NCBI GenBank assembly: GCA_021770845.1
Contig: JAETQF010000009.1
Span: forward strand, 1-64,000
DNA from: Oscillospiraceae bacterium
GTDB taxonomy: Bacteria; Bacillota; Clostridia; Oscillospirales; Oscillospiraceae
Length of the DNA stretch: 64,000 nt
Reading direction: 5' to 3'
Shown here piece after piece: positions 1 to 64,000 of this stretch. The first letter of the stretch is position 1; every line of letters begins with the position of its first letter. The position numbers and the translations under genes are program-made. The notes beneath the pieces were generated by a model. The model had not been told where the DNA came from and searched no databases. It saw only the letters and a program-made list of their open reading frames with translations.

Positions 1-629
1 TGCACCGCCATCTTGATGCCGCACTCGTGGCAGGTGGGCATAATGGCCTCCAGGAAGTACTTGAAGTTGTCCCACAGCTTCTCCTTGGTGACGGGCTTGT
101 ACTTCTCAAACAGCTCATCCAGCTTGGCCATCCGCTCCGGCTCCCAGCCGGGGAAGGTCATGTGGTACTTCTCGGTGAAGGACATGACGTAGTCCGCCAT
201 CTCCCGGGGATCCTGCTTGATCTTGGCCGCCTCGTAGTACAGGGCGGTGGAGCCGTCCCCCACCGGGTGGAACAAATCCGTGCGCGTCCAGTCGAACACC
301 GGCATGAAGTTGTAGCAGATCACCTTCACCCCGAAGGGGGCCAGGTTCTTGATGGTCTGTTTGTAGTTCTCGATATACTGATCCCGGGTGGGCAGGCCGA
401 TCTTGATGTCGTCGTGGACGTTGACGGACTCCACCACGTCCATGTTGAAGCCGTACTCGTCCAGCTGCTTCTTGACGGCGGCGATCTCGTCGGGCTGCCA
501 CACCTCCCCGGGCAGCTTGTCGTGGAGCGCCCAGACGATGGTGGACACGCCGGGGATCTGCCTGATGTCGGCCAGGGAGATGCTGTCGTTTCCCTCGCCG
601 TACCAGCGGAATCCCATTTGCATTGGCAT
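1..629 (-). CDS. uxuA: D-mannonate dehydratase, 3' end cut by window
   Basis: The first 209 codons are present and the gene runs off the left edge. UxuA dehydrates D-mannonate to 2-keto-3-deoxy-D-gluconate in cytoplasmic D-glucuronate breakdown. The protein opens MPMQMGFRWYGEGND and continues with SLADIRQIPGV, VWALHDKLPGEVW and NVHDDIKIG, all characteristic of the family; YNFMPVFDW and RTDLFHPVGDG follow. The ATG at 629 has AGGTGA 7 nt upstream; in-frame ATGs at 623 and 617 are possible alternatives. It is the last visible gene of a run starting at dctP, which suggests that the transported and hydrolysed substrate contains a uronic acid. The family assignment is strong; the substrate link is inference. 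Confidence 0.93.
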   Translation of the reverse strand, partial: MPMQMGFRWYGEGNDSISLADIRQIPGVSTIVWALHDKLPGEVWQPDEIAAVKKQLDEYGFNMDVVESVNVHDDIKIGLPTRDQYIENYKQTIKNLAPFGVKVICYNFMPVFDWTRTDLFHPVGDGSTALYYEAAKIKQDPREMADYVMSFTEKYHMTFPGWEPERMAKLDELFEKYKPVTKEKLWDNFKYFLEAIMPTCHECGIKMAV

Positions 630-667
630 AGCTTTTCACCTCACAAAATATTTGAACTGCCGGGGTG

Positions 668-3193
668 TCACTCTTTTTTCGCCACCTCGTCGGCCATGCC
701 GATGAGGTCGAATTTTTCCGTGGACACCACAATGTCAAAGTTGTCCTTGGCGGGCTTGGGGCATTTGACCCACACGGTGCGGTCGGACAGGTTGTAGTAC
801 CAGCCGGCCTCCGCCTCCTCCCAGTTGTCCCGCACCAGGAAGCGGGGGATCTGCGCCCCGTCCACCGTGACCCAGTAGGCGCCCTTCTCCTTGCTGACGA
901 CCTTCAGCGTCAGCCGCTCCACCGTGCCGGGGTAGTCCCCCTCCTTGTGGAAGGAGATCACCTTGCGATCCCCGGCCTTGACGGAGATGGTGGTTTTGGC
1001 GTACACGCCCCGCTTGAAGTCCTGGGTGTGGCCGTCGTCATCGTAGAACACAACGCTGCTGTCCCCCTCTGCGCCGATGGTCAGATCCAGCTGGCGCAGG
1101 GTGTCGGACAGGATGTGGGTCACGTCCTCGCTGGTGAACAGCACGGCGTTTCCCCGCAGGAACATGGGGATGGTGTCCAGCGTCACGGGGACGGTGATGG
1201 TCTGGCCGCCCTCGTACTCCCGCATGAAGTCGTTCATGTCGTACCATTTGCACCCGGCGGGCAGGTAGAGGGTGCGCTCCTTCGCTCCCTTCTCCACCAC
1301 GTTGGCCACCAGCAGGGCGGGGCCGAACATAAAGGTGAGGCTCCGGTCGGTGTAGCACGCCGTATCCTCGGGGAACTCCAGGAACAGGGGCCGCATGGCG
1401 GGCATACCGGTCACGCTGGCCTGGTACATCAGGGAGTACAGGTAGGGCAGCAGCCGGTAGCGCAGGGCGTAGGCCGCCCGGATCTGGGGCAGCAGCTCCT
1501 CGTACATCCAGGGCTGGGTGACGGTGTTGTCGTTGTTGGCGGAATTGATGGTGAACCGGGGCTGGAACACGCCGCTCTGGATCCAGCGCAGCAGCAGCTC
1601 TCCCTCGGGGGCGCCCCCGGCGAAGCCGCCGATGTCGCAGCCCATGTTGGCGCAGCCGGACAGGCCCATGCCCATGATGGTGGCCAGGTTGAACTTTACC
1701 GTCCTCCAGTCGGTGAGGTTGTCGCCCCCCCACACCTGGGCGTAGCGTTGGATACCCGCGAAGCCCGCCCGGTTGATGACGTAGGGCCGCTCGTTGGGGT
1801 ACATCTCCTCCAGGGCCTTCCAGCCCACGTAGGCCATCATGTTGGAGTGGATGATCTTCAGCTCGGCCATGGTGCCCTGCCCGCCCTCAAAATCACACTG
1901 GGCGTCCCGATCCTCGATGCCGTCCATCTCGCAGTTGTCGTTCCAGACGGTCTTGCAGCCCTTGGACAGGATGGTCTCCTTGAGCAGCTTCTTCCAGGCC
2001 TCCCGCCCGGCGGGGCCGGTGAAGTCGATGAACCGTCCCTCCCCGCCCCACCAGCGGCCGTAGGCGTCCCCCTGGCCGCCGGGGGCCTTGATGAAGGCGC
2101 CGCGCTCCTCGTAATATCTGGCGTAGGGGTGGTTTTTCAGCACGCCGGGCTTCAGGTTGGGGATGACGTTGATGCCCTTGGCGTTCATAGTGGCAAAGAA
2201 CTTCTCCGGGTCGGGGAAACGCTTGTGGTTCCAGTTGAAGGTGTAGCGCAGGCCGTCCTCCTCCCCGGAGGAGTAGCCGGAGGCCAGCCAGAAGTTGTCG
2301 ATCCACAGCTTCTCCTGGAGGTGCTTGTCGATGACCTTGTAGATCTCCTGGTCGCAGTCCTGCTCCAGCTCGGCGTAGTACATGGTGGAGGCGCAGAAGC
2401 CCAGGGACTGCTTGGTGGGCAGGGCGGTGCGGCCCGTCAGCCAGGTGTAGCGCTGGATCACCTCGGACATACAGGGGCCGTTGATCAGGAACAGGTCGAT
2501 GTCGCCGCCGTCCGCCTGCCAGTAGCAGTAGCGTTCCCAGTAGCCGCTGATCTCCTGGCCCAGGTCGAACACGCAGTCGTAGGAGTTGTGGTAGAACAGG
2601 CCCAGGGCGTGGTTGGTGGTCTCGTTGACCCGGATGTAAAAAGGAATGTGCTTGTACATGGGGTCGCCGTTCTCCGGGTCGTGGCCGATGGCGTCCTTGG
2701 GGCTCATGCGCAGGCGGCGGCCCTTTTTGTCCAGGTGCCCGGTCTTTTCCCCGAAGCCGTAGAAGTGATCCTTCTCCCGATCCATGCAGGAGTAGTGGCT
2801 CAGGCGGCCCAGCTGATCCATCTCAAAGGCCCGCTCGGCCAGATCCCGGTAGATGCACTTCCCCCCGGCGGTGTAGAGGGAGAAGGACAGCGGCTCCTTT
2901 TTCATCACCAGCCTCAGGGTGGCGGTGCGGAAGGTCAGCGCGGCTTCGTCCTCCTGGCAGGGCACGTCCAGGGCGGCGATCCGGGTGCGCTCCCCCTGGA
3001 AAAGGGGATCCAGCCGATCCTCCCAGGCGGTGGTCACCAGGGTATAGGACTGCTCGGGGAACCGGCGGGCGAAGGACACCCGGATACGGATCACGTCGTC
3101 GCTGAGGAACACCAGCATCACATCGGCGCAGTCCCCGTGGATCAGGCAGCCGTTCGGCGTGGCCTCACGGGATACGTAACGTTTTAAGAGCAT
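668..3193 (-). CDS. GH31 family alpha-glycosidase (paralogue 1)
   Basis: This 841-residue glycoside hydrolase family 31 enzyme would hydrolyse alpha-linked glycosides with retention. The expected nucleophile is the Asp of VWNDNCEMD (about residue 419) and the acid/base is the Asp of WGGDN (about 491). An N-terminal beta-domain carries FYGFGEKTG, and the barrel is followed by C-terminal beta-domains. There is no signal peptide, so it is cytoplasmic. The reading frame extends to a GTG at 3220 overlapping the upstream stop, but the ATG at 3193 has AGGGG about 8 nt upstream and is preferred. It is a paralogue of the next gene upstream. WNDN replaces the common WNDM of GH31, so the substrate cannot be assigned; an alpha-glycosyl uronide fits the context. 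Confidence 0.9.
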   Translation of the reverse strand: MLLKRYVSREATPNGCLIHGDCADVMLVFLSDDVIRIRVSFARRFPEQSYTLVTTAWEDRLDPLFQGERTRIAALDVPCQEDEAALTFRTATLRLVMKKEPLSFSLYTAGGKCIYRDLAERAFEMDQLGRLSHYSCMDREKDHFYGFGEKTGHLDKKGRRLRMSPKDAIGHDPENGDPMYKHIPFYIRVNETTNHALGLFYHNSYDCVFDLGQEISGYWERYCYWQADGGDIDLFLINGPCMSEVIQRYTWLTGRTALPTKQSLGFCASTMYYAELEQDCDQEIYKVIDKHLQEKLWIDNFWLASGYSSGEEDGLRYTFNWNHKRFPDPEKFFATMNAKGINVIPNLKPGVLKNHPYARYYEERGAFIKAPGGQGDAYGRWWGGEGRFIDFTGPAGREAWKKLLKETILSKGCKTVWNDNCEMDGIEDRDAQCDFEGGQGTMAELKIIHSNMMAYVGWKALEEMYPNERPYVINRAGFAGIQRYAQVWGGDNLTDWRTVKFNLATIMGMGLSGCANMGCDIGGFAGGAPEGELLLRWIQSGVFQPRFTINSANNDNTVTQPWMYEELLPQIRAAYALRYRLLPYLYSLMYQASVTGMPAMRPLFLEFPEDTACYTDRSLTFMFGPALLVANVVEKGAKERTLYLPAGCKWYDMNDFMREYEGGQTITVPVTLDTIPMFLRGNAVLFTSEDVTHILSDTLRQLDLTIGAEGDSSVVFYDDDGHTQDFKRGVYAKTTISVKAGDRKVISFHKEGDYPGTVERLTLKVVSKEKGAYWVTVDGAQIPRFLVRDNWEEAEAGWYYNLSDRTVWVKCPKPAKDNFDIVVSTEKFDLIGMADEVAKKE

Positions 3194-3216
3194 AGGAATA
3201 TCCCCTTTCCGACGGT

Positions 3217-5775
3217 TCACATACCGATCAGGTCAAAGTCCTCGAAGGACACGGTGAGGGTAACCCGCTGCTGAGCGCCGGCGGCTTTGGCCTCCTGGGG
3301 CTGACCGATATCGGCGATGCCCCGGGTGATGTCCCTGCCGGGGTTGGGGTATTTGATCAGCACGGCCTTTTTGGTCTGGCTGTAGTACCAGCCTTTTTCC
3401 GCGGCGTCGAACTTGCGGCGGTTCAGGAAATGCTCCAGCTTCTCCTCGCCCAGCGCCACCCAGAAGGGACTGCGATCCTTGCGGATCATCTCGATCTCCA
3501 CGTCCTTCACGTGATCCGTGTACGCCCCCTCGGAGCTAAAGTCCACCTTCACCACATCGGCGCCGGACATACGGATGGTGGTCTTGCGGAACACGCCGCG
3601 GCGGAAGTCGTTGGTCACGCCGTCGTCGTCATAGAGGGTGTAGGCGCGCTCCGCCCCGGGGGCCATGACGATGTGCAGCCCGGTGGCGTGATCCCGCTCC
3701 ATGCTCATGAGCTGGTTGGACGCCATGGGGATGATTGCCCCCTCCCGGATAAACATGGGGATGGTCTCCAGGGTCACGGGAACCTCGATGGTCTGGCCGC
3801 CCTCGTAGCACTTGAAGTTGTCGTTCCAGTCGTACCACTTGCAGCCGGCGGGGAGGTAGACCCTCCGGGTCTTGGCCCCCGGCTCGATGACGTTGGCCAC
3901 CAGGATGTCCCGGCCGTAGAGGAACTCGAAGCTCTCGTCGTACACGTTGGGGTCGTCCTGGAACTCGTACACCAGGGCCCGCATGATGGGCGCGCCGGTC
4001 TGGCTGGCCTCGTACTCAGCGGAGTACAGATAGGGGGTCATGCGGTAGCGCAGCAGGATGGCGTCCCGGATGATCCCGGCGGAATCGCGGTACATCCAGG
4101 GCTCGGTGACGGTGTTGTCGTTGCTGGCGGAGTGGATGGAGAACCGGGGCTGGAACACGCCGTTCTGCACCCAGCGGACGAACAGCTCCTCGTCCGGGGC
4201 GGGGCCGGCGAAGCCGCCGATGTCCGCGCCCTCGTTGGGCTGGCCGGACAGGCCCATGCCGGTGATGATGGGGATGTTGTACTTCAGGGACTTCCAGCTG
4301 GTGTAGTTGTCGCCGCACCAGTTCTGGGCGTACTTCTGGATGCCGGAGGAGCCGGAGCGGCACACCATGTAGGGCCGGGCGTTGGGGTCGTGCTCCACCA
4401 CGGCGTCGCCGCCGATCTTACACATGATGGTGCACATGATGGGCTTGAGCTGCCCGATGGTGCCGCCCTTGCCGTCGAAGTCACAGCGGCTGTCCTTGTC
4501 CAGCAGGCTGTCGTACTCGCAGTTGTCGTTCCAGATGGAGTTGGTGCCCACGTCGATGACGTTGTCGGTGAGGTACTTCTTCCACGCCTCCCGGGCCTCG
4601 GGCTTGGTGTAGTCCCAGAACGCGCCGTCGCCGCCCCACCACTTGCCCACGGCGTACTCATCGCTGTCGGCGGCCTTGACAAACACATCCTTGTCCACGA
4701 ATTCCTGGAGCCAGGGGTGCATCAGCAGGACGCCGGGCTTCACGTTGGGCACGTTCTGGGCCCCTTTCTCGTTCATGGCGGCGAAGTAGGCTCTGGGATC
4801 CTTGAACCGGGTGGTGTTCCAGGTGAACACGCACCGGCGGTTCTGATAGCTGGTGTAGCCGGAGGACAGGTGGAAGCCGTCGATGGGGAAGCCCTCCTCC
4901 TTGATGGTGTCGATGAACTCCAGCACGGCGTCGTCGCTGTCCTTCTCCAGCTCGGGATAGTACATGGAGGAGCCCTGATAGCCCAGCGCCCGCTTGGGCA
5001 GCAGGGCGGGGCGGCCGGTGAGCAGGGTGTAGTTGTCCACGATGCGGGCCAGGGTATTGCCCCCCAGCAGGAACAGGTCGATGTCGCCGCCGTCCGCCTG
5101 CCAGTAGGTGTACCGGGGCCAGTAATTGCTCTTTTCCCGGCCCATGTTGAACACGGACTCGTAGAAGTTGTGGTAGAACAGGCCCACCGCCTTGCGGGTG
5201 GCCCGGCTCAGGCGGATGTAGAAGGGGATGTGCTTATAGAGGGTATCCATCTTCTCCGCGTCGTAGCCCATGGCGTCGGTGGCCCGCTCCCGGAGGAACT
5301 CCTTGTTCTTGTTCAGCAGGCCGGCCTTCTCGCCGAAGCCGTAGAAGCAGTCGTCCTCCTCCATCCGGCTGTAGTGGGTGACCCGGTTGTTGGCGTCCAG
5401 CACGAAGGGGTTGCCCGCCAGATCCTGGTAGAGCAGCGTGCCCTCATGGTCATACAGCCGGAAGGAGATGGGATCCCGATCCACCTCCAGGCGGAGCCTG
5501 CCGGTGTCGAAGGTGAGCTTGTTTTCCTCCTCGGCCACGTCGGGGCGGAAGGGCTCCACCCGGGTGCGCTCCCCCTGGAAAAGGGGATCCAGCCGGTCGG
5601 CCCAGGCGGTGGTGGCCAGTACATAGGACTCCTCCGCCAGCTCCCTGTCGAAGGAGGCGCGGACGCGGATGATCTCGTCGGTGACAAAGCACAGCTTGAT
5701 GTCGGCGCAGTTGGTGTGGAGCAGGAACGCGCCGTCCAGGCGCTCCAGCCCGGTGACGGCGGAACAGATTTTCAT
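3217..5775 (-). CDS. GH31 family alpha-glycosidase (paralogue 2)
   Basis: This is an 852-residue GH31 enzyme and a close paralogue of its downstream neighbour. The likely nucleophile is Asp417 in SIWNDNCEYD and the likely acid/base is Asp489 in NWCGDNYTSW. FYGFGEKAG lies near residue 145 and YWQADGGDIDLFL near 224; both are shared with the paralogue. No export signal is seen, so substrate must be imported, presumably by the TRAP transporter encoded just upstream. It ends 23 nt before the ATG of the second GH31. Two diverged GH31 copies in one operon suggest two linkages or two halves of one degradation route. GH31 membership is secure; substrate is unknown. Confidence 0.92.
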   Translation of the reverse strand: MKICSAVTGLERLDGAFLLHTNCADIKLCFVTDEIIRVRASFDRELAEESYVLATTAWADRLDPLFQGERTRVEPFRPDVAEEENKLTFDTGRLRLEVDRDPISFRLYDHEGTLLYQDLAGNPFVLDANNRVTHYSRMEEDDCFYGFGEKAGLLNKNKEFLRERATDAMGYDAEKMDTLYKHIPFYIRLSRATRKAVGLFYHNFYESVFNMGREKSNYWPRYTYWQADGGDIDLFLLGGNTLARIVDNYTLLTGRPALLPKRALGYQGSSMYYPELEKDSDDAVLEFIDTIKEEGFPIDGFHLSSGYTSYQNRRCVFTWNTTRFKDPRAYFAAMNEKGAQNVPNVKPGVLLMHPWLQEFVDKDVFVKAADSDEYAVGKWWGGDGAFWDYTKPEAREAWKKYLTDNVIDVGTNSIWNDNCEYDSLLDKDSRCDFDGKGGTIGQLKPIMCTIMCKIGGDAVVEHDPNARPYMVCRSGSSGIQKYAQNWCGDNYTSWKSLKYNIPIITGMGLSGQPNEGADIGGFAGPAPDEELFVRWVQNGVFQPRFSIHSASNDNTVTEPWMYRDSAGIIRDAILLRYRMTPYLYSAEYEASQTGAPIMRALVYEFQDDPNVYDESFEFLYGRDILVANVIEPGAKTRRVYLPAGCKWYDWNDNFKCYEGGQTIEVPVTLETIPMFIREGAIIPMASNQLMSMERDHATGLHIVMAPGAERAYTLYDDDGVTNDFRRGVFRKTTIRMSGADVVKVDFSSEGAYTDHVKDVEIEMIRKDRSPFWVALGEEKLEHFLNRRKFDAAEKGWYYSQTKKAVLIKYPNPGRDITRGIADIGQPQEAKAAGAQQRVTLTVSFEDFDLIGM

Positions 5776-5815
5776 GGTGGGTTCACTCCTGTCAAAATGT
5801 GATGGGCGGATCCGG

Positions 5816-7132
5816 TCAGTTCCACCAGAAGGAGGGGACGAGATTGCACAGGTAGGGGATGATCAGCGGGATGGCGGGGATGAAGGTCACCAGGAACAGG
5901 GCGATGACCATGGAGGCGAAGATGGGCACGATGTACTTGGTGACGCCCTCGATCTTCACGTTGCCCACGCCGCAGCCCACGAACAGGCAGGAGCCCACCG
6001 GCGGGGTGACGGAGCCGATGCCCAGGTTCATAATGAGCATCAGGCCAAAGTGGACGTCGCTCATGCCGATGCTCCGGGCGATGGGCAGGAAGATGGGGGT
6101 GAAGATCAGCACGGCGGGGGTCAGATCCAGGAACATCCCCATCACCAGCAGGAACACGTTCATGATGAGCAGCAGCACATAGCGGTTGTTGGACACGCTC
6201 ATCAGGCCCGCGCTGATGGCGGCGGGTATGCCGGTATAGGACATGACGAAGGACATGATGGAGGAGGCGGCGATGAGGAACAGGATGGTGGCGGAGCTTT
6301 TCATGGTGTCCGCCAGCAGGTCGTAGAAGGTCTTGAGGTTCATCTCCCGGTAGATCACCGCCAGCAGGCCGCAGTACAGGCACATGACCACGCCCGCCTC
6401 GGTGGCGGTAAACTTGCCGGTGAGGATGCCGCCCATGACGATGATGACGGCCAGCAGGGAGGGGATGGCGTCCACCCAGATCTTCCAGGCGGGGTCGGTC
6501 TCCTTCACGTCCGACTTCTTGTAGCCCTTCTTGACGGCCAGAACGATGGCCAGGGCCGCCACGGCGATGCCCAGGATGGCGCCGGTGAGGTAGCCGCCCA
6601 TGAACAGGGCCGCCACGGACACGCCGCCGGCGGTGATGGAGAACAGGATGAGGGGCCCGCTGGGCGGGATCAGGATGCCGGTGGGGGCGGAGCAGATGTT
6701 GACGGCGGCGGAGTAGTTGGGGTCGTAGCCCTCATCCCGCTCCAGGGGGCTCATGATGGAGCCCATGGCGGAGGTGGCCGCCACGGAGGAGCCGGACACC
6801 GCGCCGAAGAACATATTGGCCAGCACATTAGTGGTGGCCAGGTAGCCCGGAACCCAGCCCACCAGCAGGCGGGCCAGCCGCACCAGGCGGCGGGCAATGC
6901 CGCCCTTATTCATAATGTTGCCGCCCAGGCTGAAGAAGGGCAGGGCCAGCAGGGAGAAGGAGTCCAGCCCGGAGAAGCAGCGCAGGGAGGCCACCACGGC
7001 CAGGGTGTCGGCGGGGATGCCGCTGGTCAGGGCGGTGATGATGGAGGCGATGCCGATGCCGGCGGAGATGGGCACGCCCGCCAGCAGCATGACGAAGAAC
7101 GAGCCGAACAGAACCAAAACGGTGAGCAGCAT
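5816..7132 (-). CDS. dctM: TRAP transporter large permease (DctM family)
   Basis: This 438-residue protein has about 12 hydrophobic segments and is the ion-coupled translocation subunit of a tripartite ATP-independent periplasmic transporter, a class that mostly imports carboxylate- or sulfonate-bearing solutes. Family signatures include FFGAVSGSSVAATSAMG, TGILIPPSGPLILFS and MNLGIGSVTPPVGSCLF. Its ATG overlaps the dctQ stop in a TAATG junction, indicating translational coupling. The gene sits between dctQ and two GH31 genes. In a Gram-positive cell the partner binding protein is a lipoprotein, as seen here. Confidence 0.96.
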   Translation of the reverse strand: MLLTVLVLFGSFFVMLLAGVPISAGIGIASIITALTSGIPADTLAVVASLRCFSGLDSFSLLALPFFSLGGNIMNKGGIARRLVRLARLLVGWVPGYLATTNVLANMFFGAVSGSSVAATSAMGSIMSPLERDEGYDPNYSAAVNICSAPTGILIPPSGPLILFSITAGGVSVAALFMGGYLTGAILGIAVAALAIVLAVKKGYKKSDVKETDPAWKIWVDAIPSLLAVIIVMGGILTGKFTATEAGVVMCLYCGLLAVIYREMNLKTFYDLLADTMKSSATILFLIAASSIMSFVMSYTGIPAAISAGLMSVSNNRYVLLLIMNVFLLVMGMFLDLTPAVLIFTPIFLPIARSIGMSDVHFGLMLIMNLGIGSVTPPVGSCLFVGCGVGNVKIEGVTKYIVPIFASMVIALFLVTFIPAIPLIIPYLCNLVPSFWWN

Positions 7133-7608
7133 TACGCGTCCCCTCCTTTCTTGTCGGTGAAATACTGGATGTACTTCAGGATGCGGGCGATGACGATGAA
7201 CACGCCGGACAGGGGGATGATGGCGTACAGGAAATGGTAGGACAGGTGCATGACGGGCGAGTTGTTGATGGCGTACACCGCCAGCCGGAACCCGCCGAAG
7301 ATGAACACGAAGCAGACGAAGAACAGGATCATGGCCTCGATAAACACGGCCAGCACAACGGCGGCGGGGCCCTTCACCCGATCCTTCACCAGATCCAGGG
7401 AGAGGTGCTCATCCCGGTAGAAGCAGTAGGCGGAGCCGATGAGGGACGCCCAGATCAGCACGAAGCGCAGGAACTCGTCGGTGACGGTGGAGGGGCTGCC
7501 GGCCAGCTTGGTGACAATCTGCCAGGTGCCGCCCACCAGCAGGGCCAGCATAAACACGGCCATCAAAAACCGCATGGCGGTGTCCAAAATTTTCTCAAAT
7601 TTTTTCAC
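7132..7608 (-). CDS. dctQ: TRAP transporter small permease (DctQ family)
   Basis: A 158-residue protein with four predicted membrane helices. The segment DEFLRFVLIWASLIGSAYCF followed by a charged YRDEHLSLDLV matches the DctQ family. The subunit pairs with DctM in the membrane and takes part in energy-coupled solute uptake. It lies between dctP (35 nt upstream) and dctM (1-nt overlap), the usual P-Q-M order. Confidence 0.95.
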   Translation of the reverse strand: MKKFEKILDTAMRFLMAVFMLALLVGGTWQIVTKLAGSPSTVTDEFLRFVLIWASLIGSAYCFYRDEHLSLDLVKDRVKGPAAVVLAVFIEAMILFFVCFVFIFGGFRLAVYAINNSPVMHLSYHFLYAIIPLSGVFIVIARILKYIQYFTDKKGGDA

Positions 7609-7643
7609 AGTGTCATCTCCTCATATCAAATCAGACCCGGGGT

Positions 7644-8660
7644 TCAGCCCGCGTTCTGGATGCGCTCCACGAAGGAGTACACGCCGGGGTCGCTGGTCTT
7701 GAGGTTCTCGTAGATGGGCTGGCAGGCGGCCTGGAAGGCGGCCATGTCCACGTCCCGGATCAGCTCCACGTTGTTCTTCTGGGCCAGCTCCAGCACCTCG
7801 TTCTCGAAGTCCGCCCAGGCCTGCTTGTACTGGTCGGTCATGTCCGCGGCGGTTTCCCGCATGATCTGCCGCTGGTTGTCGGACATGGCGTTCCACGCCG
7901 CGGTGGAGATGACGATGATGTCGGGGATCCGGGTGTGCTCGTCAAAGCAGTAGTACTGGGTCACGTCGCTGTGATCCCGCAGGGCGGTGACGTTGTTCTC
8001 CGCGCCGTCCACGTTGCCCGACTGCATACCGGTGTAGATCTCGCTGTAGCTCATGACCTGGGCGGAGCCCCCCAGGGCGTTCATCATGTCGATGGCCATC
8101 TGGGAATCCATGGTGCGGATCTTCAGCCCCTTCAGGTCGGCGGGGGTGCGGATGGCGTTTTTAGCGGTGTAGAACGAGCGGGAGCCGGAGTCCAGCCAGG
8201 TCAGGCCGATGAAGCCCGCGTCCTGCGTCAGCTGGTACATATCCTGGGCGATCTCGCCGTCCATCACGCCGTAGTAGTGATCCTTGTCGTTGAACACGTA
8301 GGGGACGGACAGGGCGTTCCACTCATTTTTGAAGTTGCCCAAGGTGGCGGCGGACACCTTTGTCATATCCAGTCCGCCCGCCCGCATGATGGTGATGCAG
8401 TCCGTCTCGCTGCCCAGGGTGCCGTTGGGGAAGATCTGGATGGTGATGGAGCCGTTGGATTTTTCCTCCACCGCCTTCGCCCAGGCGGTCATGGCGATAT
8501 GCACCGCGTGATCCTCCGCCAGATTGTGGGCCAGCCGGAGGTGGAACACCTTTTCGCCGTCGGCGTTGACCTCCCCAGTGCCTCCCGGCCCGCCGCAGGC
8601 GGCCAGGGAGCAGAAAAGTGCGACGCATATCACGCCGGCCAGGAACTTTTTGACGCTCAT
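7644..8660 (-). CDS. dctP: TRAP transporter solute-binding lipoprotein (DctP family)
   Basis: A 338-residue extracellular binding protein. The N-terminus MSVKKFLAGV plus a hydrophobic stretch ends in lipobox SLAAC with the lipidated Cys at 22. FHLRLAHNLAEDHAVH, IQIFPNGTLGSE and the TPADLKGLKIRTMDS block are DctP hallmarks; the last contains the Arg that usually contacts the substrate carboxylate. The start at 8660 is chosen because AAAGGAGGAG lies just upstream and the lipoprotein signal begins there; an upstream in-frame ATG at 8693 would disrupt the signal peptide. It is the first gene of the operon and sits behind a promoter containing a palindromic operator. The ligand is probably a sugar acid or uronide, by context only. 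Confidence 0.95.
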   Translation of the reverse strand: MSVKKFLAGVICVALFCSLAACGGPGGTGEVNADGEKVFHLRLAHNLAEDHAVHIAMTAWAKAVEEKSNGSITIQIFPNGTLGSETDCITIMRAGGLDMTKVSAATLGNFKNEWNALSVPYVFNDKDHYYGVMDGEIAQDMYQLTQDAGFIGLTWLDSGSRSFYTAKNAIRTPADLKGLKIRTMDSQMAIDMMNALGGSAQVMSYSEIYTGMQSGNVDGAENNVTALRDHSDVTQYYCFDEHTRIPDIIVISTAAWNAMSDNQRQIMRETAADMTDQYKQAWADFENEVLELAQKNNVELIRDVDMAAFQAACQPIYENLKTSDPGVYSFVERIQNAG

Positions 8661-8711
8661 TTCTGACTCCTCCTTTTCTTGATGTGGGCACATCTGCCCT
8701 GCACATTTGAT

Positions 8712-8740
8712 ATTTTAATATATTAGTATATTATTTTCAA
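8712..8740 (-). promoter_or_regulatory. dctP operon promoter with operator-like palindrome in the spacer
   Basis: Reading the minus strand, TTGAAA (8740-8735) and TAAAAT (8717-8712) are separated by exactly 17 nt. The palindrome TAATATATTAGTATATTA (8716-8733, two 7-nt arms around 4 nt) fills the spacer, a classic repressor position. The FadR-type GntR regulator encoded just upstream is the obvious candidate to bind it. The promoter is read from sequence; the binding protein is inferred. Confidence 0.7.
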
Positions 8741-8837
8741 CTGACAGACCCTGAGAAAATTTCTCTGAATTTTTGTGCACAATGCCAACAACTTCTCTGG
8801 AATATGGGCAAAGGTGGTATTCCTGTATACATTTTAC

Positions 8838-8872
8838 ATAAAAAAGCCGCGGAAACGCCAGTTTCCGCGGCT
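8838..8872 (-). terminator. Rho-independent terminator after the GntR gene
   Basis: A 12-bp perfect stem AGCCGCGGAAAC/GTTTCCGCGGCT with a 4-nt loop is followed on the minus strand by a T-rich run. It lies 24 nt past the regulator stop and separates it from the dctP promoter. Confidence 0.9.
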
Positions 8873-8896
8873 CAAGCACTGTGTGAAGCGGTTGTC

Positions 8897-9574
8897 CTAC
8901 TGTCTGGGTGCAAAATAGTGGGGATAGGCCTCCTGCATTTTGCGCAGGTGGGTCTGGTAAAGGCCCAGGTGCGTCTCCAGGACGCGTACGGCGGCGTCGG
9001 CGTCCCTGGCCGACATGGCCTCCACCAGGGCCCGGTGCTCGTCGATGATAGTGCTGTCCAGGTTCATCACGAAGCTGAGCACCCGGATCCGCTCAATATG
9101 GTGCCGGAGTCCCTCCATCCAGTCAAAATGGTGCTCCATCCCGTTGAGCTCAAAGGCGATCCGGTGGAAGGCGTTGTCCAGCTCAAAGAGTCTGGCCTTC
9201 CGGTTGGGATCCAGGGCGCTCAGATAAAATTGGTAGACCTGGAGATTTTCCTGATACCGGCGGAGCGCCTCCTCGGTGAGGCGGGGGATGGTTCGCAGGA
9301 TCATCTCCTTTTCCAGGGTGAACCGGCTGAACTGCTCCATCTCCACAAGCTCCGTGTCGATGGGGGCCACGTAGGTTCCGCTCTGAGGGCGGACAACCAC
9401 CAGCTTGACCAGCCCCAGGGTGATAATGGCCTCGTGGATGGGGGTGCGGCTCATCCCCATCTGCTGGGCCAGCTCCTTGTCGTTCAGGCTGTCGTTGGGT
9501 TTCAGGTCAAGATTCAGGATGCGGGAGCGGAGAGCCCGGTAAGCCGTTTCCCGCGCACTGAGTACATCTGCCAT
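8897..9574 (-). CDS. GntR-family transcriptional regulator, FadR/FCD type
   Basis: A 225-residue regulator. The N-terminal winged helix-turn-helix (about 5-72) contains NDKELAQQMGMSRTPIHEAI. The C-terminal FCD helical domain (about 80-215) carries the metal-site pattern DNAFH, DEHRALVEAM and THLGLY. FCD regulators sense organic and sugar acids, which fits control of the adjacent TRAP/GH31/uxuA operon. It is preceded at 23 nt by a small membrane-protein gene and followed by its own terminator. The likely target is the palindrome in the dctP promoter. UxuR- or ExuR-like function is inferred from neighbours. Confidence 0.93.
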   Translation of the reverse strand: MADVLSARETAYRALRSRILNLDLKPNDSLNDKELAQQMGMSRTPIHEAIITLGLVKLVVVRPQSGTYVAPIDTELVEMEQFSRFTLEKEMILRTIPRLTEEALRRYQENLQVYQFYLSALDPNRKARLFELDNAFHRIAFELNGMEHHFDWMEGLRHHIERIRVLSFVMNLDSTIIDEHRALVEAMSARDADAAVRVLETHLGLYQTHLRKMQEAYPHYFAPRQ

Positions 9575-9596
9575 AGTCGCTTCCTCTTTTTTTGGT

Positions 9597-10172
9597 TCAG
9601 GGGCGTCGGATCCGGCGATCCCGGATCATCTGACGCAGATCGGTGAGGTTCATGGTGAAGAAGGAGCGGTTTCGCCGCCAGGTCAGGCCGGTGCGCTCCG
9701 CCACGAAGGCCTTCAGCTCCTCGGCGCTTCCGCCCTTGATCGTGGCTTTGTCGATCATGCATACCGATCTGCTGCCCAAAAACAGATAGAGATATTCGTT
9801 GTCCTCCACCAGCCGCTGGAACCGGTCATACTTCAGCCGCATACGCCCCTCGCCGGACAGCTCAAGGGAGCCGCCGAAGAAGGCGCACACATTTTCCGGC
9901 AGGCTCCCCCTCCGATCATCCACGGCCTTGTCCGCCCGGACGGAGGCTGGAAAATCCCTGCCGATCATGAGCAGACAGCCAACCAAAAGCAAAACCGCCT
10001 GGAGGATCCGATCCATCTCCACCGTCAGCGCCAGCGCGGCCATGACAAAGCCAATCGCCAGCTGGGCTAAAATGCGCGGCTGGTGATAGGTGCGGTACTC
10101 AGTTTTGAACAGGCGCTGGAGGGTGTCCTCCGTATGCTGGATGCTGCCGGTAAATTTAGCTCGATCCGCCAT
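9597..10172 (-). CDS. YcxB-like membrane protein of unknown function
   Basis: A 191-residue protein with two adjacent membrane helices (about 38-78) and a C-terminal soluble part containing FQRLVEDNEYLYLFLGSRSVCMIDKATI, the pattern of the YcxB-like C-terminal domain. The function of that family is not known. The ATG at 10172 is preferred over the one at 10178 because AGGGGG is 7 nt upstream. It appears to be cotranscribed with the GntR regulator, 22 nt downstream, from the promoter at 10196-10224. No link to sugar-acid use can be read from the protein itself. Confidence 0.75.
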   Translation of the reverse strand: MADRAKFTGSIQHTEDTLQRLFKTEYRTYHQPRILAQLAIGFVMAALALTVEMDRILQAVLLLVGCLLMIGRDFPASVRADKAVDDRRGSLPENVCAFFGGSLELSGEGRMRLKYDRFQRLVEDNEYLYLFLGSRSVCMIDKATIKGGSAEELKAFVAERTGLTWRRNRSFFTMNLTDLRQMIRDRRIRRP

Positions 10173-10195
10173 AATCATCCCCCTGATATATTGAT

Positions 10196-10224
10196 ATTCT
10201 AATACTTCAGTGCAGTTATGTCAA
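10196..10224 (-). promoter_or_regulatory. Sigma-A-type promoter for the YcxB-like/GntR pair
   Basis: On the minus strand TTGACA (10224-10219) and TAGAAT (10201-10196) are 17 nt apart, and the start codon follows about 20 nt beyond the expected transcription start. Confidence 0.75.
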
Positions 10225-10374
10225 TCCCCATTGTGCCGCCGGCGGCGGCGCCGCCTTCCCTTTGTGCAAAATATCCTATGTGCGTAATACACAAATTTGT
10301 GGATTACTCCCTTTGAAAAATGTTCAATTTTATGATAAAGTGATGCTATACAAAGAAATGGAGGGGCTTTTATT

Positions 10375-10614
10375 ATGAAACGCATCAAAGCGGCCTGCCT
10401 GGAGCAGACCATTCACTTTCAACTGAAGGATGGGATTTCTTCGGAGCTGGGCAAGCAGCAGGTTCGGCAGGAATATGAATCCTACAAGGTGCAGATGGAT
10501 CGGCACGGAACCCAGTACAAGATTACGGAGGAGGCCGAGCAGCCGGATGGCTCCCTGATCATCAAGATCAAAAAGCAGAACAACACCCAGCCTGTGGGCG
10601 ACTACCTGGACTGA
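10375..10614 (+). CDS. Small hypothetical protein upstream of the CarD-like gene
   Basis: A 79-residue protein opening MKRIKAACLEQTIHFQL with a GKQQVRQEYESYK segment and a charged C-terminus; no membrane segment or known motif is visible. GAGGGG lies upstream of the ATG. The CarD-like gene starts 5 nt after its stop and has only a weak ribosome site, so the two are probably translationally linked. The function is unknown; a helper of the CarD-like protein is possible. Confidence 0.75.
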   Translation: MKRIKAACLEQTIHFQLKDGISSELGKQQVRQEYESYKVQMDRHGTQYKITEEAEQPDGSLIIKIKKQNNTQPVGDYLD

Positions 10615-10619
10615 ACGCT

Positions 10620-11132
10620 ATGTATGAGGTTGGAACGCTGGTTTTATATGAAAAGAGGGGCGTTTACAAGGTCGAAAGCGTGGGGGCGCCTCCGGTTCGG
10701 GGCGCCTCCGGCGATTACTATAAGCTGTGCGCCGTATTTTCCAACAGCAATGAGATCACCTATACGCCGGTGGACACGGTTTCGTTCATGCGCCCCCTCA
10801 TCAGCAGCGGCGAAGCGGCCCATTATCTGGAGCTGTTTTCCCAACTGGAGCCCCATGTATTCCGTTCCGGCAAAACGATGGAGCTGACCGCCCACTACCA
10901 GGAGCTGCTGGCGTCCCACAAGGTGGAGGACTGCCTGCTCTTGATCAAGGAGATCCATGTCCGGCAGCGGGAAATGGCCCGGCAGAAGAAGCGGCTGGGG
11001 CAGGTGGACTCCAAATACCTGAAGCTGGCGGAAAAGATGATCTGCGAGGAATTTGCTGTTGTATTGGATACCACGCCGGATTTGATTCGGGAGCGCCTGT
11101 ACGCGGTCACGCAGCGCAGGGCCACCGCTTAA
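10620..11132 (+). CDS. CarD-like RNA polymerase-binding regulator
   Basis: A 170-residue protein with an N-terminal CarD/CdnL/TRCF Tudor-like domain (about 1-60, opening MYEVGTLVLYEKRGVYKVESV) that in characterised homologues contacts the RNA polymerase beta subunit and stabilises open complexes. The C-terminal part (about 70-165) is helical and basic, like the DNA-contacting domain of CarD. The ATG follows the upstream stop by 5 nt. A strong terminator follows. Which promoters it affects cannot be told from sequence. Confidence 0.88.
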   Translation: MYEVGTLVLYEKRGVYKVESVGAPPVRGASGDYYKLCAVFSNSNEITYTPVDTVSFMRPLISSGEAAHYLELFSQLEPHVFRSGKTMELTAHYQELLASHKVEDCLLLIKEIHVRQREMARQKKRLGQVDSKYLKLAEKMICEEFAVVLDTTPDLIRERLYAVTQRRATA

Positions 11133-11151
11133 ATAGGGCGGCATAACTGTT

Positions 11152-11188
11152 ACGGCAGAGGGTCTGTATGACCCCCTGCCGTTTTTTT
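11152..11188 (+). terminator. Rho-independent terminator after the CarD-like gene
   Basis: A stem of ACGGCAGAGGGTC paired with GACCCCCTGCCGT is followed by seven T. It sits between two convergent genes. Confidence 0.9.
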
Positions 11189-11190
11189 GC

Positions 11191-13179
11191 TTACATATGG
11201 CCGACGTAGCCGCAGATCAGATCCGCCGTTTTCTCCGGCCCGATGGAGCTGTCCACGCTCAGCTCGTACTGGTGGGGATCGCCCCACTCGTGACCGGAAA
11301 TGCTCTTGTAATAGGAGCCTCTGGCGCTGTCGGAGCGGGCGATGCTCTTTCTGCCCTCCTGCTCTGTGTCGCCGTACATCTCCATCACCTTTTTCACGCA
11401 GTACTCCTTGGGGGCGTGGATGAAGATCCGCACCACATTGTCCCGGTTCCGCAGCACGTAGTCCGCCGCCCGGCCCACGATGACGCAGGAGCCCTTGTCG
11501 GCGATGAGGTTGATGGCCTTGTCCTGGGCGATCACCGCCTGCCGGACGGCGCTGGTACTGAGGTACAGCTCCCGCATGACGGCGTTTTCGTCGGAGTTGA
11601 TGCGGTCGATAAACTCCTTGGCCAGCCCGCTCTCCTGGGCGGCCAGGGCGGTCATCTCCTTATAATAGCAGGGGACGCCCAGCTTCTCCGCCACCAGCTG
11701 GCCCACCCGCTTTCCGGCGGAGCCGTGCTCCCGGGCGATGGTGATGATGACGCCGGGGTGGGACGGCTGCAGGACGGATTGGGGCTGCGCGGGCTGGCTG
11801 TCCGACCCCTTCAGCTGCTTCCAGAGGCGGAGCATCACAACCGCCGTCACCGCGATGGCCAGCACGTCCGCAATGGGCGCGCCCCAGAAGATGCCGGTGA
11901 CGCCGATGAACACCGGAACGATCACGGAGAACACGATCAGCAGCACATCACGCAGGAAGGACAGCGGCACCGCCGCCTTGGCGCGGCCGATGGACTGGAG
12001 GAAGATGGCGCACACCTTCTGGATGCAGGTGAACAGGATCAGGGACAGATAGATCCGCAGGCAGGGCACCGCGAACTGGAGGTAGAGCTCGGGATCCAGC
12101 GCGGCCGCCCCCTGCGTGCCCGCCGCGCCGAACATCCGGATAAATGCCTGGGGGAACGCCTGGAACAGCACGGTGCAGATCAGGCAGACGATCACCGTCC
12201 ATTTGATCATCAGCTTCAGCAGCTCCCGCACCCGGCTCAGCTTCTTCGCCCCGTAGTTGTAGCCCACGATGGGCTGGACCCCCGCGGCGATGCCGATGGC
12301 GATGTTCAGCACGATCTGGAACAGCTTCATGATGACCACGAAAGCGGCCAGGGGGATGTCCTCGCCGTAGGGGGACAGGGCGCCGTACTTGACCAGCAGG
12401 ATGTTGTTTACGATGGTGATCACCACGATGGACAGTTGAGTGAGGAAGCTGGACGCCCCCAGGGTCATGACCTGCTTCAGAAGGGCGGGGGAGGGGCGGA
12501 AGCTGGCCAGGGAGATCCGGAAGGTCTTGCTCCTGGTGAGATAGGCCGCGCAGATCAGGAAGCTGACGAACTGCCCCAGGATGGTGGCGTAGGCCGCGCC
12601 CTGGATGCCCAGATCCAGCAGGAAGATCGCCACGGGGTCGCCGATGATATTCAGCACCGCCCCCACCAGCATGGCGCCCATGGCGTACTTGGGGCTGCCG
12701 TCCGCCCGGATGATGGAGGCCAGGGTATTCTGCACCAGGGCCAGGGGCATCATGGCGTAGATGATGAAGCCGTAGTCGTGGGCCAGAGACAGATTGGCGT
12801 CCGTGGCCCCGATGAGCCGCAGAAGGCCGTCCCCCCAGCCGTAGCTGATGAGGATGATGGCAAGCCCGCCCAGGAAGGAGAACAGGATGCTGTTGCCCAC
12901 GCTGCGGTGGATGTCCTCCGTCTCGTTTTTGCCCAGGGATACGCTGAGGGAGGCCGCCGCGCCGTCCCCAAAGAACAGCGACACGCCCCAGCCGATGACC
13001 GTGATGGGGAAGATGACCCCGGTGGCGGCGTTGCCCAGATAGCCCACGCCGTTGCCCACGAAGATCTGATCCACGATGTTGTACAGGCAGGAAATAATGA
13101 GGGAAAAGATGCAGGGAACGGCGAATTTCAGCAAAAGTTTCCCGGGTTTTTCCGTTCCAAGGTAGCTGGACTCTTGCAT
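11191..13179 (-). CDS. MATE exporter fused to a cytidylate-kinase-like domain
   Basis: A 662-residue fusion. Residues 1-455 form a 12-helix MATE (multi-antimicrobial extrusion) transporter with paired halves; NIVDQIFVGN and the RADGSPKYAMGAM block are typical. After a Gln/Pro-rich linker, residues 476-662 form a cytidylate-kinase-like P-loop domain opening VIITIAREHGSAGKRVG, with SCVIVGRAADYVL as the second signature. This domain family also occurs alone and its substrate is not established. The ATG at 13179 has GGAGGA upstream and fits the MATE family start; a further 30 upstream codons would be leader RNA. Transported substrate unknown. The leader at 13180-13338 is highly structured. Confidence 0.92.
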   Translation of the reverse strand: MQESSYLGTEKPGKLLLKFAVPCIFSLIISCLYNIVDQIFVGNGVGYLGNAATGVIFPITVIGWGVSLFFGDGAAASLSVSLGKNETEDIHRSVGNSILFSFLGGLAIILISYGWGDGLLRLIGATDANLSLAHDYGFIIYAMMPLALVQNTLASIIRADGSPKYAMGAMLVGAVLNIIGDPVAIFLLDLGIQGAAYATILGQFVSFLICAAYLTRSKTFRISLASFRPSPALLKQVMTLGASSFLTQLSIVVITIVNNILLVKYGALSPYGEDIPLAAFVVIMKLFQIVLNIAIGIAAGVQPIVGYNYGAKKLSRVRELLKLMIKWTVIVCLICTVLFQAFPQAFIRMFGAAGTQGAAALDPELYLQFAVPCLRIYLSLILFTCIQKVCAIFLQSIGRAKAAVPLSFLRDVLLIVFSVIVPVFIGVTGIFWGAPIADVLAIAVTAVVMLRLWKQLKGSDSQPAQPQSVLQPSHPGVIITIAREHGSAGKRVGQLVAEKLGVPCYYKEMTALAAQESGLAKEFIDRINSDENAVMRELYLSTSAVRQAVIAQDKAINLIADKGSCVIVGRAADYVLRNRDNVVRIFIHAPKEYCVKKVMEMYGDTEQEGRKSIARSDSARGSYYKSISGHEWGDPHQYELSVDSSIGPEKTADLICGYVGHM

Positions 13180-13203
13180 AGGATGATTCCTCCTTCGATG
13201 TGT

Positions 13204-13338
13204 ATACGGACAAAAAGGGCATATGCCAGCGCATATGCCCTTTGAAGCCAAACGACACACGCGAAGCATTACCGTACCGTGATCAGGCTTACGTGCAATG
13301 CACTGCGTGTGTCGTGGAATGTCCGTATTGAATTGACA
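13204..13338 (-). ncRNA. Structured 5' leader (riboswitch or attenuator candidate) of the MATE-kinase mRNA
   Basis: On the minus strand the RNA can form a three-way junction. An outer 9-bp stem (13320-13328 with 13204-13212) encloses a 10-bp stem CGACACACGC/GCGTGTGTCG (13305-13314 with 13253-13262) and a 13-bp hairpin AAAGGGCATATGC/GCATATGCCCTTT (13214-13243). The second hairpin is followed by TTTTT, so it can also act as a terminator. A loop AAGCC in the first arm can pair with GGCTT just 3' of that arm. Predicted transcription starts near 13338, leaving about 160 nt before the ATG. No riboswitch class could be assigned by eye. Confidence 0.65.
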
Positions 13339-13344
13339 GGATTC

Positions 13345-13373
13345 AGTTTACCAGAAATTTTCCATGGATGCAA
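13345..13373 (-). promoter_or_regulatory. Promoter of the MATE-kinase gene
   Basis: On the minus strand TTGCAT (13373-13368) and TAAACT (13350-13345) are spaced by 17 nt, placing the transcript start close to 13338, immediately before the structured leader. Confidence 0.6.
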
Positions 13374-13376
13374 AGG

Positions 13377-14801
13377 TCAATTTTCACAAAGTTCAGGGCC
13401 CTCTCTGCCGCCGGAATCCAGCGCCCGATAGGTGTATCGAATGACGATTACACAGATCACAAAGGTCAGCAGATCAGAGACCGGCATGGAGTACAGCACC
13501 CCGGCCAGGCCGAACCGCAGGGGGAGCAGCAGGGCGAAGCCCACGCCGAACAGCACCTCCCGCACCATGGAGATGGCGGTGGAGGCGAAGGCCCGGCCCA
13601 GAGACTGCAGGTAGATGAACGTGCCCTTGTTCACCGTAGCCAGCACCATCATGCAGAGGTAGACGCGGAAGCACTTCACCGCGTATTGCGTATAATACAC
13701 GCTTTCGTTGGACGCGCCAAAGATTCCGATGAGCTGGCGGGGGAACAGCTCCACAATCAGCAGCGCCGCCGCCCCGACCATGGCCTCCGCCGCCAGCAGG
13801 CGGGTGAACAGGGACTTGGCCCGATCCCGGCGGCCCGCCCCGATGTTGTAGCCCACCACCGGGATGCACCCCGCCGCCAGCCCCACGGAGATGGAGATGA
13901 CGATCTGGAAGAACTTCATCACGATCCCCAGCACCGCCATGGGGATCTGGGTGTACTGCGCCTGCCCGAAGATGGGGTCAATGGCGCTGTATTTCAGCGT
14001 CATGTTCTGAATGGCCGCCATGGCCATGACCAGGGAGATCTGGGACAGAAAGCTGCAAATGCCCAGGGGCAGGTATTTCTTCGCCAGACGGCCGTGAAGC
14101 CGAAAGCTGCCCCGCTCCAGCCGGACGGCCTTCATGTGGCACAGATACCAGATTGCCAGGGCGGCGGTTAAGATCTGCCCCAGGACGGTGGCTGCCGCCG
14201 CGCCCATCATCCCCCGGCGAAACACGAAGATGAAGATGGGATCCAGAATGATGTTGACCAGCGCCCCCGCCAGCGTGGAGGCCATGGCGAACTTGGGGCT
14301 GCCGTCGGAGCGGATGATGGGGTTGAGGGCCTGCCCAAACAGATAGAAGGGGATCCCGAGGGTGATCCAGAAGAAGTATTCCTTGGCGTGGTGGAAGGTC
14401 TCCTCGTTGACCCTGCCGCCGAACAGGGTCAGGATCGGATCCTGAAGGGCCAGGTAGAGGGCCGTCAAAACCAGGCCGGAGGCCACGCACAGCAGCACCG
14501 CGCTGCCGATGCTCTTGTGGGCGGCGTCCCGATCCCCGGCCCCCAGGCTGATGCTGACGAAGGCGCAGCAGCCGTCCCCGATCATCACCGCGATGGACAG
14601 GGCCACCACCGTCAGGGGAAAGACCACCGTGTTGGCGGCGTTGCCGTAGGAGCCCAGGTAGTCCGCGTTGGCGATAAAAATCTGATCCACGATGTTGTAG
14701 AGGGCCGCCACCAGCAGGGAGATGACGCAGGGGACGGCATACTTCGCCATCAGCCTGTCCAGCGGCTCTGTTTCCAGGAATGAGTTTGCTTTTTGTTCCA
14801 T
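13377..14801 (-). CDS. MATE family efflux transporter
   Basis: A 474-residue, 12-helix MATE antiporter-type exporter. NIVDQIFIAN and IIRSDGSPKFAMASTL match the N-terminal half of the neighbouring fusion protein, so the two are paralogues, but this one has no kinase domain and ends after YTYRALDSGGREG. The start at 14801 has GAGGAGGAA upstream and matches the family start; about 39 further in-frame codons upstream fall in the structured leader. Substrate unknown. It is transcribed separately from the fusion gene, from a promoter at about 14959-14988. Confidence 0.92.
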   Translation of the reverse strand: MEQKANSFLETEPLDRLMAKYAVPCVISLLVAALYNIVDQIFIANADYLGSYGNAANTVVFPLTVVALSIAVMIGDGCCAFVSISLGAGDRDAAHKSIGSAVLLCVASGLVLTALYLALQDPILTLFGGRVNEETFHHAKEYFFWITLGIPFYLFGQALNPIIRSDGSPKFAMASTLAGALVNIILDPIFIFVFRRGMMGAAAATVLGQILTAALAIWYLCHMKAVRLERGSFRLHGRLAKKYLPLGICSFLSQISLVMAMAAIQNMTLKYSAIDPIFGQAQYTQIPMAVLGIVMKFFQIVISISVGLAAGCIPVVGYNIGAGRRDRAKSLFTRLLAAEAMVGAAALLIVELFPRQLIGIFGASNESVYYTQYAVKCFRVYLCMMVLATVNKGTFIYLQSLGRAFASTAISMVREVLFGVGFALLLPLRFGLAGVLYSMPVSDLLTFVICVIVIRYTYRALDSGGREGPELCEN

Positions 14802-14825
14802 AGATGCGTTCCTCCTCTGAGCATG

Positions 14826-14952
14826 AGAAAGCGCCCGGCGAGAAGAGCTGGACTTATGCCTTCTGGCCGCGCGCTTTCTGATCTTGATTTTGGGGTAAAT
14901 AAAAGCAACGTGCAGCAATCAACCGGACTTATGCGGTATCGCTGCACGTTGC
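14826..14952 (-). ncRNA. Structured 5' leader of the second MATE mRNA with two hairpins sharing a loop
   Basis: On the minus strand the predicted RNA begins at about 14952 with a 12-bp stem GCAACGTGCAGC/GCTGCACGTTGC (14941-14952 with 14905-14916), followed by TTTTATTTA. A second hairpin has a 9-bp outer stem AGAAAGCGC/GCGCTTTCT (ends at 14826 and 14879) and a nearly perfect 9-bp inner stem. Both terminal loops contain the same 10 nt, GCATAAGTCC, next to ACC/GGT or similar closing pairs. Repeated identical loops on two hairpins suggest a ligand- or protein-binding leader. No known class could be assigned by eye. Confidence 0.65.
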
Positions 14953-14958
14953 GTATAA

Positions 14959-14988
14959 AATATAGCAGATATAAGGCCAAAAAGTCAA
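14959..14988 (-). promoter_or_regulatory. Promoter of the second MATE gene
   Basis: On the minus strand TTGACT (14988-14983) and TATATT (14964-14959) lie 18 nt apart in an AT-rich patch. The expected start at about 14952 coincides with the first base of the leader hairpin. Confidence 0.65.
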
Positions 14989-15024
14989 GACAAATTTTCT
15001 GAAGCAGCGGCGGAGGACGGGCGC

Positions 15025-15819
15025 CTATCCCGCGGAGTAGCGGACGGTATTGTATACGCTGATCAGAATGATGACGGCCATCAGGGCCATAAACAGCTTA
15101 TCCACCGCCGCCCCGCTGATCCGCTTGTTCACCAGCCGCCCCGCCATGCCGCCGCCGATGCCGCCGCACACCATCAGGATCAGCGCGGCCCACTCAAACT
15201 CCGGGACGCTGCGGGTCAGAAGGGTGGTGGCCAGGTTGGCGGCCTGGCTGAACAGGATGATGTACAGGCTGTTCTGGGCGGCGGTTTTGGTGTCCATCCC
15301 GAAAAAGAAGAACAGCACCACCAGATTGATGGGCCCGCCGCCGATCCCCAGGAAGCTGGACATGATCCCCAGCAGCAGCCCGATGCACAGGCAGCTCCCA
15401 AGGCCCTCCACCCGGTGGGGCCTGATGCGGCTTTTGAAGATGGTGTAGAGCAGCGTGAACAGGGTGATCACGGCCAGACAGGCCGCCTGAACCGCCCCCA
15501 CGGTGTTGGGGTTTTCAAACAGACCCTTGACGAGGCTGAACAGCTGCTTTCCCACAATGCCCCCCGCCGCCGCGCCGACGGCCAGCGGCGTTCCGGTCTT
15601 TACGTCGATCTGCCCCCCGCCGGAGGCCGCGTTCCGGGCCACCGAGTACAGGCTCATGGAGAGCACGGTCAGCCCGGACAAAAAGCTGATGGTGGACACG
15701 CTGGCCAGCCCGCACAGATCCAGCACGGGCTTGATGATGACGCCGCCGCCGATGCCGCAGATGGCCCCGGCCACCGACGCCAGGAAGCTGACAAGCAGGT
15801 AAAATAAAAGCTGGAACAT
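15025..15819 (-). CDS. TauE/SafE family permease
   Basis: A 264-residue protein with about eight membrane helices in two repeats. GAICGIGGGVIIKPVLDL near the N-terminus and SSFLGIGGGPINL in the second half are the duplicated glycine-rich signatures of the TauE/SafE (sulfite exporter-type) family. Members move small anions such as sulfite or sulfoacetate; the substrate here is unknown. The ATG at 15819 has GGAGGAGG upstream; the longer reading frame to 15864 lacks this. It is flanked by recQ upstream and a MATE gene downstream, with no obvious functional link. Confidence 0.9.
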   Translation of the reverse strand: MFQLLFYLLVSFLASVAGAICGIGGGVIIKPVLDLCGLASVSTISFLSGLTVLSMSLYSVARNAASGGGQIDVKTGTPLAVGAAAGGIVGKQLFSLVKGLFENPNTVGAVQAACLAVITLFTLLYTIFKSRIRPHRVEGLGSCLCIGLLLGIMSSFLGIGGGPINLVVLFFFFGMDTKTAAQNSLYIILFSQAANLATTLLTRSVPEFEWAALILMVCGGIGGGMAGRLVNKRISGAAVDKLFMALMAVIILISVYNTVRYSAG

Positions 15820-15915
15820 CCTGACCTCCTCCCGGATCCTCCCGGCCGCGGGGCCGCGGAGCAACCCTGATTGCTCTCCTCACAGTGTATCACCCGGCGG
15901 GGAAAAGTCAAGGGC

Positions 15916-17766
15916 TCAGGAACGCTCCCCCCGGGAGGCCCGCCACTGGGCGATGGCCTCTAAAAAGTCCTTCCCGTACCGCTGGGCCTTCACCGCCCCC
16001 ACGCCGGACACCTCCAGGAACTCCTCCGGGGTGGCGGGCTGCCGGGCGGCCATGTCCAGCAGGGCGGCGTTGGAGAACACCACATAGGCGGGCACGCCCC
16101 CCGCCGCGGCCAGACGAGTGCGTAGGGCCCGCAGCGCCTCCAGCAGCTCCGGATCCGCCGAGGCGGGGAGGGGGGCGGCCTCCGGGCGGGGGCGGCGCTC
16201 CTCCGGCCGGGCCTTGGGGCCCGCGAAGGTCACCCGCTCCCCGTGGAACAGCACCTGGCGGGCCCGGGGCGTGGTGCGGAGGACGGGGTAGTCCGCGCCG
16301 TCCGAAAAGAGATAGCCCTGCTCCATGAGGCCGTCGATGTAGGCGCGGAGCTGGGCCCGATCCACGTCCTTCATGATCCCGTAAGTGGGCAGCTTGTCCA
16401 GCCCCAGCTGGAGCACCCGCTGCTCCCGGCTGCCCCGGAGGAGCTGGATGATCAGGGCCGTCCCCAGCCCGGAGCGGTACTGCCGCTCCACCCGGGTGAC
16501 GGCGGACAGGATCTTCTGGGACTCCACGGTGATGTCCCGCCGCTCCAGCTCCCCGGTGCAGTTGGAGCATTTGCCGCAGGAGGCCGGGGCCTCCTCCCCG
16601 AAGTACCGCAGCAGATAGGCCCGCAGGCAGCCGCTGGTTTTGCAGTAGGCGGTCATCTGCTCCAGCCGGTGGAGATCCCGCAGGCGGAGCCGCTCCCGCT
16701 CATCCGGCTCCAGCGCCTCGTTTTCCGCGGCGTTGTTGAGAAGAAACTTGGCGGTGCGCACGTCCTGCTCCGAGAACAGCAGGGCACAGTGGGCGTAGGC
16801 CCCATCCCGGCCCGCCCGGCCCGCCTCCTGGTAGTAGCTCTCCACGTCCTTGGGCATATTGTAGTGCACCACATAGCCCACGTTGGATTTGTCGATGCCC
16901 ATGCCGAAGGCGTTGGTGGCCACCATCACCCGGGCCCGGTCGTAGACGAAGTCCTCCTGGTTCTGCCGCCGCTCGCTGTCGGACAGCCCGGCGTGGTAGC
17001 GGGTGGCGGCCACCCCCTCCGCCGTCAGGGCGGTGCAGACGGACTCCACCGTCTTCCGGGTGGCGCAGTAGACGATGCCGCTCTGGTTGGGGCGCTGGGC
17101 GATAAACTGCTTTAAGTACGCCTCCTTGCTCCGGGGGCGGACGGTCTCAAAAAACAGGTTGGGCCGGTCGAAGCCGGTGGTGAGGGACAGGGGATCCTTC
17201 AGCGGGAGCAGCCGGCAGATGTCCTCCTTCACCTGATCGGTGGCGGTGGCGGTAAAGGCCCCCACCACGGGGCGGCGGGGGAGCTGCTCCAGAAACTCGG
17301 GGATCTTCAGATAGCTGGGCCGGAAGTCCTGCCCCCACTGGGAGACACAGTGGGCCTCGTCCACCGCCAGCAGGGAGATGGGCGTCTCCCGGGCCAGGGA
17401 GAGAAAGGCGGGGGCGGCCAGCCGCTCCGGCGCCACGTATAGCAGCTTGCACGCCCCCCTGCGGGCCTGCCGCAGAACATCCCGGTATTCCTCCTGGGAG
17501 AGGGTGGAGTTGAGGAAGGCGGCGGAGACGCCCGCCTGCTCCAGGGCGGCCACCTGATCCTTCATCAGGGAGATCAGGGGGGAGATCACCAGCGTGAGCC
17601 CCGGCAGCAGCAGGGCGGGGAGCTGGTAGCACACCGATTTGCCCGCCCCGGTGGGCATGACCCCCAGCACGTCCCGGCCGGCCAGCAGGGCGTCCACCAG
17701 CGCCTCCTGCCCAGGGCGGAACCGGCCGTGGCCGAAAAACCGCTTCAGGGCCTCGTATTTGTCCAT
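15916..17766 (-). CDS. recQ: ATP-dependent DNA helicase RecQ
   Basis: A 616-residue superfamily 2 3'-5' DNA helicase for recombination and replication repair. The order is: helicase core with Walker A MPTGAGKSVCYQ near 40, DEAH box LLAVDEAHCVSQWGQDFRP, motif VI YYQEAGRAGRDG near 320; RecQ-C zinc site CGKCSNC near 400; winged helix; and a C-terminal HRDC domain after a Pro/Arg-rich linker. The ATG at 17766 has AAGGGGGAG upstream; a GTG two codons earlier is an alternative. Length and architecture are standard. Confidence 0.96.
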   Translation of the reverse strand: MDKYEALKRFFGHGRFRPGQEALVDALLAGRDVLGVMPTGAGKSVCYQLPALLLPGLTLVISPLISLMKDQVAALEQAGVSAAFLNSTLSQEEYRDVLRQARRGACKLLYVAPERLAAPAFLSLARETPISLLAVDEAHCVSQWGQDFRPSYLKIPEFLEQLPRRPVVGAFTATATDQVKEDICRLLPLKDPLSLTTGFDRPNLFFETVRPRSKEAYLKQFIAQRPNQSGIVYCATRKTVESVCTALTAEGVAATRYHAGLSDSERRQNQEDFVYDRARVMVATNAFGMGIDKSNVGYVVHYNMPKDVESYYQEAGRAGRDGAYAHCALLFSEQDVRTAKFLLNNAAENEALEPDERERLRLRDLHRLEQMTAYCKTSGCLRAYLLRYFGEEAPASCGKCSNCTGELERRDITVESQKILSAVTRVERQYRSGLGTALIIQLLRGSREQRVLQLGLDKLPTYGIMKDVDRAQLRAYIDGLMEQGYLFSDGADYPVLRTTPRARQVLFHGERVTFAGPKARPEERRPRPEAAPLPASADPELLEALRALRTRLAAAGGVPAYVVFSNAALLDMAARQPATPEEFLEVSGVGAVKAQRYGKDFLEAIAQWRASRGERS

Positions 17767-17911
17767 GGCCACTCCCCCTTCCAGCTTGATAGGGCCATTA
17801 TACTACACTGCTCCAGACGGGACAAGGGCCGAAGTCCCGCTGTCCTCCTTGCCCCAAACCAAAATAGAACAAGGACGCGCCGCAGGCGAAGCCAAGGCGC
17901 AATGCCCTTCC

Positions 17912-18032
17912 GCCGCCCGCAGGGCGGCCCATCCGCGAGCCCAGCGCAGCGGGTCGCGGATGGAAGCGAAGAAATTCCCACCAGAGCGCAGTTTTCGCCG
18001 CAGGCGGAAACGGAGCGGTGGTGGGAATTTCT
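17912..18032. repeat. Three abutting palindromes downstream of tRNA-Arg
   Basis: Three inverted repeats follow each other: GCCGCCC/GGGCGGC (17912-17928), CCATCCGCGA/TCGCGGATGG (17929-17963) and AGAAATTCCCACCA/TGGTGGGAATTTCT (17970-18032), the last with a nested TTTCGCC/GGCGGAAA. They fill the gap between the recQ start and the 3' end of tRNA-Arg. The last could terminate the tRNA transcript, but the chain looks more like a composite repeat element. The remaining 17767-17911 stretch shows no gene. Confidence 0.7.
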
Positions 18033-18036
18033 GAGC

Positions 18037-18113
18037 TGGCACCCCGAACTGGATTCGAACCAGCGGCCTTCCGCTTAGGAGGCGGACGCTCTATCCAACT
18101 GAGCTATCGGGGC
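18037..18113 (-). tRNA. tRNA-Arg, anticodon CCT
   Basis: The minus strand folds as a complete cloverleaf: acceptor GCCCCGA/TCGGGGT (a G-T closing pair), D-arm GCTC/GAGC, anticodon stem TCCGC/GCGGA with loop CTCCTAA (anticodon CCT, reading AGG) and T-arm with loop TTCGAAT. The terminal CCA is encoded (18037-18039). Confidence 0.97.
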
Positions 18114-18132
18114 ACATTGTAACAACTCCCCT

Positions 18133-18161
18133 ATTGTACCCAATTTTTCCTCCTATGTCAA
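18133..18161 (-). promoter_or_regulatory. tRNA-Arg promoter
   Basis: On the minus strand TTGACA (18161-18156) and TACAAT (18138-18133) are spaced by 17 nt, about 20 nt upstream of the mature tRNA 5' end. Confidence 0.85.
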
Positions 18162-18212
18162 TGCGGCACAAGAAAAAATTCAAAATGGCGCGGATTTCTT
18201 TCGTTCCGACGG

Positions 18213-18241
18213 TTGCAATTAACACGGAGCAGGGATATAAT
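18213..18241 (+). promoter_or_regulatory. typA promoter
   Basis: TTGCAA (18213-18218) and TATAAT (18236-18241) are 17 nt apart, 50 nt before the typA ATG. Confidence 0.8.
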
Positions 18242-18290
18242 AATAAGCCGTATTTCAAGGAAAATCCAGATTGAGATAGAGGGTACAGCT

Positions 18291-20120
18291 ATGCGAAACG
18301 AGAAATTAAGGAATATTGCCATCATCGCCCACGTGGATCACGGCAAAACCACCCTGGTGGACGAGATGCTCAAGCAGGGCGGCATCTACCGGGAGAACCA
18401 GGCCACCGTGGATCGCGTCATGGACTCCAACGATTTGGAGCGGGAGCGGGGCATCACCATCCTGGCCAAGAACACCGCCGTCCATTATAAGGATACCAAG
18501 ATCAACATCGTGGACACCCCGGGCCACGCCGACTTCGGCGGCGAGGTGGAACGCATCCTGAAGATGGTGAACGGCGTCATCCTGCTGGTGGACGCCGCCG
18601 AGGGCCCCATGCCCCAGACCCGCTTCGTGCTGTCCAAGGCCCTGGAGCTGGGCCACAAGGTCATCGTGGTGGTGAACAAGATCGACCGCCCCGACCAGCG
18701 CATCCACGAGGTCATGGACGAGGTGCTGGAGCTGCTGCTGGATCTGAACGCCACCGACGAGCAGTTCGAGTCGCCCACTTTGTTCTGCTCCGGGCGGCAG
18801 GGCACCGCCAGCTACTCCCCCGACGTGCCCGGCACCGACCTGGTGCCCCTGTTTGAGACCATCCTGGACTATATCCCCGCCCCGGAGTGCGACCCGGACG
18901 CCCCCTTCCAGATGCTGGCGTCCTCCATCGATTACAACGAGTTCGTGGGCCGCATCGCCGTGGGCCGCATCGAGCGGGGCACCGTCAAGCAGAACCAGGA
19001 GATCGTGGTGTGCAACTACCACAGCCCGGACGAGGCCCCCAGGAAGGCCAAGGCCACTGCCCTCTACACCTTCGACGGCTTGGCCCGTACCCCCGTCGCC
19101 GAGGCCAAGGCGGGGGAGATCATCGCCATGAGCGGCATCGGGGACATCACCATCGGGGACACGGTGTGCGCCCCCTCCAACCCCGAGCCCATCGAGTTTG
19201 TGAAGATCTCCGCCCCCACCCTGGAGATGACCTTCTCCGTCAACGACTCCCCCTTCGCCGGACGGGAGGGCAAGTACGTCACCAGCCGCCAGCTCCGGGA
19301 TCGTCTGTTCCGGGAGACACTGAAGGACGTGTCCCTGCGGGTCACCGAGATGGAGAACTACACCGACGCCTTCAACGTGGCTGGGCGGGGGGAGATGTCC
19401 CTGTCCATCCTCATTGAAACCATGCGCCGGGAGGGGTACGAGTTCCAGGTGTCGCCCCCCCGTGTGGTGTACCAGGAGGTGGAGGGCAAGAAATGCGAGC
19501 CCATCGAGCGGGTGGTCATCGACGTGCCCGCCGACTGCGTGGGTGCCGTCATGGAGAAGCTGGGGGCCCGGAAGGGCGAGTTCCTGTCCATGGATCCCGT
19601 GGGCAGCCGCACCAAGCTGGAGTTTTTGGTGCCCTCCCGGGGCCTGTTCGGCTACCGCAACGAGTTTTTGACCGACACCAAGGGCGAGGGCATCATGGCC
19701 TCCGTCTTTGAGAAGTACGCCCCCTTCAAGGGGGATATCCAGCGCCGGAACACCGGCTCCCTGGTGGCCCACGAGCAGGGCGAGTCGGTGACCTACGGCC
19801 TGTTCGCCGCCCAGGAGCGGGGGGCGCTGTTCATCGGCGCGGGGGTGCCCGTGTACGAGGGCATGGTGGTGGGGGTGTGCCCCAAGATGGAGGACATCAC
19901 CGTCAACGTGTGCAAGAAGAAGCAGCTCACCAATATGCGGGCCAGCGGCAGCGACGAGGCCCTGCGGCTGGTGCCCCCCAAGTCCATGAGCCTGGAGCAG
20001 TGCCTGGAGTTCCTGGCGGACGACGAGCTGCTGGAGGTCACGCCGGAAAACCTGCGCCTGCGCAAGCGCATTTTGAACCACGAGAAGCGCATGAAGGCCC
20101 TCAAGGGCGGCAAAGCATAA
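18291..20120 (+). CDS. typA: Ribosome-associated GTPase TypA/BipA
   Basis: A 609-residue translational GTPase of the EF-G family that assists 50S assembly and stress adaptation. G-domain motifs are [12 protein letters not shown] (G1), RGITI (G2), [12 protein letters not shown] (G3) and NKID (G4). Domains II, III and V and the TypA-specific C-terminal domain follow, with [20 protein letters not shown] near the middle. The ATG at 18291 has AGAGGG 7 nt upstream; the longer frame to 18213 would start inside the promoter. Length is standard. Confidence 0.97.
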
Positions 20121-20125
20121 AAAGA

Positions 20126-20165
20126 AGAACTCCTCCCCGCCGCCGGCGGGGAGGAGTTCTTTTAT
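20126..20165. terminator. Bidirectional terminator between typA and the XpaC-like gene
   Basis: A 16-bp perfect stem AGAACTCCTCCCCGCC/GGCGGGGAGGAGTTCT with a 3-nt loop has A-rich sequence on one side and T-rich on the other, so it can serve both convergent genes. Confidence 0.92.
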
Positions 20166-21595
20166 AATGTCATGGTAATGCCGCCCTCGTCGGACAGTCC
20201 GTCCTTCTTGAGCATATTCTCCAGCACCTCCACGTCGGACGTGATGTCCATGGCGTCGTCCTGGAACAGCTTGTCGAGCTGCTTCTCGAACCCGGACACC
20301 ACCTGATCCATCATGTCCTCAATGCGCTTCTTGGCGGCGGAGATGTTCTCCCCCTCGATGCCCTGGGCGTCCAGCTGGGCGTAGGCCCGGAGGATCTTCA
20401 GGGTGGTGGGCAGGTAGTAGTTCAGGAAGGTGCGCAGCTGCCCCTCCTTGTTGGGGTGGGACTTCTGGTAGTTGAGGATCTTGCCGGTGATCTCCTCGAT
20501 GCGGTCGATCTTGGCGCTCATGGCCGCGTCGGGGATCTGGTCGTTCACCTGGCGGATCTCCCGGAGGATGTCGTCCTCCCGGGCGGCGGCCTGCTGGGCG
20601 GTCTCCTCGGGGGGCGCCTCCCGGCGGGGTTCCGGGGCGTGGTAGCCCATCTCGGTGAGGAACAGCTTGCCCTCCGCCAGATCCAGGTAGCCGGTGGGCA
20701 GGATGCCCTTGGCCAGCATCCGCCGCAGATCCTTGCACAGCTTGCCCACGGACACGTCGAAGGCGGCGGCCATGGGGGCCAGGGACACCTCCCGGTTGGC
20801 GCCGATGTAGGCCAGGTAGTTGAGGTAGCGCTCGCTGCGGCGGTTCATGCCGATGCCGGTGAACAGCATGGAAAGCCCCCCCGCCAAGAACATCAGGCAG
20901 GCCAGCACGCCTATCAGCATATCGCTATAAGGATATTGGAGAAACTCAATGCCGGTGGCCACAGTGCCCAGGGCGAAGATGCCGGACATAATACTGCCGC
21001 CGATGATAAGCCCCGTGCCATCCTTGCCCTCTTTTTTGAGCTTGCGGCGCTTGTTCTCCGCCGGATCCCGCACATTCCAGCTGTCGGGCTGGGCCTTCTG
21101 CTCCCAGGGCTCCGCCTTGGGCTGGGCCTGCTTCTTCTGCTGGGATTGGCCGTACTGATAGGCGGTTCCTGCCTGGGTCTGCCGCTTTGCGCCCTCCTGG
21201 GCCTGCCGGGCGGCTGCCGCCGCGGCGTCGGCGTTCTGCTGGAAGAACTGCTGGGCGGTAGTCTTGGCCTGGCCGGCGGCCCGCTTGGCCTCTTGCTTGT
21301 AGCGGTTTTTCTGGGCGGCGTCCATGTTCGCCAGCTTGCGGATCAGCCAAATTACTGCAATGAGCTTGGTGACCCACGAGGGGATCAGGAAAAGCACCCC
21401 GATGCCGACCCACTCGCCCCAGTCGTCCTTTTTTGGAGGGCGCTGCCCGCCGGGAGCGGTTCCCCGGCCCGAGCGGTCGCTGTAGCTGTATTTGTAGTTA
21501 TATCCGTAGTTGTATCCCTGCTGCCCCTGCTGGCTGGGGCCGGAGCCGCTCTGGGCTCCCTTGTCCTCGGGATCGTAACCGTAGTTGTCCGCCAT
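20162..21595 (-). CDS. XpaC-like membrane protein (5-bromo-4-chloroindolyl phosphate hydrolysis family)
   Basis: A 477-residue protein. A Gly/Tyr/Gln-rich N-terminus (1-58) precedes a hydrophobic segment (about 62-86), an Ala/Gln-rich coiled-coil stretch (95-170), two further helices (about 195-245) and a helical C-terminus with KIDRIEEITGKILNYQKSHP and FLNYYLPTTLKILRAYAQLD, which matches the XpaC family. XpaC homologues often pair with TelA-type toxic-anion proteins, but no telA is nearby. Despite the family name, an enzymatic role is not established. It has its own promoter at 21649-21677. Confidence 0.85.
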   Translation of the reverse strand: MADNYGYDPEDKGAQSGSGPSQQGQQGYNYGYNYKYSYSDRSGRGTAPGGQRPPKKDDWGEWVGIGVLFLIPSWVTKLIAVIWLIRKLANMDAAQKNRYKQEAKRAAGQAKTTAQQFFQQNADAAAAAARQAQEGAKRQTQAGTAYQYGQSQQKKQAQPKAEPWEQKAQPDSWNVRDPAENKRRKLKKEGKDGTGLIIGGSIMSGIFALGTVATGIEFLQYPYSDMLIGVLACLMFLAGGLSMLFTGIGMNRRSERYLNYLAYIGANREVSLAPMAAAFDVSVGKLCKDLRRMLAKGILPTGYLDLAEGKLFLTEMGYHAPEPRREAPPEETAQQAAAREDDILREIRQVNDQIPDAAMSAKIDRIEEITGKILNYQKSHPNKEGQLRTFLNYYLPTTLKILRAYAQLDAQGIEGENISAAKKRIEDMMDQVVSGFEKQLDKLFQDDAMDITSDVEVLENMLKKDGLSDEGGITMTL

Positions 21596-21648
21596 CGTCC
21601 TGTTCCCTCCCGGAGCCGCCCCGCGGAGTGGGCGCTCAGATGGGATCT

Positions 21649-21677
21649 ATTATATACGTTCCGGGGGCCGGTGTAAA
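21649..21677 (-). promoter_or_regulatory. Promoter of the XpaC-like gene
   Basis: On the minus strand TTTACA (21677-21672) and TATAAT (21654-21649) are 17 nt apart. Confidence 0.8.
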
Positions 21678-21729
21678 TAAGGAAACCTTTAATTTTTTAT
21701 GGAGATTTCCGGGGACGCGCCGCCGGGGC

Positions 21730-21758
21730 TTTTCATCCTGGCCGTCTTATGGTACAAT
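21730..21758 (+). promoter_or_regulatory. Probable promoter of the DUF5655-like gene
   Basis: TTTTCA (21730-21735) and TACAAT (21753-21758) are 17 nt apart, and the start codon is 20 nt further on. The -35 box is weak. Confidence 0.55.
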
Positions 21759-21777
21759 TTTTGCCGGAGGGATGAAA

Positions 21778-22173
21778 ATGAAGCTTCCGGAGCATTATGA
21801 GAGCGACGTGCTCTTTTTCTTCGACGGCAGGCCGGACGCCCTGGCCCTGTACCAGGCCCTGGCGGAGGGGCTGGAGCGGGTGGCGCCGGAGGCGTCGGTG
21901 AAGGTGCAGAAAAGCCAGATCAGCTTTTACGACGGGGGGCTGTTTGCCATGGCCTCCCTGCCCAGGCGGAAGCGGGATCCCGGCCTAATGGTGAGCTTCG
22001 GCCTGGGACGCCGGGAGTCCTCCCCCCGGATTGCGGTGGCGGTGGAGCCCTACCCGGGCCGCTGGATCCACCACGTCCCGGTGACGGCGGAGGAGCAGCT
22101 GGACGGTGAACTGCTGGGCTGGCTGCGGGAGGCCCGGGATTTCTGCCGCGCGAAGGGCAGGGGCAAGCCTTGA
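21778..22173 (+). CDS. DUF5655-like protein
   Basis: A 131-residue soluble protein opening MKLPEHYESDVLFFFDGRPDALALYQALAEGL, with KVQKSQISFYDGGLFAMASLP and a WIHHVPVTAEEQLDGELLGWL segment, resembling the DUF5655 family (often annotated as DNA-transport or modification-linked, function unproven). The ATG at 21778 has GGAGG 7 nt upstream; another ATG at 21772 is too close to that site. It precedes cinA by 57 nt and may be cotranscribed with it. Confidence 0.75.
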   Translation: MKLPEHYESDVLFFFDGRPDALALYQALAEGLERVAPEASVKVQKSQISFYDGGLFAMASLPRRKRDPGLMVSFGLGRRESSPRIAVAVEPYPGRWIHHVPVTAEEQLDGELLGWLREARDFCRAKGRGKP

Positions 22174-22230
22174 CTTACCGCCGTCCAAGGAATAAAATGA
22201 AGGAAGCAACCAACCAAAGGGGGCAAGACC

Positions 22231-23520
22231 ATGAGCCATACCGTAGAGATCCTGTCCGTGGGCACCGAGCTGCTGCTGGGCAACATCGTCAACTCGGACG
22301 CCCAGGCCCTGAGCCGGGAACTGTCCGGCCTGGGGCTGAATGTGCTGTACCACTCGGTGGTGGGGGACAACCCGGGGCGGCTGAAGGCGGCCGTGGAGCT
22401 GGCCCGGAGCCGGGCGGACGTCATCGTCACCACCGGGGGGCTGGGCCCCACCTGCGACGACCTCACCAAGCAGACGCTGGCGGAGTGCTTCGGCAAGGCC
22501 CTGATCTATCACCCGGAATGCGCGGAGGGGATCCGCTGCTTCTTCCGCCGGATGGGGAAGGAGATGACGGACAACAACCTCCAGCAGGCGTACCTGCCCG
22601 AGGGCTGCGAGATTTTGGACAACGACTGGGGCACCGCCCCCGGCTGCGCCTTTGAGGCGGACGGCACCTATGTGGTGATGCTGCCCGGGCCGCCCCGGGA
22701 GTGCCTGCCCATGTTCCGGGAGCGGGCTGTGCCCTGGCTGGCGAGGCTCAGCGAAGGGGTGATCCGCTCCCGCACCCTGCGGGTGTTCGGCCTGGGGGAG
22801 TCGGCGGTGGAAAGCCTCCTCCGGGACAGAATGAACGAATTGACCAACCCCACCCTGGCCCCCTACGCCAAGGAGGGGGAGGTGGAGCTGCGGATCACCG
22901 CCAAGGCGGAGACAGAAGAAGCGGCGGACGCCCTCATCGCCCCGGTGGAGGGGGAGATCCGCGCCCTGCTGGGGGATCTGGTGTACGGCGCGGACGTGTC
23001 CGGCCTGGAGCAGGTGGTGCTGGAGGGGGCCCGGGATCGGGGCCTCACCCTGGGCACGGCGGAGAGCTGCACCGGGGGGCTCATCGCGAAACGGATCACC
23101 GACGTGCCCGGGTCGGCGTCGGCCTTTCTGGGCGGCGTGGTGAGCTATCACTGCGAGGTAAAGGCGGGGCTGCTGGGGGTGTCCCAGGCCCTGCTGGACG
23201 AGAAGGGGGCGGTATGCGCCCAGGTGGCGGAGCAGATGGCCCAGGGGGCCCGGAGGGCGCTGGGCTGCGATCTGGCGGTGTCCGTCACCGGGGTGGCGGG
23301 CCCCGACCCGGATGAGCGGGGCAACCCGGTGGGGCTGGTGTACACCGGCCTGGCCGCCCCGGACGGCTGCTGGGTGAAGAAGCTGAACCTGGCCTCTCCG
23401 GGGACGCGGCGGGATCGGATCCGCACCCTGGCGGCCAACCACGCCCTGGACATGGCCCGGCGGTGGCTGGCGGGGCTGGAGCCCACGGGGCAGGACGCCC
23501 AGCGTAACTGGACGGATTAA
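22231..23520 (+). CDS. cinA: CinA-like nicotinamide-nucleotide amidase/competence protein
   Basis: A 429-residue two-domain protein. The N-terminal molybdopterin-binding-like domain (1-170) has EILSVGTELLLGNIVNSD and TTGGLGPTCDDLTKQ. The C-terminal domain (about 265-425) has GTAESCTGGLIAKR and SVTGVAGPDPDERGNPVGLV, the NMN deamidase signatures. Bacterial members recycle nicotinamide mononucleotide or hydrolyse ADP-ribose; the competence link is historical. AAGGGGG lies 8 nt before the ATG. A recA gene, often next to cinA, is absent here. Confidence 0.95.
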   Translation: MSHTVEILSVGTELLLGNIVNSDAQALSRELSGLGLNVLYHSVVGDNPGRLKAAVELARSRADVIVTTGGLGPTCDDLTKQTLAECFGKALIYHPECAEGIRCFFRRMGKEMTDNNLQQAYLPEGCEILDNDWGTAPGCAFEADGTYVVMLPGPPRECLPMFRERAVPWLARLSEGVIRSRTLRVFGLGESAVESLLRDRMNELTNPTLAPYAKEGEVELRITAKAETEEAADALIAPVEGEIRALLGDLVYGADVSGLEQVVLEGARDRGLTLGTAESCTGGLIAKRITDVPGSASAFLGGVVSYHCEVKAGLLGVSQALLDEKGAVCAQVAEQMAQGARRALGCDLAVSVTGVAGPDPDERGNPVGLVYTGLAAPDGCWVKKLNLASPGTRRDRIRTLAANHALDMARRWLAGLEPTGQDAQRNWTD

Positions 23521-23542
23521 AGCAGGGAAGGGGGAGGCTGGG

Positions 23543-24694
23543 ATGAAGGGCTGGAAAAAGAGGCTGCTGGCGGCGGCGCTGTGCGCGCTGGCGCTGCTGG
23601 GCTTTGCCGTGCCCGCCTCCGGCGCGGGGGGCACGGTGTACCTCATGGCGGTGAACGAGAAGGTGCTGGACACCACGGTGGAGAATATGCCCGCCATCAT
23701 GGGCGGCGTGCTCTACGTGCCCTACACCATGCTGTCCATCCGGGACAGCGGCATCAACCTGGGGGTGAGCGCCCTGTACAGCACCACCCGGCGGACGCTG
23801 CTGGTGTCCAACGGGCAGATCGGCGTGGTGTTCGACACCCAGGGCAACACCGCCCAGGATCTCCAGGGGAACCCGGTGGCCGCCCGGGCCATGGTGCGCA
23901 ATTCCATGATCTTCGTGCCCATCGACTGGCTGTGCAGCTATTTCGGCACCATCAGCTGTTCCCGGGTGCGCACGCCCTACGGCACCCTGATCCGGGTGAC
24001 CAACGGGGCGGTGGTGCTACGGGATCTGGACTTTGTGGACGCGGCGGGGGGGCAGCTGGAGGAGAAGCAGCGCAACTATCTGGCCTCCATCGCCCCGCCC
24101 CCTGACACGCCCGCCCCCACCTCCCCCCCGGGCCCCGCCAATCCGGGCCCCTCCGGGGAGCCGTCGGCGCCGCCCCTCCAGGCGGAGGTGCTGCTGGCCC
24201 TGCGCTGGGGAGAGCAGGGGGCGGAGATGGCGGCCCAGCTGGAGGGCCGGGGAGAGCGGGCGCTGATCCTCTTTCCCTGGGACAGCCTGAAGGACAATGA
24301 CGACGCCGTCCGGCGGGCCGCGGCGGCGGGCCACACGGTTGGCCTGCTCCTCACCGGGGAGACGGTGGAGGACTGCCTGGATCAGGGCCTGGAGGGCCGT
24401 CGCCGGCTGGCGGAGATCGCCCGGTGCCCCGTCCTGGTGGCCAGCGCCCCGGCGCTGGACGGGGAGGGGCGGGACGCCCTGGCCCGGGAGGGCTGGGCCC
24501 TGTGGACGCCGGAGCTGTCCGGGGAGAACTTCCGCACCGCCGCGGCTCTGATCGGGGCGCTGGATTCCCGGCAGCCCAACCGGGTGGAGCTGGACTGCGG
24601 CCCCGGCGGGGAGGCGTTTCTGCGGGGACTGCTGGCCGCCCTGGACAGGGAGGACTGCCAGGTGCGGCAGGCCACGGCCCCGGCACTGAGTTGA
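23543..24694 (+). CDS. Secreted stalk-domain protein with a C-terminal deacetylase-like region
   Basis: A 383-residue exported protein. The signal peptide is MKGWKKRLLAAALCALALLGFAVPASGA. Residues 30-165 resemble the copper amine oxidase-like N-terminal (stalk) domain common in Clostridia, with a VPYTMLSIRDSGINLG motif and a second VPIDWLCSYF repeat. A Pro-rich linker (about 180-215) leads to a region with RALILFPWDSLKDNDDAVRRAAAAGHTVGLLLTG that recalls a NodB-like fold but lacks visible metal ligands. It is close behind cinA and followed by a terminator. It may bind cell wall; no activity can be assigned. Confidence 0.75.
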   Translation: MKGWKKRLLAAALCALALLGFAVPASGAGGTVYLMAVNEKVLDTTVENMPAIMGGVLYVPYTMLSIRDSGINLGVSALYSTTRRTLLVSNGQIGVVFDTQGNTAQDLQGNPVAARAMVRNSMIFVPIDWLCSYFGTISCSRVRTPYGTLIRVTNGAVVLRDLDFVDAAGGQLEEKQRNYLASIAPPPDTPAPTSPPGPANPGPSGEPSAPPLQAEVLLALRWGEQGAEMAAQLEGRGERALILFPWDSLKDNDDAVRRAAAAGHTVGLLLTGETVEDCLDQGLEGRRRLAEIARCPVLVASAPALDGEGRDALAREGWALWTPELSGENFRTAAALIGALDSRQPNRVELDCGPGGEAFLRGLLAALDREDCQVRQATAPALS

Positions 24695-24730
24695 AAAACC
24701 CGCCCGCTCCCTGGGGAGCGGGCGGGTTTT
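24695..24730 (+). terminator. Rho-independent terminator
   Basis: AAAACCCGCCCGCTCC pairs with GGGAGCGGGCGGGTTTT around a short loop, immediately after the stop of the stalk-domain gene. Confidence 0.92.
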
Positions 24731-24758
24731 CGCGTGAAATTCACCAGCGGCGGAGGGC

Positions 24759-24900
24759 TCACAGGGCGATCTGCACCTTGAACCACCCGTCCTCCGCCCG
24801 GAACTGGCACACCGCCCCGTTCTTTTCCGCAAAGGCCACGATGGAGCGCACCCCGACGCCGTGCCCGGGCCGCTCCGACGGGGGCAGGCCCCGGGGCGGC
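24759..24900 (-). pseudogene. Remnant of a GHKL-domain sensor histidine kinase
   Basis: On the minus strand, about 45 codons ending at a stop read LPPSERPGHGVGVRSIVAFA followed by EKNGAVCQFRAEDGWFKV. This is the C-terminal G2 box and final strands of AgrC/CitA-like GHKL kinases. No upstream kinase sequence is found: beyond 24900 the frame is AT-rich and unrelated. The piece therefore looks like the tail of a deleted two-component gene. Confidence 0.65.
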
Positions 24901-25000
24901 GGGACAATAATTATTTTCGGCGTTTCCCCGGGAACAAAACCGGGGGAATTTTCCTGCCGCGTTTCCGGATTGTGTATGTAAGAATTTGCCAAAGCGTGGA

Positions 25001-25125
25001 TTCACAAGGCTTCCACAACTTCCACAAAGAATTCCACAACCTTTGTGGATCCTGTTTTCCGCTCTTTTTTCCCGGACGGTGTTTACATAAGTTTTTTGCC
25101 CCGGAGGTTCCCGGTGTTTCCACAA
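25001..25125. repeat. Cluster of TTCCACAA repeats in an AT-rich gap
   Basis: TTCCACAA occurs at 25011, 25020, 25032 and 25118, with an inverted copy near 25042 (TTTGTGGA) and a near match TTCACAA at 25001. The cores share TCCACA with the DnaA box but none matches TTATCCACA exactly. The 24900-25120 stretch is distinctly AT-richer than its surroundings and has no gene. Confidence 0.6.
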
Positions 25126-25173
25126 TACAAAACGCGCCCCGGCTTTTTGTCAAAGCCGGGGCGCGTTTTGTAT
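25125..25173 (-). terminator. Terminator of the galM-transketolase operon
   Basis: A 22-bp perfect stem (25125-25146 with 25152-25173) whose arms contain ACAAAACGCGCCCCGGCTTT sits 7 nt beyond the transketolase stop. The minus-strand side ends in TTTTGTAT. Confidence 0.92.
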
Positions 25174-25179
25174 CGTTGT

Positions 25180-26124
25180 TCAGCCCCGGACAAAATCCAG
25201 GGCGGCCTGGGCGATGCAGGGGCCGCACAGCCCGAACTGCCGCAGCAGCTCCGCCGCCGGGCCGGAGTGGCCGAACACGTCGGGAGTGCCGATACGCCGC
25301 ACGGGGGTGGGCCGCTTCTCGCTGAGCAGGGAGCACACCGCGTCCCCCAGCCCGCCGATGACGGAGTGCTCCTCGCAGGTGAGAATCCTGCCGCACTCCT
25401 CCGCCGCCTTGAGCACCAGGGCCTCGTCCAGCGGCTTCACCGTGGCCATATTGATGATCCGGGCGCTGATCCCCTGGGCGGCCAGCAGCTCGCCCGCCTC
25501 CACCGCCTCGGCCACCAGCAGGCCGTTGGCGATGATGGCGATGTCCGTGCCCTCCCGCATGACCTCGCCCTTGCCGATCTCAAAGCGGAAGGCGGCCTCA
25601 TCGTGGAACACCGGCACCGGGGAGCGGCCGAAGCGCATATACACCGGCCCCTGGTGCTCATAGGCGGCCTTGACCATGGCCCGGGCCTCCACCTCGTCGG
25701 CGGGGGACATGACCACCATGCCGGGAATGGAGCGCATGAGGGCGTAGTCCTCCAGGCACTGGTGGGAGGCGCCGTCCTCCCCCACGGAGATGCCGCCGTG
25801 GGAGGCGCCGATCTTCACGTTGAGCTGGGTGTAGCCGATGGAGTTGCGCACCTGCTCATAGGCCCGCCCCGCCGCGAACATGGCGAAGGAGGAGGCGAAG
25901 GCCACCATGCCCATGGCGGCGGCCCCGGCGGCCACGGCCATCATGTTCCCCTCGGCGATGCCGCAGTTGAAGTGCCGGCCGGGGAAGGCCTTGCCGAAGG
26001 TGGCGGTCTGGGTGGAGCCGGCCAGATCCGCGTCGAACACCACGATATTGTCGTGCAGCGCCCCCAGCTCCTTCAGCGCCGCGCCGTAGCCCATCCGGGT
26101 GGCAATCTTTTTCACGTCCGCCAT
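25180..26124 (-). CDS. Transketolase, C-terminal subunit
   Basis: A 314-residue protein forming the pyrimidine-binding and C-terminal domains of a split transketolase. Signatures include IVVFDADLAGSTQT, FNCGIAEGNMMAVAAG (cofactor-activating Glu), GASHGGISVGEDGASHQ and the C-terminal SVIGGLGDAVC. With the adjacent N-terminal subunit it transfers two-carbon units in the pentose phosphate pathway. It starts 1 nt past the stop of the N-terminal subunit gene. Split transketolases are common in Firmicutes and archaea. Confidence 0.95.
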   Translation of the reverse strand: MADVKKIATRMGYGAALKELGALHDNIVVFDADLAGSTQTATFGKAFPGRHFNCGIAEGNMMAVAAGAAAMGMVAFASSFAMFAAGRAYEQVRNSIGYTQLNVKIGASHGGISVGEDGASHQCLEDYALMRSIPGMVVMSPADEVEARAMVKAAYEHQGPVYMRFGRSPVPVFHDEAAFRFEIGKGEVMREGTDIAIIANGLLVAEAVEAGELLAAQGISARIINMATVKPLDEALVLKAAEECGRILTCEEHSVIGGLGDAVCSLLSEKRPTPVRRIGTPDVFGHSGPAAELLRQFGLCGPCIAQAALDFVRG

Positions 26125-26125
26125 G

Positions 26126-26971
26126 TCAGTCCGCCTCCAATTCCGCCAGCCTGGCCTTCAGCTCCGCCATGGCGATTTCGTACTGCTCCTGGTTGGGGGC
26201 CTTGCCGTGCCAGCCCACCTGATCCTCCATAAAGCTGACCCCCTTGCCCTTGGTGGTTTTCATCAGGATGGCGAAGGGTTTTCCCTTTACAGTTTCTGCC
26301 TGGGCAAAGGCCCCCTCCAGGGCGTCAAAGTCGTGGCCGTCGATCTCCACCGTCTCAAAGCCGAAGGCGGCCAGCTTGTCCAGGATGGGGTAGGAGCTCA
26401 TGACCTGCTCCACCGGGCCGTCGATCTGGAGGCCGTTGTTGTCGATGATCACCCGCAGGTTGTCCAGCTTGTAGTGGTGGGCGAACATGAACGCCTCCCA
26501 CACCTGGCCCTCCTCGATCTCCCCGTCGCCCAGCAGGGTGTACACCCGGCAGGGGCTGCCCTGGAGCTTGGCCGCCAGGGCCATGCCGCAGGCGGCGGAC
26601 ACCCCCTGGCCCAGGGAGCCGGTGGACATATCCACCCCGGGGGTGGAGCGCATATTGGGGTGGCCCTGGAGGTGGGAGCCGATGTGCCGCAGGGTTTTCA
26701 GATCCTCCCAGGGGAAGAAGCCCCGCAGGGCCAGGGCGGCGTACAGCCCCGGGGCGCAGTGGCCCTTGGACAGCACGAAACGATCCCGGTCGGGCTTGTC
26801 CGGCTGGGCGGGGTCGATATTCAGCTCCTGGAAGTACAGGTAGGTGAACAGGTCGGCGGAGGACAGGCTTCCGCCGGGGTGGCCGGATTTGGCGGCGTAG
26901 GTGCCCTCGATGACGCCCATGCGCACCTTGCAGGCGTTGATCTCCAGCGCCCGTTTTTCTTTGGCGGTCAT
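26126..26971 (-). CDS. Transketolase, N-terminal subunit
   Basis: A 281-residue thiamine-diphosphate-binding half of transketolase. It shows the family's SGHPGGSLSSADLFTYLYF, KGHCAPGLYAALA and the cofactor motif LLGDGEIEEGQVWEA ending in a DNNGLQIDG segment. It lies 16 nt downstream of galM and directly upstream of the C-terminal subunit, forming one operon for aldose and pentose metabolism. Confidence 0.96.
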   Translation of the reverse strand: MTAKEKRALEINACKVRMGVIEGTYAAKSGHPGGSLSSADLFTYLYFQELNIDPAQPDKPDRDRFVLSKGHCAPGLYAALALRGFFPWEDLKTLRHIGSHLQGHPNMRSTPGVDMSTGSLGQGVSAACGMALAAKLQGSPCRVYTLLGDGEIEEGQVWEAFMFAHHYKLDNLRVIIDNNGLQIDGPVEQVMSSYPILDKLAAFGFETVEIDGHDFDALEGAFAQAETVKGKPFAILMKTTKGKGVSFMEDQVGWHGKAPNQEQYEIAMAELKARLAELEAD

Positions 26972-26987
26972 GTGATTCCTTCTTTCT

Positions 26988-28046
26988 TTAAAGCCCTTCG
27001 GCGCTGTCCGCGATGCCGAAGCCGCAGCTGGTTTTGCTGGTAAACTGCTCCCCGGCCCGCAGCACGCAGGAGGGGAAGCCGGGTTTGTTGGGGGTGTCGG
27101 GGAAGAACTGGGTCTCCAGGCAGAAGCCGTGGCGGTTGCCGTACACTGCGCCGCCCTTGCCCGAGGGGCAGCCCTGGATGAAGTTCCCCGTGTAGAACTG
27201 CACCCCGGGCAGATCGGTGCTCACGTCCATGGCGATCCCCGTGTCCGGCGACCAGGCCCGGGCAAATTTCTTTGTGGAGCGATTGTATGCCAGCACCCAG
27301 TTGTGATCATACCCGGCCGCCAGGGAGAGCTGCTCAAAGGGATCGCCGATGTGGGCCCCGATGGGCTGGGCCGCCCGCAGATCCATGGGGGTGCCGTCCA
27401 CCGGGGCAATCTCCCCGGTAGGGATGGAGCCGGGCACGGTGGGGGTGTAGCGGGAGGCGTTCAGCTGGATATACTGTCCCTCCACGCTGCCGCTGTCGTG
27501 GCCGGACAGGTTGAAGTAGGTGTGGTTGGTGGGGTTAAACACGGTGTCCCGGTCACACACGGCCCGGTACTGAATGGACAGCGCCCCGTCCGACAGGGTA
27601 TAGGTCACCTGTACCTTCAGTGTGCCGGGGTAGCCCTCCTCCCCGTCGGGGCTCACCAGGGAGAGGGTGACGGAGCTGTCCGTCAGCGCCTCCACCGTCC
27701 ACACCCGCTTGTCGAAGCCCGCCTGCCCCCCGTGGAGGGAGTTGGGCCCGTCATTGGCGTACAGCGGATACTCCACCCCGTTCAGCGTGAACTTCGCCCC
27801 GCCGATCCGGTTGGCGTACCGCCCCACCAGGGCCCCCATGTACTTGTCCTGGGCCATGTAATCCTCCAGGGTGTCAAAGCCCAGCGCCACGTCCACCGGG
27901 TTTCCGTCCCGGTCAGGGACAATCAGGGAGCGCACCGCCCCCCCGTAGGTGAGGATCCGGCACATCATAGCCCCGTCCCGCAGGGTGATCTGATCCACCT
28001 GGGCTCCGTCGGGCATACGGCCGAAGGCCGTCCTGTTTTCCTCCAT
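26988..28046 (-). CDS. galM: Aldose 1-epimerase
   Basis: A 352-residue mutarotase interconverting alpha and beta aldoses. MCRILTYGGAVRSLIVPDRDG, GRYANRIGGAKFTLNG, the catalytic His of FNPTNHTYFNLSGH and the catalytic Glu of CLETQFFPDTPN are all present. The start at 28046 has GGAGG upstream and gives the usual family length; a longer frame to 28295 runs through the promoter region. It heads the transketolase operon and is divergent from the DUF1538 gene. Confidence 0.95.
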   Translation of the reverse strand: MEENRTAFGRMPDGAQVDQITLRDGAMMCRILTYGGAVRSLIVPDRDGNPVDVALGFDTLEDYMAQDKYMGALVGRYANRIGGAKFTLNGVEYPLYANDGPNSLHGGQAGFDKRVWTVEALTDSSVTLSLVSPDGEEGYPGTLKVQVTYTLSDGALSIQYRAVCDRDTVFNPTNHTYFNLSGHDSGSVEGQYIQLNASRYTPTVPGSIPTGEIAPVDGTPMDLRAAQPIGAHIGDPFEQLSLAAGYDHNWVLAYNRSTKKFARAWSPDTGIAMDVSTDLPGVQFYTGNFIQGCPSGKGGAVYGNRHGFCLETQFFPDTPNKPGFPSCVLRAGEQFTSKTSCGFGIADSAEGL

Positions 28047-28191
28047 AGCTCCTCCGCTCTGCCGGAAGTCCGGCTCGTTTGATGTCTGCCCCGCCGGTTG
28101 CGGGAGCGTCGCGCCGGCGCTGTGCATTGCGGCTCCGGCCAAGGGCCGGGACAAAATGGCCAGACGCAGATAATAGGAACCGCTAATGGTA

Positions 28192-28220
28192 AGTATATCA
28201 TAGTAACCCGCTGAAAACAA
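28192..28220 (-). promoter_or_regulatory. galM operon promoter
   Basis: On the minus strand TTGTTT (28220-28215) and TATACT (28197-28192) are 17 nt apart. The leader to the galM ATG is about 140 nt; no clear structure was seen in it. Confidence 0.65.
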
Positions 28221-28288
28221 CCGTAAACCGCTTTTTTTCGCCCATTTTGTCGAATTGTCAAGTCTACCCGGAAATTTCCTTTTTCCCG

Positions 28289-28317
28289 TTGGCATCTCCG
28301 CGTTTTTTTGATATAAT
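28289..28317 (+). promoter_or_regulatory. DUF1538 gene promoter
   Basis: TTGGCA (28289-28294) and TATAAT (28312-28317) have the ideal 17-nt spacing. The expected transcript start (about 28324) coincides with the first candidate start codons, which makes the mRNA leaderless or moves translation downstream. Confidence 0.75.
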
Positions 28318-28324
28318 GCAAACC

Positions 28325-29905
28325 ATGATGATCATGCGGGGGGATACCCCCGCGGGAAAGAAGGTGGGGCGATTGCGCGGCTCCCTCCCAAAATTGAAGG
28401 AAAAGCTGCTGGAGGCGCTGAAGGCGGTGCTGCCCATTGTGGGCATCGTGCTGGTGCTCAGCTTCAGCGCGGCCCCCATCTCCCCCAGCATCCTGCTGTG
28501 CTTCCTGCTGGGGGCGGCCATGATCATGGCGGGCATGATGTTCTTCACCCTGGGGGCGGAGGCCAGCATGACCCCCATGGGGGAGCGGGTGGGCACCGCC
28601 GTCACCCGCAGCCGGAAGCTGCCGGTGATCGTCCTCATGGGCTTTCTGCTGGGCTTTCTGATCACCATCTCCGAGCCCGACCTCCAGGTGCTGGCGGGCC
28701 AGGTGCCCGCGGTGCCCAACCTGACCCTGATCCTGTCGGTGGCGGCGGGGGTGGGGGTGTTTCTGGTGGTGGCCCTGCTGCGTATGCTGTTCGGGGTGGC
28801 CCTGCCCCCTCTGCTGGTGTTTTTCTACGCGGTGGTGTTTGTCCTGGCCTTCTTCGTGCCCCGAGACTTTCTGGCGGTGGCCTTTGACTCCGGCGGCGTC
28901 ACCACCGGGCCCATGACCGTCCCCTTCATCATGGCCCTGGGCGTGGGCATCTCCGCCATCCGAAACGACCGCCACGCCGCGAACGACAGCTTCGGCCTGG
29001 TGGCCCTGTGCTCCATCGGGCCCATTCTGGCGGTGCTCATCCTGGGCCTGATCTTCCGCCCGGAGGAGGGGGCCTACACCGCCTCCGCCCTGCCGGAGAT
29101 CTCCAACTCCGTGGAGCTGTGGGCCCTGTTCCGGGACGGCCTGCCCACCTACATGAAGGAGATCGCCCTGTCCCTGCTGCCCATCACCGCCCTGTTCGGA
29201 GTGTTCCAGGCGGTGTCCCTGCGGCTGTCCCTGCGGACGCTGAAGAAGATCGGGGTGGGGCTGGTCTATACCTACATCGGCCTGGTGCTGTTCCTCACCG
29301 GGGCCAACGTGGGCTTCATGCCCGCGGGCAACTACCTGGGGCAGGTGATGGCCTCCCTGGAGTGGCGCTGGGCCATCGTCCCGGTGGGCATGGTCATCGG
29401 CTACTTCATCGTCAAGGCGGAGCCCGCCGTCTACGTCCTCAACCGGCAGGTGGAGGAGATCACCGACGGCGCCATCTCCTCCTCCGCCATGGGGGCCAGC
29501 CTGTCCATCGGCGTGGCGGCGTCCATCGGCCTTGCCATGGTGCGGGTACTGACGGGGATCTCCATCCTCTGGTTCCTCATCCCGGGGTACGCCATCGCGA
29601 TCATCCTGTCCTTCTTTGTGCCCAAGATCTTCACCGCCATCGCCTTCGACTCCGGCGGCGTGGCCTCCGGGCCCATGACCGCCACCTTCCTGCTGCCCTT
29701 CGCCCAGGGGGCGTGCGCGGCGGTGGGGGGCAATATCGTCACCGACGCCTTCGGGGTGGTGGCCATGGTGGCCATGACGCCCCTCATCGCCATCCAGATT
29801 TTAGGTATGGTCTATCAGGCCCGGCAGAGGGCCGGGGCCAAGGCCCAGCCCGTCCCGGCGCTGTCCTTTGACGAGCTGGACGACGACGCCATCATCGAGC
29901 TGTAA
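28325..29905 (+). CDS. DUF1538 membrane protein (putative transporter)
   Basis: A protein of about 526 residues with some 12-14 hydrophobic helices arranged as two DUF1538 repeats. The repeat signature appears twice: FDSGGVTTGPMTVPFIMALG and FDSGGVASGPMTATFLLPFA. DUF1538 proteins are presumed transporters of unknown substrate. The start is uncertain: ATGs at 28325 and 28334 lie at the predicted transcript start, whereas homology (LKEKLLEALKAVLP) begins near 28397. A PII-like gene follows by 12 nt, so the transporter is probably gated by or reports to that protein. Confidence 0.88.
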   Translation: MMIMRGDTPAGKKVGRLRGSLPKLKEKLLEALKAVLPIVGIVLVLSFSAAPISPSILLCFLLGAAMIMAGMMFFTLGAEASMTPMGERVGTAVTRSRKLPVIVLMGFLLGFLITISEPDLQVLAGQVPAVPNLTLILSVAAGVGVFLVVALLRMLFGVALPPLLVFFYAVVFVLAFFVPRDFLAVAFDSGGVTTGPMTVPFIMALGVGISAIRNDRHAANDSFGLVALCSIGPILAVLILGLIFRPEEGAYTASALPEISNSVELWALFRDGLPTYMKEIALSLLPITALFGVFQAVSLRLSLRTLKKIGVGLVYTYIGLVLFLTGANVGFMPAGNYLGQVMASLEWRWAIVPVGMVIGYFIVKAEPAVYVLNRQVEEITDGAISSSAMGASLSIGVAASIGLAMVRVLTGISILWFLIPGYAIAIILSFFVPKIFTAIAFDSGGVASGPMTATFLLPFAQGACAAVGGNIVTDAFGVVAMVAMTPLIAIQILGMVYQARQRAGAKAQPVPALSFDELDDDAIIEL

Positions 29906-29917
29906 GGGGGAAGCGGC

Positions 29918-30622
29918 ATGAACGAGCTATACCTCATGGTGTGCATCACCGAGCGGGCCCGGGCCCGGCAGTTCGTGGAGCTGTTCAAGCGGCACAGTGT
30001 CGCCGTCACCCTCAGCGCCCTGGGGGCGGGGACGGCGCGCAGCGAGCTGCTGGACTACTTCGGCCTGGAAAAGACGGAGAAGGTGGTCACGTTCTCCATG
30101 GTTACCCGCTCCACCTGGCGCTCGGTGAAGCAGGCCATGCAGCGGGAGCTGAACATCGACGTGCCCGGCACGGGCATCGCCTTCATCATCCCCCTGAGCA
30201 GCATCGGGGGGAAGAAGCCCCTGGCCTTCCTCACCGACGGCCAGGATTTTGAAGCGGGGGAGGAATCCGCCTTGAAGGACACCAAATACGAGCTGCTGGT
30301 GGTCATCGCCAACCAGGGGTACACGGAGCTCATCATGGACGCCGCCCGGGAGGAGCAGGCGGGGGGCGGCACCGTCCTCCACGCCAAGGGCACCGGCATG
30401 GAGAAGGCGGAGAAATTCCTGGGCTTCTCCCTGGTGAACGAGAAGGAGATGGTGTTCATCGTGGTGAAAACCGCCACCAAGAACCGGATCATGCGGGCCA
30501 TCATGGACAAGGCGGGCATCGGCACCAAGGCCCAGTCCATTGTGTTCTCCCTGCCCGTCACCGGCACCGCCGGGATGCGGCTGCTGGAGCTGGCGGGGGA
30601 CGAGACGGACGAGGAGGAATGA
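29918..30622 (+). CDS. Tandem PII-like signalling protein
   Basis: A 234-residue cytoplasmic protein made of two PII-like halves, against about 112 residues for a classical PII. The second half (about 122-230) is clear: GGGTVLHAKGTGMEKAEKFL followed by KEMVFIVV matches the PII/GlnB core. The first half (1-105) keeps the fold pattern (ELYLMVCITERARARQFVELF ... VTFSMVTRSTW) but has lost the glycine-rich loop. It is encoded right after the DUF1538 membrane protein, suggesting ligand-dependent control of transport. The uridylylated Tyr of classical PII is not evident. Confidence 0.85.
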   Translation: MNELYLMVCITERARARQFVELFKRHSVAVTLSALGAGTARSELLDYFGLEKTEKVVTFSMVTRSTWRSVKQAMQRELNIDVPGTGIAFIIPLSSIGGKKPLAFLTDGQDFEAGEESALKDTKYELLVVIANQGYTELIMDAAREEQAGGGTVLHAKGTGMEKAEKFLGFSLVNEKEMVFIVVKTATKNRIMRAIMDKAGIGTKAQSIVFSLPVTGTAGMRLLELAGDETDEEE

Positions 30623-30626
30623 CGGA

Positions 30627-31034
30627 TTGAACCGGGAAAAAAGCTGCGGAGCGGTTATCTTCCGCGAAGAAAATACTCAGCGTGATTACCTGATCCTCAC
30701 CAGCACCCTGGGCCACACCACCCTGTGCAAGGGCCACGTGGAGGGGGAGGAGACGGAGCACGAGACCGCCGTCCGGGAGATCCGGGAGGAGACGGGGCTG
30801 GCGGTGGACTTTGTGGACGGCTTCCGGGAGGTCATCACCTATTCCCCCAAGCCGGGGGTTGCCAAGGACGTGGTGTTTTTCCTGGCACGGCTGCGGGACG
30901 GGGAGCCGGTCTGCCAGCCCGAGGAGGTGGCGGCCATCCGCTTCCTGCCTCTCGACGAGGCCCTGGCGGCGCTGACCCACGACTCCGACCGGGACACCCT
31001 GGGGAAGGCCCACGCCTTTCTGGAGGGGCGCTGA
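30627..31034 (+). CDS. NUDIX hydrolase (Ap4A hydrolase-like)
   Basis: A 135-residue NUDIX protein with a complete Nudix box, GHVEGEETEHETAVREIREE followed by TGL. The small size and the N-terminal KSCGAVIFREE resemble bis(5'-nucleosyl)-tetraphosphatases that split Ap4A. The start is a TTG at 30627, supported by GAGGAGGA 8 nt upstream and by the family start; no ATG fits. It is 4 nt after the PII-like stop and 3 nt before the decarboxylase gene, so one transcript is likely. Confidence 0.88.
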   Translation: MNREKSCGAVIFREENTQRDYLILTSTLGHTTLCKGHVEGEETEHETAVREIREETGLAVDFVDGFREVITYSPKPGVAKDVVFFLARLRDGEPVCQPEEVAAIRFLPLDEALAALTHDSDRDTLGKAHAFLEGR

Positions 31035-31037
31035 GCC

Positions 31038-32402
31038 ATGCCCGCCCCGCTGTATGACGCGCTGCGGGCGCTGGCGGACAGCCGCCCCCTGCGGCTGGAT
31101 ATGCCCGGACACCACGGCGAGCCCCTGCCGGGGGGCTTCCCCTGGCCGTCCAGCATTGATTTCACCGAGAACGGCGCAACTGGGGATCTGTTCGGGGAGG
31201 AACCGGACGAGATCCAGGAGGCGGAGCGCCTCTGGGCGGAGCGGCTGGGCTTTGATTCCTGCCTGTTTCTCACCGGCGGCTCCACCCAGGGCATCCACAC
31301 CGGGCTGGCCCTGCTGGCCGGGGCGGGGGGCGCGGTGGCCATCGACCGGGGGAGCCACCGCTCCGTCTACCACGCCCTGGCCCTGCTGGATCTGGCCCCC
31401 GCGTTCCTGTCCCGGCCCTGGCTGGCGGGGGAGGGGATCACCGGGCCCATTCCGCCGGAGACGGTGGAGGAGACGCTGAACGCCCGCCCGGAGATTAAAA
31501 CGGTTTGTATCACCTCGCCCACCTATTACGGTGTGTTGTCGGATATCCCCGCCATCGCCGCGGTGTGCCACGCCCACGGGGCCAAGCTGATGGTGGACGG
31601 GGCCCACGGGGCCCACCTGCCCTTCCTGAGCTACGAGGGCTACCGGGCGGCGGACGTGGTGGTGATGTCCGCCCACAAGACCCTCCCCGCGCCGGGGCAG
31701 GCTGCCCTGCTCTTTGCCAACGGCTTCCCCCTGCCGGAGCTCCAGCGGTGGGGGGCGGTGTACGGCACCTCGTCCCCGTCCTACGTCCTCATGGCGGCGC
31801 TGGACGGGGTGCGGGACTATATGGAGGGGGAGGGCGGGGCCCGCTGCCGGGAAACCGTCCGGCTTGTGGAGGGGCTGCGGGGCCGCTGGCCCGCCCTGCG
31901 GGAGCGGGACGGCCTGGCTCTGGATCCCGCCCGCCTCGTCCTCACCAGCCCGGACGGCTTCGCCCTGGGGTCGGCCCTGCGGGAGCGGGGGATCTACCCG
32001 GAGATGGCGGACAAGGGCCATGCGGTGTGCATCTGTACCTGTGCCGACGGGGAGGCGGAATTCGGGCGGCTGGAGCGGGAGCTGGCGGATACCGGCCTGA
32101 CTGGCTCCTGCGCCCCCATCCCGCCCCCGCCGGAGGCGCCGGAGGCCGTCCTCACCCCCCGGCAGGCCCTGTTCGCCCCCCGGAGGACGGCGCCGCTGGC
32201 GGACTGCGCGGGGCGGATCGCCGCGGGGCAGATCGCGCCCTATCCCCCCGGTGTGCCCGTCATCGCCCCCGGGGAGCGGATCGAAAAAAAACATCTGGCC
32301 TATTTGCGGGAAATAGGCTATAATAAGGACAGGACAGACATCATCGCGGAACGCGATGGAGAGGGAGGCCCAGGCCATGAAGCTGATCATCGCCATCATT
32401 AA
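31038..32402 (+). CDS. Orn/Lys/Arg decarboxylase family PLP enzyme
   Basis: A 454-residue fold-type I PLP enzyme. RLDMPGHHG, FLTGGSTQGIHTGLAL, DGAHGAHLPF and the Schiff-base Lys of MSAHKTLPAPGQAA are present. The protein is shorter than biodegradative decarboxylases and resembles Bacillus YaaO/SpeA types; arginine, lysine or ornithine could be the substrate. Its end overlaps the start of darA by 26 nt, as expected for the yaaO-yaaQ-holB block of Firmicutes. Confidence 0.9.
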   Translation: MPAPLYDALRALADSRPLRLDMPGHHGEPLPGGFPWPSSIDFTENGATGDLFGEEPDEIQEAERLWAERLGFDSCLFLTGGSTQGIHTGLALLAGAGGAVAIDRGSHRSVYHALALLDLAPAFLSRPWLAGEGITGPIPPETVEETLNARPEIKTVCITSPTYYGVLSDIPAIAAVCHAHGAKLMVDGAHGAHLPFLSYEGYRAADVVVMSAHKTLPAPGQAALLFANGFPLPELQRWGAVYGTSSPSYVLMAALDGVRDYMEGEGGARCRETVRLVEGLRGRWPALRERDGLALDPARLVLTSPDGFALGSALRERGIYPEMADKGHAVCICTCADGEAEFGRLERELADTGLTGSCAPIPPPPEAPEAVLTPRQALFAPRRTAPLADCAGRIAAGQIAPYPPGVPVIAPGERIEKKHLAYLREIGYNKDRTDIIAERDGEGGPGHEADHRHH

Positions 32403-32700
32403 CTACGACGATGCCAACGCCGTCACCCAGAACCTGTCCAAAAACGGGTTCTCCTCCACCCGGCTGTCCACCACCGGCGGCTTTCTGCTGGCGGGGAACG
32501 TCACCCTGCTCACCGGCGTGAAGGACGATCAGGTGCAGCAGGCCATCGACCTCATCCGGGAGTGCTCCCACAGCCGGAAGCAGATGGTGCCCGCTCTCAC
32601 CGAGATGAGCTACGGCTTCATGCCCGTCATGCCGGTGGAGGTCACCGTGGGCGGGGCCACCGTGTTCGTGGTGGACGTGGAGCGGTTCGAGCGGCTATGA
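32377..32700 (+). CDS. darA: Cyclic-di-AMP receptor DarA (PII-like)
   Basis: A 107-residue trimeric PII-like protein that binds c-di-AMP; its downstream targets are not settled. MKLIIAIINYDDANAVTQNL, TTGGFLLAGNVTLLTGV and the C-terminal VEVTVGGATVFVVDVERFE match the DarA/PstA/YaaQ family. The ATG at 32377 is chosen on family length and the GAGGGAGG upstream; the gene lies inside the end of the decarboxylase gene. Its stop overlaps the holB ATG. Confidence 0.94.
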   Translation: MKLIIAIINYDDANAVTQNLSKNGFSSTRLSTTGGFLLAGNVTLLTGVKDDQVQQAIDLIRECSHSRKQMVPALTEMSYGFMPVMPVEVTVGGATVFVVDVERFERL

Positions 32701-33443
32701 TGGAGTTACCCAATCCCCTGTCCCACGCCTACCTGATCACCGGGGGGAGCGGGGACAGCCGGGCCGCGCTGATCAAGCGGCTGACGGCGGCCTACCTGTG
32801 CCAGGGGGAGGATCCGCCCTGCGGCCGGTGCCGCCCCTGCCGGAAGGCGGCGGCGGGCACCCACCCGGACGTATCCCGCACCGCCCCCGCCCCGGACAAG
32901 CAGGAGATCACGGTGGAGCAGATCCGCTCACTGCGTGCGGACGCCTACATCCGCCCCAACGAGGGAAAGCGGAAGGTGTACGTGGTCAGCCCGGCGGACG
33001 CCATGAACCCCGCCGCCCAGAACGCCCTGCTGAAGGTGCTGGAGGAGGGGCCCGCCTACGCCGCCTTCCTGCTGGACACGGACAGGCCCGGGAAGCTGCT
33101 GGACACGGTGCGCTCCCGGTGCGAGCTGCTGGCCCTGCCGCGGTCGAAGGATCCCATCGACCCTGAGCTGCTGGCCCGGGCCGAGGAGCTGGCGTCGCTG
33201 CTGCTGGGCGGGGACGAGCTGGCCTGCGCCCAGGCCCTGGTGGAGCTGGAGCTGTCCAAGCCTAAGGCGGAGGAGCTGTCCGCCCTGCTGGGGGAGACGG
33301 AGAACGCCGTCTCCCGGCGGCTGGCCCGGGATCCCCAGCGGGGGGCGAGGGTTTTGCAGGCCCTGAAAACCGCCCGGGAGAACGCGGTGTACCGCCCCGG
33401 CACGGGGCACACCCTGGGGCAGATGATCACCCGGATCTTCTGA
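32697..33443 (+). CDS. holB: DNA polymerase III subunit delta'
   Basis: A 248-residue clamp-loader subunit. It has the four-Cys zinc module CQGEDPPCGRCRPCRK near residues 36-51 and sensor-region sequences VYVVSPADAMNPAAQNALLK and LLDTVRSRCELLALP. As usual for delta', the Walker A site is degenerate (TGGSGDSRAAL). The ATG overlaps the darA stop (ATGA). It is somewhat shorter than the ~320 residues of typical HolB, mainly in the C-terminal domain. Confidence 0.93.
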   Translation: MMELPNPLSHAYLITGGSGDSRAALIKRLTAAYLCQGEDPPCGRCRPCRKAAAGTHPDVSRTAPAPDKQEITVEQIRSLRADAYIRPNEGKRKVYVVSPADAMNPAAQNALLKVLEEGPAYAAFLLDTDRPGKLLDTVRSRCELLALPRSKDPIDPELLARAEELASLLLGGDELACAQALVELELSKPKAEELSALLGETENAVSRRLARDPQRGARVLQALKTARENAVYRPGTGHTLGQMITRIF

Positions 33444-33481
33444 TGCCCCGGCGATATTTTTCATACACGGAGGATACCCCT

Positions 33482-34705
33482 ATGACAGAGATCATCAGCG
33501 TCCGGTTCCGGCCGGGCGGCAAGCAATATTATTTCGACCCCATGGGCCTCACCGTGGCCGAGGATCAGGGCGTGATCGTGGAGACGGGCAAGGGCCTGGA
33601 ATACGGCACCTGCGTGCGCCGCAACGCCATGGTGGAGGACGAATCGGTGGTGCAGCCCCTGCGCCCGGTGGTGCGGCTGGCCACCGAGAAGGACGAGAAG
33701 CAGGTGCGGGACAACCGGAGCCGGGAGAAGGAGGCCCTGCGGGTGTGCCAGCAGCTGGTGGAGCGCCACGGGCTGGACATGAAGCTGGTGCAGGTGGAGT
33801 ACAGCTTCGACGGCGGCAAGATCATCTTCTTCTTCACCTCCGATGGGCGGGTGGACTTCCGGGCCCTGGTGAAGGATCTGGCGGGCATCTTCCGGGCCCG
33901 CATCGAGCTGCGGCAGATCGGCGTGCGGGACGAGGCCCGGATGCTGGGAGGCTTTGGCATCTGCGGCAAGCCCTTCTGCTGCTCCCAGTTCCTCAACGAG
34001 TTCCAGCCCGTGTCCATCAAGATGGCCAAGACCCAGAACCTGTCCCTGAACCCCACCAAGATCTCGGGCACCTGCGGGCGGCTGATGTGCTGCCTGAAAT
34101 ACGAGCAGGGGGCCTATGAGGACGCGGTGAAGCGGTGCCCCAAGCAGGAGTCCTTTGTGGAGTGCCCCGACGGGGCGGGCACCGTGTCCGCCGTCAACGT
34201 GCTGAAGGAGCAGGTGAAGGTGCGCCTGGAGGACGCCACCGACCAGCCCCCCAAGCCCTATCTCACCAGCGAGATCCGGGTGGTGCGCTCCGGCAAGGGC
34301 AAGCGGCCCGAGGGCTACACCGCCCCGCCCAAGGCGGAGCTGGAGCAGCTGCGCACCGAGGAGGGGGAGCGGATCCGCTCCGGCCGGAAGGCGGGGGAGG
34401 CCCCCGCCGATCTGGGAGAGGTGCTGGATCGCTACCTGGGGGACGGCAGCCAGCGGCAGTCCGGCGGGCAGCGCCCCGGCGGCCGCAGAAACCGGAGCGG
34501 CGGACAGGGCCAGCCCCAGCCCAAGGCCCAGCAGCCCAAGCAGGCCCAGCCCCACCAGAAGCCCTCGCCCAAGAAGGAGGCCCAGCCCGCCGGAGCCCAG
34601 CCCGGGGAGGCCAAGGGCGGCCAGGCCCAGGGACAAAACCACAAGCGCCGCTACCGTCCCCACCACCGGCGCAGATCCGGCGGCGGACAGGGCGCACAGC
34701 AGTGA
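33482..34705 (+). CDS. ricT: PSP1 domain protein RicT (YaaT)
   Basis: A 407-residue protein. The PSP1 domain (about 1-235) contains the conserved cysteine pattern GGFGICGKPFCCSQFL and TCGRLMCCLKYEQGAYED that ligates iron-sulfur clusters in the Bacillus RicA-RicF-RicT complex, which supports RNase Y-dependent mRNA maturation and sporulation. The C-terminal third (about 310-407) is a Gln/Pro/Arg/Lys-rich, basic, low-complexity tail not found in the short homologues. The ATG at 33482 has GGAGG 8 nt upstream; an earlier in-frame ATG at 33443 is unlikely. Confidence 0.92.
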   Translation: MTEIISVRFRPGGKQYYFDPMGLTVAEDQGVIVETGKGLEYGTCVRRNAMVEDESVVQPLRPVVRLATEKDEKQVRDNRSREKEALRVCQQLVERHGLDMKLVQVEYSFDGGKIIFFFTSDGRVDFRALVKDLAGIFRARIELRQIGVRDEARMLGGFGICGKPFCCSQFLNEFQPVSIKMAKTQNLSLNPTKISGTCGRLMCCLKYEQGAYEDAVKRCPKQESFVECPDGAGTVSAVNVLKEQVKVRLEDATDQPPKPYLTSEIRVVRSGKGKRPEGYTAPPKAELEQLRTEEGERIRSGRKAGEAPADLGEVLDRYLGDGSQRQSGGQRPGGRRNRSGGQGQPQPKAQQPKQAQPHQKPSPKKEAQPAGAQPGEAKGGQAQGQNHKRRYRPHHRRRSGGGQGAQQ

Positions 34706-34710
34706 GAACA

Positions 34711-34738
34711 GGCCCCCGGCAGAGCGCCGGGGGCCTTT
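34711..34738 (+). terminator. Terminator after ricT
   Basis: GGCCCCCGGC pairs with GCCGGGGGCC around a 5-nt loop, followed by TTT. The T-run is short. Confidence 0.75.
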
Positions 34739-34885
34739 GCGCTCCCGCCGTTCCCCGGAGGGGAGAGGCGTCTTTGCAGGTTTTTCCCGGAAAATGCAAC
34801 CATTTCCCCCGGCCGGGGGTATTATAAATGACAGGAAGAAATCCGCGCCGCGGCCGGGGCGCGGATCCGGAAAGGAGGCGCGTCC

Positions 34886-35362
34886 ATGGCACTGACGGAG
34901 GAACAGCGCACCCAGATTGTCAACCGCTGGGGGGACATGGTGTACAGGCTTGCCCTGGCCCGCACCGCCAGCGTCCCCGACGCGGAGGACGTGTTCCAGG
35001 AGGTCTTTCTGCGCTACTTTCGCCATGAGGACAAGTTCCACAACGACGAGTACCGCAAGGCGTGGCTCATCCGCTGCACGGTGAACCGGGCCAAGAGCCT
35101 CACCTCGTCCCCGTGGCGCAAGCGCATCGTGCCCCTGGAGACCGCCGAGGAGGTGGGGGTGGAGGACGACTACCGCGAGGTGTACAGCGCGGTGCTCTCC
35201 CTGCCCGCCAAATACCGGGCTGTCATCCATCTGCATTACTTTGAGGGCCTGTCCGTGTCCGAGATGGCCCAGACGCTCCAACTGCCGGAGGGCACCGTCA
35301 AGTCCCAGCTCAGCCGGGGCCGGGCCCTCCTGCGGGATATGCTTGAGGAGGTGGCGCTATGA
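34886..35362 (+). CDS. ECF-type RNA polymerase sigma factor
   Basis: A 158-residue sigma-70 family protein with only regions 2 and 4. Region 2 reads DMVYRLALARTASVPDAEDV followed by FQEVFLRYFR; region 4 reads YRAVIHLHYFEGLSVSEMAQ followed by TLQLPEGTVKSQLSRGRALL. Good ribosome site AAAGGAGG. A TGCAAC element at 34795 upstream could be an ECF -35 box for autoregulation. The stop overlaps the serpin ATG by ATGA. No separate anti-sigma gene is present, so the membrane-anchored serpin occupies that position. Confidence 0.93.
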   Translation: MALTEEQRTQIVNRWGDMVYRLALARTASVPDAEDVFQEVFLRYFRHEDKFHNDEYRKAWLIRCTVNRAKSLTSSPWRKRIVPLETAEEVGVEDDYREVYSAVLSLPAKYRAVIHLHYFEGLSVSEMAQTLQLPEGTVKSQLSRGRALLRDMLEEVAL

Positions 35363-36924
35363 ATCGCTACAAAAAGGCAAACCAGGGCATCCATGCCCCG
35401 GAGGACGTAAAGGAAAAGGCCGTCCGGCCCCAGGGCAGGCGGGGCGGCTACACCCGCTGGGCCGGGGCGGTGGCGGCCATGCTGGCGGTAGTGCTGATCG
35501 GGGGGATCGCCGCGTATTCCGGAAAACAGCCCACGGCGGATCAGCCCACCCCATTCTCCCAGGACGGCCCCGGGCCGCAGGTGCGCGGCGTGGGCGTACC
35601 TGCCCAGGCCACCGCTCTGGGAGTGGCTCAGTACCCGGAGATGCACCCCTACCCCCGGCAGGACGACTATTTTGACAACGATACCTCATACAGCAGCGAC
35701 AAGTACGACCGCGATATGAAGGCGTGGCGGGCGGACATGGAGGCCCTTCGCACCGGCACGGACTACGCCGGGCTGATGGACGAGTTCCTGTCCCGCTCCA
35801 CCGCCCAGTTCCTCACCGGGGCCGGGGAGGACAACCGGGTCTACTCCCCCCTCAACGTCTATCTGGCCCTGTCCATGCTGGCGGAGACTGCCGGGGACAA
35901 CTCCCGGGCGCAGATTTTGAACCTGCTGCAAGTGGACTCTATCGAGGCCCTGCGGGAGCGGGCCAACGCCCTGTGGCGGGACAACTACCGGGACGACGGC
36001 ACCGTCACCGCCATCCTGGGCAACTCCCTGTGGCTGCGGGACGGCATGACCTACAGCCAGGAGGTGCTGGACACCCTGGCCCGGGACTATTACGCCTCCT
36101 CCTTCTCCGGCAAGATGGGCACGGAGGAGTACAACCAGGCCCTGCGGGACTGGATCAACGAGCAGACCCATGGCCTGCTGGCGGAGCAGGCGGAGGGCCT
36201 GGAGATGAGCGCCGACACGGTGCTGGCCCTGGCATCCACCCTCTACTTCAAGGCCGCCTGGGGCAGCGAATTCAACCCGGAGAACACCGAGACGGATACC
36301 TTCCACGCCCTGTCCGGCGACGTGGACACGGAGTTCATGCACAAGACCATGGAGGGCACCTACTACTGGGGGGATCACTTCGCCGCCGTGAAGCTGAGCT
36401 TCCAGGAGGGCGGCGACCTGTGGCTGATCCTGCCCGACGAGGGGTATGCCGTGGACAAGCTGCTGGAGAGCGGTGAGGCCATGGACTTCCTGCTGGCGGA
36501 CAAGCGCGGCCGGTGGGACGAGAAGGCCCAGGAAACCGTGGGCGCGTGGCCGGGGCAGAAGTTCCTCGACATCAACCTGTCCATGCCCAAATTTGACGTA
36601 TCCTCCGATCTGGATCTCATCGAGGGCCTGAAAAAGCTGGGCGTCACCGATGTGTTCGATCCCGGTGTGTCCAACTTTGACCCCCTGGAGGCGTCCACGG
36701 TTGACCCGCTGTATATCTCCCAGGTTCAGCACGCTGCCCGGGTGAAGGTGGACGAGGAGGGCTGCGAGGCGGCGGCCTTCACCGTCATGATCATGGAGGT
36801 CACGGCTATGGCGCCCCCGAACGAGGAAGTGGACTTTATCCTGGATCGGCCCTTCCTGTTCGCCGTCACCGGGGATTCCGGCCTGCCCCTGTTCACCGGC
36901 GTGGTGAACCAGCCCAACGGATAG
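35359..36924 (+). CDS. Membrane-anchored serpin (serine protease inhibitor)
   Basis: A 521-residue protein. A short basic cytoplasmic tail (1-33), one helix (about 34-53) and a spacer with PXP/Tyr-rich sequence precede a full serpin domain (about 125-520). RVYSPLNVYLALSMLAETAG, KAAWGSEFNPENT and LDRPFLFAV are family signatures. The hinge VDEEGCEAAAFTV is intact with small residues, so the protein should be inhibitory. Counting from P17 puts Thr or Ala at P1, suggesting an elastase- or subtilisin-like target. Coupled by a 4-nt overlap to the sigma factor gene. Topology places the inhibitor outside the cell. Confidence 0.92.
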   Translation: MNRYKKANQGIHAPEDVKEKAVRPQGRRGGYTRWAGAVAAMLAVVLIGGIAAYSGKQPTADQPTPFSQDGPGPQVRGVGVPAQATALGVAQYPEMHPYPRQDDYFDNDTSYSSDKYDRDMKAWRADMEALRTGTDYAGLMDEFLSRSTAQFLTGAGEDNRVYSPLNVYLALSMLAETAGDNSRAQILNLLQVDSIEALRERANALWRDNYRDDGTVTAILGNSLWLRDGMTYSQEVLDTLARDYYASSFSGKMGTEEYNQALRDWINEQTHGLLAEQAEGLEMSADTVLALASTLYFKAAWGSEFNPENTETDTFHALSGDVDTEFMHKTMEGTYYWGDHFAAVKLSFQEGGDLWLILPDEGYAVDKLLESGEAMDFLLADKRGRWDEKAQETVGAWPGQKFLDINLSMPKFDVSSDLDLIEGLKKLGVTDVFDPGVSNFDPLEASTVDPLYISQVQHAARVKVDEEGCEAAAFTVMIMEVTAMAPPNEEVDFILDRPFLFAVTGDSGLPLFTGVVNQPNG

Positions 36925-36933
36925 CGCGGCAAA

Positions 36934-36970
36934 AGGCCCTTCCCAAAAGCGGGGAGGGCCTGCCTTTTTT
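36934..36970 (+). terminator. Terminator after the serpin gene
   Basis: AGGCCCTTCCC pairs with GGGGAGGGCCT (one G-T pair) over a 6-nt loop, followed within 3 nt by TTTTTT. Confidence 0.88.
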
Positions 36971-37052
36971 CGTTGGAAAAAAGAGAGGACAGGCGGGGCA
37001 AAACGCGGTATACTGTCCCTGCTGTACAGCAAACGCAAAGGAGCGAGGCAAT

Positions 37053-37892
37053 ATGGAATGGATCGACAGGCTCAACCGGGCCATGGACTACGTGGAAAGC
37101 CACCTGGAGGAACCGGACTGGCAGGAGGCGGCGGGCATCGCCTGCTGTTCCCCCTACCACTTCCAGCGGATGTTCGCCCTGCTGGCGGGGGTATCCCTGT
37201 CGGAGTACGTCCGCCGGCGGAGAATGTCCAGGGCGGCGGCGGATTTACAGAGCGGGGCGCGGATCTTGGACGTGGCGCTGAACTACGGCTACAGCTCGCC
37301 CACCGCGTTCAACCGGGCCTTCCAGGCCGTCCACGGCCTGCCCCCGTCCCAGGCCAAAAAGCCGGGGGTGAGGCTGAAAAGCTATCCGCCCCTGCGCTTC
37401 GCCATCACGGTACAAGGAGTGGAAGAAATGGAATATCGCATTGAAACAAAGGACGCCTTCCGCATTGTGGGCGTCTCCGCCCCCCTGAGCCCGGACATGG
37501 AGGAAAACTTCCGGAACGTGCCCCAGCTCTGGGGGCGGGCGGCGGCGGACGGCACCATCCCCCGGCTGGCCGCGCTGATGGACGGCGAGCCCAAGGGTCT
37601 GCTGGGCGTGTGCGGCGGCAAGGACAACTCCCGGTATTTTATCGCGGCGGCGTCCTCCGCCCCGGCGGCGGACGGGCTGGAGGAATACACCGTCCCCGCC
37701 CTCACCTGGGCGATGTTCCCCGGCGGCGGGGACAGCGCCGAGGCGCTCCAGCGGCTCCAGCGGCGGGTGGTCATGGAGTGGCTGCCCACCTCCGGCTATG
37801 AGTACGCCGAGGGGCCGGACGTGGAGGTCTATCTGAACCCGGAGTGCACCAGATTTGAGGTGTGGATCCCGGTGGTGAAGGCAAAGCAGTGA
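37053..37892 (+). CDS. AraC-family regulator with GyrI-like effector domain
   Basis: A 279-residue regulator. The N-terminal AraC DNA-binding domain (about 8-105) has two helix-turn-helix units, with YHFQRMFALLAGVSLSEYVR and LDVALNYGYSSPTAFNRAFQ. The C-terminal part (about 125-278) resembles the GyrI/SoxS-type small-molecule-binding domain (RIVGVSAPLSPDMEENF ... VWIPV). Such proteins respond to drugs or cationic compounds. GCAAAGGAG precedes the ATG. A TATACT box lies 40 nt upstream. Target unknown. Confidence 0.9.
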   Translation: MEWIDRLNRAMDYVESHLEEPDWQEAAGIACCSPYHFQRMFALLAGVSLSEYVRRRRMSRAAADLQSGARILDVALNYGYSSPTAFNRAFQAVHGLPPSQAKKPGVRLKSYPPLRFAITVQGVEEMEYRIETKDAFRIVGVSAPLSPDMEENFRNVPQLWGRAAADGTIPRLAALMDGEPKGLLGVCGGKDNSRYFIAAASSAPAADGLEEYTVPALTWAMFPGGGDSAEALQRLQRRVVMEWLPTSGYEYAEGPDVEVYLNPECTRFEVWIPVVKAKQ

Positions 37893-37930
37893 AAAAAGTC
37901 CCCTCTCCCGCGGGAGAGGGGACTTTTTTT
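37892..37930. terminator. Bidirectional terminator between the AraC gene and ileS
   Basis: AAAAAAGTCCCCTCTCCCG pairs perfectly with CGGGAGAGGGGACTTTTTT; T-runs flank both sides, serving the two convergent genes. Confidence 0.94.
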
Positions 37931-37936
37931 GTGGGA

Positions 37937-40717
37937 TTATTCGCCCAGCACCTTGGCGCAGCGGTCGCACAGTTCGGCATGGTGGCCGGCCGTGCCGATC
38001 AATGCGTCGTGGTTCCAGCACCGGGGGCACTTGGGGGCCTCGGACAGCTTCACAGCGGCGGACACGGCCCCGCCCTGCTCCACCGCCACCTTGGACACGA
38101 TGAACAGGGTGGCCAGGTCAGCCTCGTTGAAGCCAAACAGGAACGCGCCCTTCTCTCGGGCGGCGAAGGTTTCCGCGTCCAGCGTCAGGGTAACCTCCGC
38201 GTCCTGGTTCTTCTTGACCTGATCCTTGGCATCCTCCAGGGCCTTGAGCACTACGTCACGCACGCCCAGCAGATCCTCCCAGCGCTTGGCCTCGTCCTCG
38301 CTCAGCACCAGCTTGGGGTCGTAGTCCGGGATGTCATTGAACAGCACGCACTCGGGGTCGTCCCCAGCCTTGTGGGGCATGGCCGTCCAGATCTCCTGGC
38401 TGGTGAAGGCCAGGATGGGGGCCAGCATCCGGGTCATGCCGTCCAGGATCCGGTACAGGGCGGACTGGGCGGAGGCGCGGCCCGCGTCATCCCCGCAGTA
38501 CAGCCGATCCTTGATGATATCCAGGTAGAAGTTGGACATCTCCACCACGCAGAAGTTGTAGATGGCCCGGTAGACGGTGTGGAACTCGTAGGCATCGTAC
38601 CCGGCCCGCACGTCCTTCGCCAGGTCGTTGAAGGCCGCCACAGCCCAGCGATCCAGATAGAACATATCGTTGAAGGCCACCGCCTGATCCGGGTCGAAGC
38701 CGTCCAGGTTGCCCAGCATATACCGGGCGGTGTTGCGGATCTTCAGGTACGCCTGGGACAGCTGCTTCATCAGCTCCTGGGAGATGCGCATATCCTGGGT
38801 GTAGTCCGCGGAGGAGGCCCACAGGCGCAGCATATCCGCGCCGTAGTCCTTGATCACCTCGTCGGGGGAGACGGCGTTGCCCAGGGACTTGTGCATGGCC
38901 TTGCCCTCGCCGTCCACCGTCCAGCCGTGGGTGATGATCTGCTTGTAAGGCGCAATACCATTACAGGCGATGGAGGTCAGCATACTGGACTGGAACCACC
39001 CCCGGTACTGATCGCCCCCCTCCAGATACACGTCGGCGGGGTAGTGGAGGTTGGGCCGCTGATCCGCCACGGCGGCCCAGGTGGAGCCGGAGTCGAACCA
39101 CACGTCCATGATGTCGTTCTCCTTGGAGAACTCCGACGCGCCGCACTTGGGGCACTTAAATCCGGCGGGCACCAGCTCCCCGGCGGCCTTCTCAAACCAG
39201 ATGTTGGAGCCGTGCTCCCGGAACAGCTCCGCCACGTGGGCGATGGTGTCCGGGGTGACGATGGCCTCGCCGCAGCAGTCGCAGTAGAACACCGGGATGG
39301 GCACGCCCCACACCCGCTGCCGGGAGATGCACCAGTCGCTGCGCTCGGTGATCATGGACACCATCCGATCCTTGCCCCAGGCGGGGTGCCAGGAGATGGC
39401 GTCGCAGGCCTTGACGGCCTGATCCTTGATGGCGTCCACGGAGCAGAACCACTGCTCGGTGGCCCGGTAGATGATGGGGTGCTTGCACCGCCAGCAGTGG
39501 GGGTAGGAGTGGGTGATGCTGGCCTTGGCCAGCAGGAAGCCCTCCGCCTCCAGGTCGGCCACCACCATGTCGTTGCCCTTGGCGTAGAACTGGCCGTTGT
39601 ACCGGGCGTCGGTCATGACGCCCTTGGCGTTCACCGGCACGGGTACGCCGATGTGGGTCAGCCCGGCGTCGTCGTACCGCTTGCACACGTCGAAGTCCTC
39701 CGCGCCGAAGCCGGGGGCGGTGTGGACGCAGCCGGTGCCCGCGTCCAGCGTCACGTGGCCGCCGTTGAGGATCACGCTGTCCTGATCCAGCAGGGGGTGC
39801 TTGGCCACCATCAGCTCGAACTCCGAGCCCTTCAGGGTGGCCAGCACCTTGCAGGCGGCGAAGTCGATGCCCGCCTGCCTGCACACGCCCTCGGCCAGTT
39901 CCTTGGCCAGCACGTAGACCTCGCCGTTGGGGGCCTGGAGCAGCACGTAGTCAAAGTCCGCGTTCATGGAGATGGCGGTGTTGCCCGGGATCGTCCAGGG
40001 GGTGGTCGTCCAGATCACGAAGTACAGCTTGGACAGATCGCAGTACTGCCCCAGCTTGCCCTTGTCGTCCTTCACCGGGAACTTGACGAAGATGGTGGTG
40101 CAGGGGTCGTCCTGGTAGTCGATCTCCGCCTCCGCCAGGGCGGTCTGGTCGTGGGGGCACCAGTAGACGGACTTCATGCCCTTGTAGATCAGGCCCTTCT
40201 CCGCCATCTTGCCAAAGACCTCGATCTGCTTGGCCTCGAACTCGGGCAGCAGGGTGATATAGGGGTTCTCCCACTCGCCCAGCACGCCCAGGCGCTGGAA
40301 CTGCCCGGTCATCTTGTCGATATACTGGGTGGCGAACTCCCGGCACTTGTCCCGGAAGGCGGCCACCGGCATCTCCTCCCGCTTGACGCTCTTGTCCTTG
40401 AGGACGGCGGTCTCGATGGGCAGGCCGTGGGTGTCCCAGCCGGGGACGTAGGGAGCGCAGAAGCCCGTCATGTTCTTGTACTTGACGATGATATCCTTCA
40501 GGATCTTGTTCATGGCGGTGCCGATGTGGATATTGCCGTTGGCATACGGGGGGCCGTCGTGGAGGACGAAGCGGGGCTTGCCGTCGTTTTTCTCCATCAG
40601 CTTTTTGTAGGTGATCTTGGCCCACTCCGGGTTGAGCAGCTCCGGCTCCCGCTTGGGCAGGCCCGCCCGCATGGGGAAGTCTGTCTTGGGAAGGTGGACG
40701 GTTTTGTTGTAGTCCAT
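37937..40717 (-). CDS. ileS: Isoleucyl-tRNA synthetase
   Basis: A 926-residue class I synthetase. The HIGH region reads [17 protein letters not shown], the CP1 editing domain contains [18 protein letters not shown], and the KMSKS loop is present as [12 protein letters not shown]. The C-terminal zinc motif is [10 protein letters not shown] plus [10 protein letters not shown]. The ATG at 40717 has AAAGGAG upstream; the long frame beyond it would enter the RAYT gene. It is the last gene of a T-box-controlled transcript in which a RAYT gene precedes it by 13 nt. Confidence 0.97.
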
Positions 40718-40730
40718 GGGTATTTCTCCT

Positions 40731-41240
40731 TTATGAATGTTGATTATGGAAACAATCTTCTGCCCATTTGGCTGGATTGGAATCAATATATTCCCAGATT
40801 CTTCGGTAATCTTCGCTATTTCTAATGATGTGGTCGTAAAAAGAACGTTGAAACAGCCTTGTGTCACATTTGCATGACCGGGTTATCATTGATTTTAGAA
40901 CGCCGATGATGGTTGGTACTGTAGGGGAGGGGCTTGCCCCTCCCGCCGGGGACAAATTTTCTGTGCGTCCCGATAGACGAAGGATCAGATGGACATGGTT
41001 TGGCATAATAACATATTTTTCAACAGAAACGGAAGGAAAACGGGAATTTAAAAGGCAAATCTGGGTTTCTGTAATTTTACCGTAATGCGTTAACCTCACA
41101 ACGGGAGGGGCAAGCCCCTCCCCTACAATGCTCGACAATACACATTGCCGATCTTGGGTACATATTGTGATGAAATATGCACCGGCAGAACCATAATCGT
41201 ACCCCTTCAACCTGGTCGGTTTTCTTTGCGGCAAATCCAT
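40731..41240 (-). CDS. REP-associated tyrosine transposase (RAYT, Y1 family)
   Basis: A 169-residue single-domain HUH nuclease-like protein. [20 protein letters not shown], the metal-binding HVH of [11 protein letters not shown], and the helix [16 protein letters not shown] are typical Y1/RAYT motifs. Two REP-like palindromes lie inside the frame and are translated as GEGLAPP and [10 protein letters not shown] (about residues 41-47 and 99-108), exactly where RAYT relatives vary in length. It lies between the T-box terminator (24 nt upstream) and ileS (13 nt downstream). RAYTs cut REP hairpins rather than moving their own gene; activity here is untested. Confidence 0.9.
40921..40947 (+). repeat. 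REP-like palindrome, copy 1 (inside RAYT)
   Basis: A palindrome of GGGAGGGGC, TT, GCCCCTCCC with a conserved flank GTAGG on the left and GCC on the right. Copies at 41102, 46287 and 46339 share the core and flanks. It lies within the RAYT coding frame. Confidence 0.88.
41102..41126 (-). repeat. REP-like palindrome, copy 2 (inside RAYT)
   Basis: The same core as copy 1 in reverse orientation, CGGGAGGGGC, AA, GCCCCTCCCCTAC. It lies in the RAYT frame, so the two copies point towards each other. Confidence 0.88.
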
Positions 41241-41263
41241 TTCGTTATTTCACCTGCATCATC

Positions 41264-41551
41264 AAAAAACGCCCCTGCCCCCAAACGGAGACAAAGGCGC
41301 AAACCCCTGCGGTACCACTCCCATTCCGCGCAATGCGCGGCACTCGCGCGTCCGGTAACGGGGACTTCCGGCGGAGCCTACTGACCGCGGGGGGCGCGGC
41401 GTTCGATCCGCGGCTCACAGGGGATCTTCGCCGGGGCCGCCCCGCCGCCCTCGCACCATGCGGGCGGCTCTCTGGGAGGAGGTTTGCCGGTTACTCGTCC
41501 TGCTCACAGCCTTATGAGATAGCGCCCGCCCCGTCAAGGAGCGGACGCTAT
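41264..41551 (-). promoter_or_regulatory. T-box leader specific for isoleucine
   Basis: On the minus strand an upstream hairpin (41519-41551) is followed by Stem I elements in canonical order: GACGAGTA (41499-41492), CAGAGAGCC (41475-41466), GGTGCGAGG (41457-41449) and the specifier region GAAGATCCCC with the Ile codon ATC at 41425-41423. The antiterminator T-box reads GGGAGTGGTACCGCAGG (41322-41306). A 13-bp terminator with T-run occupies 41264-41299. Uncharged tRNA-Ile would disrupt the terminator and allow transcription of RAYT and ileS. Confidence 0.94.
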
Positions 41552-41553
41552 TT

Positions 41554-41582
41554 ATATTATAGGCGAATCGCAAATTTGTCAA
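41554..41582 (-). promoter_or_regulatory. Promoter of the T-box leader
   Basis: On the minus strand TTGACA (41582-41577) is followed by TATAAT (41561-41556, 15-nt spacing) overlapping TAATAT (17-nt spacing). The leader starts a few bases beyond. Confidence 0.8.
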
Positions 41583-41622
41583 CCATTTTCCGCGGAAAAA
41601 CTCCACAAAAAGCGGCGGCGGC

Positions 41623-42525
41623 TCAGTGCAGCACGTTGCAGAAGGCCAGGGACAGGTAGGACACATCGGCGCTGTCGCTCCGGGAGGTGATGGCCACCGG
41701 GAGCCTCGCCCCCACAATCACGCCGCAGGTGCGGGCGTGGGCGTGCATCTGCCAGCACTTCACGATCAGGTTGCCCGCCAGCAGGGAGGGGGCCACGATG
41801 CCGTCGAAGTCGCCGCACAGGGGGTTGTCGTAGCCCTTCAGCCGGGCGGCCTCCTTGGACAGGATCAGGTCGTAGGCGATGGGGCCCACCAAATTGCAGT
41901 CGGCGATGGCGTGGCGCTGGTGCTCCTTCACCAGATCCCGGGCCTCGATGGTGTCGTTCATGTGGAAGCTGGGCTGCTCCACCAGGGCCAGCAGGGCGAG
42001 GTTGGGCTTCTCGTCCTCCACGTAGCGCAGGGTGTCCGTCATGTTGCGGATGATCTGCCGCTTCTGGGCCAGGGTGGGCCGGACGGTGACGGTGACGTCC
42101 CCAATGGCGATGAGCTTGGGGTACTCCGGCATACTCACCAGGTCGATGTGGGTGATGAGCCGGTCGGTGCGCAGGTTGTTTTTCTTGTCCAGCAGGGGCA
42201 GGAGGAACTCCCGGGTCTGGGTGCTGCCCCGCATGAGCACGTCGCCCCTGCCCTGGTTCACCAGGTCGATGGCCTTCTGGGTCAGGTTGTCCCCCGGGTG
42301 GGCGGGCACCAGCTCATAGTCCCGCTTGTCCAGGCCCAGCCGATCCAGCATGGGACGAACCTTGGCCTCCTCCCCCACCAGAACGGGGTAGGCGAAGCCC
42401 TCCTCCGCCGCGTGGAACGCGCCCAGAAGGATATTTTCCGCGTCCGCCCCGGCGATGACCACCCGGCTGCACCGGCCCGCGGCCTTTGCCTTGTCTACGA
42501 TCTGCTCGAAATTCTGCACGGCCAT
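41623..42525 (-). CDS. Phosphate butyryltransferase-like acyltransferase
   Basis: A 300-residue member of the phosphate acetyl/butyryltransferase family, which swaps CoA for phosphate on short acyl-CoAs. NLTQKAIDLVNQGRGDVLMR and ITHIDLVSMPEYPKLI resemble Ptb. It may serve butyrate or branched-chain acid production, but a butyrate kinase gene is not adjacent. The ATG at 42525 has GAGGAG 8 nt upstream; a GTG three codons earlier is an alternative. It ends 40 nt from the divergently placed ileS promoter region. Confidence 0.85.
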   Translation of the reverse strand: MAVQNFEQIVDKAKAAGRCSRVVIAGADAENILLGAFHAAEEGFAYPVLVGEEAKVRPMLDRLGLDKRDYELVPAHPGDNLTQKAIDLVNQGRGDVLMRGSTQTREFLLPLLDKKNNLRTDRLITHIDLVSMPEYPKLIAIGDVTVTVRPTLAQKRQIIRNMTDTLRYVEDEKPNLALLALVEQPSFHMNDTIEARDLVKEHQRHAIADCNLVGPIAYDLILSKEAARLKGYDNPLCGDFDGIVAPSLLAGNLIVKCWQMHAHARTCGVIVGARLPVAITSRSDSADVSYLSLAFCNVLH

Positions 42526-42623
42526 GACGATCACTCCTCACTCCAAAATAGGGCAAAGCCCAAATTCTTCTGAGGATATCATATCACGTTTCCCCGCCGC
42601 GCACAAGGACAAATCCGCTCTTT

Positions 42624-43568
42624 TTACCGTTTTTTTGCCAAAAAGGCGTGCCAGCCGCCCCGCTCCCGGTGCTGGGCCACGGCAAAGCCGTTTTCCTCCA
42701 GGGCGGCGCGCACCTCGTCCTGCCGCCCGTCGATGATGCCGGAGGTGAGGAAGGCCCCGTCCGCCGTCATGAACTCCCCCGCCTTGGCCGACAGGGGGAT
42801 GATCACGTCGGCCACGATGTTGGCCAGCACCACCCGGTTCTGCCCCGGCGCCAGCCTTGCCGCCAGCCGTTTGTCGCTGAGCACGTCCCCGGCGAGCACT
42901 GCCAGCCGGTCGGGGCCGACGCCGTTGAGGGCGGCGTTCTCAAAGGCCACGTCCGCCGCCTTGGGGTCGATGTCCACCCCCACCGCCCGCTCCGCCCCCA
43001 GGGCCAGGGCCGCAATGGCCAGGATGCCCGAGCCGCAGCCCAGATCCAGCACCCGGTCGCCGGGGCGCAGCGCCTCCTCCAGCAGCTCCAGGCACAGCTG
43101 GGTGGTGGGGTGGCTGCCGGTGCCGAAGGTGAGGCCGGGGTTGAGGTACAGCGGCACGCGCCCCTCCGGCACAGGCTGGCCCCGCAGCCAGTCGGGGACG
43201 ATGTAGATCCGCTGCCCCACCGGGATGGGCTGATAGTACTTCTGCCAGGAGGTGGCCCAGTCCTCCTCCCGGAGGGAGACGGTCTGGGGCTCGTACTCCT
43301 CCAGCCCCGCCAGATACCGCCGGAGCTGCCGCTGTCCCTCCTCATTGTCCGGGACGTAGAACTTGACCCGGCTGGCCCCCTTCATCCGGGCCGCCAGCCC
43401 CTCGTCCACATAGTCCCAATACTGCCGGTTCTGCTCCAGGAAGCGGAGGAACTCCCCCTCCTCCTCCACCACCAGCCCGGTCATGCCGTTGGCGGTGAGG
43501 GCGTCGCACACCCCGTCCAGCCGATCCGCCGGGACGGGGAGGGTGACCTCTAACCATCTGTCGTCCAT
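42624..43568 (-). CDS. prmA: Ribosomal protein L11 methyltransferase
   Basis: A 314-residue S-adenosylmethionine-dependent methyltransferase that trimethylates ribosomal protein L11. The SAM-binding motif is VLDLGCGSGILAIAALALG, preceded by TFGTGSHPTTQLCLELLE and followed by a VLANIVADVI motif. It ends a three-gene run after an HTH regulator and a small membrane protein, with 10 nt between it and the latter. Confidence 0.95.
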   Translation of the reverse strand: MDDRWLEVTLPVPADRLDGVCDALTANGMTGLVVEEEGEFLRFLEQNRQYWDYVDEGLAARMKGASRVKFYVPDNEEGQRQLRRYLAGLEEYEPQTVSLREEDWATSWQKYYQPIPVGQRIYIVPDWLRGQPVPEGRVPLYLNPGLTFGTGSHPTTQLCLELLEEALRPGDRVLDLGCGSGILAIAALALGAERAVGVDIDPKAADVAFENAALNGVGPDRLAVLAGDVLSDKRLAARLAPGQNRVVLANIVADVIIPLSAKAGEFMTADGAFLTSGIIDGRQDEVRAALEENGFAVAQHRERGGWHAFLAKKR

Positions 43569-43578
43569 AGGGAACGCC

Positions 43579-43893
43579 TCATTTCACGTTGATCGACTTC
43601 ACGCTGTCCAGGCGGATCAGCTTCTCGCACTCGGTTTTCTTCCCCACGTTGGCCAGCACCAGGGCCCAGTCCTCGTCGGCGTCCAGGATTTTGCACTCCT
43701 TGCCGTACACGTCGAAGTCCCCGGCCTCCACGGTGAGCTCCACCGTCCGGCCGATGTGCTTGCGCACCTGCTCCCCCAGCCCCGCCGCCCGGACGGATCC
43801 GATGCCGTTTTCCCGCAGGAGCCGCTCCAGCCGGCTCATCTTGCCCATGAGGACAAGCACCATGATAAACGCGAATATGCCAAAGTATTCCAT
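43579..43893 (-). CDS. Small membrane-anchored protein sharing a domain with its HTH neighbour
   Basis: A 104-residue protein with one N-terminal helix (MEYFGIFAFIMVLVLMGK) and a soluble C-terminal domain. The domain ends CKILDADEDWALVLANVGKK and EKLIRLDSVKSINV. This matches the C-terminal domain of the upstream HTH regulator in pattern (CVIQDFDGAWANV, lysine-rich turn, RLIPLAAISTVTF). The function is unknown; partner binding or membrane sequestration of the regulator is possible. It lies between HTH and prmA genes. Confidence 0.75.
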   Translation of the reverse strand: MEYFGIFAFIMVLVLMGKMSRLERLLRENGIGSVRAAGLGEQVRKHIGRTVELTVEAGDFDVYGKECKILDADEDWALVLANVGKKTECEKLIRLDSVKSINVK

Positions 43894-43906
43894 CGCCCGG
43901 CCCTCC

Positions 43907-44392
43907 TCAGTTCAGCTCCAGCGGGGAGCGGCGGGCCGTCTCCCCGTCCCGCAGGAAGGTGACGGTGCTGATGGCGGCCAGGGGGATGAGCCGCATCTCG
44001 TTCTTGCCCGGCTTTTTCTTGTTCACCACTACCTCCACGTTGGCCCAGGCCCCGTCGAAATCCTGGATGACGCACCAGTCGTGGATAATGGGCATACCAC
44101 TGTCGTCGTCGTAAAAGGTGAGCCTCACCCGCTTCCCCTGGGCCTGCTTCAGCAGCCTGGTCACCGGGGGCTTGACGGGCGTCCCCTTCTCGTCCACCCC
44201 GTCCTGGAGGAGGTAGTCGCAGCTCACCTCTAAAATTTGCGCCATGCGCACGATCTTGTCCGTCTCCGGATAGGCCGCGTCCGACTCCCAGCGGCTCACC
44301 GCCTGCCGGGTCACCTCCAACTGTTCCGCCAGCTGCTCCTGGGTCAGGTTCTTGGCCCGCCGGGCCTCGGCCAGCTTGTTTCCGAAACTCAT
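43907..44392 (-). CDS. XRE-family HTH regulator with a C-terminal domain shared with its neighbour
   Basis: A 161-residue protein. The N-terminal HTH (about 5-62) contains NLTQEQLAEQLEVTRQAVSR. The C-terminal half (about 78-158) forms a predicted small beta-fold with FDGAWANVEVVVNKKKPG and RLIPLAAIST, resembling the soluble domain of the protein encoded 13 nt downstream. It heads the prmA operon. GAGGTG precedes the ATG. Targets unknown. Confidence 0.88.
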   Translation of the reverse strand: MSFGNKLAEARRAKNLTQEQLAEQLEVTRQAVSRWESDAAYPETDKIVRMAQILEVSCDYLLQDGVDEKGTPVKPPVTRLLKQAQGKRVRLTFYDDDSGMPIIHDWCVIQDFDGAWANVEVVVNKKKPGKNEMRLIPLAAISTVTFLRDGETARRSPLELN

Positions 44393-44504
44393 AACATCAC
44401 CTCATGGATTGGATGTCCCCAGCATACCAAAACCGGCCCGGATCACCAGCAAGTTCCCGTTTCACAATGTAACGTTTGGGTTTCCCCGGGCCCGGGAGGG
44501 CGGT

Positions 44505-44717
44505 TCAGCCGGGGAGATCGGCGCGGCCCAGGAGGTAGTCGGTGGTGACGTCCAGATAATCCGCGATGGCAACCAGCGTTTCATAGTCAGGGCGGCGTCT
44601 GCCAGCTTCATAATACTGGTAAGCGCGGGGTGTCATTTTTAGATGCTCCGCCACTTCTTTTTGCATAACCCCTTTTTGAGTACGCGCCTGTCTCAAACGA
44701 TCTGCAAATGGTACCAT
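44505..44717 (-). CDS. Small HTH regulator (XRE/Cro type)
   Basis: A 70-residue protein consisting almost entirely of one HTH domain, with KGVMQKEVAEHLKMTPRAYQ and YLDVTTDYLLGR. The ATG at 44717 is preferred; AGGAG lies about 10 nt upstream. It is divergent from the DUF6809-type gene and the shared intergenic region carries a TTGAC-ACA-GTCAA palindrome over the plus-strand -35, so autoregulation or repression of the neighbour is likely. Confidence 0.85.
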   Translation of the reverse strand: MVPFADRLRQARTQKGVMQKEVAEHLKMTPRAYQYYEAGRRRPDYETLVAIADYLDVTTDYLLGRADLPG

Positions 44718-44733
44718 ATTTTTTCGTCTCCTC

Positions 44734-44762
44734 TTGACACAGTCAAGTTGTTCCTGTATAAT
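44734..44762 (+). promoter_or_regulatory. Consensus promoter with an operator-like palindrome
   Basis: TTGACA (44734-44739) and TATAAT (44757-44762) have 17-nt spacing, a perfect sigma-A promoter. The palindrome TTGAC-ACA-GTCAA (44734-44746) covers the -35 box. Confidence 0.85.
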
Positions 44763-44808
44763 CGAAGTGAACAAACCGACTGTATAGCTGGTGAAAGGGG
44801 TCACGATC

Positions 44809-45066
44809 ATGACAGATTTAATGGAAGCCCTGTTTACCTACGCCCAGGAGCACAGCGTCGCGCCTCTCCTGGCCGAGGAAGGGGCGTACAGGAGCAGCAT
44901 CTGCTGCGCCGAGCGGCAGGAGGAACAGCTCCGGGCGGCGCTGGACGAACAGACCTCCGCCCGGCTGGACGCCCTGCTGCGGGAGCAGGATCTGGCCCGG
45001 TGGATCGAGGAGCGGGCGGCGTTCCGCGCCGGCTTCCGGATGGCGCTGGAGCTGGCCCGGTCATAG
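44809..45066 (+). CDS. DUF6809-like small protein
   Basis: An 85-residue, Ala/Glu/Leu-rich, wholly helical soluble protein (MTDLMEALFTYAQEHSVAPL ... FRAGFRMALELARS). It resembles the DUF6809 proteins seen beside small HTH regulators in Clostridia; function unknown. GAAAGGGG precedes the ATG at 44809. Its 3' end overlaps the thiI 3' end by 6 nt, tail to tail. Confidence 0.75.
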   Translation: MTDLMEALFTYAQEHSVAPLLAEEGAYRSSICCAERQEEQLRAALDEQTSARLDALLREQDLARWIEERAAFRAGFRMALELARS

Positions 45067-46233
45067 ATCCAGCATGATCCGCTCGACGCCCGCCACCGCG
45101 TCCTCCACCATGGCCTCCACGTCCAGGGCCCGCTCCGCCTCCTCCAGCTCCTCCGGCTTGGGCTTGGTGCGGGGGTGCTTGGGGGTGAACACGGTGCAGC
45201 AGTCCTCATAGGGCAGGATGGAGGTTTCAAACGTCCCGATTTTCCGGGAGATCCGCACGATCTCCTCCTTGTCCATCCCCACCAGGGGGCGCAGGACGGG
45301 GAGGGTGCACACCCCGTCGGTACACACCATGGCGTCCAGGGTCTGGCTGGCCACCTGGCCCACCGACTCGCCGGTGACCAGGGCCTGGATGCCGTTTTTC
45401 TCGGCCACCCGGCAGGCGATCCGCATCATGAACCGCCGCATGAGGATGGTGAACAGCTCCTCCGGGCAGGAGCGGCGCAGCTCCTCCTGGATCTTGGTGA
45501 AGGGCACCACGTGGACGCACTGCTTGCCCGTGTAGGGCACCAGCAGCCGGGCCAGATCCAGCACCTTCTCCTTGGCCTCCGGGGAGGTGTAGGGGTAGGA
45601 GTAGTAGTGGATCATGTCCACAATGACCCCCCGCTTGGCGATCATCCAGGAGGCCACGGGGGAGTCGATGCCGCCGGACAGCAGGGACAGCGCCCGCCCC
45701 CCCATGCCCACGGGCAGGCCCCCCGCCCCGGGCTCCGGGTCGGCGTGGACGTAGGCGTCGAAGTCCCGCACCTCCACGTGGATGGTGAGCTCCGGGTGGT
45801 GCATATCCGCCGTCAGGTGGGGGAACCGCTGGTGGAGCTCCCCGCCCACGTACTGGGACAGCTGGATGGAGGTCATGGGGAAGGACTTGTCCGCCCGCTT
45901 GCTCTCCACCTTGAAGGATTTGGCCGCCCGGAGCTTGTCCCCCAGGTAGTCGGCGGCGCAGTCGGTGATGGCGTCCTTGTCCTTGGGGCAGGCCCGGGCC
46001 CGGCACAGGCCCACCGCCCCGAACAGTTTCGTCATGGCCGTCCACGCGCCCTCGAAGTCCGCCGTGTCGTCCAGCGGCTCCACGTAGGTGGTGGACTGGC
46101 GGGTGTATACCTTGAAGGGGCCGTACTTCTTCAGCCGCCGCTTGGCGTTGCCCATGAGCTTTTCCTCAAAGCCCCGGCGGTTCAGGCCCTTTAATACCAT
46201 TTCGCCCTGCTTGAGCAGGATGATCTCTCCCAT
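45061..46233 (-). CDS. thiI: tRNA 4-thiouridine synthetase ThiI
   Basis: A 390-residue ATP-pyrophosphatase that adenylates U8 of tRNA for thiolation and can also supply sulfur for thiazole. The order is NFLD/THUMP domains (about 1-165) and a PP-loop domain with LLSGGIDSPVASWMI. The C-terminal rhodanese domain of the enterobacterial protein is absent, as in most Firmicutes. No IscS-like gene is adjacent. A REP pair lies just upstream. Confidence 0.94.
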   Translation of the reverse strand: MGEIILLKQGEMVLKGLNRRGFEEKLMGNAKRRLKKYGPFKVYTRQSTTYVEPLDDTADFEGAWTAMTKLFGAVGLCRARACPKDKDAITDCAADYLGDKLRAAKSFKVESKRADKSFPMTSIQLSQYVGGELHQRFPHLTADMHHPELTIHVEVRDFDAYVHADPEPGAGGLPVGMGGRALSLLSGGIDSPVASWMIAKRGVIVDMIHYYSYPYTSPEAKEKVLDLARLLVPYTGKQCVHVVPFTKIQEELRRSCPEELFTILMRRFMMRIACRVAEKNGIQALVTGESVGQVASQTLDAMVCTDGVCTLPVLRPLVGMDKEEIVRISRKIGTFETSILPYEDCCTVFTPKHPRTKPKPEELEEAERALDVEAMVEDAVAGVERIMLDL

Positions 46234-46286
46234 GTCAATTCCCTTGCTTTCTTCAATGTGTCAAATATGCCGTTTTCCCGTGTGCT

Positions 46287-46363
46287 GTAGGGGAGGGGCT
46301 TGCCCCTCCCGCCTTGAAGGGTCAGAGACCCTTTCCCACGGGAGGGGCAAGCCCCTCCCCTAC
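46287..46363. repeat. Head-to-head pair of REP-like palindromes (copies 3 and 4)
   Basis: Copy 3 (46287-46313) has the GTAGGGGAGGGGC/GCCCCTCCC form of the RAYT copies and copy 4 (46339-46363) is its inverse, 25 nt apart. The pair lies between comF and thiI and resembles a BIME-type unit. Confidence 0.88.
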
Positions 46364-46408
46364 ATGGTCGGCGATGGACGTGTGCCACCGGCACACATCG
46401 CCCCGCCC

Positions 46409-47059
46409 CTACCGGCGGGCCCGGGCGAGCGTGAGGGCCACCACCGTGTCCGCCCCGGCGGCGCGCAGGCAGGCGGCGCATTCGCCCAGGGTGGATCCGG
46501 TGGTCACCACGTCGTCCACCAGCACCACCCGCTTCCCGGACAGATCCAGCCCCGGCCTGGCCCGGTAGGCCCCGGCGATGTTGGCCCGCCGCTCCTCCTC
46601 CGTCCGGAGGCGGGACTGCTCCCCGGCGGCCCGGATCTTCTCCAGGGTTGGTTCCACGGGGATGCCAGTGACCGCTCCCACCCGGCGGGCCAGCAGCTCC
46701 GCCTGGTCGTAGCCCCGCCGCTTTTTCCGCTTGGGGTGGAGGGGCGCCCAGGTGACGAGATCCACCGTGCCGTCCCAGCGGTCGGACAGGCACTGGGCCA
46801 TCAGCTCTCCGAACAGGGCGGCGTGGGCGGCGCCGCCGTTGAACTTGTAGCGGTGGACGCCCTCCCGCACCCCGTCCCGGTACCACAGCGGGGACAGGCA
46901 GGCGCCGCAGCCCTCCACCGGGCCGCCCGGGCCGTCCGTCCAGGGAAGGATCCCCTCGCACAGGGCGCACATCCCCTCCTCGCCCCGCTCCAAAATCCGG
47001 CCGCAGAAGGGGCACTTGGGCGGGTAGAGCAGCCCCAGCAGGGCCTGGAACAGCTTCAC
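46409..47059 (-). CDS. comF: ComF-like phosphoribosyltransferase-family protein
   Basis: A 216-residue protein. A zinc-finger start with YPPKCPFCGRIL and CALCEGILPW precedes a type I phosphoribosyltransferase fold whose PRPP loop reads VVLVDDVVTTGSTLGECA. In competent Firmicutes ComF supports DNA uptake and recombination with PriA. Translation starts at a GTG (47059) that overlaps the RHH stop as GTGA. No comEA/EC genes are nearby, so a competence role cannot be judged. Confidence 0.9.
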   Translation of the reverse strand: MKLFQALLGLLYPPKCPFCGRILERGEEGMCALCEGILPWTDGPGGPVEGCGACLSPLWYRDGVREGVHRYKFNGGAAHAALFGELMAQCLSDRWDGTVDLVTWAPLHPKRKKRRGYDQAELLARRVGAVTGIPVEPTLEKIRAAGEQSRLRTEEERRANIAGAYRARPGLDLSGKRVVLVDDVVTTGSTLGECAACLRAAGADTVVALTLARARR

Positions 47060-47241
47060 GGCCCGTCGTCCCCGGGCAGGGGGTCGATGGGGCCGTTCTT
47101 TTTCTCGAAGTCCAGCACGCACTGGTTCATCAGGTACAGGATCTGGCGGCTCATGGAGCGGCCCTCGTAGGCCGCCACCGACCGGAACTTGTCGTGGAGC
47201 TCCCGGTTCATGCGGATGGTGAGGTAAATCTTGTCCTTCAT
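47056..47241 (-). CDS. Arc-like ribbon-helix-helix protein
   Basis: A 61-residue protein opening MKDKIYLTIRMNRELHDKFR, followed by SVAAYEGRSMSRQILYLMNQ, the beta-strand and two helices of an Arc/MetJ-type DNA-binding fold. It overlaps comF by 4 nt and so is translationally coupled to it. It could be an autorepressor of the pair. A stretch of 219 nt upstream (47242-47460) has no gene; it holds a terminator. Confidence 0.85.
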   Translation of the reverse strand: MKDKIYLTIRMNRELHDKFRSVAAYEGRSMSRQILYLMNQCVLDFEKKNGPIDPLPGDDGP

Positions 47242-47410
47242 TGGCCCAGCCCCCTTTTCAGGCAGTCATAGGACAACAATACCCGATGGATTGATTTTTA
47301 GCGAAGTTTCAAGGCGTTTTTAAGGCATAAAATCTGGGGCGGGGACGCCGCCGCGGGACAGGGTTGGAGCCCGCCGTGGAGCGGCTGGACAGGCTGCACA
47401 TGAAAAACGC

Positions 47411-47452
47411 AAAAAATACCGCCCGGAGGAGCTCCTCCAGGCGGTATTTTTT
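47411..47452 (-). terminator. Terminator after secG
   Basis: AAAAAATACCGCC pairs with GGCGGTATTTTTT around an inner GGAGGAGCTCCTCC palindrome. The minus-strand product ends in a T-run and lies 8 nt past the secG stop. Confidence 0.9.
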
Positions 47453-47460
47453 CGCGGATG

Positions 47461-47697
47461 TTACAGCAGGCAGATGACCAGGGTGAGGATCATAAAGACC
47501 ACGGCCACCCACTTGGTCATGCGGGCCAGCCGGGCGTCGGCGGACTTGGCCTTGTTCTTGGACAGGAAGGTGTCCGCGCCGCCGGCGATGGCGCCGGACA
47601 GGCCGGCGCTCTTGCCGGACTGGAGCATGACGATGGCCACCAGGGCCAGGGCCACGATGAAGTAGATGATGGACAAAACGATCTGGGCGGTAGTCAT
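47461..47697 (-). CDS. secG: Preprotein translocase subunit SecG
   Basis: A 78-residue protein with two membrane helices. MTTAQIVLSIIYFIVALALV, MLQSGKSAGLSGAIAGGADT and FLSKNKAKS are the SecG signatures. It joins SecYE in the protein-export channel. The ATG at 47697 is placed by family length with AAGGA 10 nt upstream; an ATG at 47706 lies almost on that site. Confidence 0.95.
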   Translation of the reverse strand: MTTAQIVLSIIYFIVALALVAIVMLQSGKSAGLSGAIAGGADTFLSKNKAKSADARLARMTKWVAVVFMILTLVICLL

Positions 47698-47846
47698 GTG
47701 ACTCATATCCTTTCCGTTGAAGGGTTTTTTCTGAAAACGGGCGGTCTGCCCCCGCAAGTGTAAGCTATGATACCACATCCGGCGGCAGATTGCAAGGGGT
47801 ATTTCCCGGCCGGGCAGGAAAAAAGGGCGCCCGCTTGGTTTGCCTG

Positions 47847-47875
47847 TTGAAATGGCTCTGGAAATTTGCTATAAT
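47847..47875 (+). promoter_or_regulatory. recJ promoter
   Basis: TTGAAA (47847-47852) and TATAAT (47870-47875) are 17 nt apart. Confidence 0.8.
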
Positions 47876-47935
47876 AAGATGTTATGTATCAGGAGAGGAG
47901 GCCCCAGGCGGGGCGGAAAAGCAGGGTATGACGGG

Positions 47936-49999
47936 ATGAAATACGACAACTGGAAGATACGGGGGCCCGGCCTGCCCAGCCTCCGCCGGGAGCTGGAGGA
48001 GGCGGGACTTGCCCCGCTGTGCGCCGCGGTGCTGGCCGCCCGGGGGATCGGGGGCCGGGAGGAGGCCGCCCGCTTCCTGGCCGACGGCCCGGAGCGGTTT
48101 CACGATCCCTTTCTGCTGAAGGACATGGACAGGGCCGTGGTTCGGGTGCGCCGGGCCATCGAGGCGGGGGAGACGGTGTGCGTCTACGGCGACTACGACG
48201 TGGACGGCATCACCGCCACCTGCCTGCTCACCGAGGCGCTGGCCCTGCTGGGCGGGAAAACGGTCAGCTATATCCCCGACCGCTCGGAGGAGGGCTACGG
48301 CCTGAACCCCCGGGCGGTGGAGCGGCTGGCGGGGCAGGGGGTCACCCTCATCGTCACCGTGGACTGCGGCATCACCGCGGCGGCGGAGGTGGACTACGCC
48401 CGCGCCCTGGGGGTGGACGTGGTGGTGACCGACCACCACCACTGCAAGACCGCCATCCCCGACGGGGCGGCGGTGGTGGATCCCCGGCGGCCCGACTGTA
48501 CCTATCCCTTCCCGGAGCTGGCGGGGGTGGGGGTGGCCCTGAAGCTGGCCCAGGCCCTGGCGGGCCGGGAGCGGGAGGAGGAGCTGCTGCTGCGCTTCGG
48601 GGAGCTGGCCGCCATCGGCACCGTGGCCGACGTGATGCGCCTCACCGACGAGAACCGGGCCCTGGTGCGGCAGGGGCTGGCCCTGCTGGCCCGGACAAAG
48701 CGGCCCGGGCTGCGGGCGCTGCTGCGGGAGGCGGGGCTGGAGCCGGGGGCTGTGCCCACGGCGGTGACCATCGGCTACGGGCTGGCCCCCCGGATCAACG
48801 CCGCCGGCCGGATGGAGCAGGCCATGGTGGCCCTGGAGCTCCTCCTCACCCGGGACGTGGATCGGGGGGAGGAGCTGGCGGGTATCCTGTGCAGCCTGAA
48901 CCGGGAGCGGCAGGCCATCGAGATGGAGATCTACCGCCAGTGCGACGGCATTTTGGAGGAAAACCCCGCCCTGGCCGAGCCCTGCGTGGTGATGGCGGGG
49001 GAGGGCTGGCACCAGGGGGTGGTGGGCATTGTGGCCTCCCGGCTGGCGGAGAAGTACGCCTGCCCCACCTTTATGATCAGCCTGGAGCACGGCCTGGGCA
49101 AGGCGTCCTGCCGTTCCTTCGGGGGGTTCAACCTGTTCGCCGCCCTGGAGCGGTGCGCCCCCCTGTTCGAGGCCTACGGCGGCCACGAGATGGCGGCGGG
49201 CTTCACCATCCGGGAGGAGAACATCCCCGCCTTCCGGGAGCGGATCCGCGCGCTGGTGTCGGAGTACGCCGGGGGGGAGCCCATGGAGGCCTCCATCGAC
49301 GTGGACGCGGAGGTGGACGACTGCGCCATGCTGAGCACCGGTCAGGTGGACGGCCTGTCCGTGCTGGAGCCCTTCGGGACGGGCAACCCCAAGCCGGTGC
49401 TGCTGCTGCGCTCGGCGGCGGTGCTGTCCTGCTGCGACGTGGGCAACGGGCGGCACCTGAAGATGCGGGTGCGGCGGGACGGGGTGGTGCTGGACGCCAT
49501 CTTCTTCTCCGCCAACTGCGCCCAGTGCGGCGTGTCCCCGGGGGACAGGCTGGATCTGCTCTTTCACCCCCAGATCAACGAGTTCCGGGGCAGCCGCGCG
49601 GTGCAGCTTCAGATCTGCGACCTGCGCCCCGCCCCCACCCGGGCCCAGCTGGAGCGGGAGCTGTTCCGGCGGCTCCAGGAGGGGGAGGCCCTGTCCCGGT
49701 GGGAGGCGGGGCTGCTGCTGCCCTCCCGGCAGGATTTTGCCCGGCTGTGGCGCTTTTTGGAGCGGGCCTGCGCCGGGGACGGGGCGGATCCCGGCCCCGC
49801 CCTGCTGAAGCAGGCCGCCCGCCAGCCGGACGGACGGTGGGCCTATGGCCGCACCCTGGTGTGCCTCTATGTGATGGGGGATCGGGGGCTCCTCGCGGTG
49901 GAGCGGGAGCGGCTGCGCCTGTGCCGCCCGGAGCGCAAGGTGGATCTGGAGCAGGCGGAGCTGATGCGGCAGCTCCGGATCTTTTTGGACGAGAATTAA
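47936..49999 (+). CDS. recJ: Single-stranded-DNA exonuclease RecJ
   Basis: A 687-residue DHH-family 5'-3' exonuclease for recombination and mismatch repair. Metal-binding motifs are VCVYGDYDVDGITATCLL, TVDCGITA, VVVTDHHH (the DHH box) and the DHHA1 signature EAYGGHEMAAGFTI. An OB fold and a C-terminal extension follow. The ATG at 47936 fits the family start with a weak GCAGGG upstream; the longer frame to 47840 crosses the promoter. It is followed by relA. Confidence 0.95.
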   Translation: MKYDNWKIRGPGLPSLRRELEEAGLAPLCAAVLAARGIGGREEAARFLADGPERFHDPFLLKDMDRAVVRVRRAIEAGETVCVYGDYDVDGITATCLLTEALALLGGKTVSYIPDRSEEGYGLNPRAVERLAGQGVTLIVTVDCGITAAAEVDYARALGVDVVVTDHHHCKTAIPDGAAVVDPRRPDCTYPFPELAGVGVALKLAQALAGREREEELLLRFGELAAIGTVADVMRLTDENRALVRQGLALLARTKRPGLRALLREAGLEPGAVPTAVTIGYGLAPRINAAGRMEQAMVALELLLTRDVDRGEELAGILCSLNRERQAIEMEIYRQCDGILEENPALAEPCVVMAGEGWHQGVVGIVASRLAEKYACPTFMISLEHGLGKASCRSFGGFNLFAALERCAPLFEAYGGHEMAAGFTIREENIPAFRERIRALVSEYAGGEPMEASIDVDAEVDDCAMLSTGQVDGLSVLEPFGTGNPKPVLLLRSAAVLSCCDVGNGRHLKMRVRRDGVVLDAIFFSANCAQCGVSPGDRLDLLFHPQINEFRGSRAVQLQICDLRPAPTRAQLERELFRRLQEGEALSRWEAGLLLPSRQDFARLWRFLERACAGDGADPGPALLKQAARQPDGRWAYGRTLVCLYVMGDRGLLAVERERLRLCRPERKVDLEQAELMRQLRIFLDEN

Positions 50000-50054
50000 C
50001 CGGGCGGGAGGCCCAGCAGGGCCCCCGGAAAAGCCCGGCAAGGAGGATCCAACC

Positions 50055-52292
50055 ATGGATTTGGCCCATGAACGATATGAAGAACTGGAACAGCACATCT
50101 TAAAGACCAACCCCGCCGCCGACGTGGCGCGGATTCGGGCGGCCTTTGAGTATGCCAACAACCACCACGGGCCCCAGCTGCGCAAGAGCGGGGAGCCCTA
50201 TATCATCCACCCCATCGCCGTGGCCGAGATCATCAACGAGCTGGAGCTGGATCAGGACTCCATCGTGGCCGCCCTGCTCCACGACTGCATTGAGGACACC
50301 GACTCCACCCACGACGAGATCGCCCGGCTGTTCGGCGCTCAGGTGGCGGATCTGGTGGAGGGGGTCACCAAGCTCACCCGGATGCAGTACACCTCCCGGG
50401 AGGACGAGCAGATGGAGAACCTGCGCAAGATGTTCATGGCCATGGCCAAGGACGTGCGGGTGATCCTCATCAAGCTGTGCGACCGGCTCCACAATATGCG
50501 CACACTCCAGTACCAGTCCGACGCCAAGCAGAAGGAGAAGTCCCTGGAGACCATGGAGGTGTACGCCCCCATCGCCCACCGGCTGGGGATGCAGAAGCTG
50601 AAGTGGGAGCTGGAGGATCTGGCCCTGAAGTACCTGGATCCGGTGGGCTACCACGATGTGGAGCAGGCCCTCCGGGATCTGACCACGGAGAACTCCGAGT
50701 TCCTGGAGCGGATGCAGAAGCAGATCGAGGAGCGCCTCCGGGCGGACGGCCTGCAGTGCACGGTGTACGGGCGGCTCAAGCACCTGTACTCCATCTACCG
50801 GAAGATGTACGCCCAGAACAAGACCATCAAGGAGATCTTCGATATCTACGCCTTCCGGGTCATGGTGGACGACATCCCCTCCTGCTACAACGTGCTGGGC
50901 TGCATCCACGATATGTTCAAGCCGGTGCTGGGCCGGTTCAAGGACTATATCGGCACCCCCAAGCCCAACGGCTACCAGTCCCTCCACACCACGGTCATCG
51001 GCCGGGAGGCCATCCCCTTCGAGGTGCAGATCCGCACCTGGCAGATGCACCAGACGGCGGAGTACGGCGTGGCCGCCCACTGGAAGTACAAGCAGGGCAT
51101 GGCCAACGAGAAGCTGGGCACCGAGCGGGAGTTCGAGTGGGTGCGCAAGCTGCTGGAGAGCCAGCAGGACGCCGACCCGGACGAGTTTGTCCGCACCCTG
51201 CGGGTGGATATGTTCTCCGACGAGGTGTTCGTGTTCACCCCCAACGGGGACGTGAAAAGCCTGCCCGCCGGGGCCACCCCCATCGACTTCGCCTATTCCA
51301 TCCACTCCGCCGTGGGCAACTCCATGACCGGGGCCCGGGTGAACGGGCGGATCGTCACCTTTGAGACGCCGCTGAAAAACGGCGACATCGTGGAGATCAT
51401 CACCTCCAAGAATGCCCACGGCCCCAGCCGGGACTGGATGAAGATCTGCAAGTCCAACGAGGCCCGGAACAAGATCCGCCAGTGGTTCAAGAAGGAGCGC
51501 CGGGAGGAGAACATCGCCACCGGCCGGGCCATGTTCGAGACGGAGCTGAAGCACGCGGGGCTGTCCATCGCCGCCATCACCGCCACCTCCGACCTCACCG
51601 ATACCCTGCTGCGCCGGGTGCGCTTCGGCTCGCTGGACGAGCTGTACGCCGCCATCGGCTACGGCGGTATGTCGGCCCAGAAGGCGGTGGGCCGGATGAA
51701 GGAGGAGCTCACCCGGCTGGGCCGGCTGGAGCGCCAGCGGGCGGAGCAGGAGGCCCTGCGCACCGCCGCCGCCACCGGGGAGGCCATCTTCCCCGCGGGC
51801 AAGGCGGGGGCCGCCCCCAAGCCCCGGCACTCGGACAACGGCATCATCGTGGAGGGGCTGGACAACTGCATGGTGAAGTTTTCCAAGTGCTGCACGCCGG
51901 TGCCCGGGGATCCGGTGGTGGGCTTCATCACCAAGGGCTACGGCGTGTCCATCCACCGGCAGGACTGCCCCAACGCCGACCCCGCCAGGCGCAAGCCGGA
52001 GGAGGCGGGCCGCTGGGTGAAGGTGTCCTGGGCGGACGCCGGGGAGGACGCCCACTTCCGCACGTCGCTGGAGATCTCCGCCAAGGATCGGGACGGGCTG
52101 ACCCTGGACGTGGCCATGGCGCTGTCCGCCCAGAAGGTGCGGCTGAACAACATCTCCGCCCGGAGCCAGCCGGACGGCTACGCCATGGTGAACCTGGAGC
52201 TGTCCGTCAAGGACAAGGCGGAGCTGTCCGCCGTGATCAACAAGCTGTCCGCCGTGCCGGGGGTGTTCCTGGTTCGCCGCGCCGGGGGTTGA
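50055..52292 (+). CDS. relA: Bifunctional (p)ppGpp synthetase/hydrolase
   Basis: A 745-residue Rel protein that makes and degrades the alarmone (p)ppGpp. The order is HD hydrolase domain (about 30-190, with ALLHDCIEDTDSTHDEIA), synthetase domain (about 240-350, with YQSLHTTVIGREAIPFEVQI), TGS (VFVFTPNGDVKSLPAGATP), helical and zinc parts (KFSKCCTPVPGD) and ACT (about 665-740). The HD motif is intact, so both activities are expected. It lies 55 nt after recJ, the usual Firmicutes order. Confidence 0.97.
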   Translation: MDLAHERYEELEQHILKTNPAADVARIRAAFEYANNHHGPQLRKSGEPYIIHPIAVAEIINELELDQDSIVAALLHDCIEDTDSTHDEIARLFGAQVADLVEGVTKLTRMQYTSREDEQMENLRKMFMAMAKDVRVILIKLCDRLHNMRTLQYQSDAKQKEKSLETMEVYAPIAHRLGMQKLKWELEDLALKYLDPVGYHDVEQALRDLTTENSEFLERMQKQIEERLRADGLQCTVYGRLKHLYSIYRKMYAQNKTIKEIFDIYAFRVMVDDIPSCYNVLGCIHDMFKPVLGRFKDYIGTPKPNGYQSLHTTVIGREAIPFEVQIRTWQMHQTAEYGVAAHWKYKQGMANEKLGTEREFEWVRKLLESQQDADPDEFVRTLRVDMFSDEVFVFTPNGDVKSLPAGATPIDFAYSIHSAVGNSMTGARVNGRIVTFETPLKNGDIVEIITSKNAHGPSRDWMKICKSNEARNKIRQWFKKERREENIATGRAMFETELKHAGLSIAAITATSDLTDTLLRRVRFGSLDELYAAIGYGGMSAQKAVGRMKEELTRLGRLERQRAEQEALRTAAATGEAIFPAGKAGAAPKPRHSDNGIIVEGLDNCMVKFSKCCTPVPGDPVVGFITKGYGVSIHRQDCPNADPARRKPEEAGRWVKVSWADAGEDAHFRTSLEISAKDRDGLTLDVAMALSAQKVRLNNISARSQPDGYAMVNLELSVKDKAELSAVINKLSAVPGVFLVRRAGG

Positions 52293-52339
52293 GCTCCGCC
52301 CCTCCTTGAAATACCTGTGTGTTAGGAGTTGGTTTTACA

Positions 52340-53554
52340 ATGGCTGATTGTGAGTTCCAGCCGCTTCTGTTCGGCGGCGATATCAATGTATACAGCGTGG
52401 CCCGGGCCTTCCATGAGGCCTATGGGGTCAAAAGCATCGCCTTCGGCAAGTTTATCTCCTTCCCCTGCGCCTACAGCTCCATCATCGACTATCGGCCCTG
52501 TTTGGAGAACGAGGACGAGGCTGTGTTCCTGCAAAACGTGAGGGACGTGGCGGCGGAGTGCCCGGATAAGACGGTGCTGGTGATCGGCTGCGGGGACAGC
52601 TACGTGAAGCTGGCCGCCCATTTGAAGGGGCAGTTTCCCCCCAACGTGAAGTGCAATTATATCAGCGGGGAGATGCTGGACAGGCTCACCGACAAGGAGC
52701 AGTTCTACGCCCTGTGCGACAAGTACGGCATCGACCACCCCGCCACCTTCGTGTACGACGGCTCCATGGGCCATGACTTTGAGCTGCCCTGGGGGGCGCC
52801 CTATGTGGCCAAGCCCGCCGACGGGGTGGCCTACTGGGCCACCGGACACAACGAGCTGAAAAAGGTGTACATCTGCCAGACCTGGGAGGAGCTGCTCTCG
52901 GCGCTGGACGAGGTGTACGCCGCGGGCTATCCGGGCAAGATGATTTTGCAGGAGTTCGTCCCCGGGGACGACACCTATATGCGGGTGCTCACCAACTACT
53001 CGGACACCCGCGGGAAGGTGAAGCTGATGTGCCTGGGCCACGTGCTGCTGGAGGAGCACTCCCCCCACGGCATCGGCAACCACGCCGTCATCATCACCGA
53101 GCACGACCAGGGGCTGTGCGACCGGATCCGGGGGATGCTGGAGGATATCGGCTATGTGGGCTTCTCCAACTTCGACATCAAGTACGACAGCCGGGACGGG
53201 AAGTACAAGGCCTTCGAGATCAACACGCGGCAGGGCCGCAGCAATTACTACGTCACCGGATCGGGCCACAACATCGCCGCGTATCTGGTGGGCGACCTCA
53301 TCGAGGGGAGGGAGCTGCCCCTGACGGTGGTGGAGAACCGCTCCCTGTGGCGGATGCTGCCCCGGCGGCTGGCCTACAAGTTCATTCCGAAAAACTATCA
53401 TCAGGAGATGCGGGCCCTGATCCGGGCGGGGGCCGACCGACACTCCATGGAGTACCGGCCCGACTACACCGCCAAGCGGATCTGGCGGATCTGGAAAAAC
53501 CACATCGGCTGCTATGTGCGCTTCAACAAATACTGCAAGAGGCCGGAAGGGTAG
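52340..53554 (+). CDS. ATP-grasp carboxylate-amine ligase
   Basis: A 404-residue ATP-grasp enzyme. An N-terminal VYSVARAFHEAYGVKSIAFG is followed by ATP-grasp elements YVAKPADGVAYWA, ILQEFVPGDDTYMRVL and the Mg-binding FSNFDIKYDSRDGKYKAFEI with NTRQGRS. The family includes the D-aspartate ligases that add D-Asp to peptidoglycan stem peptides. The gene sits directly before an Asp/Glu racemase and a Mur ligase, which supports an amino-acid-to-peptide ligation role. The ATG at 52340 has AGGAG 11 nt upstream. Substrate unproven. Confidence 0.85.
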   Translation: MADCEFQPLLFGGDINVYSVARAFHEAYGVKSIAFGKFISFPCAYSSIIDYRPCLENEDEAVFLQNVRDVAAECPDKTVLVIGCGDSYVKLAAHLKGQFPPNVKCNYISGEMLDRLTDKEQFYALCDKYGIDHPATFVYDGSMGHDFELPWGAPYVAKPADGVAYWATGHNELKKVYICQTWEELLSALDEVYAAGYPGKMILQEFVPGDDTYMRVLTNYSDTRGKVKLMCLGHVLLEEHSPHGIGNHAVIITEHDQGLCDRIRGMLEDIGYVGFSNFDIKYDSRDGKYKAFEINTRQGRSNYYVTGSGHNIAAYLVGDLIEGRELPLTVVENRSLWRMLPRRLAYKFIPKNYHQEMRALIRAGADRHSMEYRPDYTAKRIWRIWKNHIGCYVRFNKYCKRPEG

Positions 53555-53580
53555 CGTGTGCCTGTAGGGAGGATATACGC

Positions 53581-54288
53581 ATGAAGCAAGAAGCAAAATT
53601 GGGGGTGCTGGGCGGCATGGGCCCCCAGGCCACCCAGGTGTTTTATCAGTTTGTGCTGGATCGAACCGACGCCATCCGGGATCAGGATCACCTGCCCGCC
53701 GTGATCCTGTCCGATACCGGCATCCCCGACCGCACCGCCGCCATCCTCTCCGGGGACACCGAGGGGCTGTACCGGCGGCTGCTGGGGGACGCCAGGCTGC
53801 TGGAGGGCTGCGGCTGCACGGCGCTGGCCATTCCCTGCAACACCTCCCACTACTTCGCCGACCGGCTCCAGGGGGAGATCGGCGTGCCCATCATCCATAT
53901 GCTGCGGGAGACGGCGAAGCTGCTGGCCGCCCAGGGGAAAAAGCGCCCCGGCATTCTTGCCACCGACGGCACCATCCAGACGGGGCTGTACCAGAGGGAG
54001 TGCGCCAGCGTGGGCATGGAGGCGGTGGCCCCGGATCGGGAGACCCAGACGCTGGTGATGTCCATCATCTACGACGAGATCAAGCAGGGGGAGAAGGGCA
54101 GCCGGGACAAGTTCGCCCACATCGACCGGGCCATCCGGGGGATGGGGTGCGACTGCGCCATCCTGGCCTGCACTGAGCTGTCCGTGTTCTCCACCTACCA
54201 TCCCCTGCCCCCCTTCTACGTGGACGCCATGATGGTGATGGCGGAGCGGGCGGTGGAGCGGTGCGGCTATCCCCTGCGCACCATTTGA
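53581..54288 (+). CDS. Aspartate/glutamate racemase family protein
   Basis: A 235-residue cofactor-independent racemase. The signature GGMGPQATQVFYQFVL and both catalytic Cys motifs, AIPCNTSHYF and ILACTELSVF, are present. The Asp-specific group rather than MurI is favoured by GGMGPQAT. It starts 26 nt after the ligase gene with GGGAGGA upstream, consistent with supplying D-Asp to that ligase. Confidence 0.92.
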   Translation: MKQEAKLGVLGGMGPQATQVFYQFVLDRTDAIRDQDHLPAVILSDTGIPDRTAAILSGDTEGLYRRLLGDARLLEGCGCTALAIPCNTSHYFADRLQGEIGVPIIHMLRETAKLLAAQGKKRPGILATDGTIQTGLYQRECASVGMEAVAPDRETQTLVMSIIYDEIKQGEKGSRDKFAHIDRAIRGMGCDCAILACTELSVFSTYHPLPPFYVDAMMVMAERAVERCGYPLRTI

Positions 54289-54303
54289 TTGGAGGCCGGC
54301 GCC

Positions 54304-55815
54304 ATGGATTTGACATTATATCCCCTGAGCGAATACTGTGACTTATTGGACAAGCTGGGGCTGCTGGCCGCGCCCCCGCGGCCTGGGCCGGATGGGGGGC
54401 GGACGGTAGAGCTGGTGTCCTGCAACTCCAAGGAGGTTGTCCCCGGCACCCTGTTTGTGTGCAAGGGGGCCCACTTCAAGCCTGATTTTTTGGCGGAGGC
54501 CGCCAGCCGGGGGGGCTTTGCCTACGTCAGCGAGACGCCCTATCCCCAGGTGGGGCTGCCCTGCGTTTTGGTGCGGGATATGCGGCAGACCATGGCCCAT
54601 CTGGCGGTGAAGTACTACAACGACCCCTCCCGGCGGCTGAAGGTCATCGGCATCACCGGCACCAAGGGCAAGTCCACCACCGCCTACTACCTGAAGGACA
54701 TCCTGGACGGCTGGCTGGCCCCGAAGCGGTGCGGGGTGATCTCGTCCATCGGCACCTACGACGGGGTGGAGGAGTTCGAGTCCCACCTCACCACCCCGGA
54801 GCCGCTGGAGCTGCAAAGGCACTTTGCCAACGCCCTGTCCGCCGGACTGGAGTACGTGGTGATGGAGGTGTCCAGCCAGGCGCTGAAGTACCACCGCACT
54901 CTGGGAACCCGGTTTGCCGCCGCCGCCTTTTTGAACATCGGCACCGACCACATCTCCCCCATCGAGCACCCGGATTTTGAGGACTACTTCCACTCCAAGC
55001 TGAAGCTGTTCGCCCAGGCGGATCAGTGCTGCGTGAACCTGGACTGCGATCACGCCGGGGAGATCCTGGAGGCCGCCCGGGCCGCCTGCCCCACGGTGTT
55101 CACCTTCTCCCGGCGGGATCCCGCCGCGTCGGTGTACGCCCACGACGTGGGCAGGACGGGGGACGACCTGCTGTTCCAGGTGGAGGCCGCCCGGCTGGGA
55201 GGGAGCTACCGGCTGACCATGCCGGGGCTGTTCAACGTGGACAACGCCCTGGCGGCCATCGCCCTGTGCCAGGGGCTGGGCCTGCCGCCGGAGCCGGTGC
55301 GGGAGGGGCTGGCCAGGGCCAGGGCCCCCGGCCGGATGGAGGTCTACTCCAGCGAAAACGGGGAGGTTGTGGCCATTGTGGACTACGCCCACAACCGCAT
55401 GAGCTTTGAGACCCTGTTCCGCTCCGCCCGGGAGGAGTACCCGGGGCGGCGGATTGTGGCGGTGTTCGGCTGCCCGGGGAAGAAGGCCTTCGACCGCCGC
55501 CGGGATTTAGGGGAGGTGGCGGGGGAGCACTCCGATCTGGTGGTGCTCACCGAGGAGGACTCCGGGGAGGAGGACACCCTGTCCATCTGCAAGGAGATCG
55601 CGGAGCACGTGGCCTGCCAATGCCGGGTGGAGCTCAACCGGGGGGAGGCCATCCGGCAGGCGGTGCTGTCCTGTGACAGGCCGTCCGTGCTGCTCGTCAC
55701 CGGCAAGGGGGCGGAGACCCGGCAGAAGCGGGGGCTGGAGTACGTGGATACCCCCTCGGACGTGGACTATGTCCGGGCCTTTCTCCGGGAATACGACGCG
55801 CGGCGGGGGCGCTGA
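54304..55815 (+). CDS. MurE-like Mur ligase lacking the DNPR motif
   Basis: A 503-residue Mur ligase. The N-terminal UDP-sugar domain, the ATPase P-loop ITGTKGKSTTAYYL and YAHNRMSFETLFRSA are typical of MurE. In the C-terminal domain, the motif that reads TDDNPR in meso-diaminopimelate enzymes and DNPA in Lys enzymes is here TEEDSGEED (about 416-424), so the added amino acid is unlikely to be diaminopimelate. It ends the ligase-racemase-Mur cluster. Start at 54304 supported by TTGGAGG 8 nt upstream. The cell's main murE is presumably elsewhere. Confidence 0.88.
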   Translation: MDLTLYPLSEYCDLLDKLGLLAAPPRPGPDGGRTVELVSCNSKEVVPGTLFVCKGAHFKPDFLAEAASRGGFAYVSETPYPQVGLPCVLVRDMRQTMAHLAVKYYNDPSRRLKVIGITGTKGKSTTAYYLKDILDGWLAPKRCGVISSIGTYDGVEEFESHLTTPEPLELQRHFANALSAGLEYVVMEVSSQALKYHRTLGTRFAAAAFLNIGTDHISPIEHPDFEDYFHSKLKLFAQADQCCVNLDCDHAGEILEAARAACPTVFTFSRRDPAASVYAHDVGRTGDDLLFQVEAARLGGSYRLTMPGLFNVDNALAAIALCQGLGLPPEPVREGLARARAPGRMEVYSSENGEVVAIVDYAHNRMSFETLFRSAREEYPGRRIVAVFGCPGKKAFDRRRDLGEVAGEHSDLVVLTEEDSGEEDTLSICKEIAEHVACQCRVELNRGEAIRQAVLSCDRPSVLLVTGKGAETRQKRGLEYVDTPSDVDYVRAFLREYDARRGR

Positions 55816-55826
55816 GAAAACGCGAA

Positions 55827-55852
55827 AGGAGCGCCGCGGACGCGGCGCTCCT
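55827..55852. terminator. Terminator between the Mur ligase and pullulanase genes
   Basis: AGGAGCGCCGCG pairs with CGCGGCGCTCCT over a minimal loop, between two convergent genes; T-content downstream is low. Confidence 0.75.
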
Positions 55853-55857
55853 GTGCT

Positions 55858-57939
55858 TTAGAATTGGATTTCCGGGGCCGGATCGGGAACTTCCGGCGGG
55901 GGGGCCTCCGGGGCGGAGGGTTCGGGGGCTGGAACCTCCGCCCATCCGGGGGCTTCCGGCTCCTGCTCCGCCGGCTCCTGGCTGTCCAGCTCCGGCGGCT
56001 CGTCCCGGCGGCGCAGCAGCAGCATCCCGCTGCACTTGGGGACGGTGACCCAGCTGCCCTCCGTGCCGGCGGGGCGGTGCTGATCCGCCCACTGGCCGTC
56101 CGCCCGGACGATCCACCGGCCCGCGGGCAGCTCCAGGTGGAAGTCCTCCCAGCAGGCGTTATAGGCGATGAGCAGGCGCTCCCCCTCCGGCCCGCCCCGA
56201 TCCAGCTGGAAGGACACGGTGCCCGGGCGGTGGACGGTCTGGTTGGTCACCCTGGCGGAGGCCTCCGCCGACTTGTCCAGCAGCCCCGGCAGGGCCCGGC
56301 GCAGCCGGATCAGCCCCCGGTAGTAGTCCGTCAACGCCCCGAACTGCCACGCCCGATCCCAGTCCAGCCGGTTCACCTCGGGAGGGGATTTGTAGCTGTT
56401 GCCGTCCCCCAGCTTGGTGCGGGCGAACTCCTCCCCCGCCTGGAGGAAGGGGGTGCCCAGGCTGGTGAAGCAGATGAAGGCCGCCAGCCGGTTCCGGGCC
56501 AGCAGCTCCTCCCGGGGGTGGAGGTAGCCCTCCGGCCACACCTCCCCCGGCGTGATGGTCAGGGCCAGCTTATCCCACAGGGTGTAGTTGTCGTGGCAGG
56601 ACACGTAGTTGATGAGCTGGGAGGGATCCCGGGGGTTGAACTCCCAGGCCCCCTCCGGCCAGCCGGCGGCGGAGCTGAGGATGGCGTGCTCCTGCCCCGG
56701 GGCCCCGGTGACGAAGCCGGGGCTGCGGGCGTCGAAGCAGCTGCCCTTGACGGCGTCCCGGATCTTGTCGCAGAACACGGCGATGCCGGGATTGAGCAGG
56801 GGCAGGTTGGCCATCAGGGCGGGGTGGGTGTCCGGCTCCATGGGGGAGTCCCCCGCCCGCCAGGGCTCGCCGTACAGCAGCTTTTCCCCGGGGCCGAACA
56901 CCAGATCCAGCTCCCGGCGGATGCGGTTCATCAGCTCCACCGTCATCAGGCCCATCAGGTCGAAGCGGAAGCCGTCGATGTGGTACTCCTTGGCCCAGTA
57001 CAGCACGGAGTTGGCGATATAGTTGTCCACCATGGCCCGGCCCGCCGCGATGTCGTTGCCGCAGCCCGAGCCGTTGGACAGCGCCCCGTTGGAGCGCCGC
57101 CGGTAGTAGCAGCCCGGGGCGCTGCGCTCCAGCCAGGAGTCGGTGAAGTAGGTGTGGTTGTACACCACGTCCATCACCACCCGCAGGCCGTTCTGGTGGA
57201 GGGCCTGGATCATCTCCTTGCACTCCCGGATCCGGGCGGCGCCGTCGGAGGGGTTGAGGGCGTAGCTCCCCTCGGGGACGTTGTAATTCAGCGGGTCGTA
57301 GCCCCAGTTGAACTGGCTGTCGTCCCCGCCCTCGTCCACGGTGGCGAAGTCAAAGATGGGCAGAAGCTGGACGTGGGTGACCCCCAGATCCTTCAGATGG
57401 GCCATGCACAGGGGAAGCCGGCCCTCCCGATCCCGCCAGGAGAAGGCCTTGAATTTGCCCCGGTACTCCGGCGGCACGCCGCTGTCCGGGTGGTGGGAGA
57501 AGTCCTTCACGTGGAGCTCGTAGATCACCGGCTCCGGGGGGAGGGGGGGCGGCGCGTCCTGAGCCCAGCCCGCCGGGTTGGTGCGGGTCAGCTCCACCGC
57601 CATGCTCCGCGCGCCGTTGCAGCCGCAGGCCAGGGCGTAGGGATCGGCGGTGCGGACGGCCTGGCCCGCCGTCTCCACCTCGTAGTCGTAACAGACACCG
57701 TGGAGGTCGCCCTCCACCGCCACCCACCACACGCCCCGATCCCCCCGCTTCAGGGGGAGGGCGCGGAAGGCGGGGGAGGTGTCGTCCCAGTAGAGGGACA
57801 GCTCCACCCGCTCCGCGTCGGGGCTCCACAGGCGGAACACGGTGCGCTCACGGGAGCACACCGCGCCCAGGTCGTTGCCGTTGTAACAGAATTTGCCGTC
57901 AAACCGTTTGCCGTAGCGTATTCTTGTGGTCATATCCAA
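55858..57939 (-). CDS. pulA: Type I pullulanase (GH13 alpha-1,6-debranching enzyme)
   Basis: A 693-residue GH13 enzyme with an N-terminal CBM48-like domain and a barrel. The family sites are VVMDVVYNH, the nucleophile in DGFRFDLMG, acid/base Glu in LLYGEPWRAGD and VSCHDNYTLWDK. No signal peptide is visible, so it should act on glycogen or imported branched glucans. The C-terminal 60 residues are Pro/Glu/Ala-rich and low-complexity. TTG at 57939 has AGGGTG 7 nt upstream; ATG at 57933 is the alternative. Confidence 0.93.
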   Translation of the reverse strand: MDMTTRIRYGKRFDGKFCYNGNDLGAVCSRERTVFRLWSPDAERVELSLYWDDTSPAFRALPLKRGDRGVWWVAVEGDLHGVCYDYEVETAGQAVRTADPYALACGCNGARSMAVELTRTNPAGWAQDAPPPLPPEPVIYELHVKDFSHHPDSGVPPEYRGKFKAFSWRDREGRLPLCMAHLKDLGVTHVQLLPIFDFATVDEGGDDSQFNWGYDPLNYNVPEGSYALNPSDGAARIRECKEMIQALHQNGLRVVMDVVYNHTYFTDSWLERSAPGCYYRRRSNGALSNGSGCGNDIAAGRAMVDNYIANSVLYWAKEYHIDGFRFDLMGLMTVELMNRIRRELDLVFGPGEKLLYGEPWRAGDSPMEPDTHPALMANLPLLNPGIAVFCDKIRDAVKGSCFDARSPGFVTGAPGQEHAILSSAAGWPEGAWEFNPRDPSQLINYVSCHDNYTLWDKLALTITPGEVWPEGYLHPREELLARNRLAAFICFTSLGTPFLQAGEEFARTKLGDGNSYKSPPEVNRLDWDRAWQFGALTDYYRGLIRLRRALPGLLDKSAEASARVTNQTVHRPGTVSFQLDRGGPEGERLLIAYNACWEDFHLELPAGRWIVRADGQWADQHRPAGTEGSWVTVPKCSGMLLLRRRDEPPELDSQEPAEQEPEAPGWAEVPAPEPSAPEAPPPEVPDPAPEIQF

Positions 57940-58253
57940 AAGGCGTCACCCTTGTTTTGAGGATCTGGAAGCGGGGAAAGGGGAGGAACCCTGCGCGATT
58001 CCAGTGAGACAACATATTACCACAAAAGTGGCGTCAACGCAAACAGTTTTGCTGAAAAGACCCAAAAGGGCCGTGAAAGGTCTGCGCGCAGGACGATTCA
58101 GGAAGAAAAGGAAATAATTGGCAAAACAGGTCGAAGAAAAAATTGAAAATATTGGAAATCTTTCTTGCCATATGGAGGAAACTGTGGTATTTTAGTGACA
58201 AGGGAAAAATTGGAAACTAATCCCAAGGTCGATGACCAGAAAGGAACAATGAC
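57940..58253. promoter_or_regulatory. spo0A upstream region
   Basis: This gene-free 314-nt stretch is AT-rich from 58000. A sigma-A-like pair TTGCCA (58165-58170) and TATTTT (58188-58193) has 17-nt spacing. GGTCGAA (58129-58135) differs by one base from the Spo0A box TGTCGAA, and AGGAAATAA nearby could be a sigma-H -35. The last two matches are weak. Confidence 0.5.
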
Positions 58254-59015
58254 ATGAGTGAGAAGAAACGGATTGTATTGGCGGACGCCTCCGAGGAATT
58301 CCGCGGAATGCTGGCGGAGCTGATGGAGGCGGAGCCGGATCTGACCGTCGTAGGGGAGACGGGCAGCGGCGAGGAGCTGCTGGAGCTGATCTCCGCCCAG
58401 CGGCCCGACGTGGTGGTGATGGATCTGCTGCTGACGGAGCTGGACGGGATGGAGGTACTGGAGAAGCTGGGGCCCAACCGCCCGCGGATGCTGGTGCTGT
58501 CCGCCTTCAGCGGCTCCAACCTGGCGGAGCAGATCGTCCAGAGCGGCGGGGACTACTGCATCCTCAAGCCCTGCCGGGCCCAGACGGTGATCGAGCACAC
58601 CCGGCGGCTCACCTCCGCCCCCAGCCTGGAGGACGTGCGGGAGGAGGCCAAGGCCCGGGATCTGGAGCGGCAGGTCACCTCCATCATCCATGAGATCGGC
58701 GTGCCCGCCCACATTAAGGGCTACCAGTACCTCCGGGAGGCCATCATCCTGGCGGTGGGGGACATGGAGGTGATCAACGCGGTGACGAAGGTGCTCTATC
58801 CCGCGGTGGCCAAGAAGTTCGGCACCACCGCCAGCCGGGTGGAGCGGGCCATCCGCCACGCCATCGAGGTGGCCTGGGATCGGGGCGATCTGGAGACGCT
58901 GCAAAAGTACTTCGGCTACACCGTGTCCAACGCCAAGGGCAAGCCCACCAACAGCGAGTTCATCGCCATGATCGCCGACCGGATCTCCCTGGACGACGAC
59001 CGGCGTATTAGCTAA
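58254..59015 (+). CDS. spo0A: Sporulation master regulator Spo0A
   Basis: A 253-residue response regulator that commits the cell to sporulation. The receiver domain (1-120) has phospho-acceptor Asp57 in [13 protein letters not shown] and the conserved Lys in YCILKPC. The C-terminal Spo0A domain (about 140-250) includes [20 protein letters not shown] and [18 protein letters not shown], almost unchanged in sporeformers. One residue of the acidic pocket differs: LADASEEF has Ala where two Asp are usual. AAAGGA precedes the ATG. Confidence 0.97.
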
Positions 59016-59100
59016 GTTACTTTTTCTCGAGAGAAAAAGTAACCAAAAAGAGCTTGAAGGCGCCACCAACCCAGGCGCTCGTCGGGGCGTTTGCGCCCGG
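59016..59100. repeat. Palindromic element directly after spo0A
   Basis: GTTACTTTTTCTC and GAGAAAAAGTAAC form a 13-bp perfect stem around GA (59016-59043), starting at the base after the spo0A stop. A smaller GGGCG/CGCCC hairpin follows near 59085-59098. Neither hairpin has a T-run, so this is unlikely to be a terminator; an interspersed repeat is plausible. Confidence 0.6.
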
Positions 59101-59121
59101 TAACGGAACATATGCGGGATC

Positions 59122-59161
59122 GAAAACGGGCGCTGTGCTATTTTGTGCACAGCGCCCGTTT
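59122..59161 (-). terminator. Terminator after ahcY
   Basis: AAACGGGCGCTGTGC pairs with GCACAGCGCCCGTTT (59124-59161), followed on the minus strand by TTTT. It lies 15 nt past the ahcY stop. Confidence 0.88.
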
Positions 59162-59176
59162 GAGCTGCCGGGAAGA

Positions 59177-60421
59177 TCAGGCGTTGGAGCTGTTGATGTA
59201 CGCCTCCTGCTCCGGGGTGAGCTTGTCGATGGTCAGGCCCAGGGCGGCCAGCTTGGCCCAGGCGATCTGGTCGTCGATCTCGGCGGGGATGTCGTAGAGC
59301 TTCTTTTCCAGCCCGTCCTTGTGCTTGGCCACCCACTCGGCGGCCAGGGCCTGGACGGAGAAGGACATATCCATGATCTCGGCGGGGTGGCCGTTGCCGC
59401 CGGCCAGGTTTACCAGCCGGCCCTCCGCCAGCACGTTGAGCACCTTGCCGTCGGGCAGCTTGTAGCCGGTGATGCCCTCCCGCTGCTCCCACTTGTCCAC
59501 GGCGTGCTCGTTGAGCCACTTCACGTCCACCTCGCAGTCGAAGTGGCCCGCGTTGGACAGCAGGGCGCCCTCCTTCATCACGGCGTAGTGGGCGGAGGTA
59601 ATCACGTCCTTGCAGCCGGTGACGCTGACGAACACGTCGCCCAGGGGGGCGGCGTCCGCCATGGTCATCACCCGGAAGCCGTTCATGGTGGCATCCAGCG
59701 CCTTGAAGGGGTCGATCTCGGTGACGATGACGTTGGCCCCCATGCCCGCGGCCCGCAGGGCCACGCCGGAGCCGCACCAGCCGTAGCCGGCGACAACCAC
59801 GGTCTTGCCCGCCACCACCAGGTTGGTCATGTGCATAATGGCGTCCCACACGGACTGGCCGGTGCCGTACTTGTTGTCGTAGTAGTGCTTGCACTTGGCG
59901 TCGTTCACCGCCATCATGGGGCAGGGCAGGGTGCCCTCCCGCTCCCGGGCCTTGAGGCGCAGGATGCCGGTGGTGGTCTCCTCGCAGCCCCCCAGCAGGC
60001 AGTCGGCGTAGGCGCTGCACTTGCCCGCCAGCAGGTTCACCAGGTCGCCGCCGTCGTCGATGACGATGTGGGGGTGGCACTTCAGGGTCTCCATCAGATG
60101 GGCCTCGTACTCCTCCGGGGTGGAGCCGTGCCAGGCGTACACGTTGACGCCCCGGTCGGCCACGCCGGCGGCCACGTCATCCTGGGTGGACAGGGGGTTG
60201 GAGCCGGTGAGGTAGACATCGGCTCCGCCCGCCTTCATCACCAGGGCCAGGTTGGCGGTTTTGGCCTCCAGGTGGACGGAGACGGCCACGCGCATCCCCT
60301 GAAAGGGCTGCTCCTTCACGAAGCGGGCCTCGATCTGGGACAGGGCGGGCATATGGCTGCGTACCCAGTCGATTTTCCGGTGGCCGGAGGGGGCCAGGGC
60401 GGGGTCGCGGATGATGCTCAT
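59177..60421 (-). CDS. ahcY: Adenosylhomocysteinase
   Basis: A 414-residue NAD-dependent enzyme that splits S-adenosylhomocysteine to adenosine and homocysteine, recycling the product of SAM-dependent methyltransferases. It has GCEETTTGILRL, a KYGTGQSVWDAI segment and the NAD-binding VVVAGYGWCGSGVA. It is transcribed alone from the promoter at 60459-60487. An ahcY rather than a Pfs/LuxS route is shown only for this locus. Confidence 0.96.
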   Translation of the reverse strand: MSIIRDPALAPSGHRKIDWVRSHMPALSQIEARFVKEQPFQGMRVAVSVHLEAKTANLALVMKAGGADVYLTGSNPLSTQDDVAAGVADRGVNVYAWHGSTPEEYEAHLMETLKCHPHIVIDDGGDLVNLLAGKCSAYADCLLGGCEETTTGILRLKAREREGTLPCPMMAVNDAKCKHYYDNKYGTGQSVWDAIMHMTNLVVAGKTVVVAGYGWCGSGVALRAAGMGANVIVTEIDPFKALDATMNGFRVMTMADAAPLGDVFVSVTGCKDVITSAHYAVMKEGALLSNAGHFDCEVDVKWLNEHAVDKWEQREGITGYKLPDGKVLNVLAEGRLVNLAGGNGHPAEIMDMSFSVQALAAEWVAKHKDGLEKKLYDIPAEIDDQIAWAKLAALGLTIDKLTPEQEAYINSSNA

Positions 60422-60458
60422 AAGTAATACTCCCTTTCGGCGTAATTTTGGTGAGTTC

Positions 60459-60487
60459 AGTATAGCACAGGGTGAGAACGTTTACAA
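60459..60487 (-). promoter_or_regulatory. ahcY promoter
   Basis: On the minus strand TTGTAA (60487-60482) and TATACT (60464-60459) are 17 nt apart. Confidence 0.75.
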
Positions 60488-60534
60488 GCGGGGAATCATC
60501 CATGCCGGACAGCCGCCCGGCAAACCGGAAGTTA

Positions 60535-61053
60535 TCATTCAAACAGCCCCTCCGCAATCAGTAATTCAAGAACACGCGCCTCCCGTTCAAACATCATTGG
60601 ATTATACGGGCTTTGCGCTACATGGCGATTTGTCCTGATAGCAGCAGTTGGTTCAACATATTCCAAGGTATAGGTTTCGTCCGCTTCATAGTCATCAAGT
60701 TCTTGGGAAACGGTCTCATCTGCTGTTTTGCAGAGAAAGTAGTAATTATCTTGAATAAAACGCTCCGTTTCGTCCTGATCACTTCTTTGAATTCGGTGCA
60801 CATACCCGTATGCCTTGACGGTATCAGGCAGAACGACTAAACCCGCTTCTTCACGAGTTTCCCGAATCATCGCATCCACAGGATTTTCTCCGTTCTCAAT
60901 CCCTCCACCCGGAAATTTATAGTAGTTGTATTTGGAACTGTGAATCATGGCCACTTTTTTGTCCTTGATAATGATACTTCTGGCAGAGTTGCGGACAAAC
61001 GAGTGGGTACATTGATCGTAGTCCTTTTTATCCATTTCAAATAACATCCTCAT
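60535..61053 (-). CDS. NUDIX hydrolase in a low-GC segment
   Basis: A 172-residue NUDIX protein with Nudix box GGGIENGENPVDAMIRETRE followed by EAGL. The substrate is unknown; the N-terminal SARSIIIKDKKVAMIHSSKY suggests a MutT-like or sugar-nucleotide type. The segment is clearly AT-richer than the flanking genes, with many A/T third positions, suggesting horizontal origin. ATG at 61053 has GGAGGG upstream. It sits between ahcY and the nicotinate phosphoribosyltransferase gene without clear linkage. Confidence 0.85.
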   Translation of the reverse strand: MRMLFEMDKKDYDQCTHSFVRNSARSIIIKDKKVAMIHSSKYNYYKFPGGGIENGENPVDAMIRETREEAGLVVLPDTVKAYGYVHRIQRSDQDETERFIQDNYYFLCKTADETVSQELDDYEADETYTLEYVEPTAAIRTNRHVAQSPYNPMMFEREARVLELLIAEGLFE

Positions 61054-61086
61054 AGGAGCCCTCCATACTGGTTTCAGCCTGTTTTC

Positions 61087-62517
61087 TCAGTGCTTCTCCG
61101 CCAGCAGCGCGGCCCGCACGTCCCACAGCTTCTGGGACAGATCCACATAGTAATTATGCGGGTACTCGAACCGCTTCACCTCGTCCCACAGGCTGTCCAC
61201 CTCCCGCAGGCAGTGGGCCCGGGACTGCTGGATGGTGGGGATCTGGTACACCAGCCTGCCCCCCTGGAAGATGGGCACCAGCAGGGGCCGCACGGTGAAA
61301 TCGGTCACGGTTTTCCGCTTCCAGGTGGCCTCCGGGTCGAACAGCTCCAGAGGCTGGGTGAAGTCGGGCTGCTCGTCGTGGACGCAGATATAGTCCGCCA
61401 TGGCCTTGCCGGTGGCGTTCTCAAACAGGCGGTACACCTTCTTGAAGTGGGGCAGGGTCACCTTGGCGGCGTTCTCGCTGATCTTGATCTTGGGGGTGAT
61501 GGAGCCGTCCGCCTCCTCGATGGCGGCCAGCTTGTATACCCCGCCGAACACCGGCTCGCTTTTTGATGTGATGAGCCGCTCGCCCACGCCGAAGGCGTCG
61601 ATCCGGGCCCCCTGGGTGATGAGATCCCGGATGATGTACTCGTCCAGCGAGTTGGAGGCCACGATCTTGATGCCGGGCAGGCCGGCGTCATCCAGCATCT
61701 TCCGGGCCTTTTTGGACAGATAGGTCAGGTCGCCGGAGTCGATGCGGATGCCTCCGCTGGTGATGCCCAGCTCCTGGAACACCTTGATGGCGTTGGGCAC
61801 GCCGGAGTGGAGGACGCTGTAGGTGTCCACCAGCAGGGTGGCCGCCTGGGGGTAGACCTCACAATAGGTTTTGAAGGCGGTGTACTCGTCGGGGAACATC
61901 TGCACCCAGGAGTGGGCCATGGTGCCGGTGGCGGGGGTGCCGAACATCTCGTCCGCCATGGCGCAGGCGGTGCCCCCGGCCCCGGCGATGTAGCTGGAGC
62001 GGGCCCCCAAAATCGCGCCGTCGGAGCCCTGGGCCCGGCGGGAGCCAAACTCGGACACGGGGCGGCCCTCCGCCGCCCGGACGATGCGGTTGGACTTGGT
62101 GGCGATGAGGGACTGGTGGTTGAGGGCCAGCAGGAGGTAGGTCTCCACGAACTGGGCCTCGATGGCCGGGGCCCGGACGGTGAGGATGGGCTCCCGGGGG
62201 AAGATGGGGGTGCCCTCGGGGACGGCCCAGATGTCGCCGGTGAAGCGGAAGGTTTTCAGGTACTCCAGGAATTCCGGGGCGAAGATGCCCTTGCCCCGGA
62301 GGTATTCGATGTCCTCCTCGTCGAAGCGCAGGTTCTGGATGTAGTCGATGACCTGGCCCAGCCCGGCGGCGATGGCGAAGCCGCCCCCGTCGGGGACGCT
62401 GCGGAAGAACACGTCGAAGTAGCAGACGCGATCCTTCAGGCCGGTCTGGAAGTAGCCGTTGCCCATGGTGAGCTCATAGAAATCGGTGAGCATGGTGTAG
62501 TTTACGTCGTGTTTCAT
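61087..62517 (-). CDS. pncB: Nicotinate phosphoribosyltransferase
   Basis: A 476-residue enzyme that makes nicotinate mononucleotide from nicotinate and PRPP, the salvage entry to NAD. Signatures include YTMLTDFYELTMGNGYFQTG at the start, EFGSRRAQGSDGAILGARSS, and SGVPNAIKVFQELGITSGGI. The start at 62517 is set by the family start with GGAGGG upstream; upstream codons belong to the promoter region. Promoter at 62551-62579. Confidence 0.94.
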   Translation of the reverse strand: MKHDVNYTMLTDFYELTMGNGYFQTGLKDRVCYFDVFFRSVPDGGGFAIAAGLGQVIDYIQNLRFDEEDIEYLRGKGIFAPEFLEYLKTFRFTGDIWAVPEGTPIFPREPILTVRAPAIEAQFVETYLLLALNHQSLIATKSNRIVRAAEGRPVSEFGSRRAQGSDGAILGARSSYIAGAGGTACAMADEMFGTPATGTMAHSWVQMFPDEYTAFKTYCEVYPQAATLLVDTYSVLHSGVPNAIKVFQELGITSGGIRIDSGDLTYLSKKARKMLDDAGLPGIKIVASNSLDEYIIRDLITQGARIDAFGVGERLITSKSEPVFGGVYKLAAIEEADGSITPKIKISENAAKVTLPHFKKVYRLFENATGKAMADYICVHDEQPDFTQPLELFDPEATWKRKTVTDFTVRPLLVPIFQGGRLVYQIPTIQQSRAHCLREVDSLWDEVKRFEYPHNYYVDLSQKLWDVRAALLAEKH

Positions 62518-62550
62518 GGCGGAGAATCCCTCCTGCTGTTTTGTGCCCCT

Positions 62551-62579
62551 ATTATAAGCTGTCCTCCCGGCAAAAGCAA
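62551..62579 (-). promoter_or_regulatory. pncB promoter
   Basis: On the minus strand TTGCTT (62579-62574) and TATAAT (62556-62551) are 17 nt apart, about 35 nt before the ATG. Confidence 0.75.
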
Positions 62580-62587
62580 GCATAAAT

Positions 62588-62617
62588 CGAAGCCCCCTCC
62601 CGTCTGGAAGGGGGCTT
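62588..62617 (-). terminator. Terminator after the rubrerythrin gene
   Basis: AAGCCCCCTCCC pairs with GGAAGGGGGCTT (one mismatch) just beyond the rubrerythrin stop. Confidence 0.75.
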
Positions 62618-62621
62618 TGGT

Positions 62622-63257
62622 TCATTTCCCGGACGTATACGGCGCCATGTCCAGGCGGATGAAGAAGTCCTGCCCGTGGCGGCAGACGGGGCAGGTCTGG
62701 GGGGCCAGGGAGGAGGTGACGATCTCCCCGCAGTTTAAGCACATCCAGACGGTCTGGTCGTTGTCCCCGCCGAACAGCTTGCCCTGCTCCAGCAGGTCGG
62801 CGAACAGGCCGAAGCGGTCGCCGTGGGTCTTTTCGATTTTGGCGATGAGCTCAAACTGGCCGCCGATGAGGTCGAAGCCCTCCCGGTGGGCGATCTCCGC
62901 GAAGGCGGCGTAGTCGTGCTCAAACTCCTGGTACTCGTTGTGCTGGGCGGCCTTGAGCAGATCCACCGTCTTGTCCGACAGGTCGATGGGGTAGTTGCCG
63001 TCGATGGCGATGTTTTTCCCCGCCGAGGGCAGCAGCAGATCGTAGAACACCTTGGCGTGGGCCCGCTCCTGGTCGGCGGTGAACTCGAACACCCGGGCCA
63101 CCACCTCCAGCTTCTCCTTCCGGGCGGCGGAGGCGGCGATGGTGTAGCGGTTACGGGCCTGGCTCTCCCCGGCGAAGGAGCGCATCAGGTTTTCCCGGGT
63201 CTTGCTCTCCATGAAGTCCACGTTTCCCTTGTGGTAGTTTTGATAGGCGTTTGGCAT
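62622..63257 (-). CDS. Rubrerythrin
   Basis: A 211-residue oxidative-stress protein that reduces peroxide in anaerobes. The ferritin-like di-iron domain (about 15-160) contains SFAGESQARNRYTIAA and QERAHAKVFYDLLL; the rubredoxin-like C-terminus holds CLNCGEI and CPVCRHGQ. GGAGGGATCACC precedes the ATG. It lies divergent from dpaA. Confidence 0.94.
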   Translation of the reverse strand: MPNAYQNYHKGNVDFMESKTRENLMRSFAGESQARNRYTIAASAARKEKLEVVARVFEFTADQERAHAKVFYDLLLPSAGKNIAIDGNYPIDLSDKTVDLLKAAQHNEYQEFEHDYAAFAEIAHREGFDLIGGQFELIAKIEKTHGDRFGLFADLLEQGKLFGGDNDQTVWMCLNCGEIVTSSLAPQTCPVCRHGQDFFIRLDMAPYTSGK

Positions 63258-63400
63258 GGTGATCCCTCCAATGTATTGGTGGGATCAGTATGCCCGGATT
63301 TGGAAATAACTTGCGCGGAATTTGCGCTGTCACCCGCCCTCCCCCGGGGGAATACACTGGACTGATCGAAAACAGGGCCGGAGGGCCGAGGAGGTTTCTT

Positions 63401-64000
63401 ATGCTGCGGGCAAAAAATATCTGGGTGGCGGGGGGCGACCCCCGGCAGGCGGCGCTGGCCGCGCTGCTGGCCGACGAGGGCCACAGCGTACATACCTACG
63501 CGCTGGAGCAGGGGGCGGGGATGAAGTGCGAGCCGTCCATGAAGGAGGCGGATCGGGCGGACTGCGTGATCCTGCCCCTGCCGGCGGCGGGGGCGGACGG
63601 GAAGCTGAACGCGCCGCTGTCGGCGGACAGCCATGATCTGGAGGAGGTGCTGGACTTACTGCGCCCCGGCCAGCTGGTGTGCGCAGGGATGGCGGGGGAG
63701 GGCCTGAAACGGATGGCGGAGGAGCGGGGACTGCTGCTCCGGGACTACTTCGCCCGGGAGGAGCTGGCGGTGTTGAACGCCATCCCCACGGCGGAGGGCG
63801 CCATCCAGATCGCCATGGAGGAGCTGCCCATCACCCTCCACGACGCCCGGGTGCTGGTGGTGGGCTTCGGGCGGCTGGGCCGGGCGCTGGCCCCCCGGCT
63901 GCGGGCTTTAGGGGCCCGGGTGTGGGTGTCCGCCCGGCGGTATGAGCAGCGGGCCGCCGCGGAGTGCATGGGCCTGGGCAGCGAGGGGGTGGATCACCTG
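63401..64000 (+). CDS. dpaA: Dipicolinate synthase subunit A, 3' end cut by window
   Basis: The first 200 codons are present without a stop. With subunit B, DpaA makes dipicolinic acid in the mother cell for spore-core dehydration. The start MLRAKNIWVAGGDPRQAALA and the second Rossmann motif VLVVGFGRLGRALAPRLRA match the family. GAGGAGG precedes the ATG. Together with spo0A it indicates a sporeformer. Subunit B probably follows outside the window. Confidence 0.93.
   Translation, partial: MLRAKNIWVAGGDPRQAALAALLADEGHSVHTYALEQGAGMKCEPSMKEADRADCVILPLPAAGADGKLNAPLSADSHDLEEVLDLLRPGQLVCAGMAGEGLKRMAEERGLLLRDYFAREELAVLNAIPTAEGAIQIAMEELPITLHDARVLVVGFGRLGRALAPRLRALGARVWVSARRYEQRAAAECMGLGSEGVDHL

Follow-up and report, generated by a model that had tools for sequence, protein, structure and literature searches.

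Does a transposase gene that lies between an isoleucine T-box leader and ileS owe its place to amino-acid control, or is it one of several genes that come and go there? The question is raised by positions 40,731 to 41,582 of the window, i.e. the whole stretch of 64,000 nucleotides analysed here from an Oscillospiraceae bacterium, where a REP-associated tyrosine transposase (RAYT, TnpA_REP) gene takes this position. The reading that we favour, and consider rather probable, is that the RAYT is an exchangeable passenger in the expected T-box-ileS transcript, and that its gene carries its own inverted pair of target REPs and its product handles the REPs of the genome. Below, G000 denotes the genome under study, and G060 and G002 its two nearest sisters.

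Organisation of the locus

On the minus strand, a promoter-like site, an isoleucine T-box with an ATC specifier, a terminator, the RAYT gene and ileS follow one another in this order:

41582-41554, minus strand: promoter-like site, TTGACA-17-TAATAT, 10/12 matches, identical bases in sister G060
41516-41284, minus strand: isoleucine T-box leader, RF00230 model positions 1-219, 88.7 bits, E 7.9e-20 (value for a search of 801 bases)
41425-41423, minus strand: specifier codon ATC (Ile), read off the RF00230 alignment as GAA-G-AUC
41300-41264, minus strand: intrinsic terminator, stem 41300-41269 with 14 pairs, T-run to 41264
41240-40731, minus strand: RAYT (TnpA_REP) gene, an open reading frame of 169 aa, with HUH at residues 82-84 and an invariant Y151
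40717-37937, minus strand: ileS, Pfam tRNA-synt_1 E 3.4e-137, ATG at 40717-40715

The leader is not returned by a default Rfam scan, since its 88.7 bits lie just below the gathering score of 93. We kept the T-box name because the RF00230 covariance model is matched over its whole length and the specifier suits ileS; a T-box sequence and a terminator complete the element. T-box leaders with a matching specifier upstream of synthetase genes are an established arrangement (RF00230; the accessible text of PMC2494555), which ileS shares here, and the same text already records synthetase genes that take a later position in their T-box operon. In contrast to those operons, the first gene here is a transposase without evident link to isoleucine, and the content of the slot depends on the species. 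Our searches of the open-access literature returned no T-box-controlled RAYT.

The preliminary description of this DNA had placed a RAYT gene between an isoleucine T-box with an ATC specifier and ileS, all in the same direction, and the RF00230 match, the terminator and the reading frame bear this out. Of the 24 and 13 nt that it gave for the gaps, the second stands (RAYT stop to ileS ATG, 13 nt), while for the first we count 23 nt between T-run and RAYT ATG. AAAGGAG is found upstream of the ileS ATG. The same description had named an assembly error and an internal promoter as possible objections. An assembly chimera is unlikely, since the locus lies inside a contig of 89,781 bases and its flanking genes are common to relatives. 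Concerning the promoter, we found no strong promoter-like site besides that of the leader, but a weak one (9/12 matches) lies within the RAYT gene at 41101-41074 on the minus strand and might conceivably act as a second ileS promoter. Scanning both strands of the locus stretch gave 6 promoter-like sites, against a mean of 0.8 in shuffles.

With this arrangement, a single transcript would be expected to start at the promoter and to cover the T-box leader, RAYT and ileS. Uncharged tRNA-Ile would stabilise the antiterminator, with RAYT and ileS being read through when isoleucyl-tRNA is short, as we infer from the known behaviour of T-boxes. Judged by its position, the RAYT gene shares isoleucine T-box control with ileS.

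The RAYT protein

The family assignment is based on fold, motifs and REPs, and the protein is not claimed as an exact equivalog, because its match to NCBIfam REP_Tyr_transpos (E 7.4e-17, 61.6 bits) falls under the equivalog cut-off of 80; the match to Pfam Y1_Tnp is weak (13.8 bits against a cut-off of 23). A profile of 74 sequences, comprising this RAYT and 73 relatives, matched one solved structure, the TnpA_REP 4er8 (E 2e-12). The same structure, a TnpA_REP with a REP hairpin, was the top fold match of the predicted model (mean pLDDT 88.7; E 9.5e-9), and the protein thus resembles a solved TnpA_REP both in sequence and in fold. H82, H84 and Y151 are invariant among the 74 sequences, giving the HUH motif and a tyrosine that is presumably catalytic. 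The gene looks intact, and no further copy of it turned up in the G000 genome (82% complete).

Two matched REPs inside the RAYT gene

The RAYT frame holds two GTAG-tagged REPs in inverted order, on either side of the part that codes for the HUH core:

41126-41103, minus strand: internal REP 1, GTAG plus palindrome, coding for residues 39-46 (VGEGLAPP)
40921-40944, plus strand: internal REP 2, an inverted copy of REP 1, coding for about residues 99-107

In the predicted model, the two REPs code for two loops, residues 39-46 and about 99-107. The second loop lies between strand 82-89 and helix 108-123, i.e. beta3 and alphaC when the RAYT is named by comparison with the accessible part of PMC6006769, and this is the site of the in-frame REP in subclass 2.4. 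In the profile alignment to 4er8, 7 residues are left out at the second loop; the first loop is unaligned, and the N-terminal part of the alignment is not significant.

We rejected the idea that internal REPs are unreported, as in-frame REPs in such genes have been published. According to the part of PMC6006769 that is accessible, tnpA_REP genes of subclass 2.4 (RAYT group 4) contain REPs within the frame, generally between HUH and Tyr, and the frame stays unbroken. Our gene is alike in this respect and may be likened to subclass 2.4 by the position of its in-frame REP. It differs in having a second REP before the HUH motif and in that the two REPs form an inverted pair. The gammaproteobacterial REPtrons, as presented in the available text of PMC2817692, also tie an inverted pair of cognate REPs to a RAYT gene and have many genomic copies, and their flanking REPs co-evolve with the gene; in REPtrons the REPs always flank the gene, whereas here they lie inside it. 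Indeed, no inverted REPs flank this gene in the window, where the next REP copy is at 46290. Our search of the open-access literature returned no case of matched REPs set as an inverted pair on both sides of the HUH core, although the supplementary figures of PMC6006769 may show one; the accessible part of PMC12306157 does not mention RAYTs.

One may object that the internal palindromes arose by coincidence from the coding sequence, or are inserted REPs that serve no function in the RAYT gene, given that in-frame REP insertions are known in many other genes (PMC3733652, in the part available) and that the accessible text of PMC6006769 suggests little effect on the protein. A comparison among RAYT genes speaks against this. 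The set consisted of 81 genes, that of G000 and the best 80 of 129 loci ranked by likeness, of which 78 were usable once L080, L093 and L095 had been dropped. An inverted match of at least 12 nt between region 1 and region 2 was found within 55 of the 78 genes, as compared to 425 of 6006 between-gene pairs, and none of 10000 permutations reached the observed within-gene sum. Shuffling synonymous codons left a mean of 1.05 genes with an inverted match (maximum 4, observed 55). Moreover, Val-Gly stands at the REP site in 65/78 genes and is coded GTA GGG in 65/65, while elsewhere in these genes GTA makes up 160/781 of the other valine codons and GGG 190/751 of the other glycine codons. The reading phase is largely shared as well (GTAGGG 67/70, CCCTAC 67/72). 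With the same two regions used, mostly in the same phase, a within-gene match far above that between genes, and a codon choice that shuffling does not reproduce, we regard coincidence or inert insertion as very improbable.

The remaining 23 of the 78 genes have no inverted match of 12 nt, and the same REP occurs within 400 nt outside the RAYT gene in only 6 of the 55 matched genes. For the enzymes that the available part of PMC8266576 describes, the GTAG tag is important in binding or cleavage. Within the genus, matched internal REP pairs are also present in the RAYT genes of G020 and G008; the RAYT gene of G011 has a stop inside and lacks the second REP, and G009 and G023 hold RAYT fragments only. 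Placed in two coding loops, inverted target REPs would keep enzyme and target linked whenever the gene moves. The matched internal pairs also represent a ready set of enzymes and targets with which the continued matching of RAYTs and REPs can be studied.

REP copies in the genomes

We found 48 exact copies of the GTAG-tagged REP of this RAYT in G000, two of them inside the gene. Inverted pairs (REPINs) account for 34 of the 48 copies, in 17 pairs whose starts are 47-50 nt apart, and one REPIN lies in the window:

46287-46363, no strand assigned: REPIN, two inverted REP copies with a 29-nt spacer

REPINs could be pictured as internal deletions of the RAYT gene. We discarded this idea after comparing by eye 10 distinct REPINs at loci L002-L031 (loci had been assigned for 30 of the 48 sites); their spacers (26-29 nt) are unlike the 158-nt interior of the gene.

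Elsewhere, exact copies of the G000 REP number 31 in G011, 6 in G019, 6 in G060 and 3 in G017, with one copy in each of 5 other genomes and none in 32 of the 42 genomes, including sister G002. REP number does not track this RAYT alone, because G011 has its 31 copies even though its own RAYT gene holds the stop and bears a different REP 1. The RAYT of Chakrabartyella piscis has a REP with 51 matches (up to 1 mismatch) in its own genome, which reduce to 28 places given the near symmetry of the pattern; in seven other genomes it has 0 matches. Likewise, the REP of the RAYT of Pseudoflavonifractor An184 has 34 matches (up to 2 mismatches), compared with 0 to 4 in seven others. Such a RAYT need not go with many REPs: G068, whose RAYT bears almost the same REP as that of An184, has only 3 copies, two of them at its own RAYT. 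In the three genomes tested (G000, C. piscis and An184), the internal pairs match the REPs of the genome. The RAYT probably handles the 48 copies of its own genome, and may mobilise them.

In the genome of L086, four copies of the C. piscis REP stand at exact 150-bp steps (C1:3316890-3317360), possibly as a tandem array.

Contents of the T-box-to-ileS slot across the genus

We surveyed 42 genomes of the same genus, 38 of which have an ileS start, and compared the upstream DNA of the other 37 with that of G000. A T-box motif precedes ileS in 37/38, being absent in G015. Counting the slot as empty when the motif lies within 149 nt of the ileS ATG, we found 11 empty slots, 4 non-coding ones, 1 without recognisable T-box, and 22 with coding passengers, which belong to 11 types. 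An XRE/DUF6809 pair and one GNAT type occupy five slots each, a nuclease-like protein three and DUF6487 two; the RAYT, another GNAT, a NUDIX protein, an aminoacyl-tRNA editing domain, DUF1349, an 80-aa zinc-ribbon-like protein and a GIY-YIG-like protein are found in one genome each. Two of the GNAT genomes have a second passenger. When one member of each type except the RAYT was scanned, Pfam supported both GNATs, DUF1349, tRNA_edit, DUF6487, NUDIX and HTH_3, with the slot copy of DUF6809 scoring under the cut-off. The single members scanned of the remaining three types gave no Pfam match, and we take them to be nuclease-like (PD-(D/E)XK-like), GIY-YIG-like and zinc-ribbon-like.

RAYT relatives occur in 6/42 genomes of the genus, and the slots of the other 37 genomes examined contain none. 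On the ileS tree, the slot changed state at least 17 times (12 without the non-coding and T-box-less slots). We found no variable passenger slot behind T-boxes in the open-access literature. In an order-level comparison covering 17 of 23 genomes, 0/17 ileS upstreams had a T-box motif, a weak result given that 15/17 matches do not start at ATG. In G004, G029, G024, G012 and G030, ileS is 56-58% identical to that of G000 over the matched part, with a T-box motif 94-297 nt before it, and an old replacement of ileS is possible there.

The sisters indicate how the RAYT may have reached its place. G060 and G000 are nearly identical from the end of the upstream gene through promoter, T-box and terminator to the T-run, and then diverge; after the slot, ileS of G060 again matches G000 at 279/290 bases (96%). 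Both sisters hold the XRE/DUF6809 pair in the slot. On the ileS tree, G000 groups with the XRE-bearing G002 (98/85), and the XRE-bearing G060 comes next, at a poorly supported fork (92/44). Because both sisters carry this pair, the RAYT is most simply seen as a replacement of other cargo, and not as a gene that split an intact T-box-ileS unit. The cargo could have been exchanged by recombination, within the conserved T-box/terminator at one end and the 5' end of ileS at the other, in which case the swapped segment would be bounded by the terminator and ileS, as a few bases suggest: the 15 bases before the ileS start are the same in G000, G031 and G063 and differ from those in G060 and G002, a likeness that might be a faint trace of segment exchange.

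Two statements of the preliminary description have to be revised accordingly. It regarded the T-box directly upstream of ileS as the normal arrangement, which the coding passengers in 22 of 38 genomes do not support, and it spoke of an insertion between T-box and ileS, where the sisters have the XRE/DUF6809 pair.

A divergent XRE regulator/DUF6809 pair, the same kind of gene pair as in the slot of five relatives, is also found in the window at 44505-45066.

Is the slot special, and is the RAYT kept for isoleucine control?

A RAYT kept behind the T-box because starvation-timed REP handling, or a domesticated function, is useful would fit the short gaps, the possible ribosome-binding site, the shared direction, the HUH motif and tyrosine, and the want of a strong promoter-like site other than that of the leader. 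Yet a RAYT fills the slot in 1 of 38 genomes and other cargos do so elsewhere, and the neighbouring spacer is as plastic: the prmA-to-T-box spacer underwent 13 state changes, against 13 for the ileS slot, on the tree of the same 30 genomes, its states being crude calls of open reading frames that include antisense frames. The slot as a special insertion hotspot is therefore not supported. The region appears plastic overall, so that neither a special attraction of the T-box nor selection for isoleucine control is shown, and adaptive capture seems improbable to us. The earlier view of a domesticated transposase captured by amino-acid control is thus unsupported as stated.

Other T-box leaders of the genus also precede passengers. 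A loose search (E up to 1) gave ten T-box matches in G000, none above the cut-off; it also matched in 7/14 control genomes, so the weakest of the ten may be false. The pheS leader of G000 (L183) is separated from pheS by a reading frame of 77 aa without Pfam family. With a looser motif, a T-box was detected in 32/36 pheS upstreams examined in the genus and in 31/38 tyrS upstreams, and for each of the two genes the distance to the motif exceeded 160 nt in 21 cases; several distances above 900 nt may be chance matches. Passengers at these T-boxes include GNAT relatives, and several tyrS passengers are of like length and look inherited, not swapped. These counts suggest that short passenger genes frequently follow T-box leaders in this genus, so that coming first after a T-box says little about what a gene does here.

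Passengers at the ileS, pheS and tyrS T-boxes, the equal turnover of the prmA-to-T-box spacer and a slot cargo without common theme would all agree with a RAYT that settled at a place where a gene of the same direction hardly disturbs an essential operon, its T-box control being incidental. We give this neutral account about an even chance. Taken alone, it does not account for the matching of the REPs, nor for their being more numerous than in the two sisters; we prefer the exchangeable passenger that brings its own target pair and handles the REPs of its genome. A stronger version would have isoleucine starvation switch REP movement, with the T-box gating a RAYT whose in-frame target pair serves as a self-contained seed, and arrival in the slot having raised the REPs to 48 from about 6, the level of G060; we consider this improbable. 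The three close relatives offer a natural comparison, since one of them has its RAYT in a slot under starvation control and far more REPs than the others.

Among the passengers, that of G061 (L161), an aminoacyl-tRNA editing domain protein (PF04073, E 7.2e-32), could make functional sense in front of ileS. Finally, three RAYT relatives (L062:2666-4513, L116:386-2038 and L137:2813-4489) share one open frame with a tRNA nucleotidyltransferase/poly(A) polymerase gene upstream (Pfam PolyA_pol, tRNA_NucTran2_2); in them a CCA-adding enzyme may be fused to the RAYT, or else a start lies hidden inside the frame.
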